A DNA stretch of 50,580 bases from Candidatus Kryptoniota bacterium (GTDB lineage: Bacteria > Bacteroidota > Ignavibacteria > Kryptoniales > JAKASW01): NCBI GenBank assembly GCA_024641705.1, contig JAHECO010000028.1, positions 1 to 50,580 of the forward strand, written 5' to 3'. The notes beneath the pieces were generated by a model. The model did not search any database. It saw only the letters and a list, made by a program, of their open reading frames with translations, and was not told where the DNA came from. Positions 1-50,580 of the stretch are shown here, one piece after another. How positions within the stretch are numbered: the stretch's first letter is position 1; each line of letters begins with the position of its first letter. Both the position numbers and the translations under genes were made by a program.

Positions 1-133
1 GTTGTACGTCAATACCTATAACAAACACTCGCACCCTTTTTCATGGACGGCATCCGCTGATTCCATCATCGCAAAAATTAAAAGACTTTGTCAATTTATT
101 TCAGAGACACAACACTAGTTGAAGGTGAATGGT

Positions 134-3100
134 ATGAAAAGTTGGCTATTTGCTCTTCTCTTTATTGCGGCATTTGGTGCCTATCAGGTGGCTGATGCAC
201 AAAAACCGGGAGCGGCGCCGGCTGTAACTCTTAGCATATCTCCACCCTATATCATAGCCCCCGGCAGTCAATACTCTCCGGGTTCTACTCTCAGCTCCCT
301 TACTCCTCAATTCACTTGGAATTCGGTCTACGGTGCGACCGGCTATGGCCTCTATATTCGGGATCTGACAACGAATACGCTCGTATATCCTAACGCAAGC
401 GGTGTGACATACTACCCCTTGCAGGGCACATCTCTTAATATGCCAAGTGGCATTCTTGTCAACGGGCACTCATACCGTTGGGCCATGACCAGCTTCACCG
501 GTTCTTCTGAATCAGGACAGTCTTCATATCTATACTTTCAAACACCTCAGTTAGTTAGCATACCTAGCGCACCAACAGGCCTCTATCCAGGCAGTATTTC
601 AAGCCCGGGACCTGTCATCTCTACCCTTACACCAGTTATGTCCTGGAGTACCGTAAACGGCGCGACGGGTTATGGACTTTACATTTTCGATATCAGCTCC
701 GGAGCCCTTGTCTACAACAATGATGCAGTTGGAAATGTGACTGCTATGACAGTACCGTCCGGTATCCTTGTCGCGGGCCACAGTTATCGGTGGAATATGC
801 GTGCAAGCAATACCGCGGGCTTCAGTGGCTACTCTTCGATCTATTATTTCCAAACCCAGGCTCTTAATCCGACACTTACAATTTCTCCAGGCACTCTAAT
901 GCAGAACCTGGGGACTTTCACTTGCAGCGGGAATAACTATACGCCCTACGGTACAGTCTATAGATTTGTACAGTATCCGGGACAGTCTTCTTACACGCCG
1001 ATTGGCCCCGTCACTGCAAATTCAGCAGGGCAAATTAGTTGGTCGTTCCAGCCTACGTGTACGGATCCCCCTGTCGGGACGGAAACTCTATATGCCGTGG
1101 ACGGGACTTCCGGCAGGCAGAGCAATACCGCCACCGAAACAGTGATCGCTAACCCATCCTGTACCGTTCCTTCAATCTCGAATGTAAGTCCGAATCCGGC
1201 GACAGGCTCGAACAGTTCTCAGACGCTGACGGTATACGGGAGCGGTTTTGAGCAGACAGGTATGAGTGTGATGCTGACGGACGTGACGCACTCGCAGCCG
1301 TATCCGAACCGATCGTACAAGTATTATAGCGCGAGCCAGATAACGTTGGAACCGACGTTTGGTACATATCCGGCGACGTGGTCGGTGCAGGTGACGAACT
1401 CTCAGGGTCAGAGCTCATCGGCATATGATTTTAGCGTAAATGCTCCGATGCCTGTAATTACATCGATCAGTCCGAACAGTGCTGCGGCTGGTGGGGCAGG
1501 CTTTGTGCTGACGGTAAACGGATCGACATTCAACACGTCATCGGTGGTGAGGTGGAACGGAGTTAACCTCACTACGACTGCGCTAACGAGCGGGCAGTTT
1601 ACAACTGGCCTTCAGGCAACCGTACCGTCATCGGATATAACGACGGCAGGGACGGCAGAGGTGACAGTATACACGCCATCACCTGGTGGAGGCACCTCGT
1701 CACCGGTAAGCTTCACGATTACTGGATCGGCAGTGAGTGCACCTCCGGTAGTTACATCGTTTGTGGTATCACCGACTTCGATCACGGTAGGGAGCTCTGT
1801 AACGGCGACGTATGCGGTAACATCTGATGTAGGACTAGCGAGGACGGAGCTATGGCGCACACCTGACAGCAGCGGATACCCGAAGAAGACGGGCTGGGCT
1901 CTTATGACGACGACGAACCTGTCGGGACAAAAGACGTACAGTGGAAGTTTTAGTGATACGCCTCCGAGCTCAGGTATATACTGGTATGGGATGCATGCTG
2001 TGGATACGAAGGGCGGCGTCGGAGACGAGCCTGCTTCTCCCGGTCCAATAAAAGTAACGGTTTCTGGTTCAATTCCATTAGTGAGATTGATCTCTCCGAA
2101 CGGTGGGGAAGACTGGCTTGTCGGTAAGGCTTATGAAATCGAAGGAAACATTGTTGGTTCGTTCGTTACTGGGCAGATACAGTACACAACTGACGGCGGA
2201 GCCACATGGAAAACTGTCTCGGCTCTGACGAATTCGAGTTCCGCGATCGGTTATTCCTGGTTAATCCCGAATACACCATCAACAAATTGCAAAGTGAAGA
2301 TAACGGTAACATACTCGGGCGGAAGTGTATCAGAAACAAGTCCCGCGGATTTTATGATAACTGAGGCGCCGAGCAGCGGTTTCGGGATCGGAGTTAGCAT
2401 AATGGCTGGAGATAGCCGCGTCAGCGCGCGCAGCTATGCAAATGGTGTGTTTTCTGCTCCAGCATTTCTCCAAACCGCAGGTGTGCACGGTGTTGTCCGC
2501 GCTGGGCCCGTGTGGGGGACAGCCGATAACTGGACGGGCAATTGGTGGAAGATACAATGGGATTCCGAACCGCCAGATCGCAATAATGAAGAATTCTGGT
2601 CCGCGCAAGACTATATAAGCGTTGCCCCTCTTGGAGGGATGATCCAGCAACCAAAATTCTCAACGAGTAGCTATACGACAGATAATCCTCTTTGGAGAAA
2701 TGGGTATGCTCCAGCAAGCACTCATCCGAGCAGCCCTAAGCTTGAGAACGCCCTTGGAAATTGCACATGGTATGCAAACGGGCGTATGCTGGAATTGGGC
2801 TTTGACCCAGTGGCCCTCGGTTTCTTAGTGCGCGACGCCAAATACTGGTTCGTGGATGCCGAAGCACATCATATCCCCGTCGATGACATCCCCCTCGTCG
2901 GTTCCATTGCTGTAAAAGACAGCGACAAATCGTTCAGCACAGGGCATGTTGCAGTCGTAGAAAGCCTGAACCCAGATGGTACTATCACTGTATCGGAGTC
3001 GAGCTACTCCACTGACCCTGGCAGCAACTGGAATTTTCTCTGGCGACTTCGGACAGTATCGCCCGCATGGTTTCAGCACTACATCCACGTCCCGAAGTCT

Positions 3101-6100
3101 GTTCTGGTTCTGCCGCCCGCCATAAGTTCACCGGGCTCTACTCAACCGCAGGGTACTGTGGTAAACACTTTAATTCCAAGTTTCACTTGGAATGCGGTTG
3201 CGAGTGCCACAGGGTACGGGTTGTACATCAGGGACTTAACAACGAACAAACTCATCTATCCGAATTCCAATGGAACCACAAGCACGCCGCTTCAGGGAAC
3301 TGCTTACACGCTGCCCACGGGCTATTTGACGAACGGGCATTCGTACCGATGGGCAATGACAAGTTTCTCCGGTTCCGCTGAATCTCCCCAATCCTCCTAT
3401 CGGTATTTCCAGACTGCTGCAGCTGGCGGACCTGACCTATACTTCCAAACCACTCCCAGCCTCGCCTCGAATCAGGTCGTAACTGGAGATAGCATAAGAG
3501 TCAGTTACACGGTCGGCAACCAGGGTGATGAAGCCGCTCTCGGTTCAACGACGAGAGTGCAAATTAGGAATAGTTCGAATTCCCTGGTCTCAGAGGGGTA
3601 TTTCTCCCTTCAGCCTGTCGGTGCCGGCGCAGTATCTCAGAGACAAACGTCCGCTCTTTGGGTTCCACAAAACGTATCTCCCGGGACATATGTTTTGTAC
3701 GTGATGCTTGATTACTCGAATGCTATCGGGGAGACAAGCACCAACGATAACATTTCTACGTTATCGTTTTCCGTACAGGCCCCCAACAATTACATTACGG
3801 TCACCTCGCCGGCGGCTGGCACCAATTGGAGTTTAGGGTCTAAACAACAGGTGACTTGGTCCACCAGTTTGCCGATCGCATCGGTCAATATCCAGTTGTC
3901 AACTGACGATGGGAAAACCTATGGGTATACCATCGGCTCTTCAGTCCCTAATATCGGATCGGCATGGATCACTGTGCCGAACATCCTTTCCGGTACATGC
4001 AAGGTAAAGGTGTCGTCTGCTGCAAACGGTGCGGTTTTCGGAATAAGTTCGGGGAGTTTCAACGTGTCTGCCAGCCAGTACACGAAAGCCTCGTTGATTT
4101 ACGAGACTTATCCTGCGGGGACTGTCATTTCGCCGGGAATCTCGTTTGACAAGTCCTGGACACTTAGTAATACGGGGACGACAACTTGGAGTAGTTCTTT
4201 TCAGCTGCAATACGTAAACGGATCCCTTAGCAAATCTCATCCGAATATTCCCGTCCTAGGAAATGTTGCGCCGGGACAATCCTATTCTTTTTCGGTCCCG
4301 ATGCAGGCACCTGGTGCAACAGGCCTCTTCCAGGAGGAGTGGAAATTAGTGAACGGCTCGGGGGGAACGGTTAAGATTGATTCCTCCTCATATCTTGTAA
4401 CTTCAGTATTTGTTGGATCGGGCTCGGCTGACTCGCTTATTCTCTCTACGTTGACCCCCACTAGTGTTATTGTCAACGCAGGGAGCTTGGCTTCGTTTAA
4501 GTTCCAGGTGAAAGATCGAAATGGTGACCCCGTAGAGGGGGCTTTTGTAACAGGGCAGGATCAGTTGCTCGTTAACTCATTCAAGGCCGGGCCAACCGGC
4601 TCAGATGGAACCGTTACTTACCACACGATATCAATTCCAACCAATGCATCCGGAGGTACAACATATGCGTTAAGCTTTCGTGCCGTGAAGGGTGGCTATG
4701 TTGACAGTCCAATCATGTCGGCGTCTTTGACGGTGAAGGGCTCGCTCCAGGGCGATGTTCCGGAGATCTCGCTCGGTTCCGACACGACCATCTATTTTTC
4801 CGCTCAAAAGAACGGCGCCCTCCCTCCCGCACAACGACTCAATGTATCGAATCGCGGCGGCGGTACGCTCGATTGGCAGATATCGAACGCCAGCCGTTGG
4901 CTCACCGTCGATCCGACATCAGGCACGGGTGACTCAGTAAGTCTAACGATACAGCCCAATACCAGCCTTCTTAGTGTAAGCGGGTCGCCTTATGCGGATA
5001 CTCTGTGGGTGTCCAGCGCAAATGCCTCCAATTCACCTGAGCCGATCGTCGTACGTTATGCCGTACTCGCTAGCGGCAATTCTGATTTCTCGCTGGCGGG
5101 GACGACGGTGAGCGCGTCGTCGATAGTTGAGAACAAGAATGGCACTTTCACCGCTAGAGGGAACGTAACCCTGGGTGGAGTATTATCGTTTTCGGTACCC
5201 GTTACAATTTCACCATCCGATAGTATCGTATCAGGAAGCTGCATCATCTCAATGGCAGATGTCAAGGGTAGGGGAACTCTCCAGCTATTTGCTGGCCAGT
5301 TCACATTCAAGGTCAGCTCCTCTGGCGAAATATCGGACTTCAGTTCCAACAGCGAGTCTGGCTATATCTTCATGCTTGGAGGGATTAGTGTTCTCATTCA
5401 ACACATCACTTTGCTTCCTGCGGGAATCTCTTTGGACGGCAAGCTCCTTTTCGTGCCTCCCATGAGAGGAGTAAATATTGTGCTGACAATATCAAAAACG
5501 TCCGGAGTGTCATTGGTTAGTGCTGATTATCCCGCCTCCGTAGATCTTGGACACGGAATGACAGGCAAGAATCTGAAAATGTCTTACAGCGACCTCCCCA
5601 AGGATCTTCTGAGTCTGAGCGGCACCATTCAGAGCTTTCTTTTTACTTCGGGTGTGAATTTCAGCATTGCCAATGCTGGTTTGAATAGCGCCGCTTGGGA
5701 TATCAACGTTGGCCACGAACTTCCCTTCGGCGTAAACGGGGAGAAGCCTTTCTTCTCGATCTTGAATATTGGCGGCGGTATCTATGGTATCTCTGAACCT
5801 CCATTTAGGGTAAGCATAACCGGAGGTCTGGATTTTCCTGAAATCTCGCCGGACTTGCTATCCGCATCGGTCTCGCTTTCATACACTTTTCCCAACATCT
5901 TCCAGGGAACAGCCGATGTCGAAATGTTCCACACCTTCAGGATGGCTAATGCAACTCTCACGAAGGAATGGCCATCCAACACTTCATTGACCGGGATGGT
6001 AAACCTCGGAGACATTCTTGAAGGGAATATTCATCTGAATTATCAGCAGAATCCACAAGTCTCCCTGTCAGGCCAGCTATCCGGCACTCTTCAGATCCCG

Positions 6101-8194
6101 GCAGGGGTGTTGCCAGGCGGCGATATTATTGCCATGCTTAGTCACCATCCATTTCCTTGGGTGATATCCTCAGTCACGGCGAGCATAGATGGGGACACTG
6201 CCATAGTCGGTGCTTCATTCGGACCTTTTTCCGGAGTTGTCTCCGTAGATTTTTCCCCTGTGCCTGACGGAGGAGCCCCGGTATTCAACCTCGTGAATCT
6301 ACTCGATCTCAATCCTTTTCTCTTTGGCAACCAACAAAGAGTCGTTGGTATCGCTAGTGCATCAGATCAGTTCCGGTATCCCGGGCTGAGACTATCAGAG
6401 GCAAATGGTGGCAAAGGTCTCGCAGGTACGTCACCGAAGATTCTGACGCAGACTATACCCTTGAACGGAGAGTACAGCCAGGTAATTCTTAAGCTAATGG
6501 GAAACTACAGCGTCCCTGCCTCCACACTCCTTGCACCGGACGGTCAGACTTTCGCACCAGGAGATTTCTTGAAGGACGGTCAAGCTGGGGTTACCTACGC
6601 TCAGTCCGATACTTCATATGAAGCGCTTTGGTTGATCAAAAACCCTGTGGAGGGGGATTGGAGAATTGAGATATCGGACACCACAAGTCCGACGTTGAGT
6701 GTGTATGCTTCGTCCCTCCCTTTGGCTGTGAGTATAGTACAGCCAGCCGCGGACCAGTCATCCGGGCAAATCCAATGGGTGGACTCCGGATCTCCTGATT
6801 CCGCAACTGTCGACCTTTACTATTCCCCATATGATTACGGGTTGACCGGAAACCTCATTGTAGGCGGAATTCGTCCGGTAAATGGCCTCAACAGTTACAC
6901 TTGGAACTACTCAAACGTAACTCCAGGCGCCTACTACATCTATGCCGTTATTCAGGACGGCCATAACGCACCAAAGTACTGCTATAGCTCCGGTCGTATC
7001 CTTGTTCCTTCAGAGCTCAAATCCCCGTCCGACCTGAAAGTGACATTTGAAGACTCGCTTGCAATCCTGAAATGGAGCGCTCCGGCCGGTGTTCAGATTA
7101 TTGGCTATAATATTCGGTACGCAGATGTTAATGATCCTTCGTTTGAAAAGTATGTCTCGGTCGGCAACACTGACAGCGTAAGACTTCGCGGAATTTCTCT
7201 TGGTCGAACGTACAGGTTCTCGGTCGCGGCGATCGATACCAACGGAAGAGTGAGTGCCAGCGTCGTCAGCAATCCTGTAAACTGCATATCACGAGTCCTG
7301 AACAATCCCCCCTCTTTCATGTTCGACTCAAGGTTGCCTATCAAAACACAAGTGTGGAAACAGCTTTCGATAGTTGTACCTGCATATGACGCTGACGCGA
7401 ACCCACTAATGTATAGTCTGAGTTCTGCTCCATCAGGGATGACCATCGATGCGAGCTCGGGCCAAATCAACTGGACGCCGGGTGACGGGCAGCTCGGTGT
7501 CTCCTCTGCAGAAGTCACAGTCTCGGATGGGAAAGGCGGGATTGACTCCGCGAATATACAGTTCGATGTCATTCGTCAGACTGATCCGGCGGTAAGCCTG
7601 ACCCGAACATACTACTCGGCCGAAAACCCCCTGTGTATAGTGACCGTTAACGATAACGAGCTCGTCGCAAACAGCATTCAACGTCAACAGCTTGTGGTAG
7701 GTCTCAGCGCGGGAGGCCATTCGAGTAGCGTTGTATGTACGGACATTGCCGCAAACAGCGGGACGTTCACGGGAGTCATCGATTTGTCCAAGCTTTCCTT
7801 TGCTGCTGGAGACACTATCACGGCTATCTTCAATTCGCCCGATGGACAGATCGCATCGGCAATCGCGTATTGGAAGACAGCGACTTCGGTTGTAGAAAGT
7901 GTGCCTACCATCCCCGATAAATTTGAACTACTCCAGAATTATCCTAATCCGTTCAATCCAACCACAACAATCAGCTACTCCATACCAAGACCTGAAAAGG
8001 TAACCCTGGAGATTTTCGACATCCTTGGCCAGAGAGTGGCGGTTCTGAAAAACGAAAATCAGTCCCCAGGCTTCTACTCAGTGAAATGGAATGGGATGAA
8101 CCAGAATGGTGAGTTTGTAGCCACAGGGGTCTATTTCTATCGGCTTGTGGCTGGCAGCTTCGTGAGCGTGAAGAAGATGCTTCTATTGAAATGA
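134..8194 (+). CDS. Giant secreted multidomain protein with CHAP domain and T9SS sorting signal
   Basis: About 2686 aa and exported: signal peptide MKSWLFALLFIAAFGAYQVADAQ. The ATG at 134 is preferred over in-frame TTG 119 because AAGGTG lies about 6 nt before it. Order of domains by eye: two copies of a roughly 100-aa beta domain sharing a GYGLYI core (about 35-242); two IPT/TIG-like domains (about 345-530); an Ig-like segment; a CHAP domain (about 850-990) with candidate nucleophile Cys877 in NCTWYANG and His938 in TGHVAVVES; a third copy of the beta domain (about 995-1096); CARDB-like (about 1100-1215); NBR1-type Ig-like (about 1315-1425); BACON-like (about 1541-1645); about 400 aa of unrecognised beta-rich sequence; Fn3 (about 2294-2385); cadherin-like (about 2391-2480); and a C-terminal T9SS type A domain containing LLQNYPNPFNP. 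CHAP domains usually cleave peptidoglycan amide or peptide bonds; here the domain sits inside adhesin-like modules, so a surface hydrolase or adhesin is inferred. The substrate is unknown. Confidence 0.9.
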   Translation: MKSWLFALLFIAAFGAYQVADAQKPGAAPAVTLSISPPYIIAPGSQYSPGSTLSSLTPQFTWNSVYGATGYGLYIRDLTTNTLVYPNASGVTYYPLQGTSLNMPSGILVNGHSYRWAMTSFTGSSESGQSSYLYFQTPQLVSIPSAPTGLYPGSISSPGPVISTLTPVMSWSTVNGATGYGLYIFDISSGALVYNNDAVGNVTAMTVPSGILVAGHSYRWNMRASNTAGFSGYSSIYYFQTQALNPTLTISPGTLMQNLGTFTCSGNNYTPYGTVYRFVQYPGQSSYTPIGPVTANSAGQISWSFQPTCTDPPVGTETLYAVDGTSGRQSNTATETVIANPSCTVPSISNVSPNPATGSNSSQTLTVYGSGFEQTGMSVMLTDVTHSQPYPNRSYKYYSASQITLEPTFGTYPATWSVQVTNSQGQSSSAYDFSVNAPMPVITSISPNSAAAGGAGFVLTVNGSTFNTSSVVRWNGVNLTTTALTSGQFTTGLQATVPSSDITTAGTAEVTVYTPSPGGGTSSPVSFTITGSAVSAPPVVTSFVVSPTSITVGSSVTATYAVTSDVGLARTELWRTPDSSGYPKKTGWALMTTTNLSGQKTYSGSFSDTPPSSGIYWYGMHAVDTKGGVGDEPASPGPIKVTVSGSIPLVRLISPNGGEDWLVGKAYEIEGNIVGSFVTGQIQYTTDGGATWKTVSALTNSSSAIGYSWLIPNTPSTNCKVKITVTYSGGSVSETSPADFMITEAPSSGFGIGVSIMAGDSRVSARSYANGVFSAPAFLQTAGVHGVVRAGPVWGTADNWTGNWWKIQWDSEPPDRNNEEFWSAQDYISVAPLGGMIQQPKFSTSSYTTDNPLWRNGYAPASTHPSSPKLENALGNCTWYANGRMLELGFDPVALGFLVRDAKYWFVDAEAHHIPVDDIPLVGSIAVKDSDKSFSTGHVAVVESLNPDGTITVSESSYSTDPGSNWNFLWRLRTVSPAWFQHYIHVPKSVLVLPPAISSPGSTQPQGTVVNTLIPSFTWNAVASATGYGLYIRDLTTNKLIYPNSNGTTSTPLQGTAYTLPTGYLTNGHSYRWAMTSFSGSAESPQSSYRYFQTAAAGGPDLYFQTTPSLASNQVVTGDSIRVSYTVGNQGDEAALGSTTRVQIRNSSNSLVSEGYFSLQPVGAGAVSQRQTSALWVPQNVSPGTYVLYVMLDYSNAIGETSTNDNISTLSFSVQAPNNYITVTSPAAGTNWSLGSKQQVTWSTSLPIASVNIQLSTDDGKTYGYTIGSSVPNIGSAWITVPNILSGTCKVKVSSAANGAVFGISSGSFNVSASQYTKASLIYETYPAGTVISPGISFDKSWTLSNTGTTTWSSSFQLQYVNGSLSKSHPNIPVLGNVAPGQSYSFSVPMQAPGATGLFQEEWKLVNGSGGTVKIDSSSYLVTSVFVGSGSADSLILSTLTPTSVIVNAGSLASFKFQVKDRNGDPVEGAFVTGQDQLLVNSFKAGPTGSDGTVTYHTISIPTNASGGTTYALSFRAVKGGYVDSPIMSASLTVKGSLQGDVPEISLGSDTTIYFSAQKNGALPPAQRLNVSNRGGGTLDWQISNASRWLTVDPTSGTGDSVSLTIQPNTSLLSVSGSPYADTLWVSSANASNSPEPIVVRYAVLASGNSDFSLAGTTVSASSIVENKNGTFTARGNVTLGGVLSFSVPVTISPSDSIVSGSCIISMADVKGRGTLQLFAGQFTFKVSSSGEISDFSSNSESGYIFMLGGISVLIQHITLLPAGISLDGKLLFVPPMRGVNIVLTISKTSGVSLVSADYPASVDLGHGMTGKNLKMSYSDLPKDLLSLSGTIQSFLFTSGVNFSIANAGLNSAAWDINVGHELPFGVNGEKPFFSILNIGGGIYGISEPPFRVSITGGLDFPEISPDLLSASVSLSYTFPNIFQGTADVEMFHTFRMANATLTKEWPSNTSLTGMVNLGDILEGNIHLNYQQNPQVSLSGQLSGTLQIPAGVLPGGDIIAMLSHHPFPWVISSVTASIDGDTAIVGASFGPFSGVVSVDFSPVPDGGAPVFNLVNLLDLNPFLFGNQQRVVGIASASDQFRYPGLRLSEANGGKGLAGTSPKILTQTIPLNGEYSQVILKLMGNYSVPASTLLAPDGQTFAPGDFLKDGQAGVTYAQSDTSYEALWLIKNPVEGDWRIEISDTTSPTLSVYASSLPLAVSIVQPAADQSSGQIQWVDSGSPDSATVDLYYSPYDYGLTGNLIVGGIRPVNGLNSYTWNYSNVTPGAYYIYAVIQDGHNAPKYCYSSGRILVPSELKSPSDLKVTFEDSLAILKWSAPAGVQIIGYNIRYADVNDPSFEKYVSVGNTDSVRLRGISLGRTYRFSVAAIDTNGRVSASVVSNPVNCISRVLNNPPSFMFDSRLPIKTQVWKQLSIVVPAYDADANPLMYSLSSAPSGMTIDASSGQINWTPGDGQLGVSSAEVTVSDGKGGIDSANIQFDVIRQTDPAVSLTRTYYSAENPLCIVTVNDNELVANSIQRQQLVVGLSAGGHSSSVVCTDIAANSGTFTGVIDLSKLSFAAGDTITAIFNSPDGQIASAIAYWKTATSVVESVPTIPDKFELLQNYPNPFNPTTTISYSIPRPEKVTLEIFDILGQRVAVLKNENQSPGFYSVKWNGMNQNGEFVATGVYFYRLVAGSFVSVKKMLLLK

Positions 8195-9057
8195 GTGCCG
8201 AGATGAACTGTCCCTTAACTATCTGGATCAGGAGGCAAGAGGAGTGACCGATAGAATGCCTCAAGCCTGGTAGACCTATGTAGCTAACAAACGAGGACCT
8301 GGTATTAGGCCTGAAGCGCATTCTTGCTCACGACGCCACGGTGGATTCTGAGAGAACGAAACGCATGATTCTTTTTTCAGCCAGACTCAAGACTGTGCCC
8401 GTCTTGCCATAAGACCATAAGCTGAGTCTTGCGCTAGGTCAGACTCCTAAACATCCAAGTCCATCCGATTCATCCTGAAACTTGCCATTTTCCCATTCGT
8501 TAAGATTCCTTCTCATGGGCAGAAGTCTTCATGCCAATTTGTGTCAAGCTGTTCGCAGAGTATCACTTTGTTCCATGCCCAAATATGCCACATGTCTAAC
8601 ACACTTTAGTACCAAAACCTACTACTCAGTACCAACAAATCTCCCAATTCGATACAAAATAGCTGATTGCACTAAGTAATTGACCTATCCTCACGCCTTG
8701 GGCGCAGGAGGTCATGGCGTTTCCACAGGAGATTTTAAGGCGGGTGTCAAGTCACGGTATCACTGCACTGCTCGACGATCTCCCTAGGAAATTCGTCTCG
8801 CCTTGAAACCTGTTGTCACCGTCGAGTATATTGGCGGTGATGCATAAGGGAATGACTCGAGAACTCTCTTCGCTTTGTTGTTTGCGGATCCAAGAACGAT
8901 TGCGCCCACGCCCTGTAAACTCACCTGTGGAGGGAAGCCGAAACAGCGTGAGTTTCCGTTCCGATTATATGCCGATACCGAGAGACAAATGTGGACCAAT
9001 GGATACTACTCGGTACCTGATCACTCTGTCAAATCGAAATGAAATGATGGATTATTG
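8195..9057. other. Gene-free stretch of about 860 nt
   Basis: I find no convincing gene on either strand. The open frames here (for example 8482-8679 on +) lack a ribosome binding site and protein-like composition. Base composition is more AT-rich and irregular than the flanking genes. The only structure I can point to is a perfect 8-bp inverted repeat, AAACTCAC at 8917-8924 and GTGAGTTT at 8948-8955, with a 23-nt loop. No terminator with a T-run follows the giant gene. The stretch could be decayed coding sequence, but I cannot name a parent gene. Confidence 0.5.
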
Positions 9058-9130
9058 TGCATCACCGGGGACTCGAACCCCGAACCCACTGATTAAGAGT
9101 CAGTTGCTCTACCAATTGAGCTAGTGATGC
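9058..9130 (-). tRNA. tRNA-Lys (anticodon CTT)
   Basis: Read on the minus strand this folds as a full cloverleaf: acceptor arms GCATCAC/GTGATGC, D-stem GCTC/GAGC, anticodon stem ACTGA/TCAGT around loop CTCTTAA, five-base variable loop, T-stem CGGGG/CCCCG with loop TTCGAGT, and discriminator A. The anticodon CTT reads AAG lysine codons. The 3' CCA is not encoded and must be added after transcription. The gene stands alone, divergent from the PLP-enzyme gene to its right. Confidence 0.96.
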
Positions 9131-9232
9131 AGGGATTACAATATAAATTTCGGACGCCGGAAAATCAATCCTAAATAGATACCGCGGGCTTTCCCAAAAG
9201 GAGGCTCCGGAAGACGAAGAAAGGAAACCCAA

Positions 9233-10585
9233 ATGAAAAAGACTAAGGCAAAACCGAAAGTCAACACGAAACCCGTGAAAATCAAAGACTCGATTCCGGA
9301 AGATTACAGTACCGAAACGCATCTTATCTACGGAAAGGGATACACCGAGAAGTGGGACTATTCGCATCATCTGGTCCCACCTATGACAGCCAGCGCAACG
9401 TTCAGACTCGAGTCTGCACAGCGCGGAGCACAGGGATTCATAGAGTTCGCGCACACCATCGAAGGGAAAGAAGTTTCCAAACAGACGCCGATCTACATCT
9501 ACGACAGGCTCGGCGAGCCGAACAAGGATCTGCTGGAAGACAACCTGGCGCTGGCCGAATCTGGAGACGCCTGCGTCACCTTCAGCAGCGGGATGGGTGC
9601 GGTGTCGGCGGCACTGGGGATACTCTCTGCCCCGGGCGACCAGGTCATCGCGCACAAGACCATGTACGGCTGCACGTATGAGTTACTCACGCTCTGGTAT
9701 CCACGTTATCAGATCGACGTTAAATTTCTGGACCTTACCAATCCGGCGAACCTGAAGAAGGCTATCACAGACAGGACTCGCGTCGTCTACTTCGAGACGC
9801 CCGTGAATCCTACTCTGGACCTGATAGACATCGGTGCCATCTCCGAGATTGTCAAAGCGGCAAACGTCAATCGGAGAAAACGGAATAGGATCAACATAGT
9901 GGTAGACAACACCTTTGCGACTCCGTTCTGCCAGCGTCCCATAGAGATCGGTGCCGACTTCGTCGTGCATTCGCTGACAAAGAACATAGGCGGTTTCGGG
10001 ACGGATGTCGGTGGTGCCGTCGTAGGACCGCTCTGGAGCAAAGACAAACTCCTGCTTTATCGTAAGGACTTCGGCGCGGTGCTCGGCACGAAGAACGCGT
10101 GGGATGCACTCGTATACGGTCTGCCGACACTGGCGACGCGCGTGCGTCAGCAACAGAAGACTGCTTCAGAGGTCGCAAGGTACCTTGCCGGTCACCCGAA
10201 GATCGACATGGTGAACTATCCGGGGCTCGACGAATGGCCTCAACACACCCTCGCGAGGAAACAAATGCGCGACTTCGACGGGAACTTTGCGCCCGGTTCT
10301 ATGATTTATTTTGTAGTAAAGGGAAAGTCTCCTGAAGAGAGCAGATGCAACGCCGAGAAACTGACGAACTTCCTGGCGAAAGAAGCTTATACGATAACGC
10401 TCGCGGTGAGCCTGGGTAACATAAGGACGCTTGTCGAACATCCAGGAAGCATGACGCATGCAGCCATACCGGCATCGGAGCAGGTTAAAAAGGGAATAGA
10501 CCCGGGCGGCATGAGGCTCTCCATAGGTCTCGAGAAGGTGGATGACATCATAAGAGATTTGCAGAAAGCACTGAACAAGATTTGA
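9233..10585 (+). CDS. Cys/Met metabolism PLP-dependent enzyme (gamma-lyase / gamma-synthase family)
   Basis: A 450-aa fold-type I PLP enzyme of the Cys/Met metabolism family, which includes cystathionine gamma-synthase, methionine gamma-lyase and O-acetylhomoserine sulfhydrylase. Visible family marks are the cofactor-binding loop SSGMGAV, the Tyr segment [12 protein letters not shown], the aspartate in VVDNTFATP, the Schiff-base lysine at about residue 250 in [10 protein letters not shown], and the C-terminal substrate loop [18 protein letters not shown] with the arginine of [10 protein letters not shown]. The length is slightly above the usual 390-430 aa because of a basic Lys-rich N-terminal tail of about 25 residues. 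The start has AAAGGA about 7 nt upstream. It is cytosolic and acts on sulfur amino acids; which family reaction it carries out cannot be settled by eye. Its stop overlaps the start of the next gene by 4 nt, so the two are probably cotranscribed. Confidence 0.9.
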
Positions 10586-11307
10586 CGGACACGTACATAC
10601 AATCCGGGCTGTTGCTGAAGTCTGGCGCGATCAATGCGGTCAGCCTCAGGATCCAGGACAAGCCCGGGTTCTTCAGCATGAGACGGAACGGCAGCCCCGA
10701 CGGCCCGGAGGCGAAGAACAGGGAGGAGTTTTTCGCTTCTCTGGGATTCGACGCCTCTTTGGTTGCCAGGGCCGAACAGGTTCACGGCGACCGTATCGCC
10801 TGCGCCGGGTCCCCGCTGAGTTTTCCCTTCACAGATTCTCTGTTGACTCAGCGAACGAATTTACTCCTCACCATATCGGTGGCCGATTGCGTGCCGGTAC
10901 TGATTTTCGACCGGAAAAAGAAAATTGCCGCGGCTGTTCATTCGGGCTGGAAGGGAACCGTAAAAAATATTGTCGGCAAGACGATAAACCTAATGCGGGA
11001 TGAATTAAATTCTACTCCAGAAGATGTTGTCGCTTACGTCGGTCCGTCCGCGGGAGCTTGTTGCTACGAGGTAGGAGGAGAGGTGGCACGGCTTTTCGGC
11101 ACGGAGTTCGTGAAAGCATCGGTCAATCCGGGAAAGTTTAAACTCGATCTCAAGCCGGCTGTTGCATCCCAGCTTCTCGAAAGTGGTGTCCCGGAAATCA
11201 ATATTGAAGTGAGTGAGCGTTGCACCATCTGCGATCTCGGCTTCCATTCGTTCAGACGCGACGGCGAATCAAGCGGCAGGATGCTTGCCGCTATCGCAAT
11301 CAGGTAG
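10582..11307 (+). CDS. pgeF: PgeF/YfiH-type polyphenol oxidase (laccase-domain) family protein
   Basis: A 241-aa protein of the YfiH/YlmD/LACC1 family (DUF152). Members have been called polyphenol oxidases, purine nucleoside phosphorylases and, in E. coli, peptidoglycan editing factor. The three metal ligands are present in the expected contexts: His68 in EQVHGD, Cys103 in SVADCVPV and His120 in AVHSGWKGT. They are followed by the family segment GPSAGACCYEVG and a C-terminal HSFRRDGESSGR. The start is a TTG whose last bases form the stop of the preceding gene (TTGA overlap), which implies translational coupling. A later ATG would cut off conserved N-terminal sequence. It is followed 13 nt later by glmS, whose product also feeds cell-wall precursor synthesis; that fits a peptidoglycan role, but the link is inference. 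Confidence 0.9.
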   Translation: MTDTYIQSGLLLKSGAINAVSLRIQDKPGFFSMRRNGSPDGPEAKNREEFFASLGFDASLVARAEQVHGDRIACAGSPLSFPFTDSLLTQRTNLLLTISVADCVPVLIFDRKKKIAAAVHSGWKGTVKNIVGKTINLMRDELNSTPEDVVAYVGPSAGACCYEVGGEVARLFGTEFVKASVNPGKFKLDLKPAVASQLLESGVPEINIEVSERCTICDLGFHSFRRDGESSGRMLAAIAIR

Positions 11308-11320
11308 GAGGAGTGAATTC

Positions 11321-13153
11321 ATGTGCGGGATAGTAGGATATATAGGCGATAAGGACGCCTGCGAAATACTCGTCGAAGGATTGAAGAGACTCGAGTACAG
11401 GGGATATGACTCTGCAGGCGTAGCTCTTCTTGCGGACAGCCGGATCGACGTGATGAAGACCCCCGGCAAAGTGGCCAGGCTGGAAAAGATGGTCTCGGGC
11501 CCTCGTCCCGCTAAAGTCGGGATAGGCCACACTCGATGGGCTACACACGGAGAACCGAACACAGTCAACGCTCACCCGCATACCGATTGCACAGGAAAAA
11601 TTGCCATCATCCATAATGGAATCATCGAGAACCACTCTGCCCTCAAGACTAAGCTCATCTCACTAGGACACAAGTTTCGCAGTCAGACCGACACCGAGGT
11701 GATCGCGCACCTGATCGAGGAGTTCTACTCCCGCACTTCGAATCTTGAGGTGGCGGTCCGTCTCGCACTGAAGGATGTGGACGGTACGTTTGGCCTGGTC
11801 GTCATGTCCGCAAGCGAGCCGGACATCCTCGTTGCCGCGAGGAGGGGAAGCCCGCTGCTCATCGGCCTTGGTGATTCCGAGAACCTTATCGCTTCCGACG
11901 CCTCGGCCCTCATCAGGCATACCAGGGATGTCATCTACCTGCATGATAACGAGATCGCGGTCATATCCCGGAAGAATGTGTCGCTCAAGAACCTCGACGA
12001 CGAGGCGATCGAGCGTGAGGCGGAGCATCTCACGTTCGACCTCGAGCAGATCGAGAAGGGGGGCTTCGACCACTTCATGCTGAAGGAAATCAACGAGCAG
12101 CCGGAGACCGTGCTGAATGCTTTCCGCGGAAGGTTGATCGATGATGAAGGCATCTCGAAGATGGGCGGCTTGCGCGATGTGGAGGATAAGATAGCCAATG
12201 CAAAGAGGTTCGTGATTCTTGCATGCGGAACGTCCTGGCACGCGGCCCTTGTAGGCAAATATATCCTGGAGCAATACGCAAAAATCCCGGTGGAGGTAGA
12301 CTATGCCTCCGAATTCAGGTACCGCAACCCGGTGCTTCTCGACGGCGATATCGTCTGGGCGATCAGTCAGAGCGGTGAAACGCTCGATACTCTCGCCGCG
12401 CTACGCGAAGCCAGAGGAAAAGGAGCCCCCGTCTACGGCATAGTAAACGTCGTCGGAAGTACTATAGCCAGAGAGACCGACGCGGGGGTCTACATCCACG
12501 CGGGTCCGGAAATCGGCGTAGCCTCGACCAAAGCTTTCACATCTCAACTGGCTGTCCTCAACCTCATAAACCTCCTCGTCGCGAGGAAGAGGAAGACCAT
12601 CTCTCTCGAACAGGGCAGGGAGATAGTTGCTGAAATGCACAGGCTCCCCGAGAAAATACAGAAGATACTCGACCAAACGGACCAGATAGAGGCGATCGCG
12701 GAAGAGTTCAAGGAGTCGAGAAACTTCCTCTACCTCGGCCGCGGAGTGAATTTCCCTGTCGCGCTGGAAGGCGCGCTGAAGTTGAAGGAGATCTCATATA
12801 TTCACGCCGAAGGATATCCTGCCGCCGAAATGAAACACGGGCCTATCGCCCTCATCGACGAAAACATGCCTGCGGTGTTCATCGCGCTCGGCGACTCGAC
12901 GTACGACAAGATACTGAGCAATATCCAGGAAGTCCGCGCGAGGAAGGGTAACGTGATCGTGATCGCCAACGAAGCCGATGGACGCCTGAGAGAGCTCGCC
13001 AAACACATCATCGAGATCCCCAAGACACTCGATATACTCAGCCCCATCCTTTCCGTCATACCGTTGCAGCTGCTGTCGTACTACATGGCAGTCAAGCGCG
13101 GCTGCAACGTGGATCAGCCGAGGAATCTGGCAAAGAGCGTGACGGTAGAATAG
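11321..13153 (+). CDS. glmS: Glutamine--fructose-6-phosphate aminotransferase (isomerizing)
   Basis: A 610-aa GlmS that makes glucosamine-6-phosphate from fructose-6-phosphate and glutamine, the entry to UDP-GlcNAc, peptidoglycan and lipopolysaccharide. The mature nucleophile is Cys2 of MCGIVGYIG. The glutaminase domain shows GHTRWATHG and HNGIIEN. Two SIS sugar-isomerase domains follow, with SQSGET near residue 348 and the C-terminal signature DQPRNLAKSVTVE. The ATG at 11321 is chosen because GGAGGAG stands about 8 nt upstream and Cys2 must follow the start; the frame is open for 36 codons upstream, but that part overlaps the preceding gene. The 13-nt gap leaves no room for a glmS ribozyme, so control by self-cleaving RNA is excluded here. 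Confidence 0.98.
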   Translation: MCGIVGYIGDKDACEILVEGLKRLEYRGYDSAGVALLADSRIDVMKTPGKVARLEKMVSGPRPAKVGIGHTRWATHGEPNTVNAHPHTDCTGKIAIIHNGIIENHSALKTKLISLGHKFRSQTDTEVIAHLIEEFYSRTSNLEVAVRLALKDVDGTFGLVVMSASEPDILVAARRGSPLLIGLGDSENLIASDASALIRHTRDVIYLHDNEIAVISRKNVSLKNLDDEAIEREAEHLTFDLEQIEKGGFDHFMLKEINEQPETVLNAFRGRLIDDEGISKMGGLRDVEDKIANAKRFVILACGTSWHAALVGKYILEQYAKIPVEVDYASEFRYRNPVLLDGDIVWAISQSGETLDTLAALREARGKGAPVYGIVNVVGSTIARETDAGVYIHAGPEIGVASTKAFTSQLAVLNLINLLVARKRKTISLEQGREIVAEMHRLPEKIQKILDQTDQIEAIAEEFKESRNFLYLGRGVNFPVALEGALKLKEISYIHAEGYPAAEMKHGPIALIDENMPAVFIALGDSTYDKILSNIQEVRARKGNVIVIANEADGRLRELAKHIIEIPKTLDILSPILSVIPLQLLSYYMAVKRGCNVDQPRNLAKSVTVE

Positions 13154-13201
13154 CAAAGAGAGGAAGGGACAGGCAGCATCAACCCTGAGGACGCGGCGAG
13201 A

Positions 13202-14566
13202 GTGGGGGGCAACCACATCGATCGGATATTATTTCGCATGTTCGCCGTGATAGCATTATGGGCCGGATGCACCGGGATTTCAAACGCCCAGGTCGACTTG
13301 AAACACGTCGTTGCCGGTTCGGTGTGCAATGCCGAGACCGGCAGCCCACTCGCGGGGGCGACGATCAGGGTAACCGGCACTACGCTGGGAACGACAACCA
13401 ACTCGGACGGCAGGTACCGCCTTCTCCTGGAGCCTGGAAGCTACCGGTTCCTCGTGAGCTTTATCGGGTTTACGCCGGACACTGTGAGTGCCGAAATTCC
13501 TCCGCGCGACACTACCCTCGATTTCTTTCTCTTCCCAAGCCCGGTGTCCCTGCCTGAAGTTGTTGTTTATCCTCACTCGACAAACCCGGCCGACGAAGTA
13601 ATTATGCGGGCGGTCGCGGCGAAGAACGGGTGGCTTGAGAAGCTGCATTCGTATGATTTCGACGCATACACGAAGACAGTGCTCAGGGTCGCCATGAACA
13701 AGGATAAGCCGGACACAACGATCAGCGGGATACTCGAGACGCAAACCAAAGGTTATTGGAAATCCCCCGATTCATACCTGGAGGTTGTGACTGCACGCAG
13801 ACAGTCAGCGAACTTCACATCAGCCCAGAACGTGTTCACCGCCGGCCGGGTCCTCAATTTCAACGATGACATAGTGAAGATAGACCGTTATTCGATCCCC
13901 GGTCCTATCTCATCTTCCGCTCTTGAACACTACAACTTCAATATCGTCGACACGCTTTACCAGGGACATACCCGTATTTACAGGATCGAAGTCGGGCCGA
14001 AAGACTACGCGTCTCCGCTTTTCAAAGGATACGTCGATATCGCGCAAGGAAGTTTTGCCCTCGTTCACACGAAGCTTTCGCTGTCCGATCCCGACGCGCT
14101 TGAACCTCTGGAGGGAATCGTCTACGACGAGCAGTTCGCGGAGTACGGCGACCTTTACTGGCTCCCGATCGAAATAAGGACCACTTTCTCTGTCAACTTC
14201 TTCGTCCCGCCTGTCCCCCCGATACTGTTAGAAAATACATCCGTGCTGTACGATTACACGATAAATCCCGACTTCCCGGATAATTTCTTCGACCGAAAAG
14301 TCGTTTCTTCTTCCACGGCCGGGGCGGGCGACGATTCGACCGCATGGCAGAATGAACAAATTCTTCCTCTTACGCATCAGGAGGTTCTGGCATATGCCAG
14401 ACTCGACAGCCTCGAGAGGAACATGCCTTTCATCTGGAAGGCTGTGCTATTCCTGACACGGCTTCCAAGCCAGTCGGACTCCTGGCCGTTCACCTCCGTT
14501 TCCGATTTTTATCAGAGGTTGTCCCAAAACAAGGAAAATGTCATTCTGAAGGAGCGGAGCGACTGA
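13202..14566 (+). CDS. DUF5686-like outer-membrane protein, N-terminal part of an interrupted gene
   Basis: This frame codes for 454 aa: a signal peptide (hydrophobic stretch ending TGISNAQ), a carboxypeptidase-regulatory-like domain (about 38-115, core SDGRYRLLLEPGSYRF), and the family segment EVIMRAVAAKNGW...YDFDAYTK typical of DUF5686 proteins, which in full are about 800 aa and end in a beta-barrel. Homology stops near VSDFYQRLS (about 14510-14524). The remaining residues are read from a palindromic repeat (14534-14621) that supplies the stop. The missing barrel half lies downstream in another frame (14664-15674). The start is GTG with GAGGA about 10 nt upstream. Either this is a pseudogene or the truncated periplasmic part persists alone; the former seems likelier. 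Confidence 0.75.
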   Translation: MGGNHIDRILFRMFAVIALWAGCTGISNAQVDLKHVVAGSVCNAETGSPLAGATIRVTGTTLGTTTNSDGRYRLLLEPGSYRFLVSFIGFTPDTVSAEIPPRDTTLDFFLFPSPVSLPEVVVYPHSTNPADEVIMRAVAAKNGWLEKLHSYDFDAYTKTVLRVAMNKDKPDTTISGILETQTKGYWKSPDSYLEVVTARRQSANFTSAQNVFTAGRVLNFNDDIVKIDRYSIPGPISSSALEHYNFNIVDTLYQGHTRIYRIEVGPKDYASPLFKGYVDIAQGSFALVHTKLSLSDPDALEPLEGIVYDEQFAEYGDLYWLPIEIRTTFSVNFFVPPVPPILLENTSVLYDYTINPDFPDNFFDRKVVSSSTAGAGDDSTAWQNEQILPLTHQEVLAYARLDSLERNMPFIWKAVLFLTRLPSQSDSWPFTSVSDFYQRLSQNKENVILKERSD

Positions 14567-14621
14567 AGAATCCACTTATTCGTTCTGAAAAATGGATGCT
14601 TCACTTCGTTCAGCATGACAG
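14534..14621. repeat. Imperfect palindromic repeat inside the DUF5686-like gene
   Basis: The left arm reads TGTCATTCTGAA, a GGAGCGGAGCG variant, then TGAAGAATCC. The right arm, read in reverse complement, gives TGTCATGCTGAACGAAG then TGAAGCATCC. The arms therefore pair imperfectly around a short AT-rich loop. The pattern GTCATnCTGAncGAAGnGAAGnATC is, from general familiarity, a dispersed palindrome common in intergenic regions of many environmental genomes. Candidate 5-bp direct repeats ACAAG flank it (14529-14533 and 14622-14626), which could be a target duplication but are short enough to be chance. Confidence 0.75.
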
Positions 14622-14663
14622 ACAAGACTTTCTGGACAGCCTCGCTCTTACCTCGGAGCTGGC

Positions 14664-15674
14664 GTGACGAGCTCCACGTTGATCGACAGGACGGAGCTGA
14701 CCGCGATCGCAGGTTACGGTTTCTCGGACAGGATGTGGAAATACGATCTGTCCGCCGGTTACGAGCTGCCATTTGCAGACGGACTTAACGCAGGCGGCGA
14801 GGTCTTCTGCGGGCTCGCCAACAGGGAGGAAGAAAACATATACAGCCGGTTCGAGGTGACTCTCGGTGCACTCCTCTACAAAGACGATTACAGAGATTAT
14901 TTCCTGTCGGAGGGCTGGCATGCATTCGCGAGGTGGCGAATTAATTCCTCTTTTCGGGTCGGAGCGACATACGCGGACGAGGAGCAGATGAGCGTCCGCA
15001 AGTGCACCGACTACAGCATCTTCTCAAAGAACCACGCCTACCGTCAGAATCCCGCGATCGATGACGGATGGATGAGGAGCGTTAAGTTGTCACTCAACAT
15101 GGACACGCGGAAGTTTACTGACAACGGCATGTCGATGCAGTCGGACGAAGGATCCAGCTACTGGGTCGGAAACATTGCCGCGGAATTGTCATCCCCTCGC
15201 TACCTGAACTCTTCCTACTCGTTCGCACGATATCATATGAATTTGATGAGACACCAGTTGACGTTTGCATCGGGATACGCTGATATATGGCTGATCGGCG
15301 GTACGGCGGCAGGCAGACTGCCTCTGCAGCGGATGTTCGAGATACAGGCTGCATACGGCGGCTACGCGCAGGAGCAGGTCCTGTCCACACTCAGTACCCA
15401 GAGAATTCTTTCCGATAGGAGCGTCGTTGCGGGACTTGAACATGATTTCCCCAGCACTCTTTTCAGGTGGACCGATGTGCCGCTTGTCAGGAATGTCTGG
15501 TTCGACCTTGCGCTGTTCATTCAGGCGGCTGCCGCGCAGGGTGTGTCGCACATGGCGGAGACCGGGTTCGGGCTGGTGAATATTCTCCCTTTTATTAGGA
15601 CCGATTTTACCTGGGGTATTGCAGGTCCATGCAAAGGTTTTGCCTGGACGCTGGAAACGACGCTGGGGTTTTAG
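14664..15674 (+). pseudogene. DUF5686-like outer-membrane protein, barrel part cut off from its N-terminus
   Basis: This frame codes for the C-terminal beta-barrel half of the gene begun at 13202. It is open back to about 14619 and reads SYLGAGV then GYGFSD, the order expected after the DFY motif in DUF5686 proteins. Alternating hydrophobic strands continue to a terminal phenylalanine (TLGF), the usual last residue of an outer-membrane barrel. There is no signal peptide and no convincing ribosome binding site at GTG 14664, so it is unlikely to be made as a working protein. It lies in a different frame from the N-terminal half. Removing the 93 nt between the ACAAG repeats would not restore the frame, so at least one further indel is present. 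Confidence 0.7.
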
Positions 15675-15865
15675 CACCGGTCCGCGGAATCGGGCAGCGA
15701 TCGGGCATTTACCAGTATCTCCGGGGTAATAAACACGAATCCGGGGCAACCGCTATAGTCGAGAACTATCTTCCCACGGCCGGCGTTAAGTGGATATCTC
15801 CAATATTCATGAGGCTGTTTGAAATTCTGATAACCATTTACACAATAATAACAAGGAGGGTCATC

Positions 15866-16426
15866 GTGACACCACTGCATACACTCTGGCTGCCGATAGT
15901 GCTCTCGTCTGTCGCAGTCTTCATAGTTAGTTCCTTCATCCACACGGTTTTGCCCTGGCACAAGAGCGACTATCCGAAGGTGCCGGACGAAGATAAGGTC
16001 AGGGACGCACTTCGCCCGCTGGCGATTCCGCCGGGGGAGTACATGTTGCCAAGGGCAATGGGGGCGAAGGAGTTGAACTCGCCTGAGTTCAAGAAGAAGA
16101 TCGACGAGGGGCCGGTTGTTATGCTGACCGTTAGGGCCAACAAGCCCATCCCGATGGGACCCCGCCTCGTGTCGTGGTTTGTCTACAGTATCGTTATCGG
16201 CGTGTTTGTCGCTTATGTGACGGGCCGCGCTGTTCCTCATGGCGCAATGTATCTGCATGTCTTCAGGTTTGCCGGAGCCACTGCATTCATTGCATATGTT
16301 GTGGCACTGTGGGAATTGCCCATCTGGTACTGGCGCTCGATGAGCCTGACCATCAAGGCGACCGTCGACGGATTGATATACGCGCTGGTGACTGCCGGTG
16401 TGTTCGGCTGGCTCTGGCCGAGATAG
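15866..16426 (+). CDS. Conserved-looking integral membrane protein of unknown function
   Basis: 186 aa starting at GTG 15866, chosen because AAGGAGGG stands 6 nt upstream; the frame is open further upstream, but that sequence reads as non-coding. The N-terminus is a hydrophobic helix (PIVLSSVAVFIVSSFIHTVL). A soluble stretch rich in Lys, Glu and Pro follows (about 33-100, with PPGEYMLPRAMG), then three more hydrophobic helices ending GVFGWLWPR. Four membrane segments with a central hydrophilic loop are the only structural statement I can support. I do not recognise a named family. The gene stands between the broken DUF5686-like gene and a hairpin-rich repeat, and nothing in the context suggests a pathway. 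Confidence 0.75.
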   Translation: MTPLHTLWLPIVLSSVAVFIVSSFIHTVLPWHKSDYPKVPDEDKVRDALRPLAIPPGEYMLPRAMGAKELNSPEFKKKIDEGPVVMLTVRANKPIPMGPRLVSWFVYSIVIGVFVAYVTGRAVPHGAMYLHVFRFAGATAFIAYVVALWELPIWYWRSMSLTIKATVDGLIYALVTAGVFGWLWPR

Positions 16427-16520
16427 CCGGGCATAATCGGGCTGAAGCCCGTGCTTGGGGGGATTTTCATTGCCGCGACTTGAAAATCGCGGCAATGCTT
16501 TGGCTAAGTGCGATGCCCGG
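16427..16520. repeat. Three-stem branched palindromic element
   Basis: It begins directly after the stop of the membrane-protein gene. The outer stem is CCGGGCAT (16427-16434) with ATGCCCGG (16513-16520). Enclosed are a hairpin CGGGCT/AGCCCG (16438-16451) and a perfect 11-bp stem CATTGCCGCGA (16468-16478) with TCGCGGCAATG (16487-16497). The whole could fold as a three-way junction in RNA or a cruciform in DNA. There is no T-run, so it is not a standard intrinsic terminator, although it may still protect or end the upstream transcript. Confidence 0.8.
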
Positions 16521-16568
16521 TTTATATTGAGCGGAGAAAAACAGTCCTCACTTAACAGGAGATAAAGC

Positions 16569-18227
16569 GTGCCCACCAAGAAGGAATCCATGTCTGCAGG
16601 GACAGACCTCAGCAGAAGGAACCTGTTGAAGTCCGCGCTGGCCGGCGGCGTTGTAGCGGCAGCTTTTCCATCCATAGCAAGGGGAGAGGTGGCCCGCGTG
16701 CTTCGATATGATGTCAAGCCGTCTGAGCTTGACGAGATTACAGTAGCCACACTTCAGGAAGGAATGAAGAGCGGCAAATACACGGCCCGATCGGTCGCGG
16801 AGAGTTACATCGCAAGGATAAAGGAATTGGACAAGAACGGACCGACGCTCGGCAGTATTATCGAACTGAACCCCGACGCACTGAAGATCGCAGATGAGCT
16901 CGACAAGGAACGAAAGGAGAAGGGTCCACGCGGGCCGATGCACGGAATTTCTGTCGTGATCAAGGACAATATCGACACCGCGGACAAAATGATGACCACG
17001 GCGGGCTCGCTGGCGCTCGTCGGTTCGAAGCCCCGTGAAGACTCGTTTCTGGTCAGGCAGCTTCGCAAATCTGGCGCCGTGATTCTCGGCAAGGCCAACC
17101 TCAGCGAGTGGGCAAACATGAGATCGACCCATTCCACGAGCGGATGGAGCGGCCGCGGCGGGCTGACCAGAAATCCCTATGCTCTCGATCGCAACACGTC
17201 GGGCTCGAGCTCAGGCTCCGCCGTCTCCGTCTCGGCGAACCTCACCGCTGTCGCGGTCGGAACGGAAACCGACGGCTCCATAGTCAGCCCCTCGTCTATT
17301 AACGGGGTGGTTGGGATAAAGCCCACCGTCGGCCTCGTGAGCCGAACCGGCGTGATTCCGATTTCTCATACGCAGGACACTCCGGGCCCGATGGGACGGA
17401 CGGTCAGCGACGCGGCGACTCTTCTGGGCGCGCTGGTGGGCGTAGATGCGGAGGACGTCGCGACCAAAGCAAGCAAAGGGAAGTATTACACAGACTACAC
17501 GAAGTTTCTCGATCCTGCGGGCCTGAAAGGGGCACGCGTCGGGGTCGTCCGAAAACTGTTCGGGTTCCTACCGCAGGTCGACGACATTATCGACGGGGCC
17601 ATCGACGTGATGAAGAAGAAGGGCGCGGTGGTCGTCGATCCCGTGGAATTCAAGACCCTCGGTAAGTGGGGCGAGGCAGAGGAGATCGTTCTCGAATACG
17701 AACTCAAGGCCGATATGAAGAAATACCTCGACAGGCTCGGCCCGAATGCTCCAATGAAAACGCTCGAGGACTTGATCAAGTACAATGAAGAGCACAAGAA
17801 GTCTGAGATGCCGTACTTCGGGCAGGAGCTTTTCCTGAAGGCGCAGGCCCGCGGACCATTGACGGATAAGAAGTATCTCGATGTTCTGGCGGAATGCCGC
17901 AGACTTGCGCGCAAGGAAGGGATAGATTCCGTCATGGCAAAACATAAGCTGGACGCGCTGGTTTCACCGACGGATGCGCCCGCATGGATGACCGACCTCG
18001 TCGACGGCGACCATTTCCTGGGCGGCAGCTCCGGCCCCGCGGCTGTGGCGGGTTATCCTCATATAACCGTACCCGCCGGGTTCGTCTCCGGCCTTCCGAT
18101 AGGGATATCGTTCTTCGGACGGGCGTGGAGCGAACCTACGCTCATCAGGCTGGCTTATTCGTTCGAGCAGGCGACCAACGTCAGGAAGCCGCCGAAGTTC
18201 CTCCCGACGGCAGACTTGAGTGTCTAG
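16569..18227 (+). CDS. Tat-exported amidase (amidase-signature family)
   Basis: 552 aa. The N-terminus carries a twin-arginine signal (DLSRRNLLKSALAGG, then a hydrophobic stretch to ARGE), so the enzyme is probably folded in the cytoplasm and exported or membrane-tethered. The amidase-signature Ser-cisSer-Lys triad is complete: Lys132 in VVIKDNID, cis-Ser213 in NTSGSSSGSAV and nucleophile Ser237 in GTETDGSIVSP. Members hydrolyse amide bonds of varied substrates; GatA has the same fold but is cytosolic and lacks a signal peptide, so this is not the GatA of tRNA amidation. The start is GTG with AGGAG about 7 nt upstream. It converges with the Memo-like gene with only 9 nt between the stops. The substrate is unknown. 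Confidence 0.92.
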   Translation: MPTKKESMSAGTDLSRRNLLKSALAGGVVAAAFPSIARGEVARVLRYDVKPSELDEITVATLQEGMKSGKYTARSVAESYIARIKELDKNGPTLGSIIELNPDALKIADELDKERKEKGPRGPMHGISVVIKDNIDTADKMMTTAGSLALVGSKPREDSFLVRQLRKSGAVILGKANLSEWANMRSTHSTSGWSGRGGLTRNPYALDRNTSGSSSGSAVSVSANLTAVAVGTETDGSIVSPSSINGVVGIKPTVGLVSRTGVIPISHTQDTPGPMGRTVSDAATLLGALVGVDAEDVATKASKGKYYTDYTKFLDPAGLKGARVGVVRKLFGFLPQVDDIIDGAIDVMKKKGAVVVDPVEFKTLGKWGEAEEIVLEYELKADMKKYLDRLGPNAPMKTLEDLIKYNEEHKKSEMPYFGQELFLKAQARGPLTDKKYLDVLAECRRLARKEGIDSVMAKHKLDALVSPTDAPAWMTDLVDGDHFLGGSSGPAAVAGYPHITVPAGFVSGLPIGISFFGRAWSEPTLIRLAYSFEQATNVRKPPKFLPTADLSV

Positions 18228-18236
18228 CGGCGAAGG

Positions 18237-19274
18237 TTACTTCTTAAGATAGTAAGCCGCCGAAAGCCACCCGCACCAGTGCTTGTATGATGCCGGCGCT
18301 GTCGTTCCCATCCCGGTTCCCTTGATGGGAAGAACGCTCTCCGTGTACGAGTCGGAGTATCTCAGGACTTTTCCGCCCAGATGTTTACCCGTGAGCTTCT
18401 TGATGATTTTCTCTGAAGTAAGAAGTCCGAACGGGACGGAGAACTTCCCGCACCACACGATGTTTTTGAGCTGGACCGTAAGGTCTTTCACCTTTGCGGG
18501 CGTCAGAGTCCCGTCGAGATCCGTGTGCGCGATGCGGCGGTCGTTTGCCGTAGCCTCTTCATGTGCCTTTGCATCTTCTCCGTAAGGTGAGTTGTTGAAA
18601 TCCTCCCCGTAATGGTCCGCGTCCGAGGAAATGAGGAAGGCTATGTCCTTTCCGGGTATCAGGTGATTTGCCTTGATGTAATCGGCGATTACTCCAGACA
18701 ACTTCTCCGAGATTTTGTCCATGGTGTCGAAGGACATCTGCGTCACCATTATCGGAGTGATTTTCACTTTCGGATTGAAATACTGTAGAAACGGAACGAG
18801 TGCCTCGATCGAGTGTTCCAGCGCGTGTGCCTTGTTGCTCACGATGAAATCGGAAGTATCGAGATGCGCCTTGATGTATTCTCGCAGGGGAGATATTCCG
18901 ACGGTTCGACCGAGCCCGGGCCAGTCTTTGAAGTTGTCGAGTATCAATATGTTGTGCGGGTCGCCGGCCTGTTTCCTCACGTCGCTGTGCGTCACGCCGA
19001 AGATTACGACCTGCTTGGCACGGAGCACACGGTAGAGCGGATAATAGACTCTTGCGGCATAGAGGTAGTCGTCATGTGGTGAGATTGCCGCTACGATGTT
19101 CGAAGCGGCGGCGGGGGAATGTTCGGTCTTCTTGAGATAATCGATCAGTCTCTTCATCTGGTGAGCGTTCCAGCAGAAGCCGACATTGTCGCGGACGGGC
19201 TTTGTTCCCTGTGAAAATAATGTTCCCCCGGTCAGGAAAAAGGTGAGTGCAAACACTACTGCAGCACGATTCAT
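18237..19274 (-). CDS. Exported Memo-family protein (AmmeMemoRadiSam system B-like)
   Basis: 345 aa with an N-terminal signal peptide (AAVVFALTFFLTGGTLFSQG), so it is exported. The rest matches the Memo/AMMECR-associated B family, related to class III extradiol dioxygenases. The metal-site residues known in human MEMO1 have counterparts here: His67 in SPHDDY, His96 in GVTHSD, His221 in SDADHYG and Cys275 in VWCGKF; EHSIEALVPFL is also typical. In many genomes this family sits beside AMMECR1 and a radical-SAM gene; neither is adjacent here. Memo proteins are usually cytosolic, so the signal peptide is the unusual point. It lies downstream of the M28 peptidase on the same strand with a 95-nt gap, so cotranscription is possible. 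Confidence 0.88.
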   Translation of the reverse strand: MNRAAVVFALTFFLTGGTLFSQGTKPVRDNVGFCWNAHQMKRLIDYLKKTEHSPAAASNIVAAISPHDDYLYAARVYYPLYRVLRAKQVVIFGVTHSDVRKQAGDPHNILILDNFKDWPGLGRTVGISPLREYIKAHLDTSDFIVSNKAHALEHSIEALVPFLQYFNPKVKITPIMVTQMSFDTMDKISEKLSGVIADYIKANHLIPGKDIAFLISSDADHYGEDFNNSPYGEDAKAHEEATANDRRIAHTDLDGTLTPAKVKDLTVQLKNIVWCGKFSVPFGLLTSEKIIKKLTGKHLGGKVLRYSDSYTESVLPIKGTGMGTTAPASYKHWCGWLSAAYYLKK

Positions 19275-19369
19275 AGACCCTCCTTGTATTTGTATAAATC
19301 TACTTCGTTAGAGGGTTAATTGAAACTAGCGAGTCAGGGGCGGCGGTGTAATGTCGGGAGAGATGACCG

Positions 19370-21688
19370 TCAGAACCTGTAGCTCTTCATCACAATCGCT
19401 GCGTCCGTCGTGACGAAGGGCCGGCGCATTATGGAACCGGGGCGGGGGAATTCGGGTAGACCTCCGGCCTCAGGAAGTCCGGCCAAAGTGCAGACCGTCG
19501 TGAGGTTCAGCTCCTGGCCGGCGGGGAGGACGAGAGAAACGGTGCAGCCGGCCGCGGGAAACCCGTAGCAGTACAAGGTCCAATTGTCGAGCTTCCCCGT
19601 AGGAAAAATGGCGACCGAATCCGGAATGGGGTGGCCGTCGACCGAAGCGGAGATAACCTGAGAGCCTTTTGGTGAGTGGAGCATTATGGGAGTCCCGGCT
19701 TCCGGAGGCTTCACGAGCAGGGTCACCTCCTGTGCTCCACGATAGGCCGTATCTCCGAGCAATGTCACGGAAACCGGACGCACGGGAATGAGCGCCGCAC
19801 TGTTCGCCAGATCGGGCCTCCGCCTGCCGGGGAAGAAATCGGGAAGCGAATCAGGAGAGACAAAATGCTGCATGTACTGAGATGTCCATTCGTCGGTCGT
19901 GTCGTCGAACGATATCCAGTAAGCTCTCGAGTTGTCGAGGTCTATGGCATAGTCGATGCTGTCGGTTTTCGGATGGTGCGTATCCAGATGATGAGACATC
20001 AGCGCCACCGCACCTATCACCAGTGCGACAGCGAACGCGCTTACGGGAATAATCCACTTCTTGGGCGCAGAGACGATGGCCAGGTGCGGAAGCACGGTAC
20101 ACATCCCGAGGATCACGAGCACGACAATTGCGGTCGTCACTGCCGGCAGAAGGCCCATCAGGTAAAGGAGATAAACCGTCTGCGCCGTGAAATATACTCC
20201 CGGTACCGCACAGGCAAGAAGTGTCAGCAGCATCAGTGGGGACCTGAAGTCCGATTTTGGCGCGATGAAGAAAAGGAGCAGCGCCGACGAACTGAAGAGA
20301 AGGGGCCATTGAAAGATATATGCGCCGTGCGGGAGGTAAAATGTGGATATGACTGCCAGAACTAGCCACCAGAAGAGAGCGCCGGCCGCCATCTCTGACG
20401 AGCGGAAGAAGCCCCGCATGTAGATGAAGAATGTGGAGGTCGCCGCCAGCGCGAGTGATATCACGGCGAGCAGCAGCATTCCGTCGCCGTAGAACGCGTC
20501 GAAGAGGAAATAACCGGCTTCAGGATAAGAATTCCCGATCCCTTTCCACAGAAAAAAAGTTCCGACGGCAAGAATCACGACGGGGCCGAGCGGCAGGAGG
20601 ATGCTGATGAGTGATTTCCACAAACCGATCATCTTTCGTTTTACCCCGATGTATATCATCAGGAAAAAGAGGAGAGCGGCGACTGCGGAGATTGTCGAGA
20701 CATACGACGCGGGGTAGTAGAAGAAAGCGGGCCAGAAGAAATTAAAGTAAATATCGTTTCCTGAACCGGGGCCGGGCAGCGTAAGATTCCCGAATTGTTT
20801 CGTCAGCGAGAGTGCGTGAGAGCCGTCGTGTTGAATACTCCTTTCGTCGATGTTGGTATAGTTGTCCATCTCGCTGTGGTAGCGTTCGAGGTCTCCGATG
20901 AAAGCGAAGTTCATTCCCGACATCCCCTTCGCCTTCAACCAGGAAAAGTCCGTGTTGTTCGGGAGATGCTTGTAGCCGTCGTACATGAAAGACGTCGCCG
21001 CAATGTCAGATCCCGATTTTGCCATTTGTTCGATCAGCCACCCGTTTCCGTCGCTGGTCTCGAACATGAGGGAAGGTCCGCTCGTACCGCGGGCCTCGAA
21101 GTTGAGCGCGACGCCGACCTGCCGCAAAAGTGAATCGTTTCCGGCGATTGCCTGAGCTCCCATCATGCCGTTTTCTTCACCGTCGGTGAAGATGGCAATG
21201 ACATCGTTCTTGAGGGGATATGATGCTTTCAGGGCGCGAAGCGTTTCGAGGATTGTGGCTACGCCAGAACCATCGTCGCTCGCTCCCGGGCCGGTGGGGA
21301 CTGAATCGTAATGTGCCATCAGGAGGACGGCCCTGGAATTGTCCGAGCCCGTCAGGTGCGCGACGATGTTTATCACGGACGCGGCATAGTGGATGCCCAG
21401 GTAAGAACCAGTAACGACCGCAGTGTCCAGCCGGGGCTGAAGTCCCATCTCGGACAGTTGTTCCACTATGTAATCACGAACCTTGACGTTCTCCGGTGAT
21501 CCAAGAGGGTGAGGCGAAGCGGCAATGTCGCGGATGTAACCTGCCGCCCTATCGGCGGAGAAAAGAGAGTCCGGCGCCGTGGCCGGAAGGGGCTTCGGAG
21601 GTTGAAGATCGTAGATCGCGGTGGCCGCTATCCCCGCTATGAAGATGAAGGTCACTATTGCGGCTGTCAGGGGCTTGAGGTCGTTCAT
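19370..21688 (-). CDS. Membrane-bound M28 family zinc metallopeptidase
   Basis: 772 aa. An N-terminal membrane anchor (about 8-27) is followed by an M28 aminopeptidase-type domain. Its two-zinc site is readable: His126 in LMAHYDSVP, Asp138 in GASDDGSG, Glu171/Glu172 in DGEENG (catalytic base and ligand), Glu198 in NFEARGTSGP and His271 in RYHSEMDNY. After residue 320 come eight or nine hydrophobic helices and then a C-terminal soluble domain of about 200 aa. This plan, peptidase then multi-pass membrane region then luminal domain, is that of the ERMP1/Pff1-like M28 branch. The peptidase domain should face the periplasm. It probably trims peptides; the exact specificity is not visible. Confidence 0.9.
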   Translation of the reverse strand: MNDLKPLTAAIVTFIFIAGIAATAIYDLQPPKPLPATAPDSLFSADRAAGYIRDIAASPHPLGSPENVKVRDYIVEQLSEMGLQPRLDTAVVTGSYLGIHYAASVINIVAHLTGSDNSRAVLLMAHYDSVPTGPGASDDGSGVATILETLRALKASYPLKNDVIAIFTDGEENGMMGAQAIAGNDSLLRQVGVALNFEARGTSGPSLMFETSDGNGWLIEQMAKSGSDIAATSFMYDGYKHLPNNTDFSWLKAKGMSGMNFAFIGDLERYHSEMDNYTNIDERSIQHDGSHALSLTKQFGNLTLPGPGSGNDIYFNFFWPAFFYYPASYVSTISAVAALLFFLMIYIGVKRKMIGLWKSLISILLPLGPVVILAVGTFFLWKGIGNSYPEAGYFLFDAFYGDGMLLLAVISLALAATSTFFIYMRGFFRSSEMAAGALFWWLVLAVISTFYLPHGAYIFQWPLLFSSSALLLFFIAPKSDFRSPLMLLTLLACAVPGVYFTAQTVYLLYLMGLLPAVTTAIVVLVILGMCTVLPHLAIVSAPKKWIIPVSAFAVALVIGAVALMSHHLDTHHPKTDSIDYAIDLDNSRAYWISFDDTTDEWTSQYMQHFVSPDSLPDFFPGRRRPDLANSAALIPVRPVSVTLLGDTAYRGAQEVTLLVKPPEAGTPIMLHSPKGSQVISASVDGHPIPDSVAIFPTGKLDNWTLYCYGFPAAGCTVSLVLPAGQELNLTTVCTLAGLPEAGGLPEFPRPGSIMRRPFVTTDAAIVMKSYRF

Positions 21689-21824
21689 ATCAGAATTGCA
21701 TCAGTTTAGCAAATATGACCGTGAAATCACAGGAGTTTCTGGTAAGCTTTCCCATACATCGGGAGACAAGTTCCCGCTCTTGCGGGGTGCCCGCAGCGGA
21801 ATTTTCCGTCCTCCGGATGCCGGC

Positions 21825-22445
21825 TCAGTCGAAGTCGGTCTGGAGTCCGGGGTTGCGGTAGTGTTCGAAGAATCTTCTTATCTGGTTCGCGGTTGTGCGG
21901 GCAGCCGAGAGAGCCGGAATGCCGGCCTCGTCGAAGAAGTCGACGCCGTCGGTCTCAAGGCTTGTCTTCTTTTCCCCTCCTTTCAACTCACAGAGGAAGA
22001 AGAGCTTGTAAATATGGTATGGGTGGGGGGGAGTGTGCCCTTGTTTGACTCGATCGTAAACGGCGAGGACTTTCACGGTCTCCACTTCGAAGCCGGATTC
22101 CTCGAAGACTTCACGTCCCACCGACTCCGAAGGAGTCTCGTTGGGGTCGGCCCATCCACCGGGCAGAGTCCAGCCGCCGTCTGATTTCTCTCTGACGAGA
22201 AGTATCTTATCGTCTTTGAATACCACCCCGCGGACATCGACACGCGGCGTCGCATATCCTTCGACATCTTTGAACAGGTCCTTGACATATGCGAGATCGG
22301 CGTCGGAATTCGAGGCCATCATCTCCGCGGCGATATCCATTACGTGCCTGTACCGTTCGACCTCGTATTCGTTTCCGGCAAAGGTCAATCCGTTTTGCGC
22401 GATTGCCTGCAGGCTCTTCGCCCACTCAAGCCATTTCGGTCCCAT
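21825..22445 (-). CDS. Nudix hydrolase with N-terminal helical domain
   Basis: 206 aa. The complete Nudix box runs over residues 97-119: Gly97, Glu103, Arg111-Glu112 and Glu115-Glu116, with the pattern GWADPNETPSESVGREVFEE. These residues bind Mg2+ and cleave nucleoside-diphosphate-X compounds. Before it is a 65-residue helical extension starting WLEWAKSLQAIAQNGL, recognised from Nudix proteins related to ADP-ribose or NADH pyrophosphatases of Firmicutes and Bacteroidota (the Nudix_N2 type). The substrate is probably a nucleotide sugar or dinucleotide, by family. It is preceded by the ABC permease on the same strand with a 24-nt gap, so it is likely the last gene of that transcript. Confidence 0.92.
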   Translation of the reverse strand: MGPKWLEWAKSLQAIAQNGLTFAGNEYEVERYRHVMDIAAEMMASNSDADLAYVKDLFKDVEGYATPRVDVRGVVFKDDKILLVREKSDGGWTLPGGWADPNETPSESVGREVFEESGFEVETVKVLAVYDRVKQGHTPPHPYHIYKLFFLCELKGGEKKTSLETDGVDFFDEAGIPALSAARTTANQIRRFFEHYRNPGLQTDFD

Positions 22446-22469
22446 GTTCCTCCTTGTTAAGTTGGCGGT

Positions 22470-23219
22470 TCAGGCCTGGATCCTCTCGAACAGCCTGCTA
22501 CCCAGGCCGAGCAGCAGAACTGTAAGGACTGAAAGGACGAGCATGTCTGTGGTCATACCGAACACTGACTCGGAGCCGAGGAATGAATACCTCAGGCCAT
22601 CCACGCCGTAACTGAGCGGGTCTAGCGACGCGATCACATCCATGACTCTCGGGAGCCCTTCGAGGGGGAACAGCGCGCCCGAGAGAAAGAAGATCGGCAT
22701 GACGAGGAAGTTCATGATCAACTGAAATCCCTGCATGTCCTCCATAGTAGATGCAAGCCCAATCCCTAGCGATGTAAAAAGGATTGCGACGAGGAACACG
22801 ACCAGCGCACCGAGGGGGAGGAGGATGAGGTTATGAGGTCTGAACCCGACGAGAAGAGTCAGCACGAAGACAATCACTCCCTGTATTGCGGCGACCGTCG
22901 CTCCGCCGAGGGTCTTGCCGAGCATGATCTGAAGACGGGAGACAGGAGCTACCATCGTTTCCTTCAAGAAACCGAACTGCCTGTCCCATATTAGGTCTAT
23001 CCCGGAGAAGATCGCCGTGAAGAGCACACTCATGAGGATGATTCCCGGTGCAAGGAACTGCATGTAATTTCCGGCTCCCGCTTTCTTGAATATCGCGCCG
23101 AAGCCGAATCCAAACGCGAGCAGGAACAAAAGCGGTTGTCCGAGTGATCCTATGATCCTGGATTTCGACCTGAAGTATTTCTTGAGCTGTCTCAGCCACA
23201 TTATGTAGATTACGTTCAC
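22470..23219 (-). CDS. ABC-2 type transporter permease (DrrB-like)
   Basis: 249 aa with six hydrophobic segments and the ABC-2 membrane-protein pattern: an N-terminal coupling region WLRQLKKYFRSKSRI, then helices, with LAPGIILMSVLFTAIFSG and a C-terminal FLSGALFPLEGLPRVM segment followed by DPLSYGVDGLRY. This is the permease of an exporter whose ATPase is the gene just upstream (23402-24223). The family exports drugs, polysaccharides or lipids; the cargo cannot be told. The start is GTG 23219 with only a weak AAAGG about 14 nt away. Between the pair lies about 180 nt holding an octamer repeat array, so translation is not coupled. Confidence 0.9.
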   Translation of the reverse strand: MNVIYIMWLRQLKKYFRSKSRIIGSLGQPLLFLLAFGFGFGAIFKKAGAGNYMQFLAPGIILMSVLFTAIFSGIDLIWDRQFGFLKETMVAPVSRLQIMLGKTLGGATVAAIQGVIVFVLTLLVGFRPHNLILLPLGALVVFLVAILFTSLGIGLASTMEDMQGFQLIMNFLVMPIFFLSGALFPLEGLPRVMDVIASLDPLSYGVDGLRYSFLGSESVFGMTTDMLVLSVLTVLLLGLGSRLFERIQA

Positions 23220-23366
23220 GGAGGTATCTAGCCTTTCTCTGGAAAATGCAGTTGTTCATGTCTTTGGTAGCGAAGTGGAGCAGGGAAAACGGAGAACGGA
23301 GATGGGAGGCCGGACACCGGAAAGGGGGAAGCATTTGAACCATGCTCCGGCGTATTCTCGATCAAT

Positions 23367-23406
23367 CCAATAATCCAACGATCCATTATTCCACCATTCC
23401 CTCATC
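23367..23406. repeat. Octamer-periodic array, locus 1
   Basis: Successive 8-nt units CCAATAAT, CCAACGAT, CCATTATT, CCACCATT and the degenerate CCCTCATC follow one another from 23367. They share CCA at the start and AT or ATT at the end. The last unit runs into the stop codon of the ABC ATPase gene (23402-23404 on the + strand). The same 8-nt periodicity occurs at 31253, 31847 and 37300. Confidence 0.75.
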
Positions 23407-24223
23407 TTCTCCTTCCCGCCCACAGGCGTCCCATCCTTCTCATCCGGTCGAGGCTGCTCGCCTCCTCTTCACGGATCTTGTGGCCTGTCAAGTTCAGGAA
23501 TGCATCTTCGAGTGTATCCGCGTTCGTCCGGCTTTTCAATTCGCTCCCCGTTCCCATTGCGACGATCTTGCCGTGGTCTATGACGGCTATCCGTTCAGCA
23601 ACACGGTCGGCCTCCTCCATGTAATGCGTGGTGAAGAAGACGGTCATGCCTTCCTTCTGGTTTATGTCCTTCACGTAGCTCCACATGTGGTTTCGGGTTT
23701 GCGGATCGAGTCCGAGGGTCGGTTCATCGAGGAAGAGGATGGTCGGATGGTGAAGCAGCCCTCTGGCAATTTCCAGTCTGCGCTTCATTCCGCCGGAGAA
23801 GGTCTTCACCAGGTCATTTCTCCTGTCCCACAGCTCGACAAACTGCAGGAGTTCCTCTATCCGACTGCCCCTGATGTCCTTGGGGACTCCGTAACAGACG
23901 GCGTGGAACTGCATGTTTTCCAGCGCCGTGAGGTCGTCGTCGAGGCTTGGGTCCTGGAACACTATGCCGAGCGATTTCCTGACGCCGTCTTTATTGCGTG
24001 CCGGGTCGAAACTGTTCAGGACTATCTTTCCGCTTGTCGGGTGAAGCAGGGTCGTCAGCATCTTTATGGTCGTCGACTTGCCGGCACCGTTCGGTCCGAG
24101 GAATGCGAATATTTCCCCTTTTTTAACATTGAAAGATATGTTGTCGACGGCGGTGAAATCCCCGAATTTCTTCACCAGTTCCGAGACTGTAATGATATCT
24201 GTACTGTTCTGGATTACGTTCAA
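23402..24223 (-). CDS. ABC transporter ATP-binding protein (DrrA-like)
   Basis: 273 aa. All ATPase motifs are intact: Walker A GPNGAGKST (about 43-51), Q-loop Gln90, signature FSGGMKRRLE (about 142-151), Walker B ILFLDEPTLGLD (about 162-173) and the H-loop in TTHYMEEADR. The C-terminal extension SSLDRMRRMGRLWAGRRR is strongly basic. It is the energising subunit for the DrrB-like permease encoded next. Such two-gene exporters usually work as two ATPases plus two permeases in the inner membrane. It starts 111 nt after the small 83-aa gene, and a perfect 13-nt dyad lies in that gap. Confidence 0.95.
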   Translation of the reverse strand: MNVIQNSTDIITVSELVKKFGDFTAVDNISFNVKKGEIFAFLGPNGAGKSTTIKMLTTLLHPTSGKIVLNSFDPARNKDGVRKSLGIVFQDPSLDDDLTALENMQFHAVCYGVPKDIRGSRIEELLQFVELWDRRNDLVKTFSGGMKRRLEIARGLLHHPTILFLDEPTLGLDPQTRNHMWSYVKDINQKEGMTVFFTTHYMEEADRVAERIAVIDHGKIVAMGTGSELKSRTNADTLEDAFLNLTGHKIREEEASSLDRMRRMGRLWAGRRR

Positions 24224-24293
24224 GTGTTGTTCCTTAGAATAGAGGCCTTTTTAATCCTATTAGACTCTTTATTGGAGAAACTGGTTCGAATTT

Positions 24294-24306
24294 GTTTCGC
24301 CGAAAC
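24294..24306. promoter_or_regulatory. Short perfect dyad upstream of the ABC exporter
   Basis: GTTTCG-C-CGAAAC, six-base arms around one base, lies about 70 nt before the ATPase start codon on the minus strand. Its position between two genes and its symmetry would suit an operator for a dimeric repressor. No recognisable -35/-10 pair was found next to it, so this is only a candidate. Confidence 0.25.
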
Positions 24307-24334
24307 ACGAATGCCCATAGACTTCATCTCGCAT

Positions 24335-24586
24335 TCAGTCCGTCAATTCTTCGCAGAAGAAACCTTGCCTGGCAACTTCTTCAACAATCGCGGTGAAGGG
24401 AATGTTCTCACATTCGACACGCAGGACCTTGTCGCAATCCTCGAGGTCTATCGTGCATCCGCGCATTCCGGGAAGTTTAAGCAGGGACCCTTTGACGCGG
24501 TTGAAATCGGCTTTCTTGCTCAGATTTGTCCTGAAGATGAATAAGTCGGGTTGTCGTGTCCGTGTGTCGTAAGCAGATGTTTGCAT
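24335..24586 (-). CDS. Small HMA-fold-like protein lacking the CxxC motif
   Basis: 83 aa with a strong ribosome binding site (GGAGG about 8 nt before ATG 24586). The order of predicted elements, strand DLFIFRTNL, helix KADFNRVKGSLLKL, strand MRGCTIDLED, strand KVLRVECEN, helix IPFTAIVEEVARQG, strand FFCEEL, is the beta-alpha-beta-beta-alpha-beta layout of ferredoxin-like heavy-metal-associated (HMA) domains, including the central pattern (valine/leucine strand, PGM turn) seen in copper chaperones. The metal-binding CxxC expected in the first loop is absent (TNLSKKAD instead). It may be a protein-interaction relative, not a metal carrier. It lies between the bactofilin operon and the ABC exporter, on the same strand. 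Confidence 0.65.
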   Translation of the reverse strand: MQTSAYDTRTRQPDLFIFRTNLSKKADFNRVKGSLLKLPGMRGCTIDLEDCDKVLRVECENIPFTAIVEEVARQGFFCEELTD

Positions 24587-24687
24587 CTCTTTTCCTCCTT
24601 TATCCTGTAGGTCTGAAAACTAATTGCAGCCGCGCGCCGGATCCCGGCTACTACATATGACGAGCGGGCATAGGGCAATATTTTCCT

Positions 24688-24721
24688 ACGCCGGTATTCT
24701 TCAGCCGTTCATCGCCGGCGT
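24688..24721 (-). terminator. Hairpin downstream of the bactofilin operon
   Basis: Seven-base perfect arms ACGCCGG and CCGGCGT enclose 20 nt, starting about 10 nt after the stop of the last bactofilin gene. The sequence after the stem on the minus strand is AGGAAAATATT with no T-run, so it is a weak terminator candidate or a 3'-end stabilising structure. Confidence 0.35.
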
Positions 24722-24731
24722 TTACTTCCCG

Positions 24732-25475
24732 TCATTTGACCTTCTTTTCCGTCTTGACTATCGATCTTCCGTGGCAGTGGAAGCTCGATTTATACTCGAC
24801 GAGCTCTATCTCGCAGCCCGGACCTATGACGATGTGTTTGGCGCGGACTACTCTTGCCTTGGTATGCTCGATATGGATATCGTCCCCCTCGATCGTGTCG
24901 GCTACGAGCTTGCCGGACATGTAATCCGGCGGAAGAAAGAGCGACTTGAGTATCTCGCTGATTCTTGCCGCGTTGCCCCTGTGCACGCTGATCGTTTCAC
25001 CGCCGATTTCCGCAACCCTGCACCTGCTGTGGAGCTTGAGATCGACATGCTCGGCATTCAGCAGCCCGTCGACAACGAGCGGGCCCGTCGAGGAGAATCG
25101 CTCCGCTTCGCAGTTCTTCTTGACAGTCAGGTAACCCCTGGCTCTCATCTCCCCGGCAGAAATGCTTTCCCTGACCTCCAATCCTCCGCGTACCACGATA
25201 GTGTCTGCCTTCAGGCTCCCTTTGGTATCCACGTTCCCCGCGATGCGGATGTCTCTGGATGTCACGGAGCCGGAAACGGATGTGGAGCCGACAGTTTTGA
25301 AGATCTCTGCTTTCAGGTTGCCGTTGATCCTGGAATTGCCGACACATTTCAGCGTGATGCAGTCCAGATCCCCCTCTATTTCGCCGTCGCCGACGATGAG
25401 CGCTTCGCTGAAGTATCCGCCCGGGGAATTCGAATTTCCGACGATCTTTAACGGCTTTCTGGTTTCATGTTTCAT
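24732..25475 (-). CDS. Bactofilin-like polymer-forming protein (second of the pair)
   Basis: 247 aa from ATG 25475. The frame is open further upstream, but that part overlaps the previous gene; the start at MKHETRKPLKIVG begins the recognisable fold. The body is a run of short beta-helix turns (pattern hydrophobic-x-G-x-G-x-I-x-G), for example DGEIEGDLDCITLKCVGNSRINGNL and GNVDTKGSLKADTIVVRGGL, as in bactofilins, which self-assemble into nucleotide-independent filaments. The C-terminal third adds a non-repeat part containing a GDDIHIEHTKARVVR segment, and the same arrangement is seen in the paralogue just upstream. It is closest in plan to the YhbE/YhbF type of Bacillus. It lies 19 nt downstream of its paralogue, in an operon with the YhbD-like regulator. 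Confidence 0.85.
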   Translation of the reverse strand: MKHETRKPLKIVGNSNSPGGYFSEALIVGDGEIEGDLDCITLKCVGNSRINGNLKAEIFKTVGSTSVSGSVTSRDIRIAGNVDTKGSLKADTIVVRGGLEVRESISAGEMRARGYLTVKKNCEAERFSSTGPLVVDGLLNAEHVDLKLHSRCRVAEIGGETISVHRGNAARISEILKSLFLPPDYMSGKLVADTIEGDDIHIEHTKARVVRAKHIVIGPGCEIELVEYKSSFHCHGRSIVKTEKKVK

Positions 25476-25494
25476 CGGTTTAGCCCGTTCCTCT

Positions 25495-26181
25495 TTAAAT
25501 CTTCCTGCTTTCCTTGACTTTCGCGTCGGATGTTGTGTCGAGTGTGTGTTTATACTCCACGACGTCGACCCGGCATCCCGCACCGATCTTGACGTTCCCT
25601 CCGCGCACCATCTTGGCGGTGGTATCCTCGATGAAGATCTCGTCGCCTTCGATGGTGTCGACGGACAAGCCCCGCTTCCACATTAGCCCGGGGAATACGG
25701 AGTCGATGAAGTCCCTCAGGCCGAAGGCCCTTCCTCTGCGGATCTCTATCTTCTCTCCGCCGATCTCCCTTGCAGCGCAACTTCCGTATATGTCGATCTC
25801 GACCTTTCCCGAGTTCAGGAGTCCGCCGATCGTGAAACTGCCGGCCGACTTGAAAAGTTCAGCGCCCAGGTCGTGACTGATCCTCAGCGCGCCGCGATTC
25901 TCAATCCGCTCAGCGGTGAGTTTTCCCCTGACTTCCGCCATGCCGTCAACTATTATGTCGCCGGCTTTCAGGTCGCCGCCGATCTCCGATTTGCCGGCAA
26001 CCCTGACGGACCGGGCTTCCACATTGCCGCTGATGCAGCCGAGCCCGTTTATCTGAAGGTCTGTGCACTCGAGGTCGCCGTTGATTTCGCCCTTGCCGTT
26101 TATCTGGACGAGGTTGAAACTGCCGCCCGACGAACTGCCGAGCCCGTTTATCCTCAGATCCGCTTTTACCTGCTTAACCAT
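25495..26181 (-). CDS. Bactofilin-like polymer-forming protein (first of the pair)
   Basis: 228 aa from ATG 26181 (MVKQVKADLRING). The in-frame ATG at 26196 is rejected because its ATGGAGGA supplies the Shine-Dalgarno sequence about 7 nt before 26181. The opening GLGSSSGGSFNLVQINGKGEING matches the YhbE-type bactofilin entry, with a Ser-rich turn leading into beta-helix rungs. Rungs continue to about residue 130, then the GEKIEIRRGRAFGLRDF region and a C-terminal IEGDEIFIEDTTAKMVRGG segment shared with the next gene. The two proteins are clear paralogues and may co-polymerise. The stop of the YhbD-like gene falls 2 nt before this start, so translation is likely coupled. In Bacillus subtilis the YhbE and YhbF bactofilins (BacE, BacF) affect motility; no flagellar gene is visible here. 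Confidence 0.87.
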   Translation of the reverse strand: MVKQVKADLRINGLGSSSGGSFNLVQINGKGEINGDLECTDLQINGLGCISGNVEARSVRVAGKSEIGGDLKAGDIIVDGMAEVRGKLTAERIENRGALRISHDLGAELFKSAGSFTIGGLLNSGKVEIDIYGSCAAREIGGEKIEIRRGRAFGLRDFIDSVFPGLMWKRGLSVDTIEGDEIFIEDTTAKMVRGGNVKIGAGCRVDVVEYKHTLDTTSDAKVKESRKI

Positions 26182-26182
26182 C

Positions 26183-26818
26183 TTACAGTCCTCCATTGAC
26201 CAGTTTAGTTTTCAGTTCCTCGATGGAAGATGTGACGCTGAGGCGGCCTGCCACCCTGGTCGCGTCGTCGAAATAGATCTGCTGCGGCGCCGTAACGAGA
26301 AGGCATGTTGATACGCCAAGCTTGCGGAGGAATATCACGTCGCAGTGCTGACCCTCAAACGAGGCGAAATGTTCCTTGAGAGTGCTCAGCAGTATTTTTC
26401 CTTCTTCGCCGCTGATGTTGCCCGACTGCAGCATCTTGTCGAGGAGATAGACAAACAGGACGTCGCCGAAAGCGAAAGCATCGCCTTTACCGGACACACT
26501 CTCATACAACTCGAGCGCAGCGGACGACACGATCTTTCCGTCGGCGAGGGCGGACCTGGAGACCTGCAGGTCAGTGGGGGTAGGGGAGAGGATGTCCGCG
26601 AGTTCATCAAGCGAGGCATCCTCTTTCATGTTCTTGATCTTCGCGATGCGGTCCAGAATTCTGTCGCGGGGAAAGAATGTCTCCTGGCCAGTGAAGGTAG
26701 ACTTGCGGACGAACCACTCCTCGGGTATCAACAACTTGCGCTTCCATCTGTAAAGCTGGCCGTACGAGATCCCGGTCAGTTCCAGGAGGTCTTTCTTCGA
26801 AATCAGTTCATTTTCCAT
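26183..26818 (-). CDS. YhbD-like (DUF4004) protein with MerR-type helix-turn-helix
   Basis: 211 aa from ATG 26818, set by GAGGTGAT about 5 nt upstream; the longer in-frame extension crosses the promoter. Residues 5-60 (ISKKDLLELTGISYGQLYRWKRKLLIPEEWFVRKS) form a MerR-type winged helix, with the conserved FFPRDRILDRI after it. The rest is the helical DUF4004 domain typical of Bacillus YhbD. Unlike full MerR regulators it lacks an obvious Cys-based sensor, and Cys192-type residues are not clustered. The gene order YhbD-like, bactofilin, bactofilin equals the yhbD-yhbE-yhbF order. It is probably a regulator of its own operon, or a partner that links the filaments to transcription (inference). 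Confidence 0.85.
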   Translation of the reverse strand: MENELISKKDLLELTGISYGQLYRWKRKLLIPEEWFVRKSTFTGQETFFPRDRILDRIAKIKNMKEDASLDELADILSPTPTDLQVSRSALADGKIVSSAALELYESVSGKGDAFAFGDVLFVYLLDKMLQSGNISGEEGKILLSTLKEHFASFEGQHCDVIFLRKLGVSTCLLVTAPQQIYFDDATRVAGRLSVTSSIEELKTKLVNGGL

Positions 26819-26837
26819 ATCAATCACCTCGGCGTTA

Positions 26838-26866
26838 ATATAACAGAACACTGTTACGTTGTCAAT
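26838..26866 (-). promoter_or_regulatory. Consensus promoter of the bactofilin operon with dyad operator in the spacer
   Basis: On the minus strand TTGACA (26866-26861) is followed by exactly 17 nt and TATATT (26843-26838), about 20 nt before the YhbD-like start codon. The spacer carries the perfect dyad TAACAG-tgtt-CTGTTA (26857-26842), which overlaps the -10 by two bases. MerR-type activators are known to bind dyads inside promoter spacers, and the first gene encodes a MerR-type helix-turn-helix, so self-regulation is a reasonable inference. Confidence 0.65.
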
Positions 26867-27002
26867 AGCTAAATTTGAGCGCAATTCGTTGTTATTGCTA
26901 GCGTCTGAATATCTTGATAGAACAAGCATCGTTTTCACGCAAGAATATGGATATAGATTTCGTCCAAATTGCAGCGTAATTGAGGCTTATTGGAAGTGGA
27001 AC

Positions 27003-27031
27003 TTGATTCTTGTAGAAGAAGACGATATTCT
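27003..27031 (+). promoter_or_regulatory. Possible promoter of the DUF362/polyferredoxin genes
   Basis: TTGATT (27003-27008), 17 nt, then TATTCT (27026-27031), ending about 30 nt before the GTG start. The spacing is ideal and the boxes are moderately good. It is the best candidate in the 244-nt region between this gene and the divergent bactofilin operon. Confidence 0.35.
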
Positions 27032-27062
27032 CAAGCTGTATGCAAAACAAAGGAGGCTGTCT

Positions 27063-27974
27063 GTGGATAGGCGCACATTTGTAAAGCAAACACTCGGTGC
27101 TTCAATTGCCTTCGGTGCGTTCATGAAGACGGGGAGTCTGTTGAGCGAACTCGGTAATCTTCAGTTGCCGTATGATCTCGTGGCAATAAAAGGCGGTGAG
27201 CCCGATTCCATGTTCGATAGCGGAATTGCTGCGCTCGGCGGGATGAAGGCCTTCGTCAAGAAGGGTGACAAGGTCGTCGTGAAGCCGAATATCGGCTGGG
27301 ATGTCTCTCCCGAGAGAGCTGGAAATACAAATCCGAAACTGGTTGCAAGGATCATTCAACATTGCTTCGATGCCGGAGCCAAGGATGTCTCGGTGGTCGA
27401 CCATCCGTGCGACCAATGGCAGAGGTGTTACAGCAACAGCGGGATCCAGAAGGCTGCCAGCGACGTAGGTGCGAAAGTAATTCCGGGCGCGAGCGCAAGC
27501 TACTATCATAATGTATCGGTCCCGAAAGGGATATCACTGAAGTCGACGCAGGAACACGAGGTGATACTCGATGCGGACGTGTTCATCAACGTGCCGGTCC
27601 TCAAGAATCACAGCGGTCCAAGATTGACGATGGGCATGAAGAACCTGATGGGAAATGTGTGGGACCGACAATACTGGCACAGGACAGACCTTGACCAGTG
27701 CATAGCCGACTTCTCGACTTACCGCAAGCCGACCCTCAATGTCCTTGATGCATACTACGTGATGAAACGAAACGGGCCGCGCGGAATATCTACCGGCGAT
27801 CTCGTGATGATGAAATCGCAGCTGATCTCGACCGATATAGTCGCGCTCGATGTCGCAGGAGCAAAGCTTTTCGGCATAGATCCAAACGAGGTGCGATATA
27901 TAAAGGTTGCGGAGGAGATGAAAGTCGGGCGCGCCGATCTTGAGAACCTGAACATCAAGCGGATCTCGATGTGA
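27063..27974 (+). CDS. DUF362 family protein with N-terminal export signal
   Basis: 303 aa from GTG 27063, with AAAGGAGG about 7 nt upstream. The N-terminus MDRRTFVKQTLGASIAFGAF resembles a Tat signal (RR followed by a hydrophobic core). The rest is DUF362: KVVVKPNIGWD, HCFDAGAKDVSVVDHPCD, VFINVPVLKNHSGPRLTMGMKNLMGNVWDR and the C-terminal DIVALDVAGAKLFGIDP. The family is found with iron-sulfur proteins but has no settled biochemical role. Family members often carry their own 4Fe-4S ferredoxin domain; this one has none, while the next gene codes for an eight-motif membrane polyferredoxin. Export plus this neighbour suggest a periplasmic redox unit (inference). The genes are separated by 200 nt. 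Confidence 0.88.
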   Translation: MDRRTFVKQTLGASIAFGAFMKTGSLLSELGNLQLPYDLVAIKGGEPDSMFDSGIAALGGMKAFVKKGDKVVVKPNIGWDVSPERAGNTNPKLVARIIQHCFDAGAKDVSVVDHPCDQWQRCYSNSGIQKAASDVGAKVIPGASASYYHNVSVPKGISLKSTQEHEVILDADVFINVPVLKNHSGPRLTMGMKNLMGNVWDRQYWHRTDLDQCIADFSTYRKPTLNVLDAYYVMKRNGPRGISTGDLVMMKSQLISTDIVALDVAGAKLFGIDPNEVRYIKVAEEMKVGRADLENLNIKRISM

Positions 27975-28015
27975 CAGTGGGCGGTGAGACCGCGGTTCCG
28001 GTTTTTCCCTGTTGG

Positions 28016-28033
28016 AAACCGATGAATCGGTTT
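28016..28033. repeat. Perfect short inverted repeat between DUF362 and polyferredoxin genes
   Basis: AAACCGAT-ga-ATCGGTTT, eight-base arms with a 2-nt gap, 42 nt after the DUF362 stop and 142 nt before the polyferredoxin start. The short loop makes an RNA hairpin poor and a protein-binding dyad likelier. No T-run follows. Apart from it I see nothing in the 200-nt gap. Confidence 0.4.
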
Positions 28034-28174
28034 GCCTTCAGGATGAATTCATTATCCGCACAATGATAAATCATGGTGCAATCATGCTCCTGGGTTGTAA
28101 TCGAGGCGCAGGCAATTCAAAGGGGCGTCAGCTGAGAATATACAAGTGACCAAGGATAGCGGAGGTACTCTGAC

Positions 28175-29740
28175 TTGACCCGCAACACCTGGAAAAAAAT
28201 AAAGGACCTTCGGGTAATCGTTTCGCTGATCTTCTTGGTGCTTTTTACTGCGCTCTTCCTGGACGCTTGGCACCTGGTTCCGCCGAAGCTTGCCGCGGTA
28301 CTTACATCGCTCCAGATAGTCCCCTCCGTACTCAAAGCGGTTATCGTGGGTGGCACAGCGACCCTGTTCGTACTCGCGTTTATTGTGCTGATGACACTCT
28401 TCCTTGGACGCGTCTATTGCTCCACGATCTGCCCACTCGGAGTGCTTCAGGATTTTCTCATCAGGCTCGCCCGGAAGATGAATCGGCGGAAGCGTTTCAG
28501 ATACAACAGGGCTCCGCAGTGGCTGCAATACTCCGTCCTGGCGATCGCGGTCATACTTGTTCTCTTTGGGACCAGCATGATCATAGGCGACCTTCTCGAG
28601 CCGTTCAGCAACTACGGGAGAATCGTAAACGCTCTCGCGTTGCCCGTCATTGTGTTGACGAACAATGCGGCTGCCGACATACTTGCACGGTTTGGAATCT
28701 ATTTCCTTTACAATATCCCGCTGCACTTGGAAGGTATCGGCGCCCTTGCGCTAGGCCTTCTATTCTTCGTGACTCTCGGGTATATGAGTCTGACCGAAGG
28801 GCGGTTGTTCTGCAATACATTCTGTCCCGCAGGCGCCATACTGAGCCTGCTTTCGCGAATATCGGTCTACAGGCTGGTGATCGCGAAAGACGTTTGCAAC
28901 GACTGCGGTGCATGCGATAAAGTCTGCAAGGCGGAGTGCATCGACAGCGAGGCGAAGCGTATCGACTTCAGCGCGTGCGTGGGATGTTTCAACTGCGTCC
29001 GTTCATGTCCTGAGGAGGCGATCCAGTATGAGAGAAGAAGAATTCCCGATGTCCAGATAGCCGGGGTCGGGTTCGATCAGGGAAGGAGGGAATTCTTTCG
29101 CAACGTCACGGTTCCGACTGCAGCGTTTCTTCTGGCGCCGGGCCTGGTTCAGGGCGGCAGCGTGCTGTCCGGTAAGGCGAAGCCCGTGACGCCCCCCGGC
29201 TCGCTGAGCTTCCGCCACTTCACCAGCCTCTGTACCGCGTGCCATCTTTGCGCGACTTCCTGTCCTACCGGCGTCCTTCAGCCGTCCTTCCTCGACTTCG
29301 GCCTTGCCGGCATGTTCCAGCCGAAGATGGATTACACGGTCAACTACTGCAACTACGACTGCGCGATCTGCGGCGACGTATGCCCGACCGGCGCGATAGT
29401 ACCGCTCGACGTGGAGACGAAGAAGCTCGTTCAGATCGGGAAGACCACGTTCAAAAAGGACGATTGCGTCGTTGTCTCGAAGAAAAAGGAATGTGCGGCC
29501 TGTTCGGAGCACTGCCCGACGAAGGCCGTGCATATGGTGCCTTATGAAAACGGTTTGCGCCTCCCCGAGATCGATGACAAACTCTGCATAGGCTGCGGTG
29601 CCTGCGAGCATGCCTGCCCGGTTACCCCGAATAAGCCGATATTCGTCACGGCGAACGAAATACATCTTAAAGCCGAGAAGCCAAAGGTCGAAAAGGAAAA
29701 GGAGCCGGTCCCCGCCACCCCCGGAGATTTTCCTTTCTAG
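28175..29740 (+). CDS. NapH/NosR-type membrane polyferredoxin
   Basis: 521 aa. The N-terminal half has about five membrane helices and two CxxxCPxG-type motifs at loops (CSTICPLGVLQ and CNTFCPAGAIL), as in the NapH/NosR/RdxA family of membrane electron-transfer proteins. The C-terminal half adds repeated 4Fe-4S sites: CNDCGACDKVCKAEC, CVGCFNCVRSCP, CTACHLCATSCP, CDCAICGDVCP-like (CNYDCAICGDVCP), CAACSEHCP and CIGCGACEHACP. That number of clusters indicates a wire that passes electrons across or along the membrane. The tail is Lys/Glu/Pro-rich. It starts at TTG 28175 with GGAGG about 12 nt upstream. With the exported DUF362 protein it may form one redox system; neither donor nor acceptor is encoded nearby. 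Confidence 0.9.
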   Translation: MTRNTWKKIKDLRVIVSLIFLVLFTALFLDAWHLVPPKLAAVLTSLQIVPSVLKAVIVGGTATLFVLAFIVLMTLFLGRVYCSTICPLGVLQDFLIRLARKMNRRKRFRYNRAPQWLQYSVLAIAVILVLFGTSMIIGDLLEPFSNYGRIVNALALPVIVLTNNAAADILARFGIYFLYNIPLHLEGIGALALGLLFFVTLGYMSLTEGRLFCNTFCPAGAILSLLSRISVYRLVIAKDVCNDCGACDKVCKAECIDSEAKRIDFSACVGCFNCVRSCPEEAIQYERRRIPDVQIAGVGFDQGRREFFRNVTVPTAAFLLAPGLVQGGSVLSGKAKPVTPPGSLSFRHFTSLCTACHLCATSCPTGVLQPSFLDFGLAGMFQPKMDYTVNYCNYDCAICGDVCPTGAIVPLDVETKKLVQIGKTTFKKDDCVVVSKKKECAACSEHCPTKAVHMVPYENGLRLPEIDDKLCIGCGACEHACPVTPNKPIFVTANEIHLKAEKPKVEKEKEPVPATPGDFPF

Positions 29741-29752
29741 GCGCCGGTCCGC

Positions 29753-31216
29753 CTATCTTCCGAACCTCATCCGTTTCAGAAAATTAGTTTCTTCCGCGAT
29801 CGGAAATCTCATAAGTAAAAGCATGATGAAGAATCCTGCGAGAGCGGCGAGCTTAAACAGCTGTTCGTGCACGCCGGGGAACAGAGCATGTCTGAAAGCA
29901 TGGGCGGTGACAATTATCCCGAGCGCTATGCCGATTTTCAAAAGTCTTCCAAGTTCGTAGTGAACGGGGTAGAAACGCTGCGAGACGAAATAGATCGCGA
30001 TCGCCATCCCGGCGTAAGCGAAGAAGGTCGCCCACGCGGCGCCGAACATTCCAAACCTGGGTATGAGGAGAAGGTTTATCACGACGTTGATGGCGGCGCC
30101 GATCCCGGTGATGTACGGAAGATGCGATGTCTTCTTTTCGATGTAAATGCCGGCCATGAAGTTGACGTACATCCCGTTGAAGAGATAGCCGAGCAGGACT
30201 ATCGGCACGATCCCGAGGCCGGACCAGTAAGCGGGGTTTATTATGAACCGGTGCAGTACCCTGATCTTGACCAGGTCGTCGATGTAAAGCGACACCAGCA
30301 GTACGACGACGGAGCTGAAGAGGACAAAGTACGTCAGTATCCTCGAGTACATCTGCTTTGCATTCGGCTCGGAAGCGTGGGTCAGGAAGAAGGGCCGCCA
30401 GGCGTAGTCATACATCGAGACGACAAGCATCATGAATATCCCGAGCCGGTAATTGGCCTGGTAGATTCCGACCGTGCTTTCGTTGGTGAGAGCAAGCAGT
30501 ATAGGCCTGTCGATGACCTGTACCATCATCGCCGCCAGACCGGCGGGGATATAGGGAAGTCCGAACTTCAGGAGCGCCTTGTAAAGGTCCTTCCTGAAGT
30601 GGAGGCCGAGCTTCCGAAGTATAGTGGGGAGAAGGAGAACCAGCGTCACCGAAGACGCTATCACGCCGCTTATGAAGATCCCCTCGACGCCCTTGTGGAA
30701 CCTGACCAGCAGGACGACGTTTGCCGCGACGTTCACCACGATGTTGATGATTTTTATCGCGGCAAAAGTCTTCACTTTCCTCTCGAGCCGCAGCGCCGCA
30801 AACGGGATCACCGCCAGCGAGTCGAGGAGAAGCATCAGTGCGGAGTACCTGATCGTGTCGGCAAACTCGGGCGGCACTTCCACCACCGGGGCCAGCCTCG
30901 TGCTGTTGAAGAAGATCAGCGCGGAGAAGAGAAGGGAGCTCAGCACCACGGAAATGAACGGGGTAGAAAATATCTCCTTGTCGTTCCCGATTTCTCTCGT
31001 CGACGCGTACTTAAAGAACGCCGACTCCATCCCGTACATGTAGACGATATTCATGAACGCGATGTAGGAATATACCGTCGCTACGACGCCGTACTGGGAC
31101 GTGGTAAGGACGTTCGTGTAGAACGGTACGAGAAGGAAATTCAGGAACCTTCCGACGATCGTGCTCACACCGTAGACGGCGGTGTCGGCACCGAGGCTCT
31201 TTATCTTGTCAAGCAA
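29753..31216 (-). CDS. Polysaccharide/oligosaccharide flippase (Wzx-like, MOP superfamily)
   Basis: 487 aa, almost wholly hydrophobic, with about 12-14 membrane segments, starting MLDKIKSLGADTAVYGVSTIVGRFLNFLLVPFYTNVLTTSQYG. This opening (a conserved GxxxIVGRxLNFLLVPFYT stretch with the YG turn) is typical of the polysaccharide-biosynthesis branch of the MATE/MOP superfamily that moves lipid-linked sugars across the inner membrane. The substrate is unknown. No glycosyltransferase gene is adjacent, so it is not part of a full surface-polysaccharide cluster in this window. It converges with the polyferredoxin gene (12-nt gap). Confidence 0.9.
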   Translation of the reverse strand: MLDKIKSLGADTAVYGVSTIVGRFLNFLLVPFYTNVLTTSQYGVVATVYSYIAFMNIVYMYGMESAFFKYASTREIGNDKEIFSTPFISVVLSSLLFSALIFFNSTRLAPVVEVPPEFADTIRYSALMLLLDSLAVIPFAALRLERKVKTFAAIKIINIVVNVAANVVLLVRFHKGVEGIFISGVIASSVTLVLLLPTILRKLGLHFRKDLYKALLKFGLPYIPAGLAAMMVQVIDRPILLALTNESTVGIYQANYRLGIFMMLVVSMYDYAWRPFFLTHASEPNAKQMYSRILTYFVLFSSVVVLLVSLYIDDLVKIRVLHRFIINPAYWSGLGIVPIVLLGYLFNGMYVNFMAGIYIEKKTSHLPYITGIGAAINVVINLLLIPRFGMFGAAWATFFAYAGMAIAIYFVSQRFYPVHYELGRLLKIGIALGIIVTAHAFRHALFPGVHEQLFKLAALAGFFIMLLLMRFPIAEETNFLKRMRFGR

Positions 31217-31252
31217 CGCAGGTTACCAAGGCTTCCGCGGTCCAACGTGAGG

Positions 31253-31284
31253 GGAATACTGGAATGCTGGAATGATGGAATGTT
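31253..31284. repeat. Octamer-periodic array, locus 2
   Basis: Four consecutive 8-nt units GGAATACT, GGAATGCT, GGAATGAT and GGAATGTT lie between the stop of the S23-type gene and the start of the flippase. In reverse complement these are AnnATTCC units, the same pattern as the other arrays but inverted relative to the array at 31847. Confidence 0.8.
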
Positions 31285-31328
31285 GACTCTATATGAGACG
31301 ATATGCAGCCGATGTTCATCCAGCCCCT

Positions 31329-31775
31329 CTAATGTGCTTGGGGCGCATACGCGGCAGTCGACTCTTTGAATTCATCCTCCCAAGTGCCGGACCGTCTCTT
31401 GGACTGCAGTGATCTTACAAGCGCTATGAGTCTGTTCTCAATTGCGTAGTGCAGTTTATCGAATTCTTCGAATTGTTCTGCCGTCACGTATCCCGCTTTC
31501 CTGAGCCCGGTCATCCTTGTCAATGCCTCTCCTGATGAGCCCAATGCTACGTTGAGGTACTGCAGATATTCGTTCAGCGACCTTCTACAATAACCTTCTG
31601 CTATATTCGCCGAGACGGATTGAGTAGCGTCCAGGATCTGCGCCCTCAGCTTGAAGTCTAGTCCATCTATTCTGGTAAGGATTGAGTGTGTCAAACCGAA
31701 CAGATCGAGTGCTTCATTCCAGACCGTAAGCTTCATGTATCCTCGATTAACATTACGCCTTCTACTGTAATCCAT
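31329..31775 (-). CDS. Four-helix-bundle protein (23S rRNA intervening-sequence / S23 family)
   Basis: 148 aa. The segment LTVWNEALDLFGLTHSIL followed by LRAQILDATQSVSANIAEGYCRRSLNEYLQYLNVALGSSGEALT is the signature of the S23/avd-like four-helix-bundle family. The conserved S(V)ANIAEG turn joins helices 1 and 2, and the SxGEa motif is in helix 3. The family was first found in intervening sequences of 23S rRNA genes but is also common as lone chromosomal genes; its function is not settled. The start has a run of six G about 5 nt upstream; a second in-frame Met at residue 14 is possible. The gene is bracketed by octamer arrays in opposite orientations. Confidence 0.88.
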   Translation of the reverse strand: MDYSRRRNVNRGYMKLTVWNEALDLFGLTHSILTRIDGLDFKLRAQILDATQSVSANIAEGYCRRSLNEYLQYLNVALGSSGEALTRMTGLRKAGYVTAEQFEEFDKLHYAIENRLIALVRSLQSKRRSGTWEDEFKESTAAYAPQAH

Positions 31776-31846
31776 CGTTACCCCCCAATTTCTCTTGAAT
31801 CAAAATCGAGCCCGCTTCATCCAGCCTATCTCTGCTTCGCACTATT

Positions 31847-31910
31847 CCATCATTCCACTATTCCACCATTTCGTCTTTCCATTAATCCAACAATCCACTA
31901 ATCCATTAAT
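31847..31910. repeat. Octamer-periodic array, locus 3 (longest)
   Basis: Eight 8-nt units in exact register: CCATCATT, CCACTATT, CCACCATT, TCGTCTTT, CCATTAAT, CCAACAAT, CCACTAAT, CCATTAAT. Seven of eight start CCA, and all end in TT or AT. The last unit contains the stop codon of the Trm112-like gene (31906-31908). The 14-nt string ATTCCATCATTCCA at 31844-31857 occurs inverted at 31268-31281. Confidence 0.85.
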
Positions 31911-32091
31911 CCTTGGCCGCCCCTTCCTCCGGGTTATCCTCGACAAGCATTATCGGAATATCATTCTCCACCCTGTAGATGTGCCCGCACTTCTTGCAGG
32001 TAAGCGTGTTCTTCTCGGCGCTGTAATCCAGCTCGCCCCGGCATTCCGGCTTGGGGCAGCAGAGTATGTCGAGTAATTCTTTTTTGAGCAT
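31906..32091 (-). CDS. Trm112-like zinc-binding protein
   Basis: 61 aa. The pattern LLDILCCPKPECRGEL...LTCKKCGHIYRVENDIPIMLVED is that of the Trm112/YcaR family: a small zinc-ribbon of two cysteine pairs (Cys12/Cys17 and Cys32/Cys35) followed by the conserved DIPIML strand. In eukaryotes and archaea Trm112 activates several methyltransferases; bacterial relatives are usually near lipid A or cell-envelope genes and are poorly characterised. The start has AAGGAG about 8 nt upstream. The first metal pair is CP-KPE-C, slightly longer than the usual CPxC. The stop codon lies within an octamer array. Confidence 0.9.
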   Translation of the reverse strand: MLKKELLDILCCPKPECRGELDYSAEKNTLTCKKCGHIYRVENDIPIMLVEDNPEEGAAKD

Positions 32092-32111
32092 AGGTCACTC
32101 CTTATGAAAAG

Positions 32112-32153
32112 TCAAAAGTGAGAGTTCAAATGTCAAAAGTACATCTCAAAAGT
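32112..32153. repeat. Short TCAAAAGT repeat cluster
   Basis: TCAAAAGT occurs three times, at 32112-32119, 32133-32140 and 32146-32153, with spacings of 21 and 13 nt, between the thioesterase stop and the Trm112-like start. A fourth partial copy, GAAAAGT, lies at 32106. No coding function is seen in this 122-nt gap. Confidence 0.6.
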
Positions 32154-32213
32154 AAAAAGCCTGGAATGAGCATCCATTAGGGATTGGACCCTGGATTTGA
32201 ATTCTGATTTCAA

Positions 32214-32615
32214 TCACAGTTTCCCATGAAGCAGATCCAGGAACAGCTTCGGTGCGCGGACGGGTCTTCCGGATTTGACATCGACGAAGCTGTGGGATGT
32301 GAACCCTTCGGTCATCTTCTCCGGGCCGCGGAATATTTCGTATTCGATCCGAAGCCTCGCCTTCGGCGGCTCCTTGAGCGTGGCAACGACCTCGATCGTG
32401 TCGTCGTACTGGACCTGTCTGATGTATTTGGCGTATGCCTCGATCAGGGGCAGGAAAAATCCGGCCTGTTCAAACTCCCGGTAGGTCATGCCCAGCGAGC
32501 GCATGAGTTCGGCTCTGCCGACCTCGAAGTACTCGAAATACCTGCCGTTGTAGACGCCGTGCATTTGATCGGTCTCGGCATAGCGGACTCGAATGCTGGT
32601 TCTTACGGAATACAT
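32214..32615 (-). CDS. Acyl-CoA thioesterase, hotdog fold (4HBT/YbgC-like)
   Basis: 133 aa. The segment VRYAETDQMHGVYNGRYFEYFEVGRAELMRSLG matches the active-site helix of the 4-hydroxybenzoyl-CoA thioesterase family, with catalytic Asp16 of TDQM and the following hydrophobic helix. The second half, VQYDDTIEVVATLKEP, gives the central beta-strands of the hotdog fold. It should hydrolyse acyl-CoA thioesters in the cytosol; chain length is not readable. It lies 18 nt downstream of accA on the same strand, which suits an operon related to fatty-acid metabolism. Confidence 0.9.
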   Translation of the reverse strand: MYSVRTSIRVRYAETDQMHGVYNGRYFEYFEVGRAELMRSLGMTYREFEQAGFFLPLIEAYAKYIRQVQYDDTIEVVATLKEPPKARLRIEYEIFRGPEKMTEGFTSHSFVDVKSGRPVRAPKLFLDLLHGKL

Positions 32616-32633
32616 CTTATGTGGGTGGTTTCC

Positions 32634-33587
32634 TTATTTGCCGGAATAGGAGCCCATCGCCCCGAATTTCGCGATGCGGGCCTCGACCAGTTTTTCCGGC
32701 TTAACCTTCAAAAGGACGGCAAGTTCTTCCGCCAGGATTTTCTTCAGCGTATCCGCCGCGGCCGCGGGGTTCTTGTGTGCTCCGCCAAGTGGCTCAGGTA
32801 TTATCCTGTCGATTATCTTCTGCTCGAGCAGGTCGACCGCAGTCAACTTCAGGGCCTCAGCCGCCTGTTCTTTGTAATCCCAGCTTCTCCAGAGAATCGA
32901 CGAGCATGACTCCGGGGCGATCACCGAGTACCATGAATTTTCCATCATCAGTATTCTGTCGCCGACGCCGAGGCCGAGTGCGCCGCCGGACGCTCCTTCT
33001 CCGATTATCGCGACGACGATCGGTACGCGGAGCTGTGCCATCTCGAAGAGATTCCGCGCTATCGCCTCCGCCTGCCCGCGTTCCTCCGCTTCTATGCCGG
33101 GATATGCACCGGGCGTGTCGAGCAGCGTCACGACAGGTTTTCCGAATTTCTCGGCGAGCTTCATGAGACGGAGTGCTTTCCTGTACCCCTCGGGGTTGGG
33201 CATCCCGAAATTCCTGTAAATATTGGATTTGGTGTCGCGCCCCTTCTGCTGTCCGATGACCATGACAGTCTTGCCATCGAGTTTCGCGAATCCCCCGACG
33301 ACCGCGTGGTCATCGCCGAAATGCCTGTCGCCGTGCAGTTCGATGAAGTCCGTCGTCATCAGGTTTATGTAATCCAACGTGTAGGGCCTTTCAGGATGGC
33401 GCGCAAGCTGCACGCGCTGCCACCGCGTTAGGTTGGAATAAATGTCGGTCCTGAGCTCGCTTATTCGCGATTCAAGTTTTGAAATTTCATCAGCAATGTC
33501 AAGTTGGCCGGAAAGCTTCCGCATCTCTTCGACCTTCTGTTCCAGCTCGATGATCGGTTTTTCGAATTCTAATGTCTGCTTTGCCAT
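32634..33587 (-). CDS. accA: Acetyl-CoA carboxylase carboxyltransferase subunit alpha
   Basis: 317 aa from ATG 33587 ([12 protein letters not shown]); a TTG three codons upstream is also in frame, and neither has a strong ribosome binding site. The N-terminal coiled region [17 protein letters not shown] is followed by the crotonase-like carboxyltransferase core: [57 protein letters not shown] and the C-terminal [13 protein letters not shown]. With AccD, encoded elsewhere, it transfers carboxyl from biotin to acetyl-CoA, giving malonyl-CoA for fatty-acid synthesis. Length is typical. The accD, accB and accC genes are not in this window. Confidence 0.98.
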
Positions 33588-33837
33588 ATTCTGCAAAAAA
33601 GGTAACCCGCTACGGTGTAAAAAGTCAAGCGCTGGAGCTTATCTCGTGTAACCGCGCAGCGAGGGCGCTATGATGCCCAAAAGGCAAGGGGGTGAGCGGG
33701 ACTCTCTGTTTTTGGCTATGTTAAGAAAGAGAATATGCCGATACAAAGAGAACAGAGTACAAACCACGTTTCTTCAGTAGAAACAAGATTGAGGCGTCAA
33801 AAGCGCACGCGGCACTGCAAGGCGGTGTCACCACTCC

Positions 33838-36276
33838 TTATTTCATTAGCAGCATCTTTTTGGTTGCGTGGAAAGTCTTCCCGTTTGTTCCGATTGCCCG
33901 CAGAGTATAGAAATACACGCCACTTGAACATTGGTCCATGTCCAGATCGCGCTGGTAATTTCCTCCGCTCAAGTTCCCATAGTTGCGCTCAAGTACCTTC
34001 TGTCCCAATACGTTGAACACTTCAAGCGTCACCTTCGATGTCACCTTGATCTCGAACCTGATCGTGGTCGAAGGATTGAATGGGTTAGGATAATTCTGAG
34101 ATAAGCGGAATTCCTTGGGAGTATCACTGAGTCTATCTTTCACTCCGAGAATCGCGGCGGGCACAAAGTCCGTCGTATCGCGCGGCAATATCCGATAGCC
34201 ATCGTTGACCACGGTATCATCCGAAGAATATTGACTCAAGATGCCGATTATGTTAGCGGGATAATCGGGCTCTTTTGATCCATCGATGCCGGTATAAGGA
34301 TCAATATGTACATCTACTGAGTCTGCTCCGGTTCCCTGTTTGAAGTATAGGTCAGCGCCTAAGCTGGCGGCAGGCCAGGTTCCAGAAGATTTGTACAGGG
34401 TGTCTAGTTGGACAAGCTGTCCCTCGACCGTCTCCGCATTGGGGATGAGTTCTTTCGCGGAGAGCAGCTTCGGAGCCGGAAGAGATGCGTTGCGTTTCAG
34501 CCAACCGAAGTATGCCGAATCCAAGCCTAATGACATGATCTCTGTTAATCCTCTGCTTTGTGTTATCTTGCCGATCACAAACACGGAATCCCCGAAATTA
34601 ATGTCAGACATTGGGGCTCCGGGCGTGGCGATAGCTATGCCTCCGGTAGAATCCTGGATGTAATAAATCAAATTTGGCATGAACTTCTTTGGAGAAGTGA
34701 TGACACCGTATAGCATGAGCGTGTCGCCGATGACCGAATGGTCCGGAATGAGATCGTGATTGTCATCTCTTCTCGCCTCAGCGATAGTTACCGTCCTCGC
34801 AGCAGGAGTGGCGACGCCGAGATTACCTGAGCTATCGACGCGCTGTGCGTAGACATCCCAGTCCGTTCCGCTGCGATAGTCTTGCCACGCGGTGATCGCG
34901 CCGGCTGATTTGTCACTGACAATTGCGGGATAAGACTTGCCTGCGGGATACGTCTGGTTGCCGCTCGCTGTGCAGATTGAAGCTCCGTTTTGATGCCACT
35001 TAGCTGCGCCGTTTGAATCCAACCGCTGCGCATAGACATCACAATCACTTCCGCGACTATCTGACCACGCAATGATCGCGCCACCTCGCCCGTCGTTCGT
35101 TATGATGGGATTCACCACTTGATCTCCTGTCCCTATGCAAACTGCTGCGCCGTTTGCTGCCCACTGTGCTTCGCCGCTTGCATTGAGCCTTTGTGCGTAA
35201 ACGGAGGCGCCGTAATTAATCAAGTTTCGCCAGTCATGCCAAGTGATAATTGCGCCGCCGCTGCCTTCACCGATGACGGCGGGATAGAATTGCTCTTGAA
35301 CATCCGTGACGCACACGGGAATGCCGGTCGCACCCCACTGTGTCGAGCCGCCTGCATCGATGCGCTGTGCATAAATGTGATTGAGAGTATAGCTGCCTAC
35401 TTGTCGATCGTCCGCCCAGGTAATTATCGCGCCGCCGCCGCCGTCACCGGTCAACGCGGGTTCGGTCTGTGAAGCGGTTGCCGAGCAAACATCAACTCCG
35501 TTCGTGGTCCATTGTACCGCGCCGCTTCCACTAATTCGCTGTGCAAAGACATTCCAATCACTTCCGCGGCCGTCATCCCAGGCAACGATCGCCCCGCCGA
35601 GGCCGTCACTGCACATGACGGGGAAGTCGAGAGATTGCGTCGTACCGGAAAGAATGGCAACACCACTCGAGTCCCACTTTATGTTGCCGTCGGGATCGAT
35701 TCGCTGCGCGTATATATCGTGGTAGCCCTGACTGTTCTCCCGATAGTCATACCATGCAATGATCGCTCCGCCGGCTCCGTCGCCGACAATGATCGGGTAG
35801 TACTGGACATCCGCAGCATTACAGACCACGACTCCGTTTGAATCCCACAGCACGGTGCCGTCTGAATTGATCCTTTGGGCATAGATATCCCAGTCGCCGA
35901 TTTCCAAGTCGTCATCACGGCCGTCCATCCAAGTGATGATCGCTCCCCCTGCACCGTCACCGACGATAACCGGATATTCTTGTTGGCCGGTCGCTCTGCA
36001 AATTGCGACTCCATTCATGGTCCAAAGGACTTCGCCGTGCGCATTTATTCTCTGTGCGTAAATATCATCACCCGTTGTATCCCGGTTGTCTTCCCACGCG
36101 ATAATCGCTCCACCGGAGCCGTCGCTTACCGCGGCGGGAACGGCCTGGTCGCCTGGCCCCGTGCAGATTGGATTGTTCACTGACGGATCTGTTGACCACT
36201 GCGCCTCAGAAGTAGACGTAAGCAACGATACCGCTGCAAAAGCAAGTGACCAAATCAAAAGGTTGACTTTCTTCAT
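33838..36276 (-). CDS. Repeat-rich secreted protein with OB-like domain and T9SS sorting signal
   Basis: 812 aa from ATG 36276, set by AAAGGAGAT about 8 nt upstream. Signal peptide ends TSEAQW. Residues 20-490 hold seven full repeats plus a partial one, each about 60 aa, ending in the pattern DxYAQRIxxxGxxxWxxNGxxxC and containing GDGxGGAIIxWxDxR, so a repetitive beta structure (propeller-like) is expected. Next comes an OB-like domain (about 505-700), then the C-terminal type A T9SS domain with LSQNYPNPFNPSTTIRFE and the final KKMLLMK. The protein should be exported through the outer membrane. It lies 14 nt downstream of the OmpA-like gene, so both probably share a transcript. The role of the repeats is unknown. 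Confidence 0.9.
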   Translation of the reverse strand: MKKVNLLIWSLAFAAVSLLTSTSEAQWSTDPSVNNPICTGPGDQAVPAAVSDGSGGAIIAWEDNRDTTGDDIYAQRINAHGEVLWTMNGVAICRATGQQEYPVIVGDGAGGAIITWMDGRDDDLEIGDWDIYAQRINSDGTVLWDSNGVVVCNAADVQYYPIIVGDGAGGAIIAWYDYRENSQGYHDIYAQRIDPDGNIKWDSSGVAILSGTTQSLDFPVMCSDGLGGAIVAWDDGRGSDWNVFAQRISGSGAVQWTTNGVDVCSATASQTEPALTGDGGGGAIITWADDRQVGSYTLNHIYAQRIDAGGSTQWGATGIPVCVTDVQEQFYPAVIGEGSGGAIITWHDWRNLINYGASVYAQRLNASGEAQWAANGAAVCIGTGDQVVNPIITNDGRGGAIIAWSDSRGSDCDVYAQRLDSNGAAKWHQNGASICTASGNQTYPAGKSYPAIVSDKSAGAITAWQDYRSGTDWDVYAQRVDSSGNLGVATPAARTVTIAEARRDDNHDLIPDHSVIGDTLMLYGVITSPKKFMPNLIYYIQDSTGGIAIATPGAPMSDINFGDSVFVIGKITQSRGLTEIMSLGLDSAYFGWLKRNASLPAPKLLSAKELIPNAETVEGQLVQLDTLYKSSGTWPAASLGADLYFKQGTGADSVDVHIDPYTGIDGSKEPDYPANIIGILSQYSSDDTVVNDGYRILPRDTTDFVPAAILGVKDRLSDTPKEFRLSQNYPNPFNPSTTIRFEIKVTSKVTLEVFNVLGQKVLERNYGNLSGGNYQRDLDMDQCSSGVYFYTLRAIGTNGKTFHATKKMLLMK

Positions 36277-36290
36277 TGAATCATCTCCTT

Positions 36291-37217
36291 TCACTGCTTT
36301 ACCAGTTCGACTCGACGGTTCTTTGCGCGGCCATCGTCGGTCTCATTAGAAGCGACCGGAGACAATGGTCCCACGCCGTAAGCCTTCAACTGATTCGGAT
36401 CAACTCTATGTGTCGAAACGAGCACTTTGACTACAGCGTCAGCTCGATCCTGTGAGAGCTTCATGTTGTAAGCCAATTCCCCGACATTGTCGGTATGGCC
36501 AACGACATAAAGCTTGAGTCCGGGATTCTTCTCGAGGAGTCTGGCAATCTCCTTCAAGGTTTGATCCGATTCCGGCTTGACGTCCGACTTGCCGGTATCG
36601 AAGTAAATACCATAAATGGCAACGTGACCTGATTTCGCTATGTCGTTCGCCAGTGCTTCGGCGTTGATCGTGACCAGCCCGGTTTCCATCGGCTTTGTCT
36701 CAATTATGTCCAGCTCGTTCTGCGACTGCCCACCATTTCCGCCGGTCACAAAGAGTGCCACATAAACATCGCCCTCCGGACGGGATAGTTGCGCGGAAAG
36801 AAATCGATACTGATCGCGGTCACCACCGCCCATATCGTATATCATATCGAACCCATCACCGAGTTCATTTTCACCTTTTCCAGAATAAAGGATCTTGAAG
36901 CCGGCGTTCTTCAAAGCCATTTCATAGTTGTGATAGACTTCAAATATAGACCGGCCCTCAGGTGTTGTATAAGCAATGCGAGTCGTCTTACCTTCGACTT
37001 TCCGACTCTTCTGGAAATCCTGTCCCTGAAGCTTACCTAGCGGAAGAACGTACTCGTCAAACTCCTTCGCATCGTAACGGTAAATCACCGATCCCGGGTA
37101 GCGCGAGATCAATGGATGATCCTTGCTCCCTTCGAGATCGGTTTGCGCAAACGACAAGTGTGCCGACAACGGGAGGATCATCAATATGAGCAGTGATGTA
37201 ATATTCTTGACATTCAT
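36291..37217 (-). CDS. DUF4892/OmpA-like peptidoglycan-associated protein
   Basis: 308 aa. The signal peptide MNVKNITSLLILMILPLSAHLSFAQ is followed by a DUF4892-like domain (SKDHPLISRYPGSVIYRYDAKEFDEYVLPLG... and FEVYHNYEMALKNAGFKILY, about 30-180) and a C-terminal OmpA-type domain (about 195-308). The latter carries the peptidoglycan-binding pattern YFDTGKSDVKPES, VVGHTDNVG, LSQDRADAV and RVELVKQ. It probably anchors the outer membrane to the cell wall, with the DUF4892 part exposed. The spacing to the downstream T9SS cargo is 14 nt, so the two are likely expressed together; this could be an export or surface-attachment pair, but that is inference. Confidence 0.92.
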   Translation of the reverse strand: MNVKNITSLLILMILPLSAHLSFAQTDLEGSKDHPLISRYPGSVIYRYDAKEFDEYVLPLGKLQGQDFQKSRKVEGKTTRIAYTTPEGRSIFEVYHNYEMALKNAGFKILYSGKGENELGDGFDMIYDMGGGDRDQYRFLSAQLSRPEGDVYVALFVTGGNGGQSQNELDIIETKPMETGLVTINAEALANDIAKSGHVAIYGIYFDTGKSDVKPESDQTLKEIARLLEKNPGLKLYVVGHTDNVGELAYNMKLSQDRADAVVKVLVSTHRVDPNQLKAYGVGPLSPVASNETDDGRAKNRRVELVKQ

Positions 37218-37299
37218 AATAATTGGCCTTTCTTTTATTGTTACTCGAGAGCGACCATCACATTCAGAGTGTTCAGTGATCAGGTCGCCCTAAAACATT

Positions 37300-37331
37300 T
37301 CATCATTGCACCGTTCCATCATTCCATGTCT
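37300..37331. repeat. Octamer-periodic array, locus 4 (weak)
   Basis: Units TCATCATT, GCACCGTT, CCATCATT and CCATGTCT from 37300 keep the 8-nt period. The array ends 2 nt before the stop of the delta-60 gene and lies in the 116-nt gap to the OmpA-like gene. It is the most degenerate of the four arrays. Confidence 0.55.
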
Positions 37332-37333
37332 TC

Positions 37334-39043
37334 TCATTTCACCAGCATGAGTTTCTTCACTGATGTAAATGCCTTTCCACCATCACCCGCAGCACTGATT
37401 CGATAGAAGTAAACTCCACTCGGCAGGTTGCTCGCATCGAACCTAACTTCATATCTTCCTATCTTCTCACGTTCGTTGACTAGCGTCCTCACTTCCCTCC
37501 CTAGTACATCGTACACCTTCAAAGTGACGTGGCTGGTCATTGGGATCTGATAATTGATCGTTGTAGTCGGGTTGAACGGATTGGGGTAATTCTGAAACAG
37601 CTCACAAGTTTCCGGATCAATCGCACCGCGATTTCTAACGCTCAGCGGACGCTTTGCACTATCCGGCAGAAATCGAGCAGCAGCAAAAGCATTATTCTCG
37701 GATGTCCCATCCCATGAATAACCCGCCAGGATAATCTTTCCGTTAGGTTGTATGGCAATACCATAGGCTCTATCATCTGCGTTGGTCCCACCAGCTATGA
37801 AGGCCCTTGCGGAGCCGTTCGTCGCGAACGAACTGTCTATTATCCCGTTGGGATCGAAACGTTCAACCGCGAAAGCATAGGTACCGGGGCCTGAAGCATC
37901 ATACGAACTGCCGCCAATCACGATTTTTCCATCGGATTGTATCGCGACTGACCGGCCCTCATCGTAATCGCCGCTTCCGCCACTTATGTAACTTCTCGCA
38001 GACCCATTTATGCCGAAAGAGTTGTCATTTGTTCCGTCGGAATTGAAACGTGCTATCGCAAATGCTACCGTGCGATTATAGAACGAGTAGCCTGCAACTA
38101 TGATCTTACCGTCTGGCTGTACCACGACAGAGTAGCCGCCGTCGTGGTAGCTGCCTCCGCTGCTGATGAAGGTTCTTGTCGAACCATTTGAGCCAAAAGC
38201 ACTGTCGAGCGTACCATTGGAATTGAAGCAAGCTACCGCGAAAGCACGATTGCCCGAAATATCAGGGGAACTGCCCGCGACGACAATTTTGCCGTCGGCT
38301 TGAATAGCGACAGAATAGCCCTCATCCTCCCCGGATGGATCTCCGCCGCTGATGTGTGTTCGAGCCGTACCGTTTGTGCCGAACGACCCGTCCAGTGTTC
38401 CGTCCGAGTTGAAGCGTGCGAGCGCAAACGAGGATGTGTACACGTCATCATGAGAGAAACCCGCAACGACGATCTTACCGTCTGCCTGCAGAGCGGCGGA
38501 ATAACCTTCATCATCCGTACTATCCCCACCGGTGATGTACGTTCTGACCGTGCCATTTTCACCGAAAGTGTTGTCTAACGCCCCATTGAAATTGAACCTG
38601 GCGACGGCGAACCCGGCATTGTCCGATCCATCCATAGAGAGGCCCGCGACGACAATTTTTCCGTCGGGCTGCAGAATAACCGAGTTGCCCCAGTCTTTTA
38701 CACTTGCTCCGCCCGCGATGTGAGTTCTGGAGGTACCACCCGTGCCGAATGAGTTGTCTATTTTCCCGGTGGAATCAAGTCTGGCAATTCCGAAGGCGGT
38801 ATAGATCGAGTTGTCAAGAGAATATCCCGCCACAATAATCTTGCCGTCCGGTTCAATTACAGCAGAAGTGCCGAAGTCCTGCGTACTATCTCCGCCGCTG
38901 ATGAAGAATCTTGCGGAGCCGTTCGTACCGAAAGTGGTATCGAGGGCGGCAACACTTTGGGCTCTCACGGGCTGGAATGCTGGGGAAATCAGTACCAACA
39001 TGGTTGTGAGCACTACTGAAACCGACAGTTTGGATTTTTTCAT
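37334..39043 (-). CDS. Delta-60-repeat beta-propeller-like protein with T9SS sorting signal
   Basis: 569 aa from ATG 39043 (MKKSKLSVSVV), with GAAGGA about 8 nt upstream; an earlier in-frame Met gives a worse site. The signal peptide ends FQPVRAQ. Seven tandem units of roughly 68 aa each contain the delta-60 core LDxxFGxNGxxRTxISGG...DGYSVAxQxDGKIVVAGxSxDxxxxxFAVARFNxDG, a repeat assigned to delta-60/DUF5122 and predicted to form a propeller. The C-terminal type A T9SS signal contains ELFQNYPNPFNPTTTINY and ends KKLMLVK. It is therefore a secreted or surface-exposed protein; no catalytic residue is evident. The upstream 200 nt carry a perfect 9-bp inverted repeat that could be regulatory. Confidence 0.92.
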   Translation of the reverse strand: MKKSKLSVSVVLTTMLVLISPAFQPVRAQSVAALDTTFGTNGSARFFISGGDSTQDFGTSAVIEPDGKIIVAGYSLDNSIYTAFGIARLDSTGKIDNSFGTGGTSRTHIAGGASVKDWGNSVILQPDGKIVVAGLSMDGSDNAGFAVARFNFNGALDNTFGENGTVRTYITGGDSTDDEGYSAALQADGKIVVAGFSHDDVYTSSFALARFNSDGTLDGSFGTNGTARTHISGGDPSGEDEGYSVAIQADGKIVVAGSSPDISGNRAFAVACFNSNGTLDSAFGSNGSTRTFISSGGSYHDGGYSVVVQPDGKIIVAGYSFYNRTVAFAIARFNSDGTNDNSFGINGSARSYISGGSGDYDEGRSVAIQSDGKIVIGGSSYDASGPGTYAFAVERFDPNGIIDSSFATNGSARAFIAGGTNADDRAYGIAIQPNGKIILAGYSWDGTSENNAFAAARFLPDSAKRPLSVRNRGAIDPETCELFQNYPNPFNPTTTINYQIPMTSHVTLKVYDVLGREVRTLVNEREKIGRYEVRFDASNLPSGVYFYRISAAGDGGKAFTSVKKLMLVK

Positions 39044-39169
39044 TTCAGAATCCTTCATTTGTTTCGTCTTTTGGTGATAAGCGTTCTTTATGTTTCTCGT
39101 GAAAGTTCCAAAAATTCTGGCAAGGCTTGTGAACGGTCGGAATGCGAGATGGCTGGTGGTAATCTGCAG

Positions 39170-39196
39170 TTGATGATCCGGAAAAGAGATCATCAA
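39170..39196. promoter_or_regulatory. Perfect 9-bp inverted repeat upstream of the delta-60 gene
   Basis: TTGATGATC (39170-39178) and GATCATCAA (39188-39196) are separated by 9 nt, about 130 nt before the delta-60 start on the minus strand. No T-run follows, so an operator or mRNA hairpin is likelier than a terminator. No matching -35/-10 pair was identified. Confidence 0.4.
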
Positions 39197-39244
39197 TAAT
39201 TGGAAAGGCCGATCCTGGATCGAAAAGGCTGAAGAGAGAATTAA

Positions 39245-39748
39245 TCATAGCAAACGGCTGTAAAGGATGAGCTTAACGAAGATGCATGTGGGGATATGAG
39301 TACCGCTGAGTCTAGCGCAGTCGGGGCTTGCCGCGAGTCCCCTTCGGATGTCGGCATTAATTCCATTCTTAGAGATACGCCGTACCCCAGCCGCTGAGCA
39401 TTTAGCACCTGAGAGGTTGTGTCTCCTTGTCATGAGAGCCATCCTGTGAGTTGCGGGAGAGGATACGAGAATAAGAGTGAAGGGAAGGCTATGGTCGCTC
39501 ATTGCTCTCGGCATTCCGCGGTCTAAGACTATGGAGGGCGGCTTGGATCCTGACTTACTTATCTCTACATGGCTATGCATCGTGGAGCCGGAGTAATCGT
39601 CAGTCAACCAGGCTGTGTCGACGGCCATCCAGCCATTGACTGTCATGTTAGTCCGGTCCTCATAGTCAACATTCAGATTTGCCTGTGCCACGGCAGGGCA
39701 AGGCAAGAGGGCTGCATAGATGATGACGGCGGCCGCATTCAATTTCAT
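39245..39748 (-). CDS. Hypothetical protein with signal peptide, probably broken after residue 70
   Basis: 167 aa. The first 22 residues (MKLNAAAVIIYAALLPCPAVAQ) look like a real signal peptide, and the next stretch NLNVDYEDRTNMTVNGWMAVDTAWLTDDYSGSTMHSHVEISKSG is plausible protein. After about residue 70 the composition turns to Arg/Ser/Pro-rich, non-repetitive sequence (RMALMTRRHNLSGAKCSAAGVRR) typical of out-of-frame reading. I recognise no family. Its start overlaps the end of the truncated ISL3 transposase by 4 nt, so the two sequences probably were joined by a rearrangement. Treat it as a likely gene remnant. Confidence 0.4.
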   Translation of the reverse strand: MKLNAAAVIIYAALLPCPAVAQANLNVDYEDRTNMTVNGWMAVDTAWLTDDYSGSTMHSHVEISKSGSKPPSIVLDRGMPRAMSDHSLPFTLILVSSPATHRMALMTRRHNLSGAKCSAAGVRRISKNGINADIRRGLAASPDCARLSGTHIPTCIFVKLILYSRLL

Positions 39749-40221
39749 CTTCGATTGTACCGAGTTGTTGTGTTAAGTTTCAGTACGTTCGTCTGAATTC
39801 CCTTGACTGTGTTCCAGCTCATGCCAAGGTTTGCCGCCACATCCGTTACCGTCATGCTTCTTAAGAGATCGTTTATATACTTCTCCAAACAATGTGTGTA
39901 GCTTTTCTTCGGGTCTGCGTAGCTCAGCCTCTCCTGGCGAACCAGCCCGCAGGCTTTACATTCCAGGCGCTGTACCTGAGCCACCAGATGCACCGCGTTC
40001 AACCCGATCGGATTGGTCAGGAAGGACCTTTCTGTGTATCCTTTTCTCAACACTTCCTTGCTTCCGCATCCGCTGCATTTCAGCGACTTATCTTTTGTTC
40101 GAACATAAATGTCAATTCTCCCCTGGTCGTATTTGACTTTGAGTATCTGCTGGTCCTTGATCCCAAATCCGTGGCGAAGAATGGTGTCATCCATCTGCAA
40201 TCTTTTCGCCTGAGTTCTCAA
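39745..40221 (-). pseudogene. Truncated ISL3-family transposase, N-terminal part
   Basis: 158 aa of an ISL3 transposase: N-terminal GFGIKDQQILKV, a zinc finger with cysteine pairs CSGCG and CKACG (with HLVAQVQRLECK between), and the helix-turn-helix MTVTDVAANLGMSWNTVKGIQ. Full ISL3 transposases are about 400-440 aa with a DDE catalytic domain, which is missing: homology stops at IQTNVLKL and the frame closes within 20 residues. The best start is ATG 40194 (MDDTILRHG). With no DDE domain it cannot transpose. I could not find its terminal inverted repeats; the downstream end is replaced by the unrelated sequence of 39245-39748. Confidence 0.85.
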
Positions 40222-40363
40222 GAGTACGCATATTTATGAAGCATATTCGGAATCAAAGATATGCACACCTGAGGTCGATGTATTGGAAAAAAACGCCAGG
40301 TAGTGACCGCGGCACTGTTCCTGGATGGTCTGTTAACGGGGGTCACAAAGGCGGGAAGATTCT

Positions 40364-40486
40364 AAATCCCAAGCACCAAGCCCTAAACAAATTCTAGGCT
40401 TCGAAATTCTCAACGAAGTCAGAACGGGGTCGGAATTCTCGTAATCTGAATCTGTTTAGAAGTTAGGAACTAGTGCTCAGGGTTTC
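40364..40486. repeat. Dispersed-type imperfect inverted repeat
   Basis: The left arm starts AAATCCCAAGCACCAAG, followed by CCCTAAACAAATTC. The right arm, in reverse complement, reads AAACCCTGAGCACTAG, then CCTAA and AAACAGATTC, with matching GAATTC-type ends near the middle. The arms thus pair imperfectly over about 45-50 nt each. I recognise this AAATCCnAAGCACnAA...CCTAAACAAATTC wording as a repeat common between genes in many environmental bacterial genomes. It starts just 2 nt after the stop of the AraC-type gene. The remaining 140 nt of the gap (40222-40363) show nothing. Confidence 0.65.
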
Positions 40487-40488
40487 TA

Positions 40489-41469
40489 TTAGATGAGGCC
40501 CTTACCTTTCTCTTCACTCTCGATCGTCTCCTCCATAAGCTCTGCATAGGATGAAGGCATGACCACCGTGGGTTTTAGGATAAAAAGTCCGGTCCTGAAC
40601 TTCACGACGCTTTTTCCTTTTTCCTGTAAAAACCTCTCCGGTGAGAACGTGGTCGCTGTCTTGAATTCATCAATCAAATGCGCCTGGTCATAATAACCGT
40701 AAGCTTGTGCAAGTTCACACCAGTCAACCGTGTTGACTGAAAGCATTCTGTTCAGCACCCCTTTGAATCTAACAACTCTGGAAAACTCCTTCGGGGTGAG
40801 ACCAGCGTGATTTATGAACTGACGTTCCAACGTCCGTTTTGGAATGTTCAGCTCCCTTAGAATATTCCATACCCTTGATTTCCCTTGACATTTCAGTATC
40901 AGGCCAACGGCTGCAATTGTATTATTGATACCTCGTTCCTGCTGCTTTACTCTTATTTTTCGTAGGAAGAACTTGTCCACTATCTCTATTCTCTGTGCCA
41001 TCGAAACACAATTGTTCACGCGGTCTTCGAGTTCTCTTCCTTCTTGTCCCAACACTTCACCTGTTTCAAAGTAGGTATTCCTCAACTCCCCTTCCTGTAT
41101 GTCAAAAAGCCTGTAGAAGCCTCCTGGCCTGAACTTCACGTGTATCTCCTTGCAAACCCTCTTGAAGCCGTCGACGCGAAGGAGCGTCTGCATATTACGC
41201 TCTCCGGTTATGAAGCCCCGCACCTCACCCTTCCTGTTGCTGATCTGCAATCGAAAGGAAGTGTCGTGGTAACATAAATGTATCTCGACACCTCCGGCAG
41301 GCATCATTATTACCTGATGGGGCATGTATGGGCCGGGAAAATTTTCAAGTAAGGCCTCTTCGCCGTAATAGAAGTCGATGTACTCCCTCAAAGCTGGAGC
41401 CGGTTGTCTTATGAAGGTTGTGAGGGCTGATCCCCTGTATTCGTCCGATGCTGGTCCGGGCTGTTCCAT
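40489..41469 (-). CDS. AraC-family transcriptional regulator
   Basis: 326 aa from ATG 41469, chosen because AAGGGA stands about 7 nt upstream; an earlier ATG at 41502 has no such site. The N-terminal part (about 20-190) resembles the DUF6597-type ligand-binding-like domain common in Bacteroidota AraC proteins, with PAPALREYIDFYYGEE and VKFRPGGFYRLFDI. The C-terminal AraC helix-turn-helix (about 200-300) includes LRELNIPKRTLERQFINHAGLTPKEFSRVVRFKGVLNRM and YDQAHLIDEFKTATTFSPERFL, the second helix-turn-helix with the family DQAHFIDEFK signature. It should bind DNA as a regulator; no target next to it is obvious. It is divergent from the SppA-fusion gene, with 524 nt between, which could be its target. 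Confidence 0.92.
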   Translation of the reverse strand: MEQPGPASDEYRGSALTTFIRQPAPALREYIDFYYGEEALLENFPGPYMPHQVIMMPAGGVEIHLCYHDTSFRLQISNRKGEVRGFITGERNMQTLLRVDGFKRVCKEIHVKFRPGGFYRLFDIQEGELRNTYFETGEVLGQEGRELEDRVNNCVSMAQRIEIVDKFFLRKIRVKQQERGINNTIAAVGLILKCQGKSRVWNILRELNIPKRTLERQFINHAGLTPKEFSRVVRFKGVLNRMLSVNTVDWCELAQAYGYYDQAHLIDEFKTATTFSPERFLQEKGKSVVKFRTGLFILKPTVVMPSSYAELMEETIESEEKGKGLI

Positions 41470-41993
41470 GGTTGGTCCCTTCACTAAAAGCGAGCTGCAC
41501 ACGCAAACACTTTAGGACACAGACGAGAACTCTCGCCTCAAAACTTCTGCTCTTCTGTTCTGGACAGATTTTGAATGTGGATATCAGAGAGTCGTGTTTG
41601 TCCACGCTTATGGCCGAACTGTGACTCTCCTGCCACAACTGCGTAGCGAGTCGTCGTTATGCCGCGCACGCCGTTCCGCCATAGCTAACACGCTTACAAT
41701 AAATTTTGCTCTTCTTTACGAGAGATTCAATAGTTGATCATGCAGCAGCCGGCCGACGGGATAAATTAGAGGGGAAGCCGCCGAAATACGATTTTGTCGG
41801 AATTTGCCGCTAAAACCGCCGAGCGTACCGATGGTAGGAAAGGGTATGCATAATAGTTTTCAATACACAAGATCACAGTCGGCTCCAGAATATCAACCGT
41901 CTTTCCTCTTTCCTTCGCAAGGTTAATTCTTCCGGCAATCTTGGAAAAAGATGTTCAAACTAATATGTTATATCTGTTGTCGGGAGGAAGAAA
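41470..41993. other. Divergent intergenic region between AraC-type gene and SppA fusion
   Basis: About 520 nt without a convincing gene. The right end carries a good promoter for the SppA fusion (41941-41969) and a GGGAGGAAG ribosome binding site before 41994. Apart from that I see no coding sequence, terminator or repeat of note; the middle is mixed AT-rich sequence. It is long enough to hold an AraC-type operator, but I could not identify paired half-sites. Confidence 0.4.
41941..41969 (+). promoter_or_regulatory. Probable promoter of the SppA-fusion gene
   Basis: TTGGAA (41941-41946), 17 nt, then TATGTT (41964-41969), about 25 nt before the ATG, with GGGAGGAAG between. Spacing is ideal and both boxes are close to consensus. 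TTATAT at 41968 is an alternative -10. Confidence 0.45.
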
Positions 41994-44438
41994 ATGAAGA
42001 GAATTCTTGTCGTTCTGCTCGTGGTGGGGAGTCTCCTCGTGCCGGAAGAATCATTCGGCCAGGACCTATTGATTACTCCACAGAACCAGAAGTACCTTTT
42101 CACTGCCGGGACCGACGAGGCCCAGGCGGCGCTCTATAACCCTGCCTACCTGGGAATCTTCAGCGGGGGAGGCGTACTCGACGGGTACTATTTCGTCCCG
42201 AGCAGCGGACAGCTCAGCCCCTCCGGTCCCTTCCACGATCTCGGCGTCTTTGCACAGGGCGGAAAGTTCACCCTGGCATATCGAAATGCATCTACCGGGA
42301 GTGATAACCTCAATGAGTATTCGGTCGGATTCGGGGTCGGCAACCGTGGCGGCGCCCTCGGCTTCGCGCTGTCATACGTGGATATCGCGGGGATTGGCTC
42401 GACTTGGCTGCCGGCAGTTGGATTGATCTGGCGGCCCGACCGACACGTGAGTTTTGGCGCGGCCTATCATAATTTTTCGGACAAGGGGCTCGGCACCCAC
42501 TTCATCGAAAAATCCACGAACGTGGGCCTCAGCCTTCGTCCGTTTGGCTCGGAATTTCTGACGCTGAACGGCGACCTCCTCTTCCCCAGCCACCACACGC
42601 GCGGCTACAAGGTAGGGGTGAGCCTGGAGCTAATACCCGGCCTGGCTCTCTACGGTACATATGATCGCTCGGGGTACGGCGTTCCCGTTCGCATGGCACC
42701 TTCTGCAGTGCCCGCGCCTTATTATCCGCCTTACCTGTGGGGCAACTCCGTGTCGCTGGGAATCAGTTTCAACTTCGGCAGCCACATACACGTGGAGGGG
42801 GCGTCGAGCTACCAGTCCGGTGCTTACACTGCGACCTACGGACGGTTTGAAGCCAGTTCGGATGAGATGAGGACGATCGTTCCGGAAGGCAAGATTGCCG
42901 AAATCACGATAAAAGGTGGTATCAGGGACGCGCGCGAATCGGCATTCATCTTCAGCAAGCCGCCGAAGAACCTTCTCGATTATGTCGGTGAAATAAGAAA
43001 ATGCGGCGACGACCCGTCAATCAAGGCACTTATTCTGAAGATATACCCCTATTCGACAAGCGAGACGTTCTTTGCGCTTACCGGGGAGACTCAGGAGCTC
43101 GCCGACGCGGTGGAATATGTTCGATCCCAAGGGAAGATTGTCTATGCATATCTCGCGGACGACAGCGGAGTCGACGAACTCTATCTCGCAAGCGCAGCGG
43201 ACTCAGTCTATATGACTCCTTCGGCGTTTATCGCCGGCTACGGTATCGACTTCAACCTCATCAGGTTGAAGGGACTCTTCGACAAACTGCACATCGCATG
43301 GAATGCACAGACGGCGGGGAAATACAAATCCACATTCCATACAAGTTACACCGACTCCGCTACTCCGGAGCAGGCAAGACTGATCCGGGGTCTCGTGGAC
43401 GATATTTACTCGCAGATGTTGAAACAGATAGAAGTCAACCGGAAGATCACGGTCGACGACAGCATGAAAGCCGATCTTGCGGCACTGATCTCAGCTCGTA
43501 TTGCAGCACGTCTTCGACTGATAGACGGCGTGAGCTACTACGATCGGTTCAAAGAGGGAATTAAAGAGAGGATGGAAGGCGCCTTCGGGGGATTATCCGA
43601 AGTCGATCCTGCCGCGATACGTCACCGAGAAACGACATGGGGAAGGAGGCCGGAGGTTGCCGTTATCGGAGTATACGGTACGATCATGACGGGCGAGAGC
43701 TCTCCGCCCGCTCCGTTCCCGATACCGTTTCTCGGGAGCAACCGGGTGACCGGCTCGGAGACTGTCGTAAGGCAGATCAGGGCAGCAGAAGAAGATGGGA
43801 ATATTAAAGCGATCGTCCTGCGCGTAAACAGCGGCGGAGGGTCGGCGCTCGCCTCGGACGAGATCTACAACGCGATAAGTGAAGCGAAGTCCAAGAAGCC
43901 CGTAGTGGCTTCCTTCGCCAACGTAGCGGCAAGCGGCGGATACTATGTCGCTGTCGGTGCCGACAGGATATTTGCCGAGCCGGCGACGCTGACCGGCAGC
44001 ATAGGGGTAGTGATTGCTTTTCCCGTCCTGACTGATTTCCTCGAGAAGGACCTCGGCAGCAGGGTTGAAGAATACCGAAGCGGTGAAAACTCCAGCGTGC
44101 TCAATCCGCTGCACCGGTGGGACGGGAAGGACATGAAATACGTCGACGAGTTTCTCGATGAGACGTACACGGACTTCAAGACAAAGGTAGCCGAAGGGAG
44201 AAAGCTGAGTCTTGCCCGCGTCGATGAGCTGGCACAGGGGAGAGTATATACAGGTACGCAAGCGAAGAGCCTCAGCCTTATAGATGATTACGGCGGCCTG
44301 GAGAAGGCAATCCAATACGCGGCAGATATCGCCGGTATTTCCGACTACTACCGCGTGAAGATGTATGTGATTCCGGGACTTGGTCTGGGAAGCTTGCTCA
44401 GGTTCGGATCTCAGATACTGGGCGGCTATTCTGATTGA
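41994..44438 (+). CDS. sppA: SppA-type signal peptide peptidase (S49) fused to an N-terminal barrel-like domain
   Basis: 814 aa. After a signal peptide (ending EESFGQ) comes about 270 aa of outer-membrane-protein-like beta sequence (LFTAGTDEAQAALYNPAYLGIF, SVGFGVGNRGGALGFALSYVD, VGLSLRPFGSE), a Bacteroidota/Ignavibacteria porin-style region. Then two S49 domains follow, as in the full-length SppA tandem. Catalytic Lys445 in AGKYKSTFHT is in the first domain and Ser647 in NVAASGGYYVAVGADRI in the second, with LTGSIGVVIAF after it. S49 peptidases degrade leftover signal peptides in the inner membrane; here no inner-membrane anchor remains, so the protease would sit on the periplasmic side of an outer-membrane domain (inference). 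Length greatly exceeds the usual 550-620 aa. Confidence 0.9.
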   Translation: MKRILVVLLVVGSLLVPEESFGQDLLITPQNQKYLFTAGTDEAQAALYNPAYLGIFSGGGVLDGYYFVPSSGQLSPSGPFHDLGVFAQGGKFTLAYRNASTGSDNLNEYSVGFGVGNRGGALGFALSYVDIAGIGSTWLPAVGLIWRPDRHVSFGAAYHNFSDKGLGTHFIEKSTNVGLSLRPFGSEFLTLNGDLLFPSHHTRGYKVGVSLELIPGLALYGTYDRSGYGVPVRMAPSAVPAPYYPPYLWGNSVSLGISFNFGSHIHVEGASSYQSGAYTATYGRFEASSDEMRTIVPEGKIAEITIKGGIRDARESAFIFSKPPKNLLDYVGEIRKCGDDPSIKALILKIYPYSTSETFFALTGETQELADAVEYVRSQGKIVYAYLADDSGVDELYLASAADSVYMTPSAFIAGYGIDFNLIRLKGLFDKLHIAWNAQTAGKYKSTFHTSYTDSATPEQARLIRGLVDDIYSQMLKQIEVNRKITVDDSMKADLAALISARIAARLRLIDGVSYYDRFKEGIKERMEGAFGGLSEVDPAAIRHRETTWGRRPEVAVIGVYGTIMTGESSPPAPFPIPFLGSNRVTGSETVVRQIRAAEEDGNIKAIVLRVNSGGGSALASDEIYNAISEAKSKKPVVASFANVAASGGYYVAVGADRIFAEPATLTGSIGVVIAFPVLTDFLEKDLGSRVEEYRSGENSSVLNPLHRWDGKDMKYVDEFLDETYTDFKTKVAEGRKLSLARVDELAQGRVYTGTQAKSLSLIDDYGGLEKAIQYAADIAGISDYYRVKMYVIPGLGLGSLLRFGSQILGGYSD

Positions 44439-44497
44439 ATACAAGCCGCCGAATTTCTATTTTCTAATATCAACACAATAATTGGAGCAGAAATTTT

Positions 44498-45661
44498 ATG
44501 AAAAAGAGATTATTTACACCGGGGCCGACGCCGATTCCGGAGAGCGTCATGCTCACCATGGCGGAGCCGATTATTCATCACAGAAATCCTGAATTTGTTG
44601 AAATCCTTACAAGCGTCAATCAGAATCTGAAGTACCTCTTCCAGACCAAGAATGAAGTCCTGACTCTTACCAGTTCCGGCACGGGAGCGATGGAAGCGAC
44701 CGTGGCAAATCTTCTCTCCGCCGGCGACAAGGCGATTTTTGTCAACCTCGGAAAGTTCGGTGAACGCTGGGGCGAGATAATGAAGGCGTACGGGGTCGAA
44801 CCCGTTGAGATAAAGGTGGAATGGGGGACTGCTCCTTCGCCCGAGCTCATTCTCGACGCGCTGCAGAAGAACCCGGGTGTGAAGGCCGTGTTCATAACGC
44901 ACAGCGAGACTTCCACCGGAGTCTTCACGAACATCAAGGAGATCGCCGCAGCGGTCCACGAGAAATATGACATCGCGGTTGTCGTGGACGGCATCACTTC
45001 CGTCGGCGCGCACGAGATGCGTTTTGACGAGTGGGGACTCGATGTGATAGTGACCGGCTCTCAGAAGGGGCTCATGGTCCCCCCGGGACTTGCGTTCGCC
45101 GCGCTGAGCGACAGGGCAAAGAAGATGCTCGAGACCTCCAAGTTTCCGAAGTATTACTTCAGCTTCAAGAAAGCGCTGAAGGCCCACGCGGGCAACGACA
45201 CGCCGTTTACGCCGGCAATCACATTGATCATCGGGCTCGAGAAGGCTTTGCGGATGATCAAGGAAGAAACTGTCGAATCGATCTGGCTCAAACACAAAGT
45301 ACTTTCGCAGGCTGTCAGAAGCGGCTGCGAGGCGATCGGTCTGAAACTTTTCGGGTCGCCTGCATCGCACGCCGTCACGGCGGTCAACATCCCCGAAGGT
45401 GTCGAGTACTCCAAGTTCAATAAAATTCTCAAACAGAAGTACGGTATCACGACCGCGGGGGGCCAGGAGCATCTCAAGGGAAAAATATTCAGGGTATCGC
45501 ACCTCGGTTATTATGACGAGGTCGATATTGTCGGTGTGGTAGCCGCACTCGAGTGGACGCTTCACGATCTCAATTTCAAGTTCGAACCCGGTTCCGGAGT
45601 TACTGCAGTACAACAGACCTTCGCGAAGTTCGCCGAGGAAACGGCGGGGGTAGTGAAATGA
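44498..45661 (+). CDS. Class V aminotransferase (alanine/serine--glyoxylate type)
   Basis: 387 aa. Fold-type I PLP enzyme of the alanine--glyoxylate/serine--pyruvate branch: opening FTPGPTPIPESV, SSGTGAMEAT phosphate-binding loop, THSETSTGV, aspartate in VVDGITSVGAHE and Schiff-base Lys190 in VTGSQKGLMVPPG. It is followed 58 nt later by serA, and the two read as one unit closed by a terminator at 47304. SerA makes 3-phosphohydroxypyruvate, which needs an aminotransferase; a serC-like enzyme of class V is not seen in this window. The gene is therefore a candidate for the serine-pathway transaminase, but alanine--glyoxylate or serine--glyoxylate activity is equally possible. Start ATG follows a weak GGAGCAG about 13 nt upstream. 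Confidence 0.92.
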   Translation: MKKRLFTPGPTPIPESVMLTMAEPIIHHRNPEFVEILTSVNQNLKYLFQTKNEVLTLTSSGTGAMEATVANLLSAGDKAIFVNLGKFGERWGEIMKAYGVEPVEIKVEWGTAPSPELILDALQKNPGVKAVFITHSETSTGVFTNIKEIAAAVHEKYDIAVVVDGITSVGAHEMRFDEWGLDVIVTGSQKGLMVPPGLAFAALSDRAKKMLETSKFPKYYFSFKKALKAHAGNDTPFTPAITLIIGLEKALRMIKEETVESIWLKHKVLSQAVRSGCEAIGLKLFGSPASHAVTAVNIPEGVEYSKFNKILKQKYGITTAGGQEHLKGKIFRVSHLGYYDEVDIVGVVAALEWTLHDLNFKFEPGSGVTAVQQTFAKFAEETAGVVK

Positions 45662-45719
45662 ACGCCAGAAATTATTTCAGGATGCCGGTCATCAGGCATC
45701 TAAAGGAGGTTGTTGACTG

Positions 45720-47297
45720 ATGAAAGTACTCGTAACCGACCCAATCGAACAGGTGTGCACCGACATACTCCAGAAGGAGGGGATTCAGGTCGATGCGAAG
45801 CCGGGGCTTCCTCCCGACGAGATCAAGAAGATCATCGGGGGATACGACGCCCTGATTGTTAGAAGCGGGACGAAAGTGACCGCCGATATCATCGCCGAGG
45901 CGAAGGAGATGAAGGTAATCGGTCGCGCGGGTGCAGGAGTGGATAACATCGACGTCGGCGCCGCCACGCGAAAAGGTATCGTCGTGATGAACACGCCCGG
46001 CGGAAACACTATCTCGACGGCGGAACACACGATGGCGCTGATGATGTCGTTGGCGCGCAACGTTCCCCAATCGTTCCATGACCTGCAGAACGGCAAGTGG
46101 GAACGCAAGAAGTACATGGGTACCGAGCTCTTCGGGAAGACCCTCGGTGTCATCGGACTGGGGAAAGTCGGAAGGGAAGTGGCTGCGAGGGCGGAGGCGT
46201 TCGGGATGAACGTCATCGGTTATGATCCGCTCCTCGCTTCCGATGTCGCGTCCAAGCTGGGACTGGAGACCGTGTCGCTTGACGACATCTACAAGCGATC
46301 CGATTTCATCACGGTTCACACGCCGCTGACCGAGGAGACGAAGAATATCCTCGGAGAGAAGGCCTTCGCGGTGTGCAAGCGCGGCGTTCGAGTGATCAAC
46401 TGCGCCCGAGGCGGCATCATCGACGAACAGGCGCTCCTCAAGGCGCTGGAGAGCGGGCAGGTCGCCGGCGCGGCGTTCGACGTTTTCATTAAGGAGCCGC
46501 CGGGTGATAATCCCCTGCTTAAGCATCCGAAAGTTGTGGCAACGCCGCACCTCGGAGCTTCCACCGAAGAAGCGCAGGAAAAAGTCGCAAAACAGATAGG
46601 CGAGCAGCTTGTGGACTTCTTCAAGGGAAGAGGAATAGTCGGCGCCGTCAACATTACCGATTACCAGACGGCCGTAAGCGACGAGCTGCGCGCTTACCTG
46701 GTTCTTGCGGAGAAGATCGGTTCTTTACACGCGCAGCTGCTCAACGGCAAGGTGAAGTCGATAACCGCTTCGTTCCGCGGCGCTATTCTGCAGAATGCTT
46801 CGGAGCTCCTCTCCACTGCCGTCCTGAAGGGGCTTCTGGACAAAATGATGTACGCCCCGGTGAATTTCGTCAATGCTTCCGTTCTCGCGAAGGAGATGGG
46901 CATCGCCATGAGCGAGAAGAAGGAGCAGGACGGAGAGCACTACTCACAGCTCCTTACCATAACCACGCAAACCGACAAGGAAGAGCGGTCGATATCTGGA
47001 ACGGTGTTCGGCGAGAACGACATGAGAATCGTGGGCATGGATCGTTTCCACTTCGAGATAGTGCCGGAGGGCCACCTCATATTCTATTCGAACATCGACA
47101 GGCCCGGGATGCTCGCGGCTGTCGGGAGCCTGCTGGCTTCATCTAAGGTTAATATCGCAGGAATGTCTCTCGGTAGGTCGGCGCCGGGAGAAAAGGCGAT
47201 AACGGTGATGAGCGTCGACAGCGACATCCCCGCCCCAGTGTTGACGGAGATATCGAAGATCGAAGGGGTTTTCGAGGTCAAGACGGCAAACCTCTGA
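45720..47297 (+). CDS. serA: D-3-phosphoglycerate dehydrogenase
   Basis: 525 aa, the long SerA form. Opening KVLVTDPIEQ; nucleotide-binding GLGKVGREVAARAEAFGMNVIGYDP (about 145-175); catalytic-residue segments NCARGGIIDE and the HLGAST histidine region; then the ASB (allosteric substrate binding) domain (about 325-450) and a C-terminal ACT domain (about 452-525: FYSNIDRPGMLAAVGSLLASSKVNIAGMSLGR). It oxidises 3-phosphoglycerate with NAD+, the first step of serine synthesis; the ACT domain is a serine-sensing site in this form. The start is ATG 45720, with AAAGGAGG about 10 nt upstream. It ends just 6 nt before a strong terminator. Confidence 0.97.
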   Translation: MKVLVTDPIEQVCTDILQKEGIQVDAKPGLPPDEIKKIIGGYDALIVRSGTKVTADIIAEAKEMKVIGRAGAGVDNIDVGAATRKGIVVMNTPGGNTISTAEHTMALMMSLARNVPQSFHDLQNGKWERKKYMGTELFGKTLGVIGLGKVGREVAARAEAFGMNVIGYDPLLASDVASKLGLETVSLDDIYKRSDFITVHTPLTEETKNILGEKAFAVCKRGVRVINCARGGIIDEQALLKALESGQVAGAAFDVFIKEPPGDNPLLKHPKVVATPHLGASTEEAQEKVAKQIGEQLVDFFKGRGIVGAVNITDYQTAVSDELRAYLVLAEKIGSLHAQLLNGKVKSITASFRGAILQNASELLSTAVLKGLLDKMMYAPVNFVNASVLAKEMGIAMSEKKEQDGEHYSQLLTITTQTDKEERSISGTVFGENDMRIVGMDRFHFEIVPEGHLIFYSNIDRPGMLAAVGSLLASSKVNIAGMSLGRSAPGEKAITVMSVDSDIPAPVLTEISKIEGVFEVKTANL

Positions 47298-47303
47298 GCT
47301 AGA

Positions 47304-47341
47304 GCCCTGCGGGGGGAAAACCTTCGCAGGGCGGTTTTTTT
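47304..47341 (+). terminator. Intrinsic terminator after serA
   Basis: Perfect 8-bp stem GCCCTGCG (47304-47311) with CGCAGGGC (47325-47332), then GG and a run of seven T. It lies 6 nt after the serA stop, a textbook rho-independent terminator, and closes the aminotransferase-serA unit. Confidence 0.9.
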
Positions 47342-47386
47342 CCAAGAAGGGGGCCCCGGGAACTCGGAAAACGTTTGATTTTCGAC

Positions 47387-47415
47387 TTGACAAAGCAAAT
47401 GAGGCAGGTTATATT
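47387..47415 (+). promoter_or_regulatory. Consensus-type promoter of the SusC-type gene
   Basis: TTGACA (47387-47392), exactly 17 nt, then TATATT (47410-47415). It is the same pair and spacing as the promoter of the bactofilin operon at 26838-26866. Transcription would start near 47422, leaving a leader of about 430 nt before the SusC-type start codon. Confidence 0.6.
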
Positions 47416-47482
47416 TCAGCGAAATTCATGTCAAAAGTCGTGCTAAGCAAGTACATCGTCATAGTGTAGTATTCTACAAATT

Positions 47483-47524
47483 CCGCAAAGGTGTATTCAC
47501 ATGGATACTCCTTTGCGGTTTTTT
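47483..47524 (+). terminator. Attenuator-like hairpin in the SusC-gene leader
   Basis: Perfect 9-bp arms CCGCAAAGG (47483-47491) and CCTTTGCGG (47510-47518), with GTAT/ATAC pairing continuing inside, followed directly by TTTTTT (47519-47524). It has the form of an intrinsic terminator but sits about 60 nt into the transcript, 330 nt ahead of the gene. Either it ends a short RNA or it is a conditional attenuator. Confidence 0.8.
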
Positions 47525-47583
47525 GTCGTGCTGAAGTTCGCGGTCGTGCGAAGTTCGAACGAGTACTAAAATTAGGAGGCATT

Positions 47584-47808
47584 TTGCGGGTTGCTAAGGG
47601 CATTAGCTCCCCCGCTCTCATTTCCGGCGTTGATCCAGAGGAAGACTCAGACGATAGGAATGGTGTATCGTCCTGTTATTCCTCCGCCTGCAGATATAAC
47701 GAGATAGGTTTGAAGAGATTCAGGGGACTGTTTCCGGGCCATATCAGGCATTCATTTTTTCTCTCTTTTCACCTACTAACCAATTCCATACTCAAGGAGG
47801 TATTATGA
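47584..47808 (+). CDS. Possible short leader ORF before the SusC-type gene
   Basis: 74 codons from TTG 47584, with TTAGGAGG about 5 nt upstream, ending in TGA whose first bases overlap the ATG at 47805. The amino-acid composition (GISSPALISG, SDDRNGVSSCYSSACRYNEIG) gives no family match by eye and may be non-coding. It is kept only because a good ribosome binding site and an ATGA overlap coincide. If translated it would couple leader translation to the next small ORF. Confidence 0.3.
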   Translation: MRVAKGISSPALISGVDPEEDSDDRNGVSSCYSSACRYNEIGLKRFRGLFPGHIRHSFFLSFHLLTNSILKEVL

Positions 47809-47855
47809 AGAGAAGGAGAACACAAATCACAAATCGCAAGGAGGCATTCAAATGA
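47805..47855 (+). CDS. 16-codon basic leader peptide overlapping the SusC-type start
   Basis: MKRRRTQITNRKEAFK, starting at ATG 47805 with AAGGAGG about 5 nt upstream and ending at TGA 47853-47855. That stop overlaps the ATG (47852-47854) of the SusC-type gene as ATGA. The ribosome binding site of the SusC-type gene, AAGGAGG, lies inside this ORF. It is strongly basic (seven Arg/Lys in 16). Its size and position suit a leader peptide that sets translational coupling; a chance ORF cannot be excluded. Confidence 0.45.
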   Translation: MKRRRTQITNRKEAFK

Positions 47856-50580
47856 AAAGACTACCGCTTGCTTCGTTGCTTGCGTTATGTTTCCTTTCTT
47901 TTGCCGCCGGTGCTGCGTTTGCACAGACAGGCATAATCAAGGGAAAGATTACTGACAAGCAGACCGGTGAAACACTGCCCGGTGCAACGATTGTAGTAGA
48001 AGGTACGGCTCACGGTGCGGCCGCCGACGTAAACGGCGACTATACCATCGAGAGCGTGCCTGCCGGAAGGTATCAGCTGGTTGCCAGATATATCGGTTAC
48101 CAGAGTGAGACGTACGTTGTCCAGGTTACGGACGGACAAACGACGACGGTAAATTTTGAACTTGCCCCGAGCGGTTACACGACGAACCCTGTCGTGGTTA
48201 CTGCGATAGGTACGCAGGAATCCCGCGCGCGCGTCGGCACGGCAGTGTCCTCGGTAGCGGGCCAGTCACTGGTACTATCAGGTTCGAACAACGTAATAAC
48301 CGACTTAGCCTCGAAGGCCCCCGGCGTGTACACGACGGAGACCAGCGGTGATCCGGGTGCTGCGACGAGAATAGTGCTCCGCGGTATCCGTTCGCTGCAG
48401 GGTGACAACCAGCCTCTTGTGGTCGTTGACGGCGAGCCGGTATTAAGCGGAACGATCGGCGATCTTAACGTTAATACGAGTAACGGAAGCGCGATCGGTT
48501 ACAACAATGTCGGCGGCGTGTCTTCAATGTCGGTATTGAACAGCATCAACCCGCAGGACATCGCATCGGTCGAAATCTACAAAGGACCGTCGGCGGCTGC
48601 TATCTGGGGATCACGGGGCGCGAACGGCGTTATCGTGATAACCACGAAGGGCGGAACGTTCACTCCCGGCAAGAAGGTCAACGTTTCGCTGCGCAGCAAC
48701 GTCCAGGTCGACAACCTGCTGAGAGAATTTCCGTTGCAGACCGAATATGGTCAGGGCGGAAACGGCGCGTACATCTGGAACACTTCGATGAGTTGGGGAG
48801 ACAAGATATCACTGCGCTCGGGCGCTGCAGACACCAAGTCATATAGCTACGCCTATGCACCGATCACGGCGAAAAATTCAAAGACGATCTACGATCATGC
48901 CGGTGAACTCTTCAGCCCGGCTATCTCTCAGGAATACGGAGCGACTATCACGGGTGGTGACCAGACCGGAAACTTCTACCTGGACCTCGATCGTCTCGGA
49001 CAGAACGGTATCGTGAAGGCGAACTCGGCATACAACAGGACCTCGATCAGGACATCGGTTACCCGGACATTCGCACAGGGTCTTACGGTCGACCTCAATG
49101 CTTCATATGTCAACGCCTCTTCGGACCGTATCCAGCAAGGGTCCAACATTTCGGGTCTTCTGCTCGGTGCGTACCGCACTTCGCCTGACTTCAACAACAT
49201 GCCGTATCTTGTGAACTTTGTTTCTCCGACCGGAGCGGTCACGCCTGGTGTTCAGAGGACTTATAGGAACGGTGCCGGAGATCCAACGAAAGGAATGGGG
49301 TATGATAACCCGTTCTTCTCTGTTTACATGAATCCGACGACAATATATGTCGATCATCTGACCGGCTCGGGCTCGATTTCCTACGATCCGTTAGAGTGGC
49401 TGAGCTTTACGTACAGGGCGGGAGTCGATTACCTCACAGACCGCGACAACACGGTCCTTGCGCCTTACGATGCGTCGCAGCCGAAGGGACAGATGGTTCG
49501 CAATGTGAACACCTCCTACATGGTGAACACGGATCTGATGGGCCGAGCGAGCCGTGCGTTCTCCGATGATTTCACTTCGACATTGATGGTAGGTTTCCAC
49601 ATCGATAATGCACAGTATGACAATACCGGTATCGTCGGTACCACGTTCATTATTCCTACGGCTCCTCCGACGTTGGGGAACGCGGGAACGTTTGCTCCCG
49701 GCGAGACCAAGATTATAACGAGGAACGCTGCATTATATGGTCAGTTGAATCTGAACTTCTACCAGCAGTTGTTCTTGACGTTTGCCGGACGAGACGAGAG
49801 CTCATCGACCTACGGGCCGGATGCAGCGTCTTTGTTCTTCTATCCTTCGGCCAGCGTGGCGTGGGAATTCACGCAGCTTCCCATGTTGAAGGACAACTCG
49901 ATACTTTCCTACGGTAAGTTGAGAGCGGCGTATGGCGAAGCAGCTGTCCAGCCGCCTGCGTATTCTACGAGCACGTATGTAATAGCAAATCCCATCATCG
50001 GGAACGGCTGGGGCCCCGGAATCGGCCTGCAATACTATAATGGCGGCGTCGTGATTTCTCAGACCCAGGGCAACACGAAGCTCGGTCCGGAAAAGACGAC
50101 GGAATCCGAATTCGGTCTCGACATGAGACTTCTTGACGACCGTGTCGCAATGAGTCTCACGGCTTACCACGATATTACGACCGACGCGATCCTGGCTCTC
50201 GACCAGGCCCCGTCGTCCGGGTTTGGCGCCATCAACGGAAATGCGGCCAAGATGAGCAACGTGGGATATGAAGCTCAGTTGACGGTAAACTGGCTGAGAT
50301 TCGGCTCCTTCTCGTGGCAGACGACCGGTAACTGGTCCACCAACCACAACGTGGTTTATGACCTGGCCGGTGTTTCCAATGTCTTCCTGTCGGGGTTCAC
50401 GGATCCGGCATCGGAAGCCATTCTTGGCCAGGAGGTCGGAGTGTTGTGGGGCACCCGCTGGGAGCGCGATGCTAATGGCAAGATCGCTCTCGATGCATAC
50501 GGATTCCCGGTCGGCGATGCCGCAACCCCGGGTCTCATCGGCAATCCGAATCCGAAGTACAGGGCGAGCGTAATCAACAC
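47852..50580 (+). CDS. SusC/RagA-type TonB-dependent outer-membrane receptor (partial, runs off the window)
   Basis: Start ATG 47852 with AAGGAGG about 9 nt upstream; no stop before the window ends, so at least 909 residues are present. After a signal peptide ending AGAAFAQ comes a carboxypeptidase-regulatory-like domain (IIKGKITDKQTGETLPGATIVVEG...DYTIESVPAGRYQLVARYIGY), then a plug domain with the SusC signature RIVLRGIRSLQGDNQPLVVVDGEPV and GPSAAAIWGSRGANGVIVITTKGG. Barrel strands follow to the edge. The family imports glycans or peptides together with a SusD lipoprotein; a susD gene would be expected just beyond 50580 if it is a SusCD pair. No TonB-box spacing can be judged. Confidence 0.96.
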   Translation, partial: MKRLPLASLLALCFLSFAAGAAFAQTGIIKGKITDKQTGETLPGATIVVEGTAHGAAADVNGDYTIESVPAGRYQLVARYIGYQSETYVVQVTDGQTTTVNFELAPSGYTTNPVVVTAIGTQESRARVGTAVSSVAGQSLVLSGSNNVITDLASKAPGVYTTETSGDPGAATRIVLRGIRSLQGDNQPLVVVDGEPVLSGTIGDLNVNTSNGSAIGYNNVGGVSSMSVLNSINPQDIASVEIYKGPSAAAIWGSRGANGVIVITTKGGTFTPGKKVNVSLRSNVQVDNLLREFPLQTEYGQGGNGAYIWNTSMSWGDKISLRSGAADTKSYSYAYAPITAKNSKTIYDHAGELFSPAISQEYGATITGGDQTGNFYLDLDRLGQNGIVKANSAYNRTSIRTSVTRTFAQGLTVDLNASYVNASSDRIQQGSNISGLLLGAYRTSPDFNNMPYLVNFVSPTGAVTPGVQRTYRNGAGDPTKGMGYDNPFFSVYMNPTTIYVDHLTGSGSISYDPLEWLSFTYRAGVDYLTDRDNTVLAPYDASQPKGQMVRNVNTSYMVNTDLMGRASRAFSDDFTSTLMVGFHIDNAQYDNTGIVGTTFIIPTAPPTLGNAGTFAPGETKIITRNAALYGQLNLNFYQQLFLTFAGRDESSSTYGPDAASLFFYPSASVAWEFTQLPMLKDNSILSYGKLRAAYGEAAVQPPAYSTSTYVIANPIIGNGWGPGIGLQYYNGGVVISQTQGNTKLGPEKTTESEFGLDMRLLDDRVAMSLTAYHDITTDAILALDQAPSSGFGAINGNAAKMSNVGYEAQLTVNWLRFGSFSWQTTGNWSTNHNVVYDLAGVSNVFLSGFTDPASEAILGQEVGVLWGTRWERDANGKIALDAYGFPVGDAATPGLIGNPNPKYRASVIN

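Follow-up and report, generated by a model that had tools for sequence, protein, structure and literature searches.

The window analysed here, 50,580 nucleotides of contig JAHECO010000028.1 (Candidatus Kryptoniota bacterium, assembly GCA_024641705.1), ends inside a gene for a SusC/RagA-type TonB-dependent receptor. The gene 5′ of the receptor leader encodes a D-3-phosphoglycerate dehydrogenase (2-hydroxyacid dehydrogenase, PGDH_inter and ACT domains) and has a terminator-like hairpin of its own at 47304-47332. Between this hairpin and the receptor, and including the latter, the following features were found:

47387 to 47415, plus strand: sigma-70-type promoter, TTGACA-17-TATATT; the same block is present in 21 leaders of the genus.
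47420 to 47443, plus strand: 5′ end of the transcript, conserved (CGAAaTT...), with the first of the GTCGTGC elements, R1 (47437-47443); GTCGTGC is present in 7 of 7 type A leaders (defined below).
47428 to 47469, plus strand: first short ORF, MSKVVLSKYIVIV and stop, 13 codons; the stop lies 13 nt 5′ of the hairpin.
47483 to 47524, plus strand: early intrinsic-terminator-like hairpin followed by T6; 7 of 20 leaders have one at this position, with compensatory changes between them.
47501 to 47569, plus strand: ORF of 22 codons starting in the hairpin loop; its frame is not conserved and its significance is doubtful.
47525 to 47549, plus strand: second and third GTCGTGC elements, R2 (47525-47531) and R3 (GGTCGTGC, 47542-47549).
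47574 to 47808, plus strand: AGGAGG (47574-47579) and 74-codon TTG ORF (47584-47808).
47794 to 47855, plus strand: AAGGAGG and 16-codon basic ORF, MKRRRTQITNRKEAFK and stop (47805-47855), with an ATGA overlap at each end.
47838 to 47855, plus strand: AAGGAGG (47838-47844) and ATGA coupling into SusC.
47852 to 50578, plus strand: SusC/RagA-type TonB-dependent receptor, above the TIGR04056 cut-off, with CarbopepD_reg_2 and Plug domains; it runs off the window.

In this genome 39 stretches matched TIGR04056, and two passed the cut-off, the receptor of the window and one on contig C46. The last 120 bases of the window (50461-50580) are identical to the start of C46 (L009:4-123), which then carries the end of a receptor, a SusD-like gene, a second leader and a second SusC. 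C46 is most likely the continuation of the window contig, short of proof because its first three bases mismatch, and the 120-base overlap fits an assembly break at a tandem receptor duplication. Counted from 47766, which takes in the 3′ ends of the leaders, the two receptors share 85% identity over 2,815 bases. Relatives of the receptor were found in MAGs titled “Bacteroidetes bacterium”.

The consensus promoter of the original prediction was recovered at 47387-47415, with 11 of 12 consensus bases and a 17-base spacer. It ranked best among 4 sites in 4.9 kb, 2.7 being expected at 9/12 matches or more, and its exact pattern occurs twice in the genome, once 5′ of each of the two SusC/RagA genes. 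From it we placed the transcript start at about 47421, an inferred position which serves as +1 below. No second promoter with at least 9/12 matches was found 3′ of the hairpin, where several sites reach 8/12, nor any TTTG/TAnnTTTG promoter site. On the minus strand, a scan for sigma-70-like sites over 47380-47860 returned none, and a DonS-type, cis-antisense control of susC was dropped for want of an opposite-strand promoter in that scan.

The terminator-like hairpin announced about 60 nt into the transcript was also found, at 47483-47518 (36 nt; 9 bp, a 1x1 mismatch, 6 bp and a 4-nt loop), beginning at +62 and followed by T6 at 47519-47524. Its folding energy is −21.8 kcal/mol, and the fold of 47424-47528 has a z of −6.2. 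Among 300 dinucleotide shuffles of the leader, none gave a hairpin and U-tract at −21.8 or below, and 5 gave one at −12.6 or below. A simple terminator scan did not list this hairpin, presumably owing to its rule of 3-8 nt loops; the stretch 47483-47524 nevertheless has the make-up of an intrinsic (Rho-independent) terminator, a stable hairpin directly followed by a U-tract.

A check of the leader in related genomes had been proposed, and it turned out in favour of conservation: the promoter, the transcript 5′ end, a position-fixed hairpin and the 3′ translation block are kept in the genus. A DNA search of 61 genomes gave matches in 13, 11 of them in the genus (the window's own included) and two, weak, outside it; the latter (G018 and G024) were read as chance, that of G024 lying in apparent coding sequence. 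Pattern searches added G005, and in all the promoter is common to 21 leaders in 12 of the 13 genomes of the genus, 20 of them usable (G005A is cut after 100 nt). Neither DNA nor pattern searches detected a leader in G007. The leaders fall into two types according to their 5′ end, type A (G000A, which is the leader of the window, G012C, G001A, G010A, G003A, G012A and G011A) opening with GTCGTGCTAAGCAAG or near variants, and type B with ATGCTGG..GAG. Among 294 genomes of the class, the type B 5′-end pattern, which would miss type A leaders, was confined to the genus, where 11 of the 13 genomes have it; with up to 3 mismatches allowed, it was present in 0 of the 281 genomes outside. A distant SusC relative (L079, 64% identity) had no match to the promoter pattern. 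It has a different leader (L079:3500-4001), with its own TTGACA-type promoter and AGGAGG-plus-start sequences 5′ of the receptor. A known RNA family is not apparent either: Rfam at gathering score gave only a tRNA elsewhere in the window, and the matches in the leader itself were chance-level and eukaryotic, so that no riboswitch or other RNA family was recognised.

A hairpin with a U-tract at +60 to +67 is present in 7 of the 20 usable leaders, from 6 genomes: six of the seven type A leaders, and G006. Two others, G011A and G008, have a nearby hairpin lacking the U-tract, and no early hairpin with a U-tract was found in the remaining 11 of 20. Since these include the tandem second SusC leader of the window's own genome, the early hairpin is not universal. 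Where it exists, the stems vary in sequence while pairing holds, with 7 of 12 pairs changed on both sides. For this comparison six distinct hairpins were aligned, G012A being omitted as a repeat of G003A, and the G006 row, which is out of register and weighs against the structure, was kept in. In this alignment 84.5% of cells were paired and the covariation score was 0.494, against 42 to 70% paired cells, 1 to 4 double-changed pairs and covariation of 0.07 to 0.20 in slid control alignments. This covariation is the strongest evidence suggesting that the hairpin is maintained by selection, and early termination at this site is likely.

The arms of these hairpins have a composition of their own. 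Shine-Dalgarno-like purines are held by the 5′ arms (window, G001A, G003A, G006, G010A and G012C), the 3′ arms being mostly ACTCC or ACTCT, and a start codon lies in the loop in the window, G006, G001A and G003A. The hairpin could sequester a start, besides terminating.

The original prediction had missed two layers of the leader, the first short ORF at 47428-47469 and the ORF starting in the hairpin loop. In the frame of R1, an ORF stops 13, 0, 5, 4, 4 and 4 nt 5′ of the hairpin in G000A, G012C, G001A, G010A, G003A and G011A, respectively. The distance from stop to hairpin is therefore 0 to 13 nt in all six of these type A sequences, with a chance of 0.17 to 0.27 each upon shuffling, a count which leaves out G012A (near-identical to G003A), includes the related G010A and G003A, and uses a distance window set after inspecting the data. 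In G006, an ORF from +7 terminates within the hairpin loop. The 13 nt of the window are marginal, being at or slightly past the presumed cover of a terminating ribosome. No clear Shine-Dalgarno sequence precedes the first ORF, and only 2 of the 7 type A leaders have an ATG there; the other five would need the GTG of R1. As for the loop ORF, its stop lies 4 nt 5′ of the AGGAGG of the TTG ORF.

Further downstream, the expected TTG ORF with a good ribosome binding site is in place (47584-47808, AGGAGG at 47574-47579), and the 16-codon basic ORF is joined to it and to the receptor gene by the two ATGA overlaps that had been described, at 47805-47808 and 47852-47855, respectively. The TTG ORF matched no Pfam family. 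Its open length is 74 codons in G000A and 66 in both G010A and G003A (chance 0.04 to 0.07 each); in G010 and G003 it ends earlier and does not overlap the 16-codon ORF. The last part of the leader is the more constant one: the 16-codon ORF, the AAGGAGG and the ATGA overlap into SusC were present in 10 of 10 complete SusC-type leaders, and in G006 the ORF retained its length and overlap with 12 of its 51 bases diverged. The arrangement, a stop/start overlap with the Shine-Dalgarno sequence inside the upstream ORF, is that of a translationally coupled pair. In some relatives (L060, L064, L065, L068 and L071), the leader is followed not by SusC but by a DUF4397-type gene and a different TonB receptor, and the AAGGAGG and the ATG of the 16-codon ORF start the DUF4397 gene; the domain was checked in G008, and the other such leaders were assigned by their similar starts.

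We do not claim functional peptides, because in both the first ORF and the TTG ORF substitutions are spread about evenly over codon positions and many gaps are not multiples of three. The exception is one TTG-ORF pair, free of gaps over 201 nt, in which codon position 2 changed less often than the other two (15/7/16). Purifying selection on the leader peptides thus appears weak or absent.

Taken together, these comparisons indicate that the leader is a real, genus-restricted and receptor-specific element, with an early, putatively selected terminator in a subset of its members and a conserved coupling of the 16-codon ORF to SusC. The reading that we tentatively favour, and which may well be correct, is a transcription attenuator, its terminator counteracted by a ribosome that occupies the first short ORF, and behind it a chain of translational coupling that leads to SusC. 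Transcription would begin at about 47421 from a strong promoter, and most transcripts would be expected to end at 47483-47524, as short RNAs some 100 nt long. A ribosome translating the first ORF (47428-47469; in relatives, the form that starts at the GTG of R1) would favour readthrough, as at the stop, adjoining the hairpin base, it would block pairing of the 5′ arm. Transcripts that pass would be translated via the TTG ORF and the 16-codon ORF, the ATGA overlaps handing terminating ribosomes to SusC. We infer the roles of the ribosome as antiterminator and of short-ORF translation from the arrangement; control by leader translation is the best-supported candidate mechanism. The attenuation or coupled control first suggested for this leader stands in part. 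Its conservation and the lack of a good promoter after the hairpin support attenuation plus coupled translation. On the other side, the hairpin with its U-tract is found in 7 of 20 leaders and is missing in the tandem copy, the TTG/16-codon overlap does not extend to G010 and G003, and regulation as such is putative, with little selection on the peptides and no antiterminator found. An attenuator of the trp type was rejected: no alternative antiterminator pairing was common to the relatives when the terminator was forbidden, and the peptides vary from relative to relative, unlike a conserved leader peptide rich in regulatory codons.

Alternatively, the hairpin may be a fixed, unregulated terminator that keeps basal expression of the SusCD operon low, yields an independent sRNA of about 100 nt derived from the 5′ UTR, or both, the ATGA chain only coupling translation. 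A promoter and a terminator about 100 nt apart behind a conserved transcript 5′ end are the anatomy of a small RNA, UTR-derived sRNA candidates are known in B. thetaiotaomicron, as far as the accessible text of that study goes (PMC7366714), and no conserved antiterminator was found. A fixed terminator alone, however, leaves unexplained why ORF stops cluster just 5′ of the hairpin and why GTCGTGC repeats flank it on both sides, and we consider it rather unlikely.

These repeats lead to another possibility. GTCGTGC occurs three times around the hairpin (47437-47443, 47525-47531 and 47542-47549), and while all 7 type A leaders have R1, 6 of the 7 have the R3 core, GTCGTGCG. The core is unchanged across an alignment of 5 type A sequences, from which G012A was omitted as nearly the same as G003A, and is degenerate in G011A. 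The repeats are possible candidates for a binding site, and a trans-acting factor, be it an RNA-binding protein, a specialised NusG paralogue or an sRNA, might act on R1-R3 in the nascent RNA or the non-template DNA, as do ops/RfaH, LoaP or ANTAR systems. In its favour, no part of the type A leaders is better conserved than R1 and the R3 core, each of the 6 genomes that have type A leaders, the window's included, carries a second NusG-family gene, and GCGGTCGTGC presumably resembles the E. coli ops element. Yet G007 has two NusG genes and no leader, the only two single-NusG genomes have type B leaders, and the association of the paralogue with type A is not significant (estimated p of about 0.27), its distribution being uninformative; there is no Rfam match, and the folds of R3 differ between relatives. 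A hairpin presenting R3 is predicted in several relatives, and no covariation is claimed for it because its pairings are offset by two bases between subsets; a long-range pairing of R1 with the sequence after R3, predicted in the window and G012C, was not seen in G001A, G003A and G010A and was dropped. Control by such a factor seems unlikely.

With a weight matrix built from the first 32 nt of 12 type B leaders, the start-like element was found again near +132 and +380 in G000B, G010B, G003B and G012B (scores 11 to 21). G001B has it near +133 (14.7), and G002 has a weaker match near +379 (7.1); best scores on shuffled sequences averaged −2 to −4, with a standard deviation of about 4. No repeat scored above shuffles with this matrix in G009A, G009B or the window. 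Start-like elements of the form ATGCTGGC..GAG..CAGAAGrAC, spaced by about 125 or 250 nt, which may be translation starts, RNA elements or DNA sites, are seen in the 600-nt leaders of the second SusC copy (L009:2301-2952, L062, L067 and L074). From the repeated elements of type B it may be proposed, as an improbable reading, that the receptor leaders of the genus are made of start-like modules repeated every 125 nt or so, whose short ORFs together relay ribosomes over 200-900 nt to the receptor, the first module having become a terminator-bearing attenuator in type A. The same ribosomes would then read both transcription readthrough and the relay. Finally, that the leader is mainly a translation device, a short-ORF chain re-initiating into SusC in which hairpins protect or space starts and termination is minor, would agree with the 16-codon ORF and both AAGGAGG sites being the most conserved downstream part, with type B leaders that have spaced start-like elements and no terminator, and with the proposal that leader ORFs near a start raise expression (PMC4833913, in its available portion), but we hold it for quite improbable, as without termination it is difficult to account for covarying hairpins that keep a fixed position and run straight into U-tracts.

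Dedicated sensors or small RNAs are the usual explanation for the regulation of SusC-type receptors. If the favoured reading is true, the genome's only SusC/RagA genes that pass the cut-off would have a further, cis-acting level of control in front of them, an attenuator linked to translation of the leader, and the leader looks like a built-in dimmer of receptor production. Sister leaders with and without the terminator, even adjacent in one genome, offer a natural comparison for the role of the early stop.

We met no SusC-leader attenuator in literature searches, which covered few subscription papers. The statement that no case with this layout had been described is nevertheless too strong, as terminators blocked by leader-ORF translation (PMC3894217) and Bacteroides 5′ UTRs that carry several leader sORFs in a row (PMC7366714) are on record in the accessible parts of these reports. 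In S. gallolyticus pil1, according to the available text, a leader-ORF stop 39 bp before a premature terminator results in termination, and one within or close to it in readthrough (PMC3894217). We prefer this model here, where the stop may be of the second kind: 0 to 13 nt separate it from the hairpin in the six type A sequences compared, and in the window the distance is a marginal 13 nt. As in pil1, where a surface-structure operon follows, a short leader ORF is succeeded by a premature intrinsic terminator; unlike what that text gives for pil1, no phase-variable repeat is seen here in the coding frame, the first ORF has a weak or no Shine-Dalgarno sequence, the coupled ORF chain continues past the terminator, and the system is known from its sequence (PMC3894217). 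In B. thetaiotaomicron, several putative sORFs in the 462-nt 5′ UTR of BT_4401, a hypothetical protein gene, were likened to attenuation leader peptides; in the accessible text of that study the gene is not presented as having a SusC leader, and no conserved early terminator is described, in contrast to the window (PMC7366714). FopS and RbpB of the same species likewise act after transcription, on the 5′ end of a susC mRNA, but there, as far as the available portion goes, a trans-acting sRNA targets the translation initiation region (PMC11697453). In re-initiation at leader genes, too, the stop of a short ORF coincides with the start of a structural gene or lies close to it; the work, in the part available, is a statistical proposal with a distance peak at 10-11 bp, whereas here the two reading frames share ATGA, and the upstream one has exactly 16 codons in all 10 SusC-type leaders (PMC4833913).
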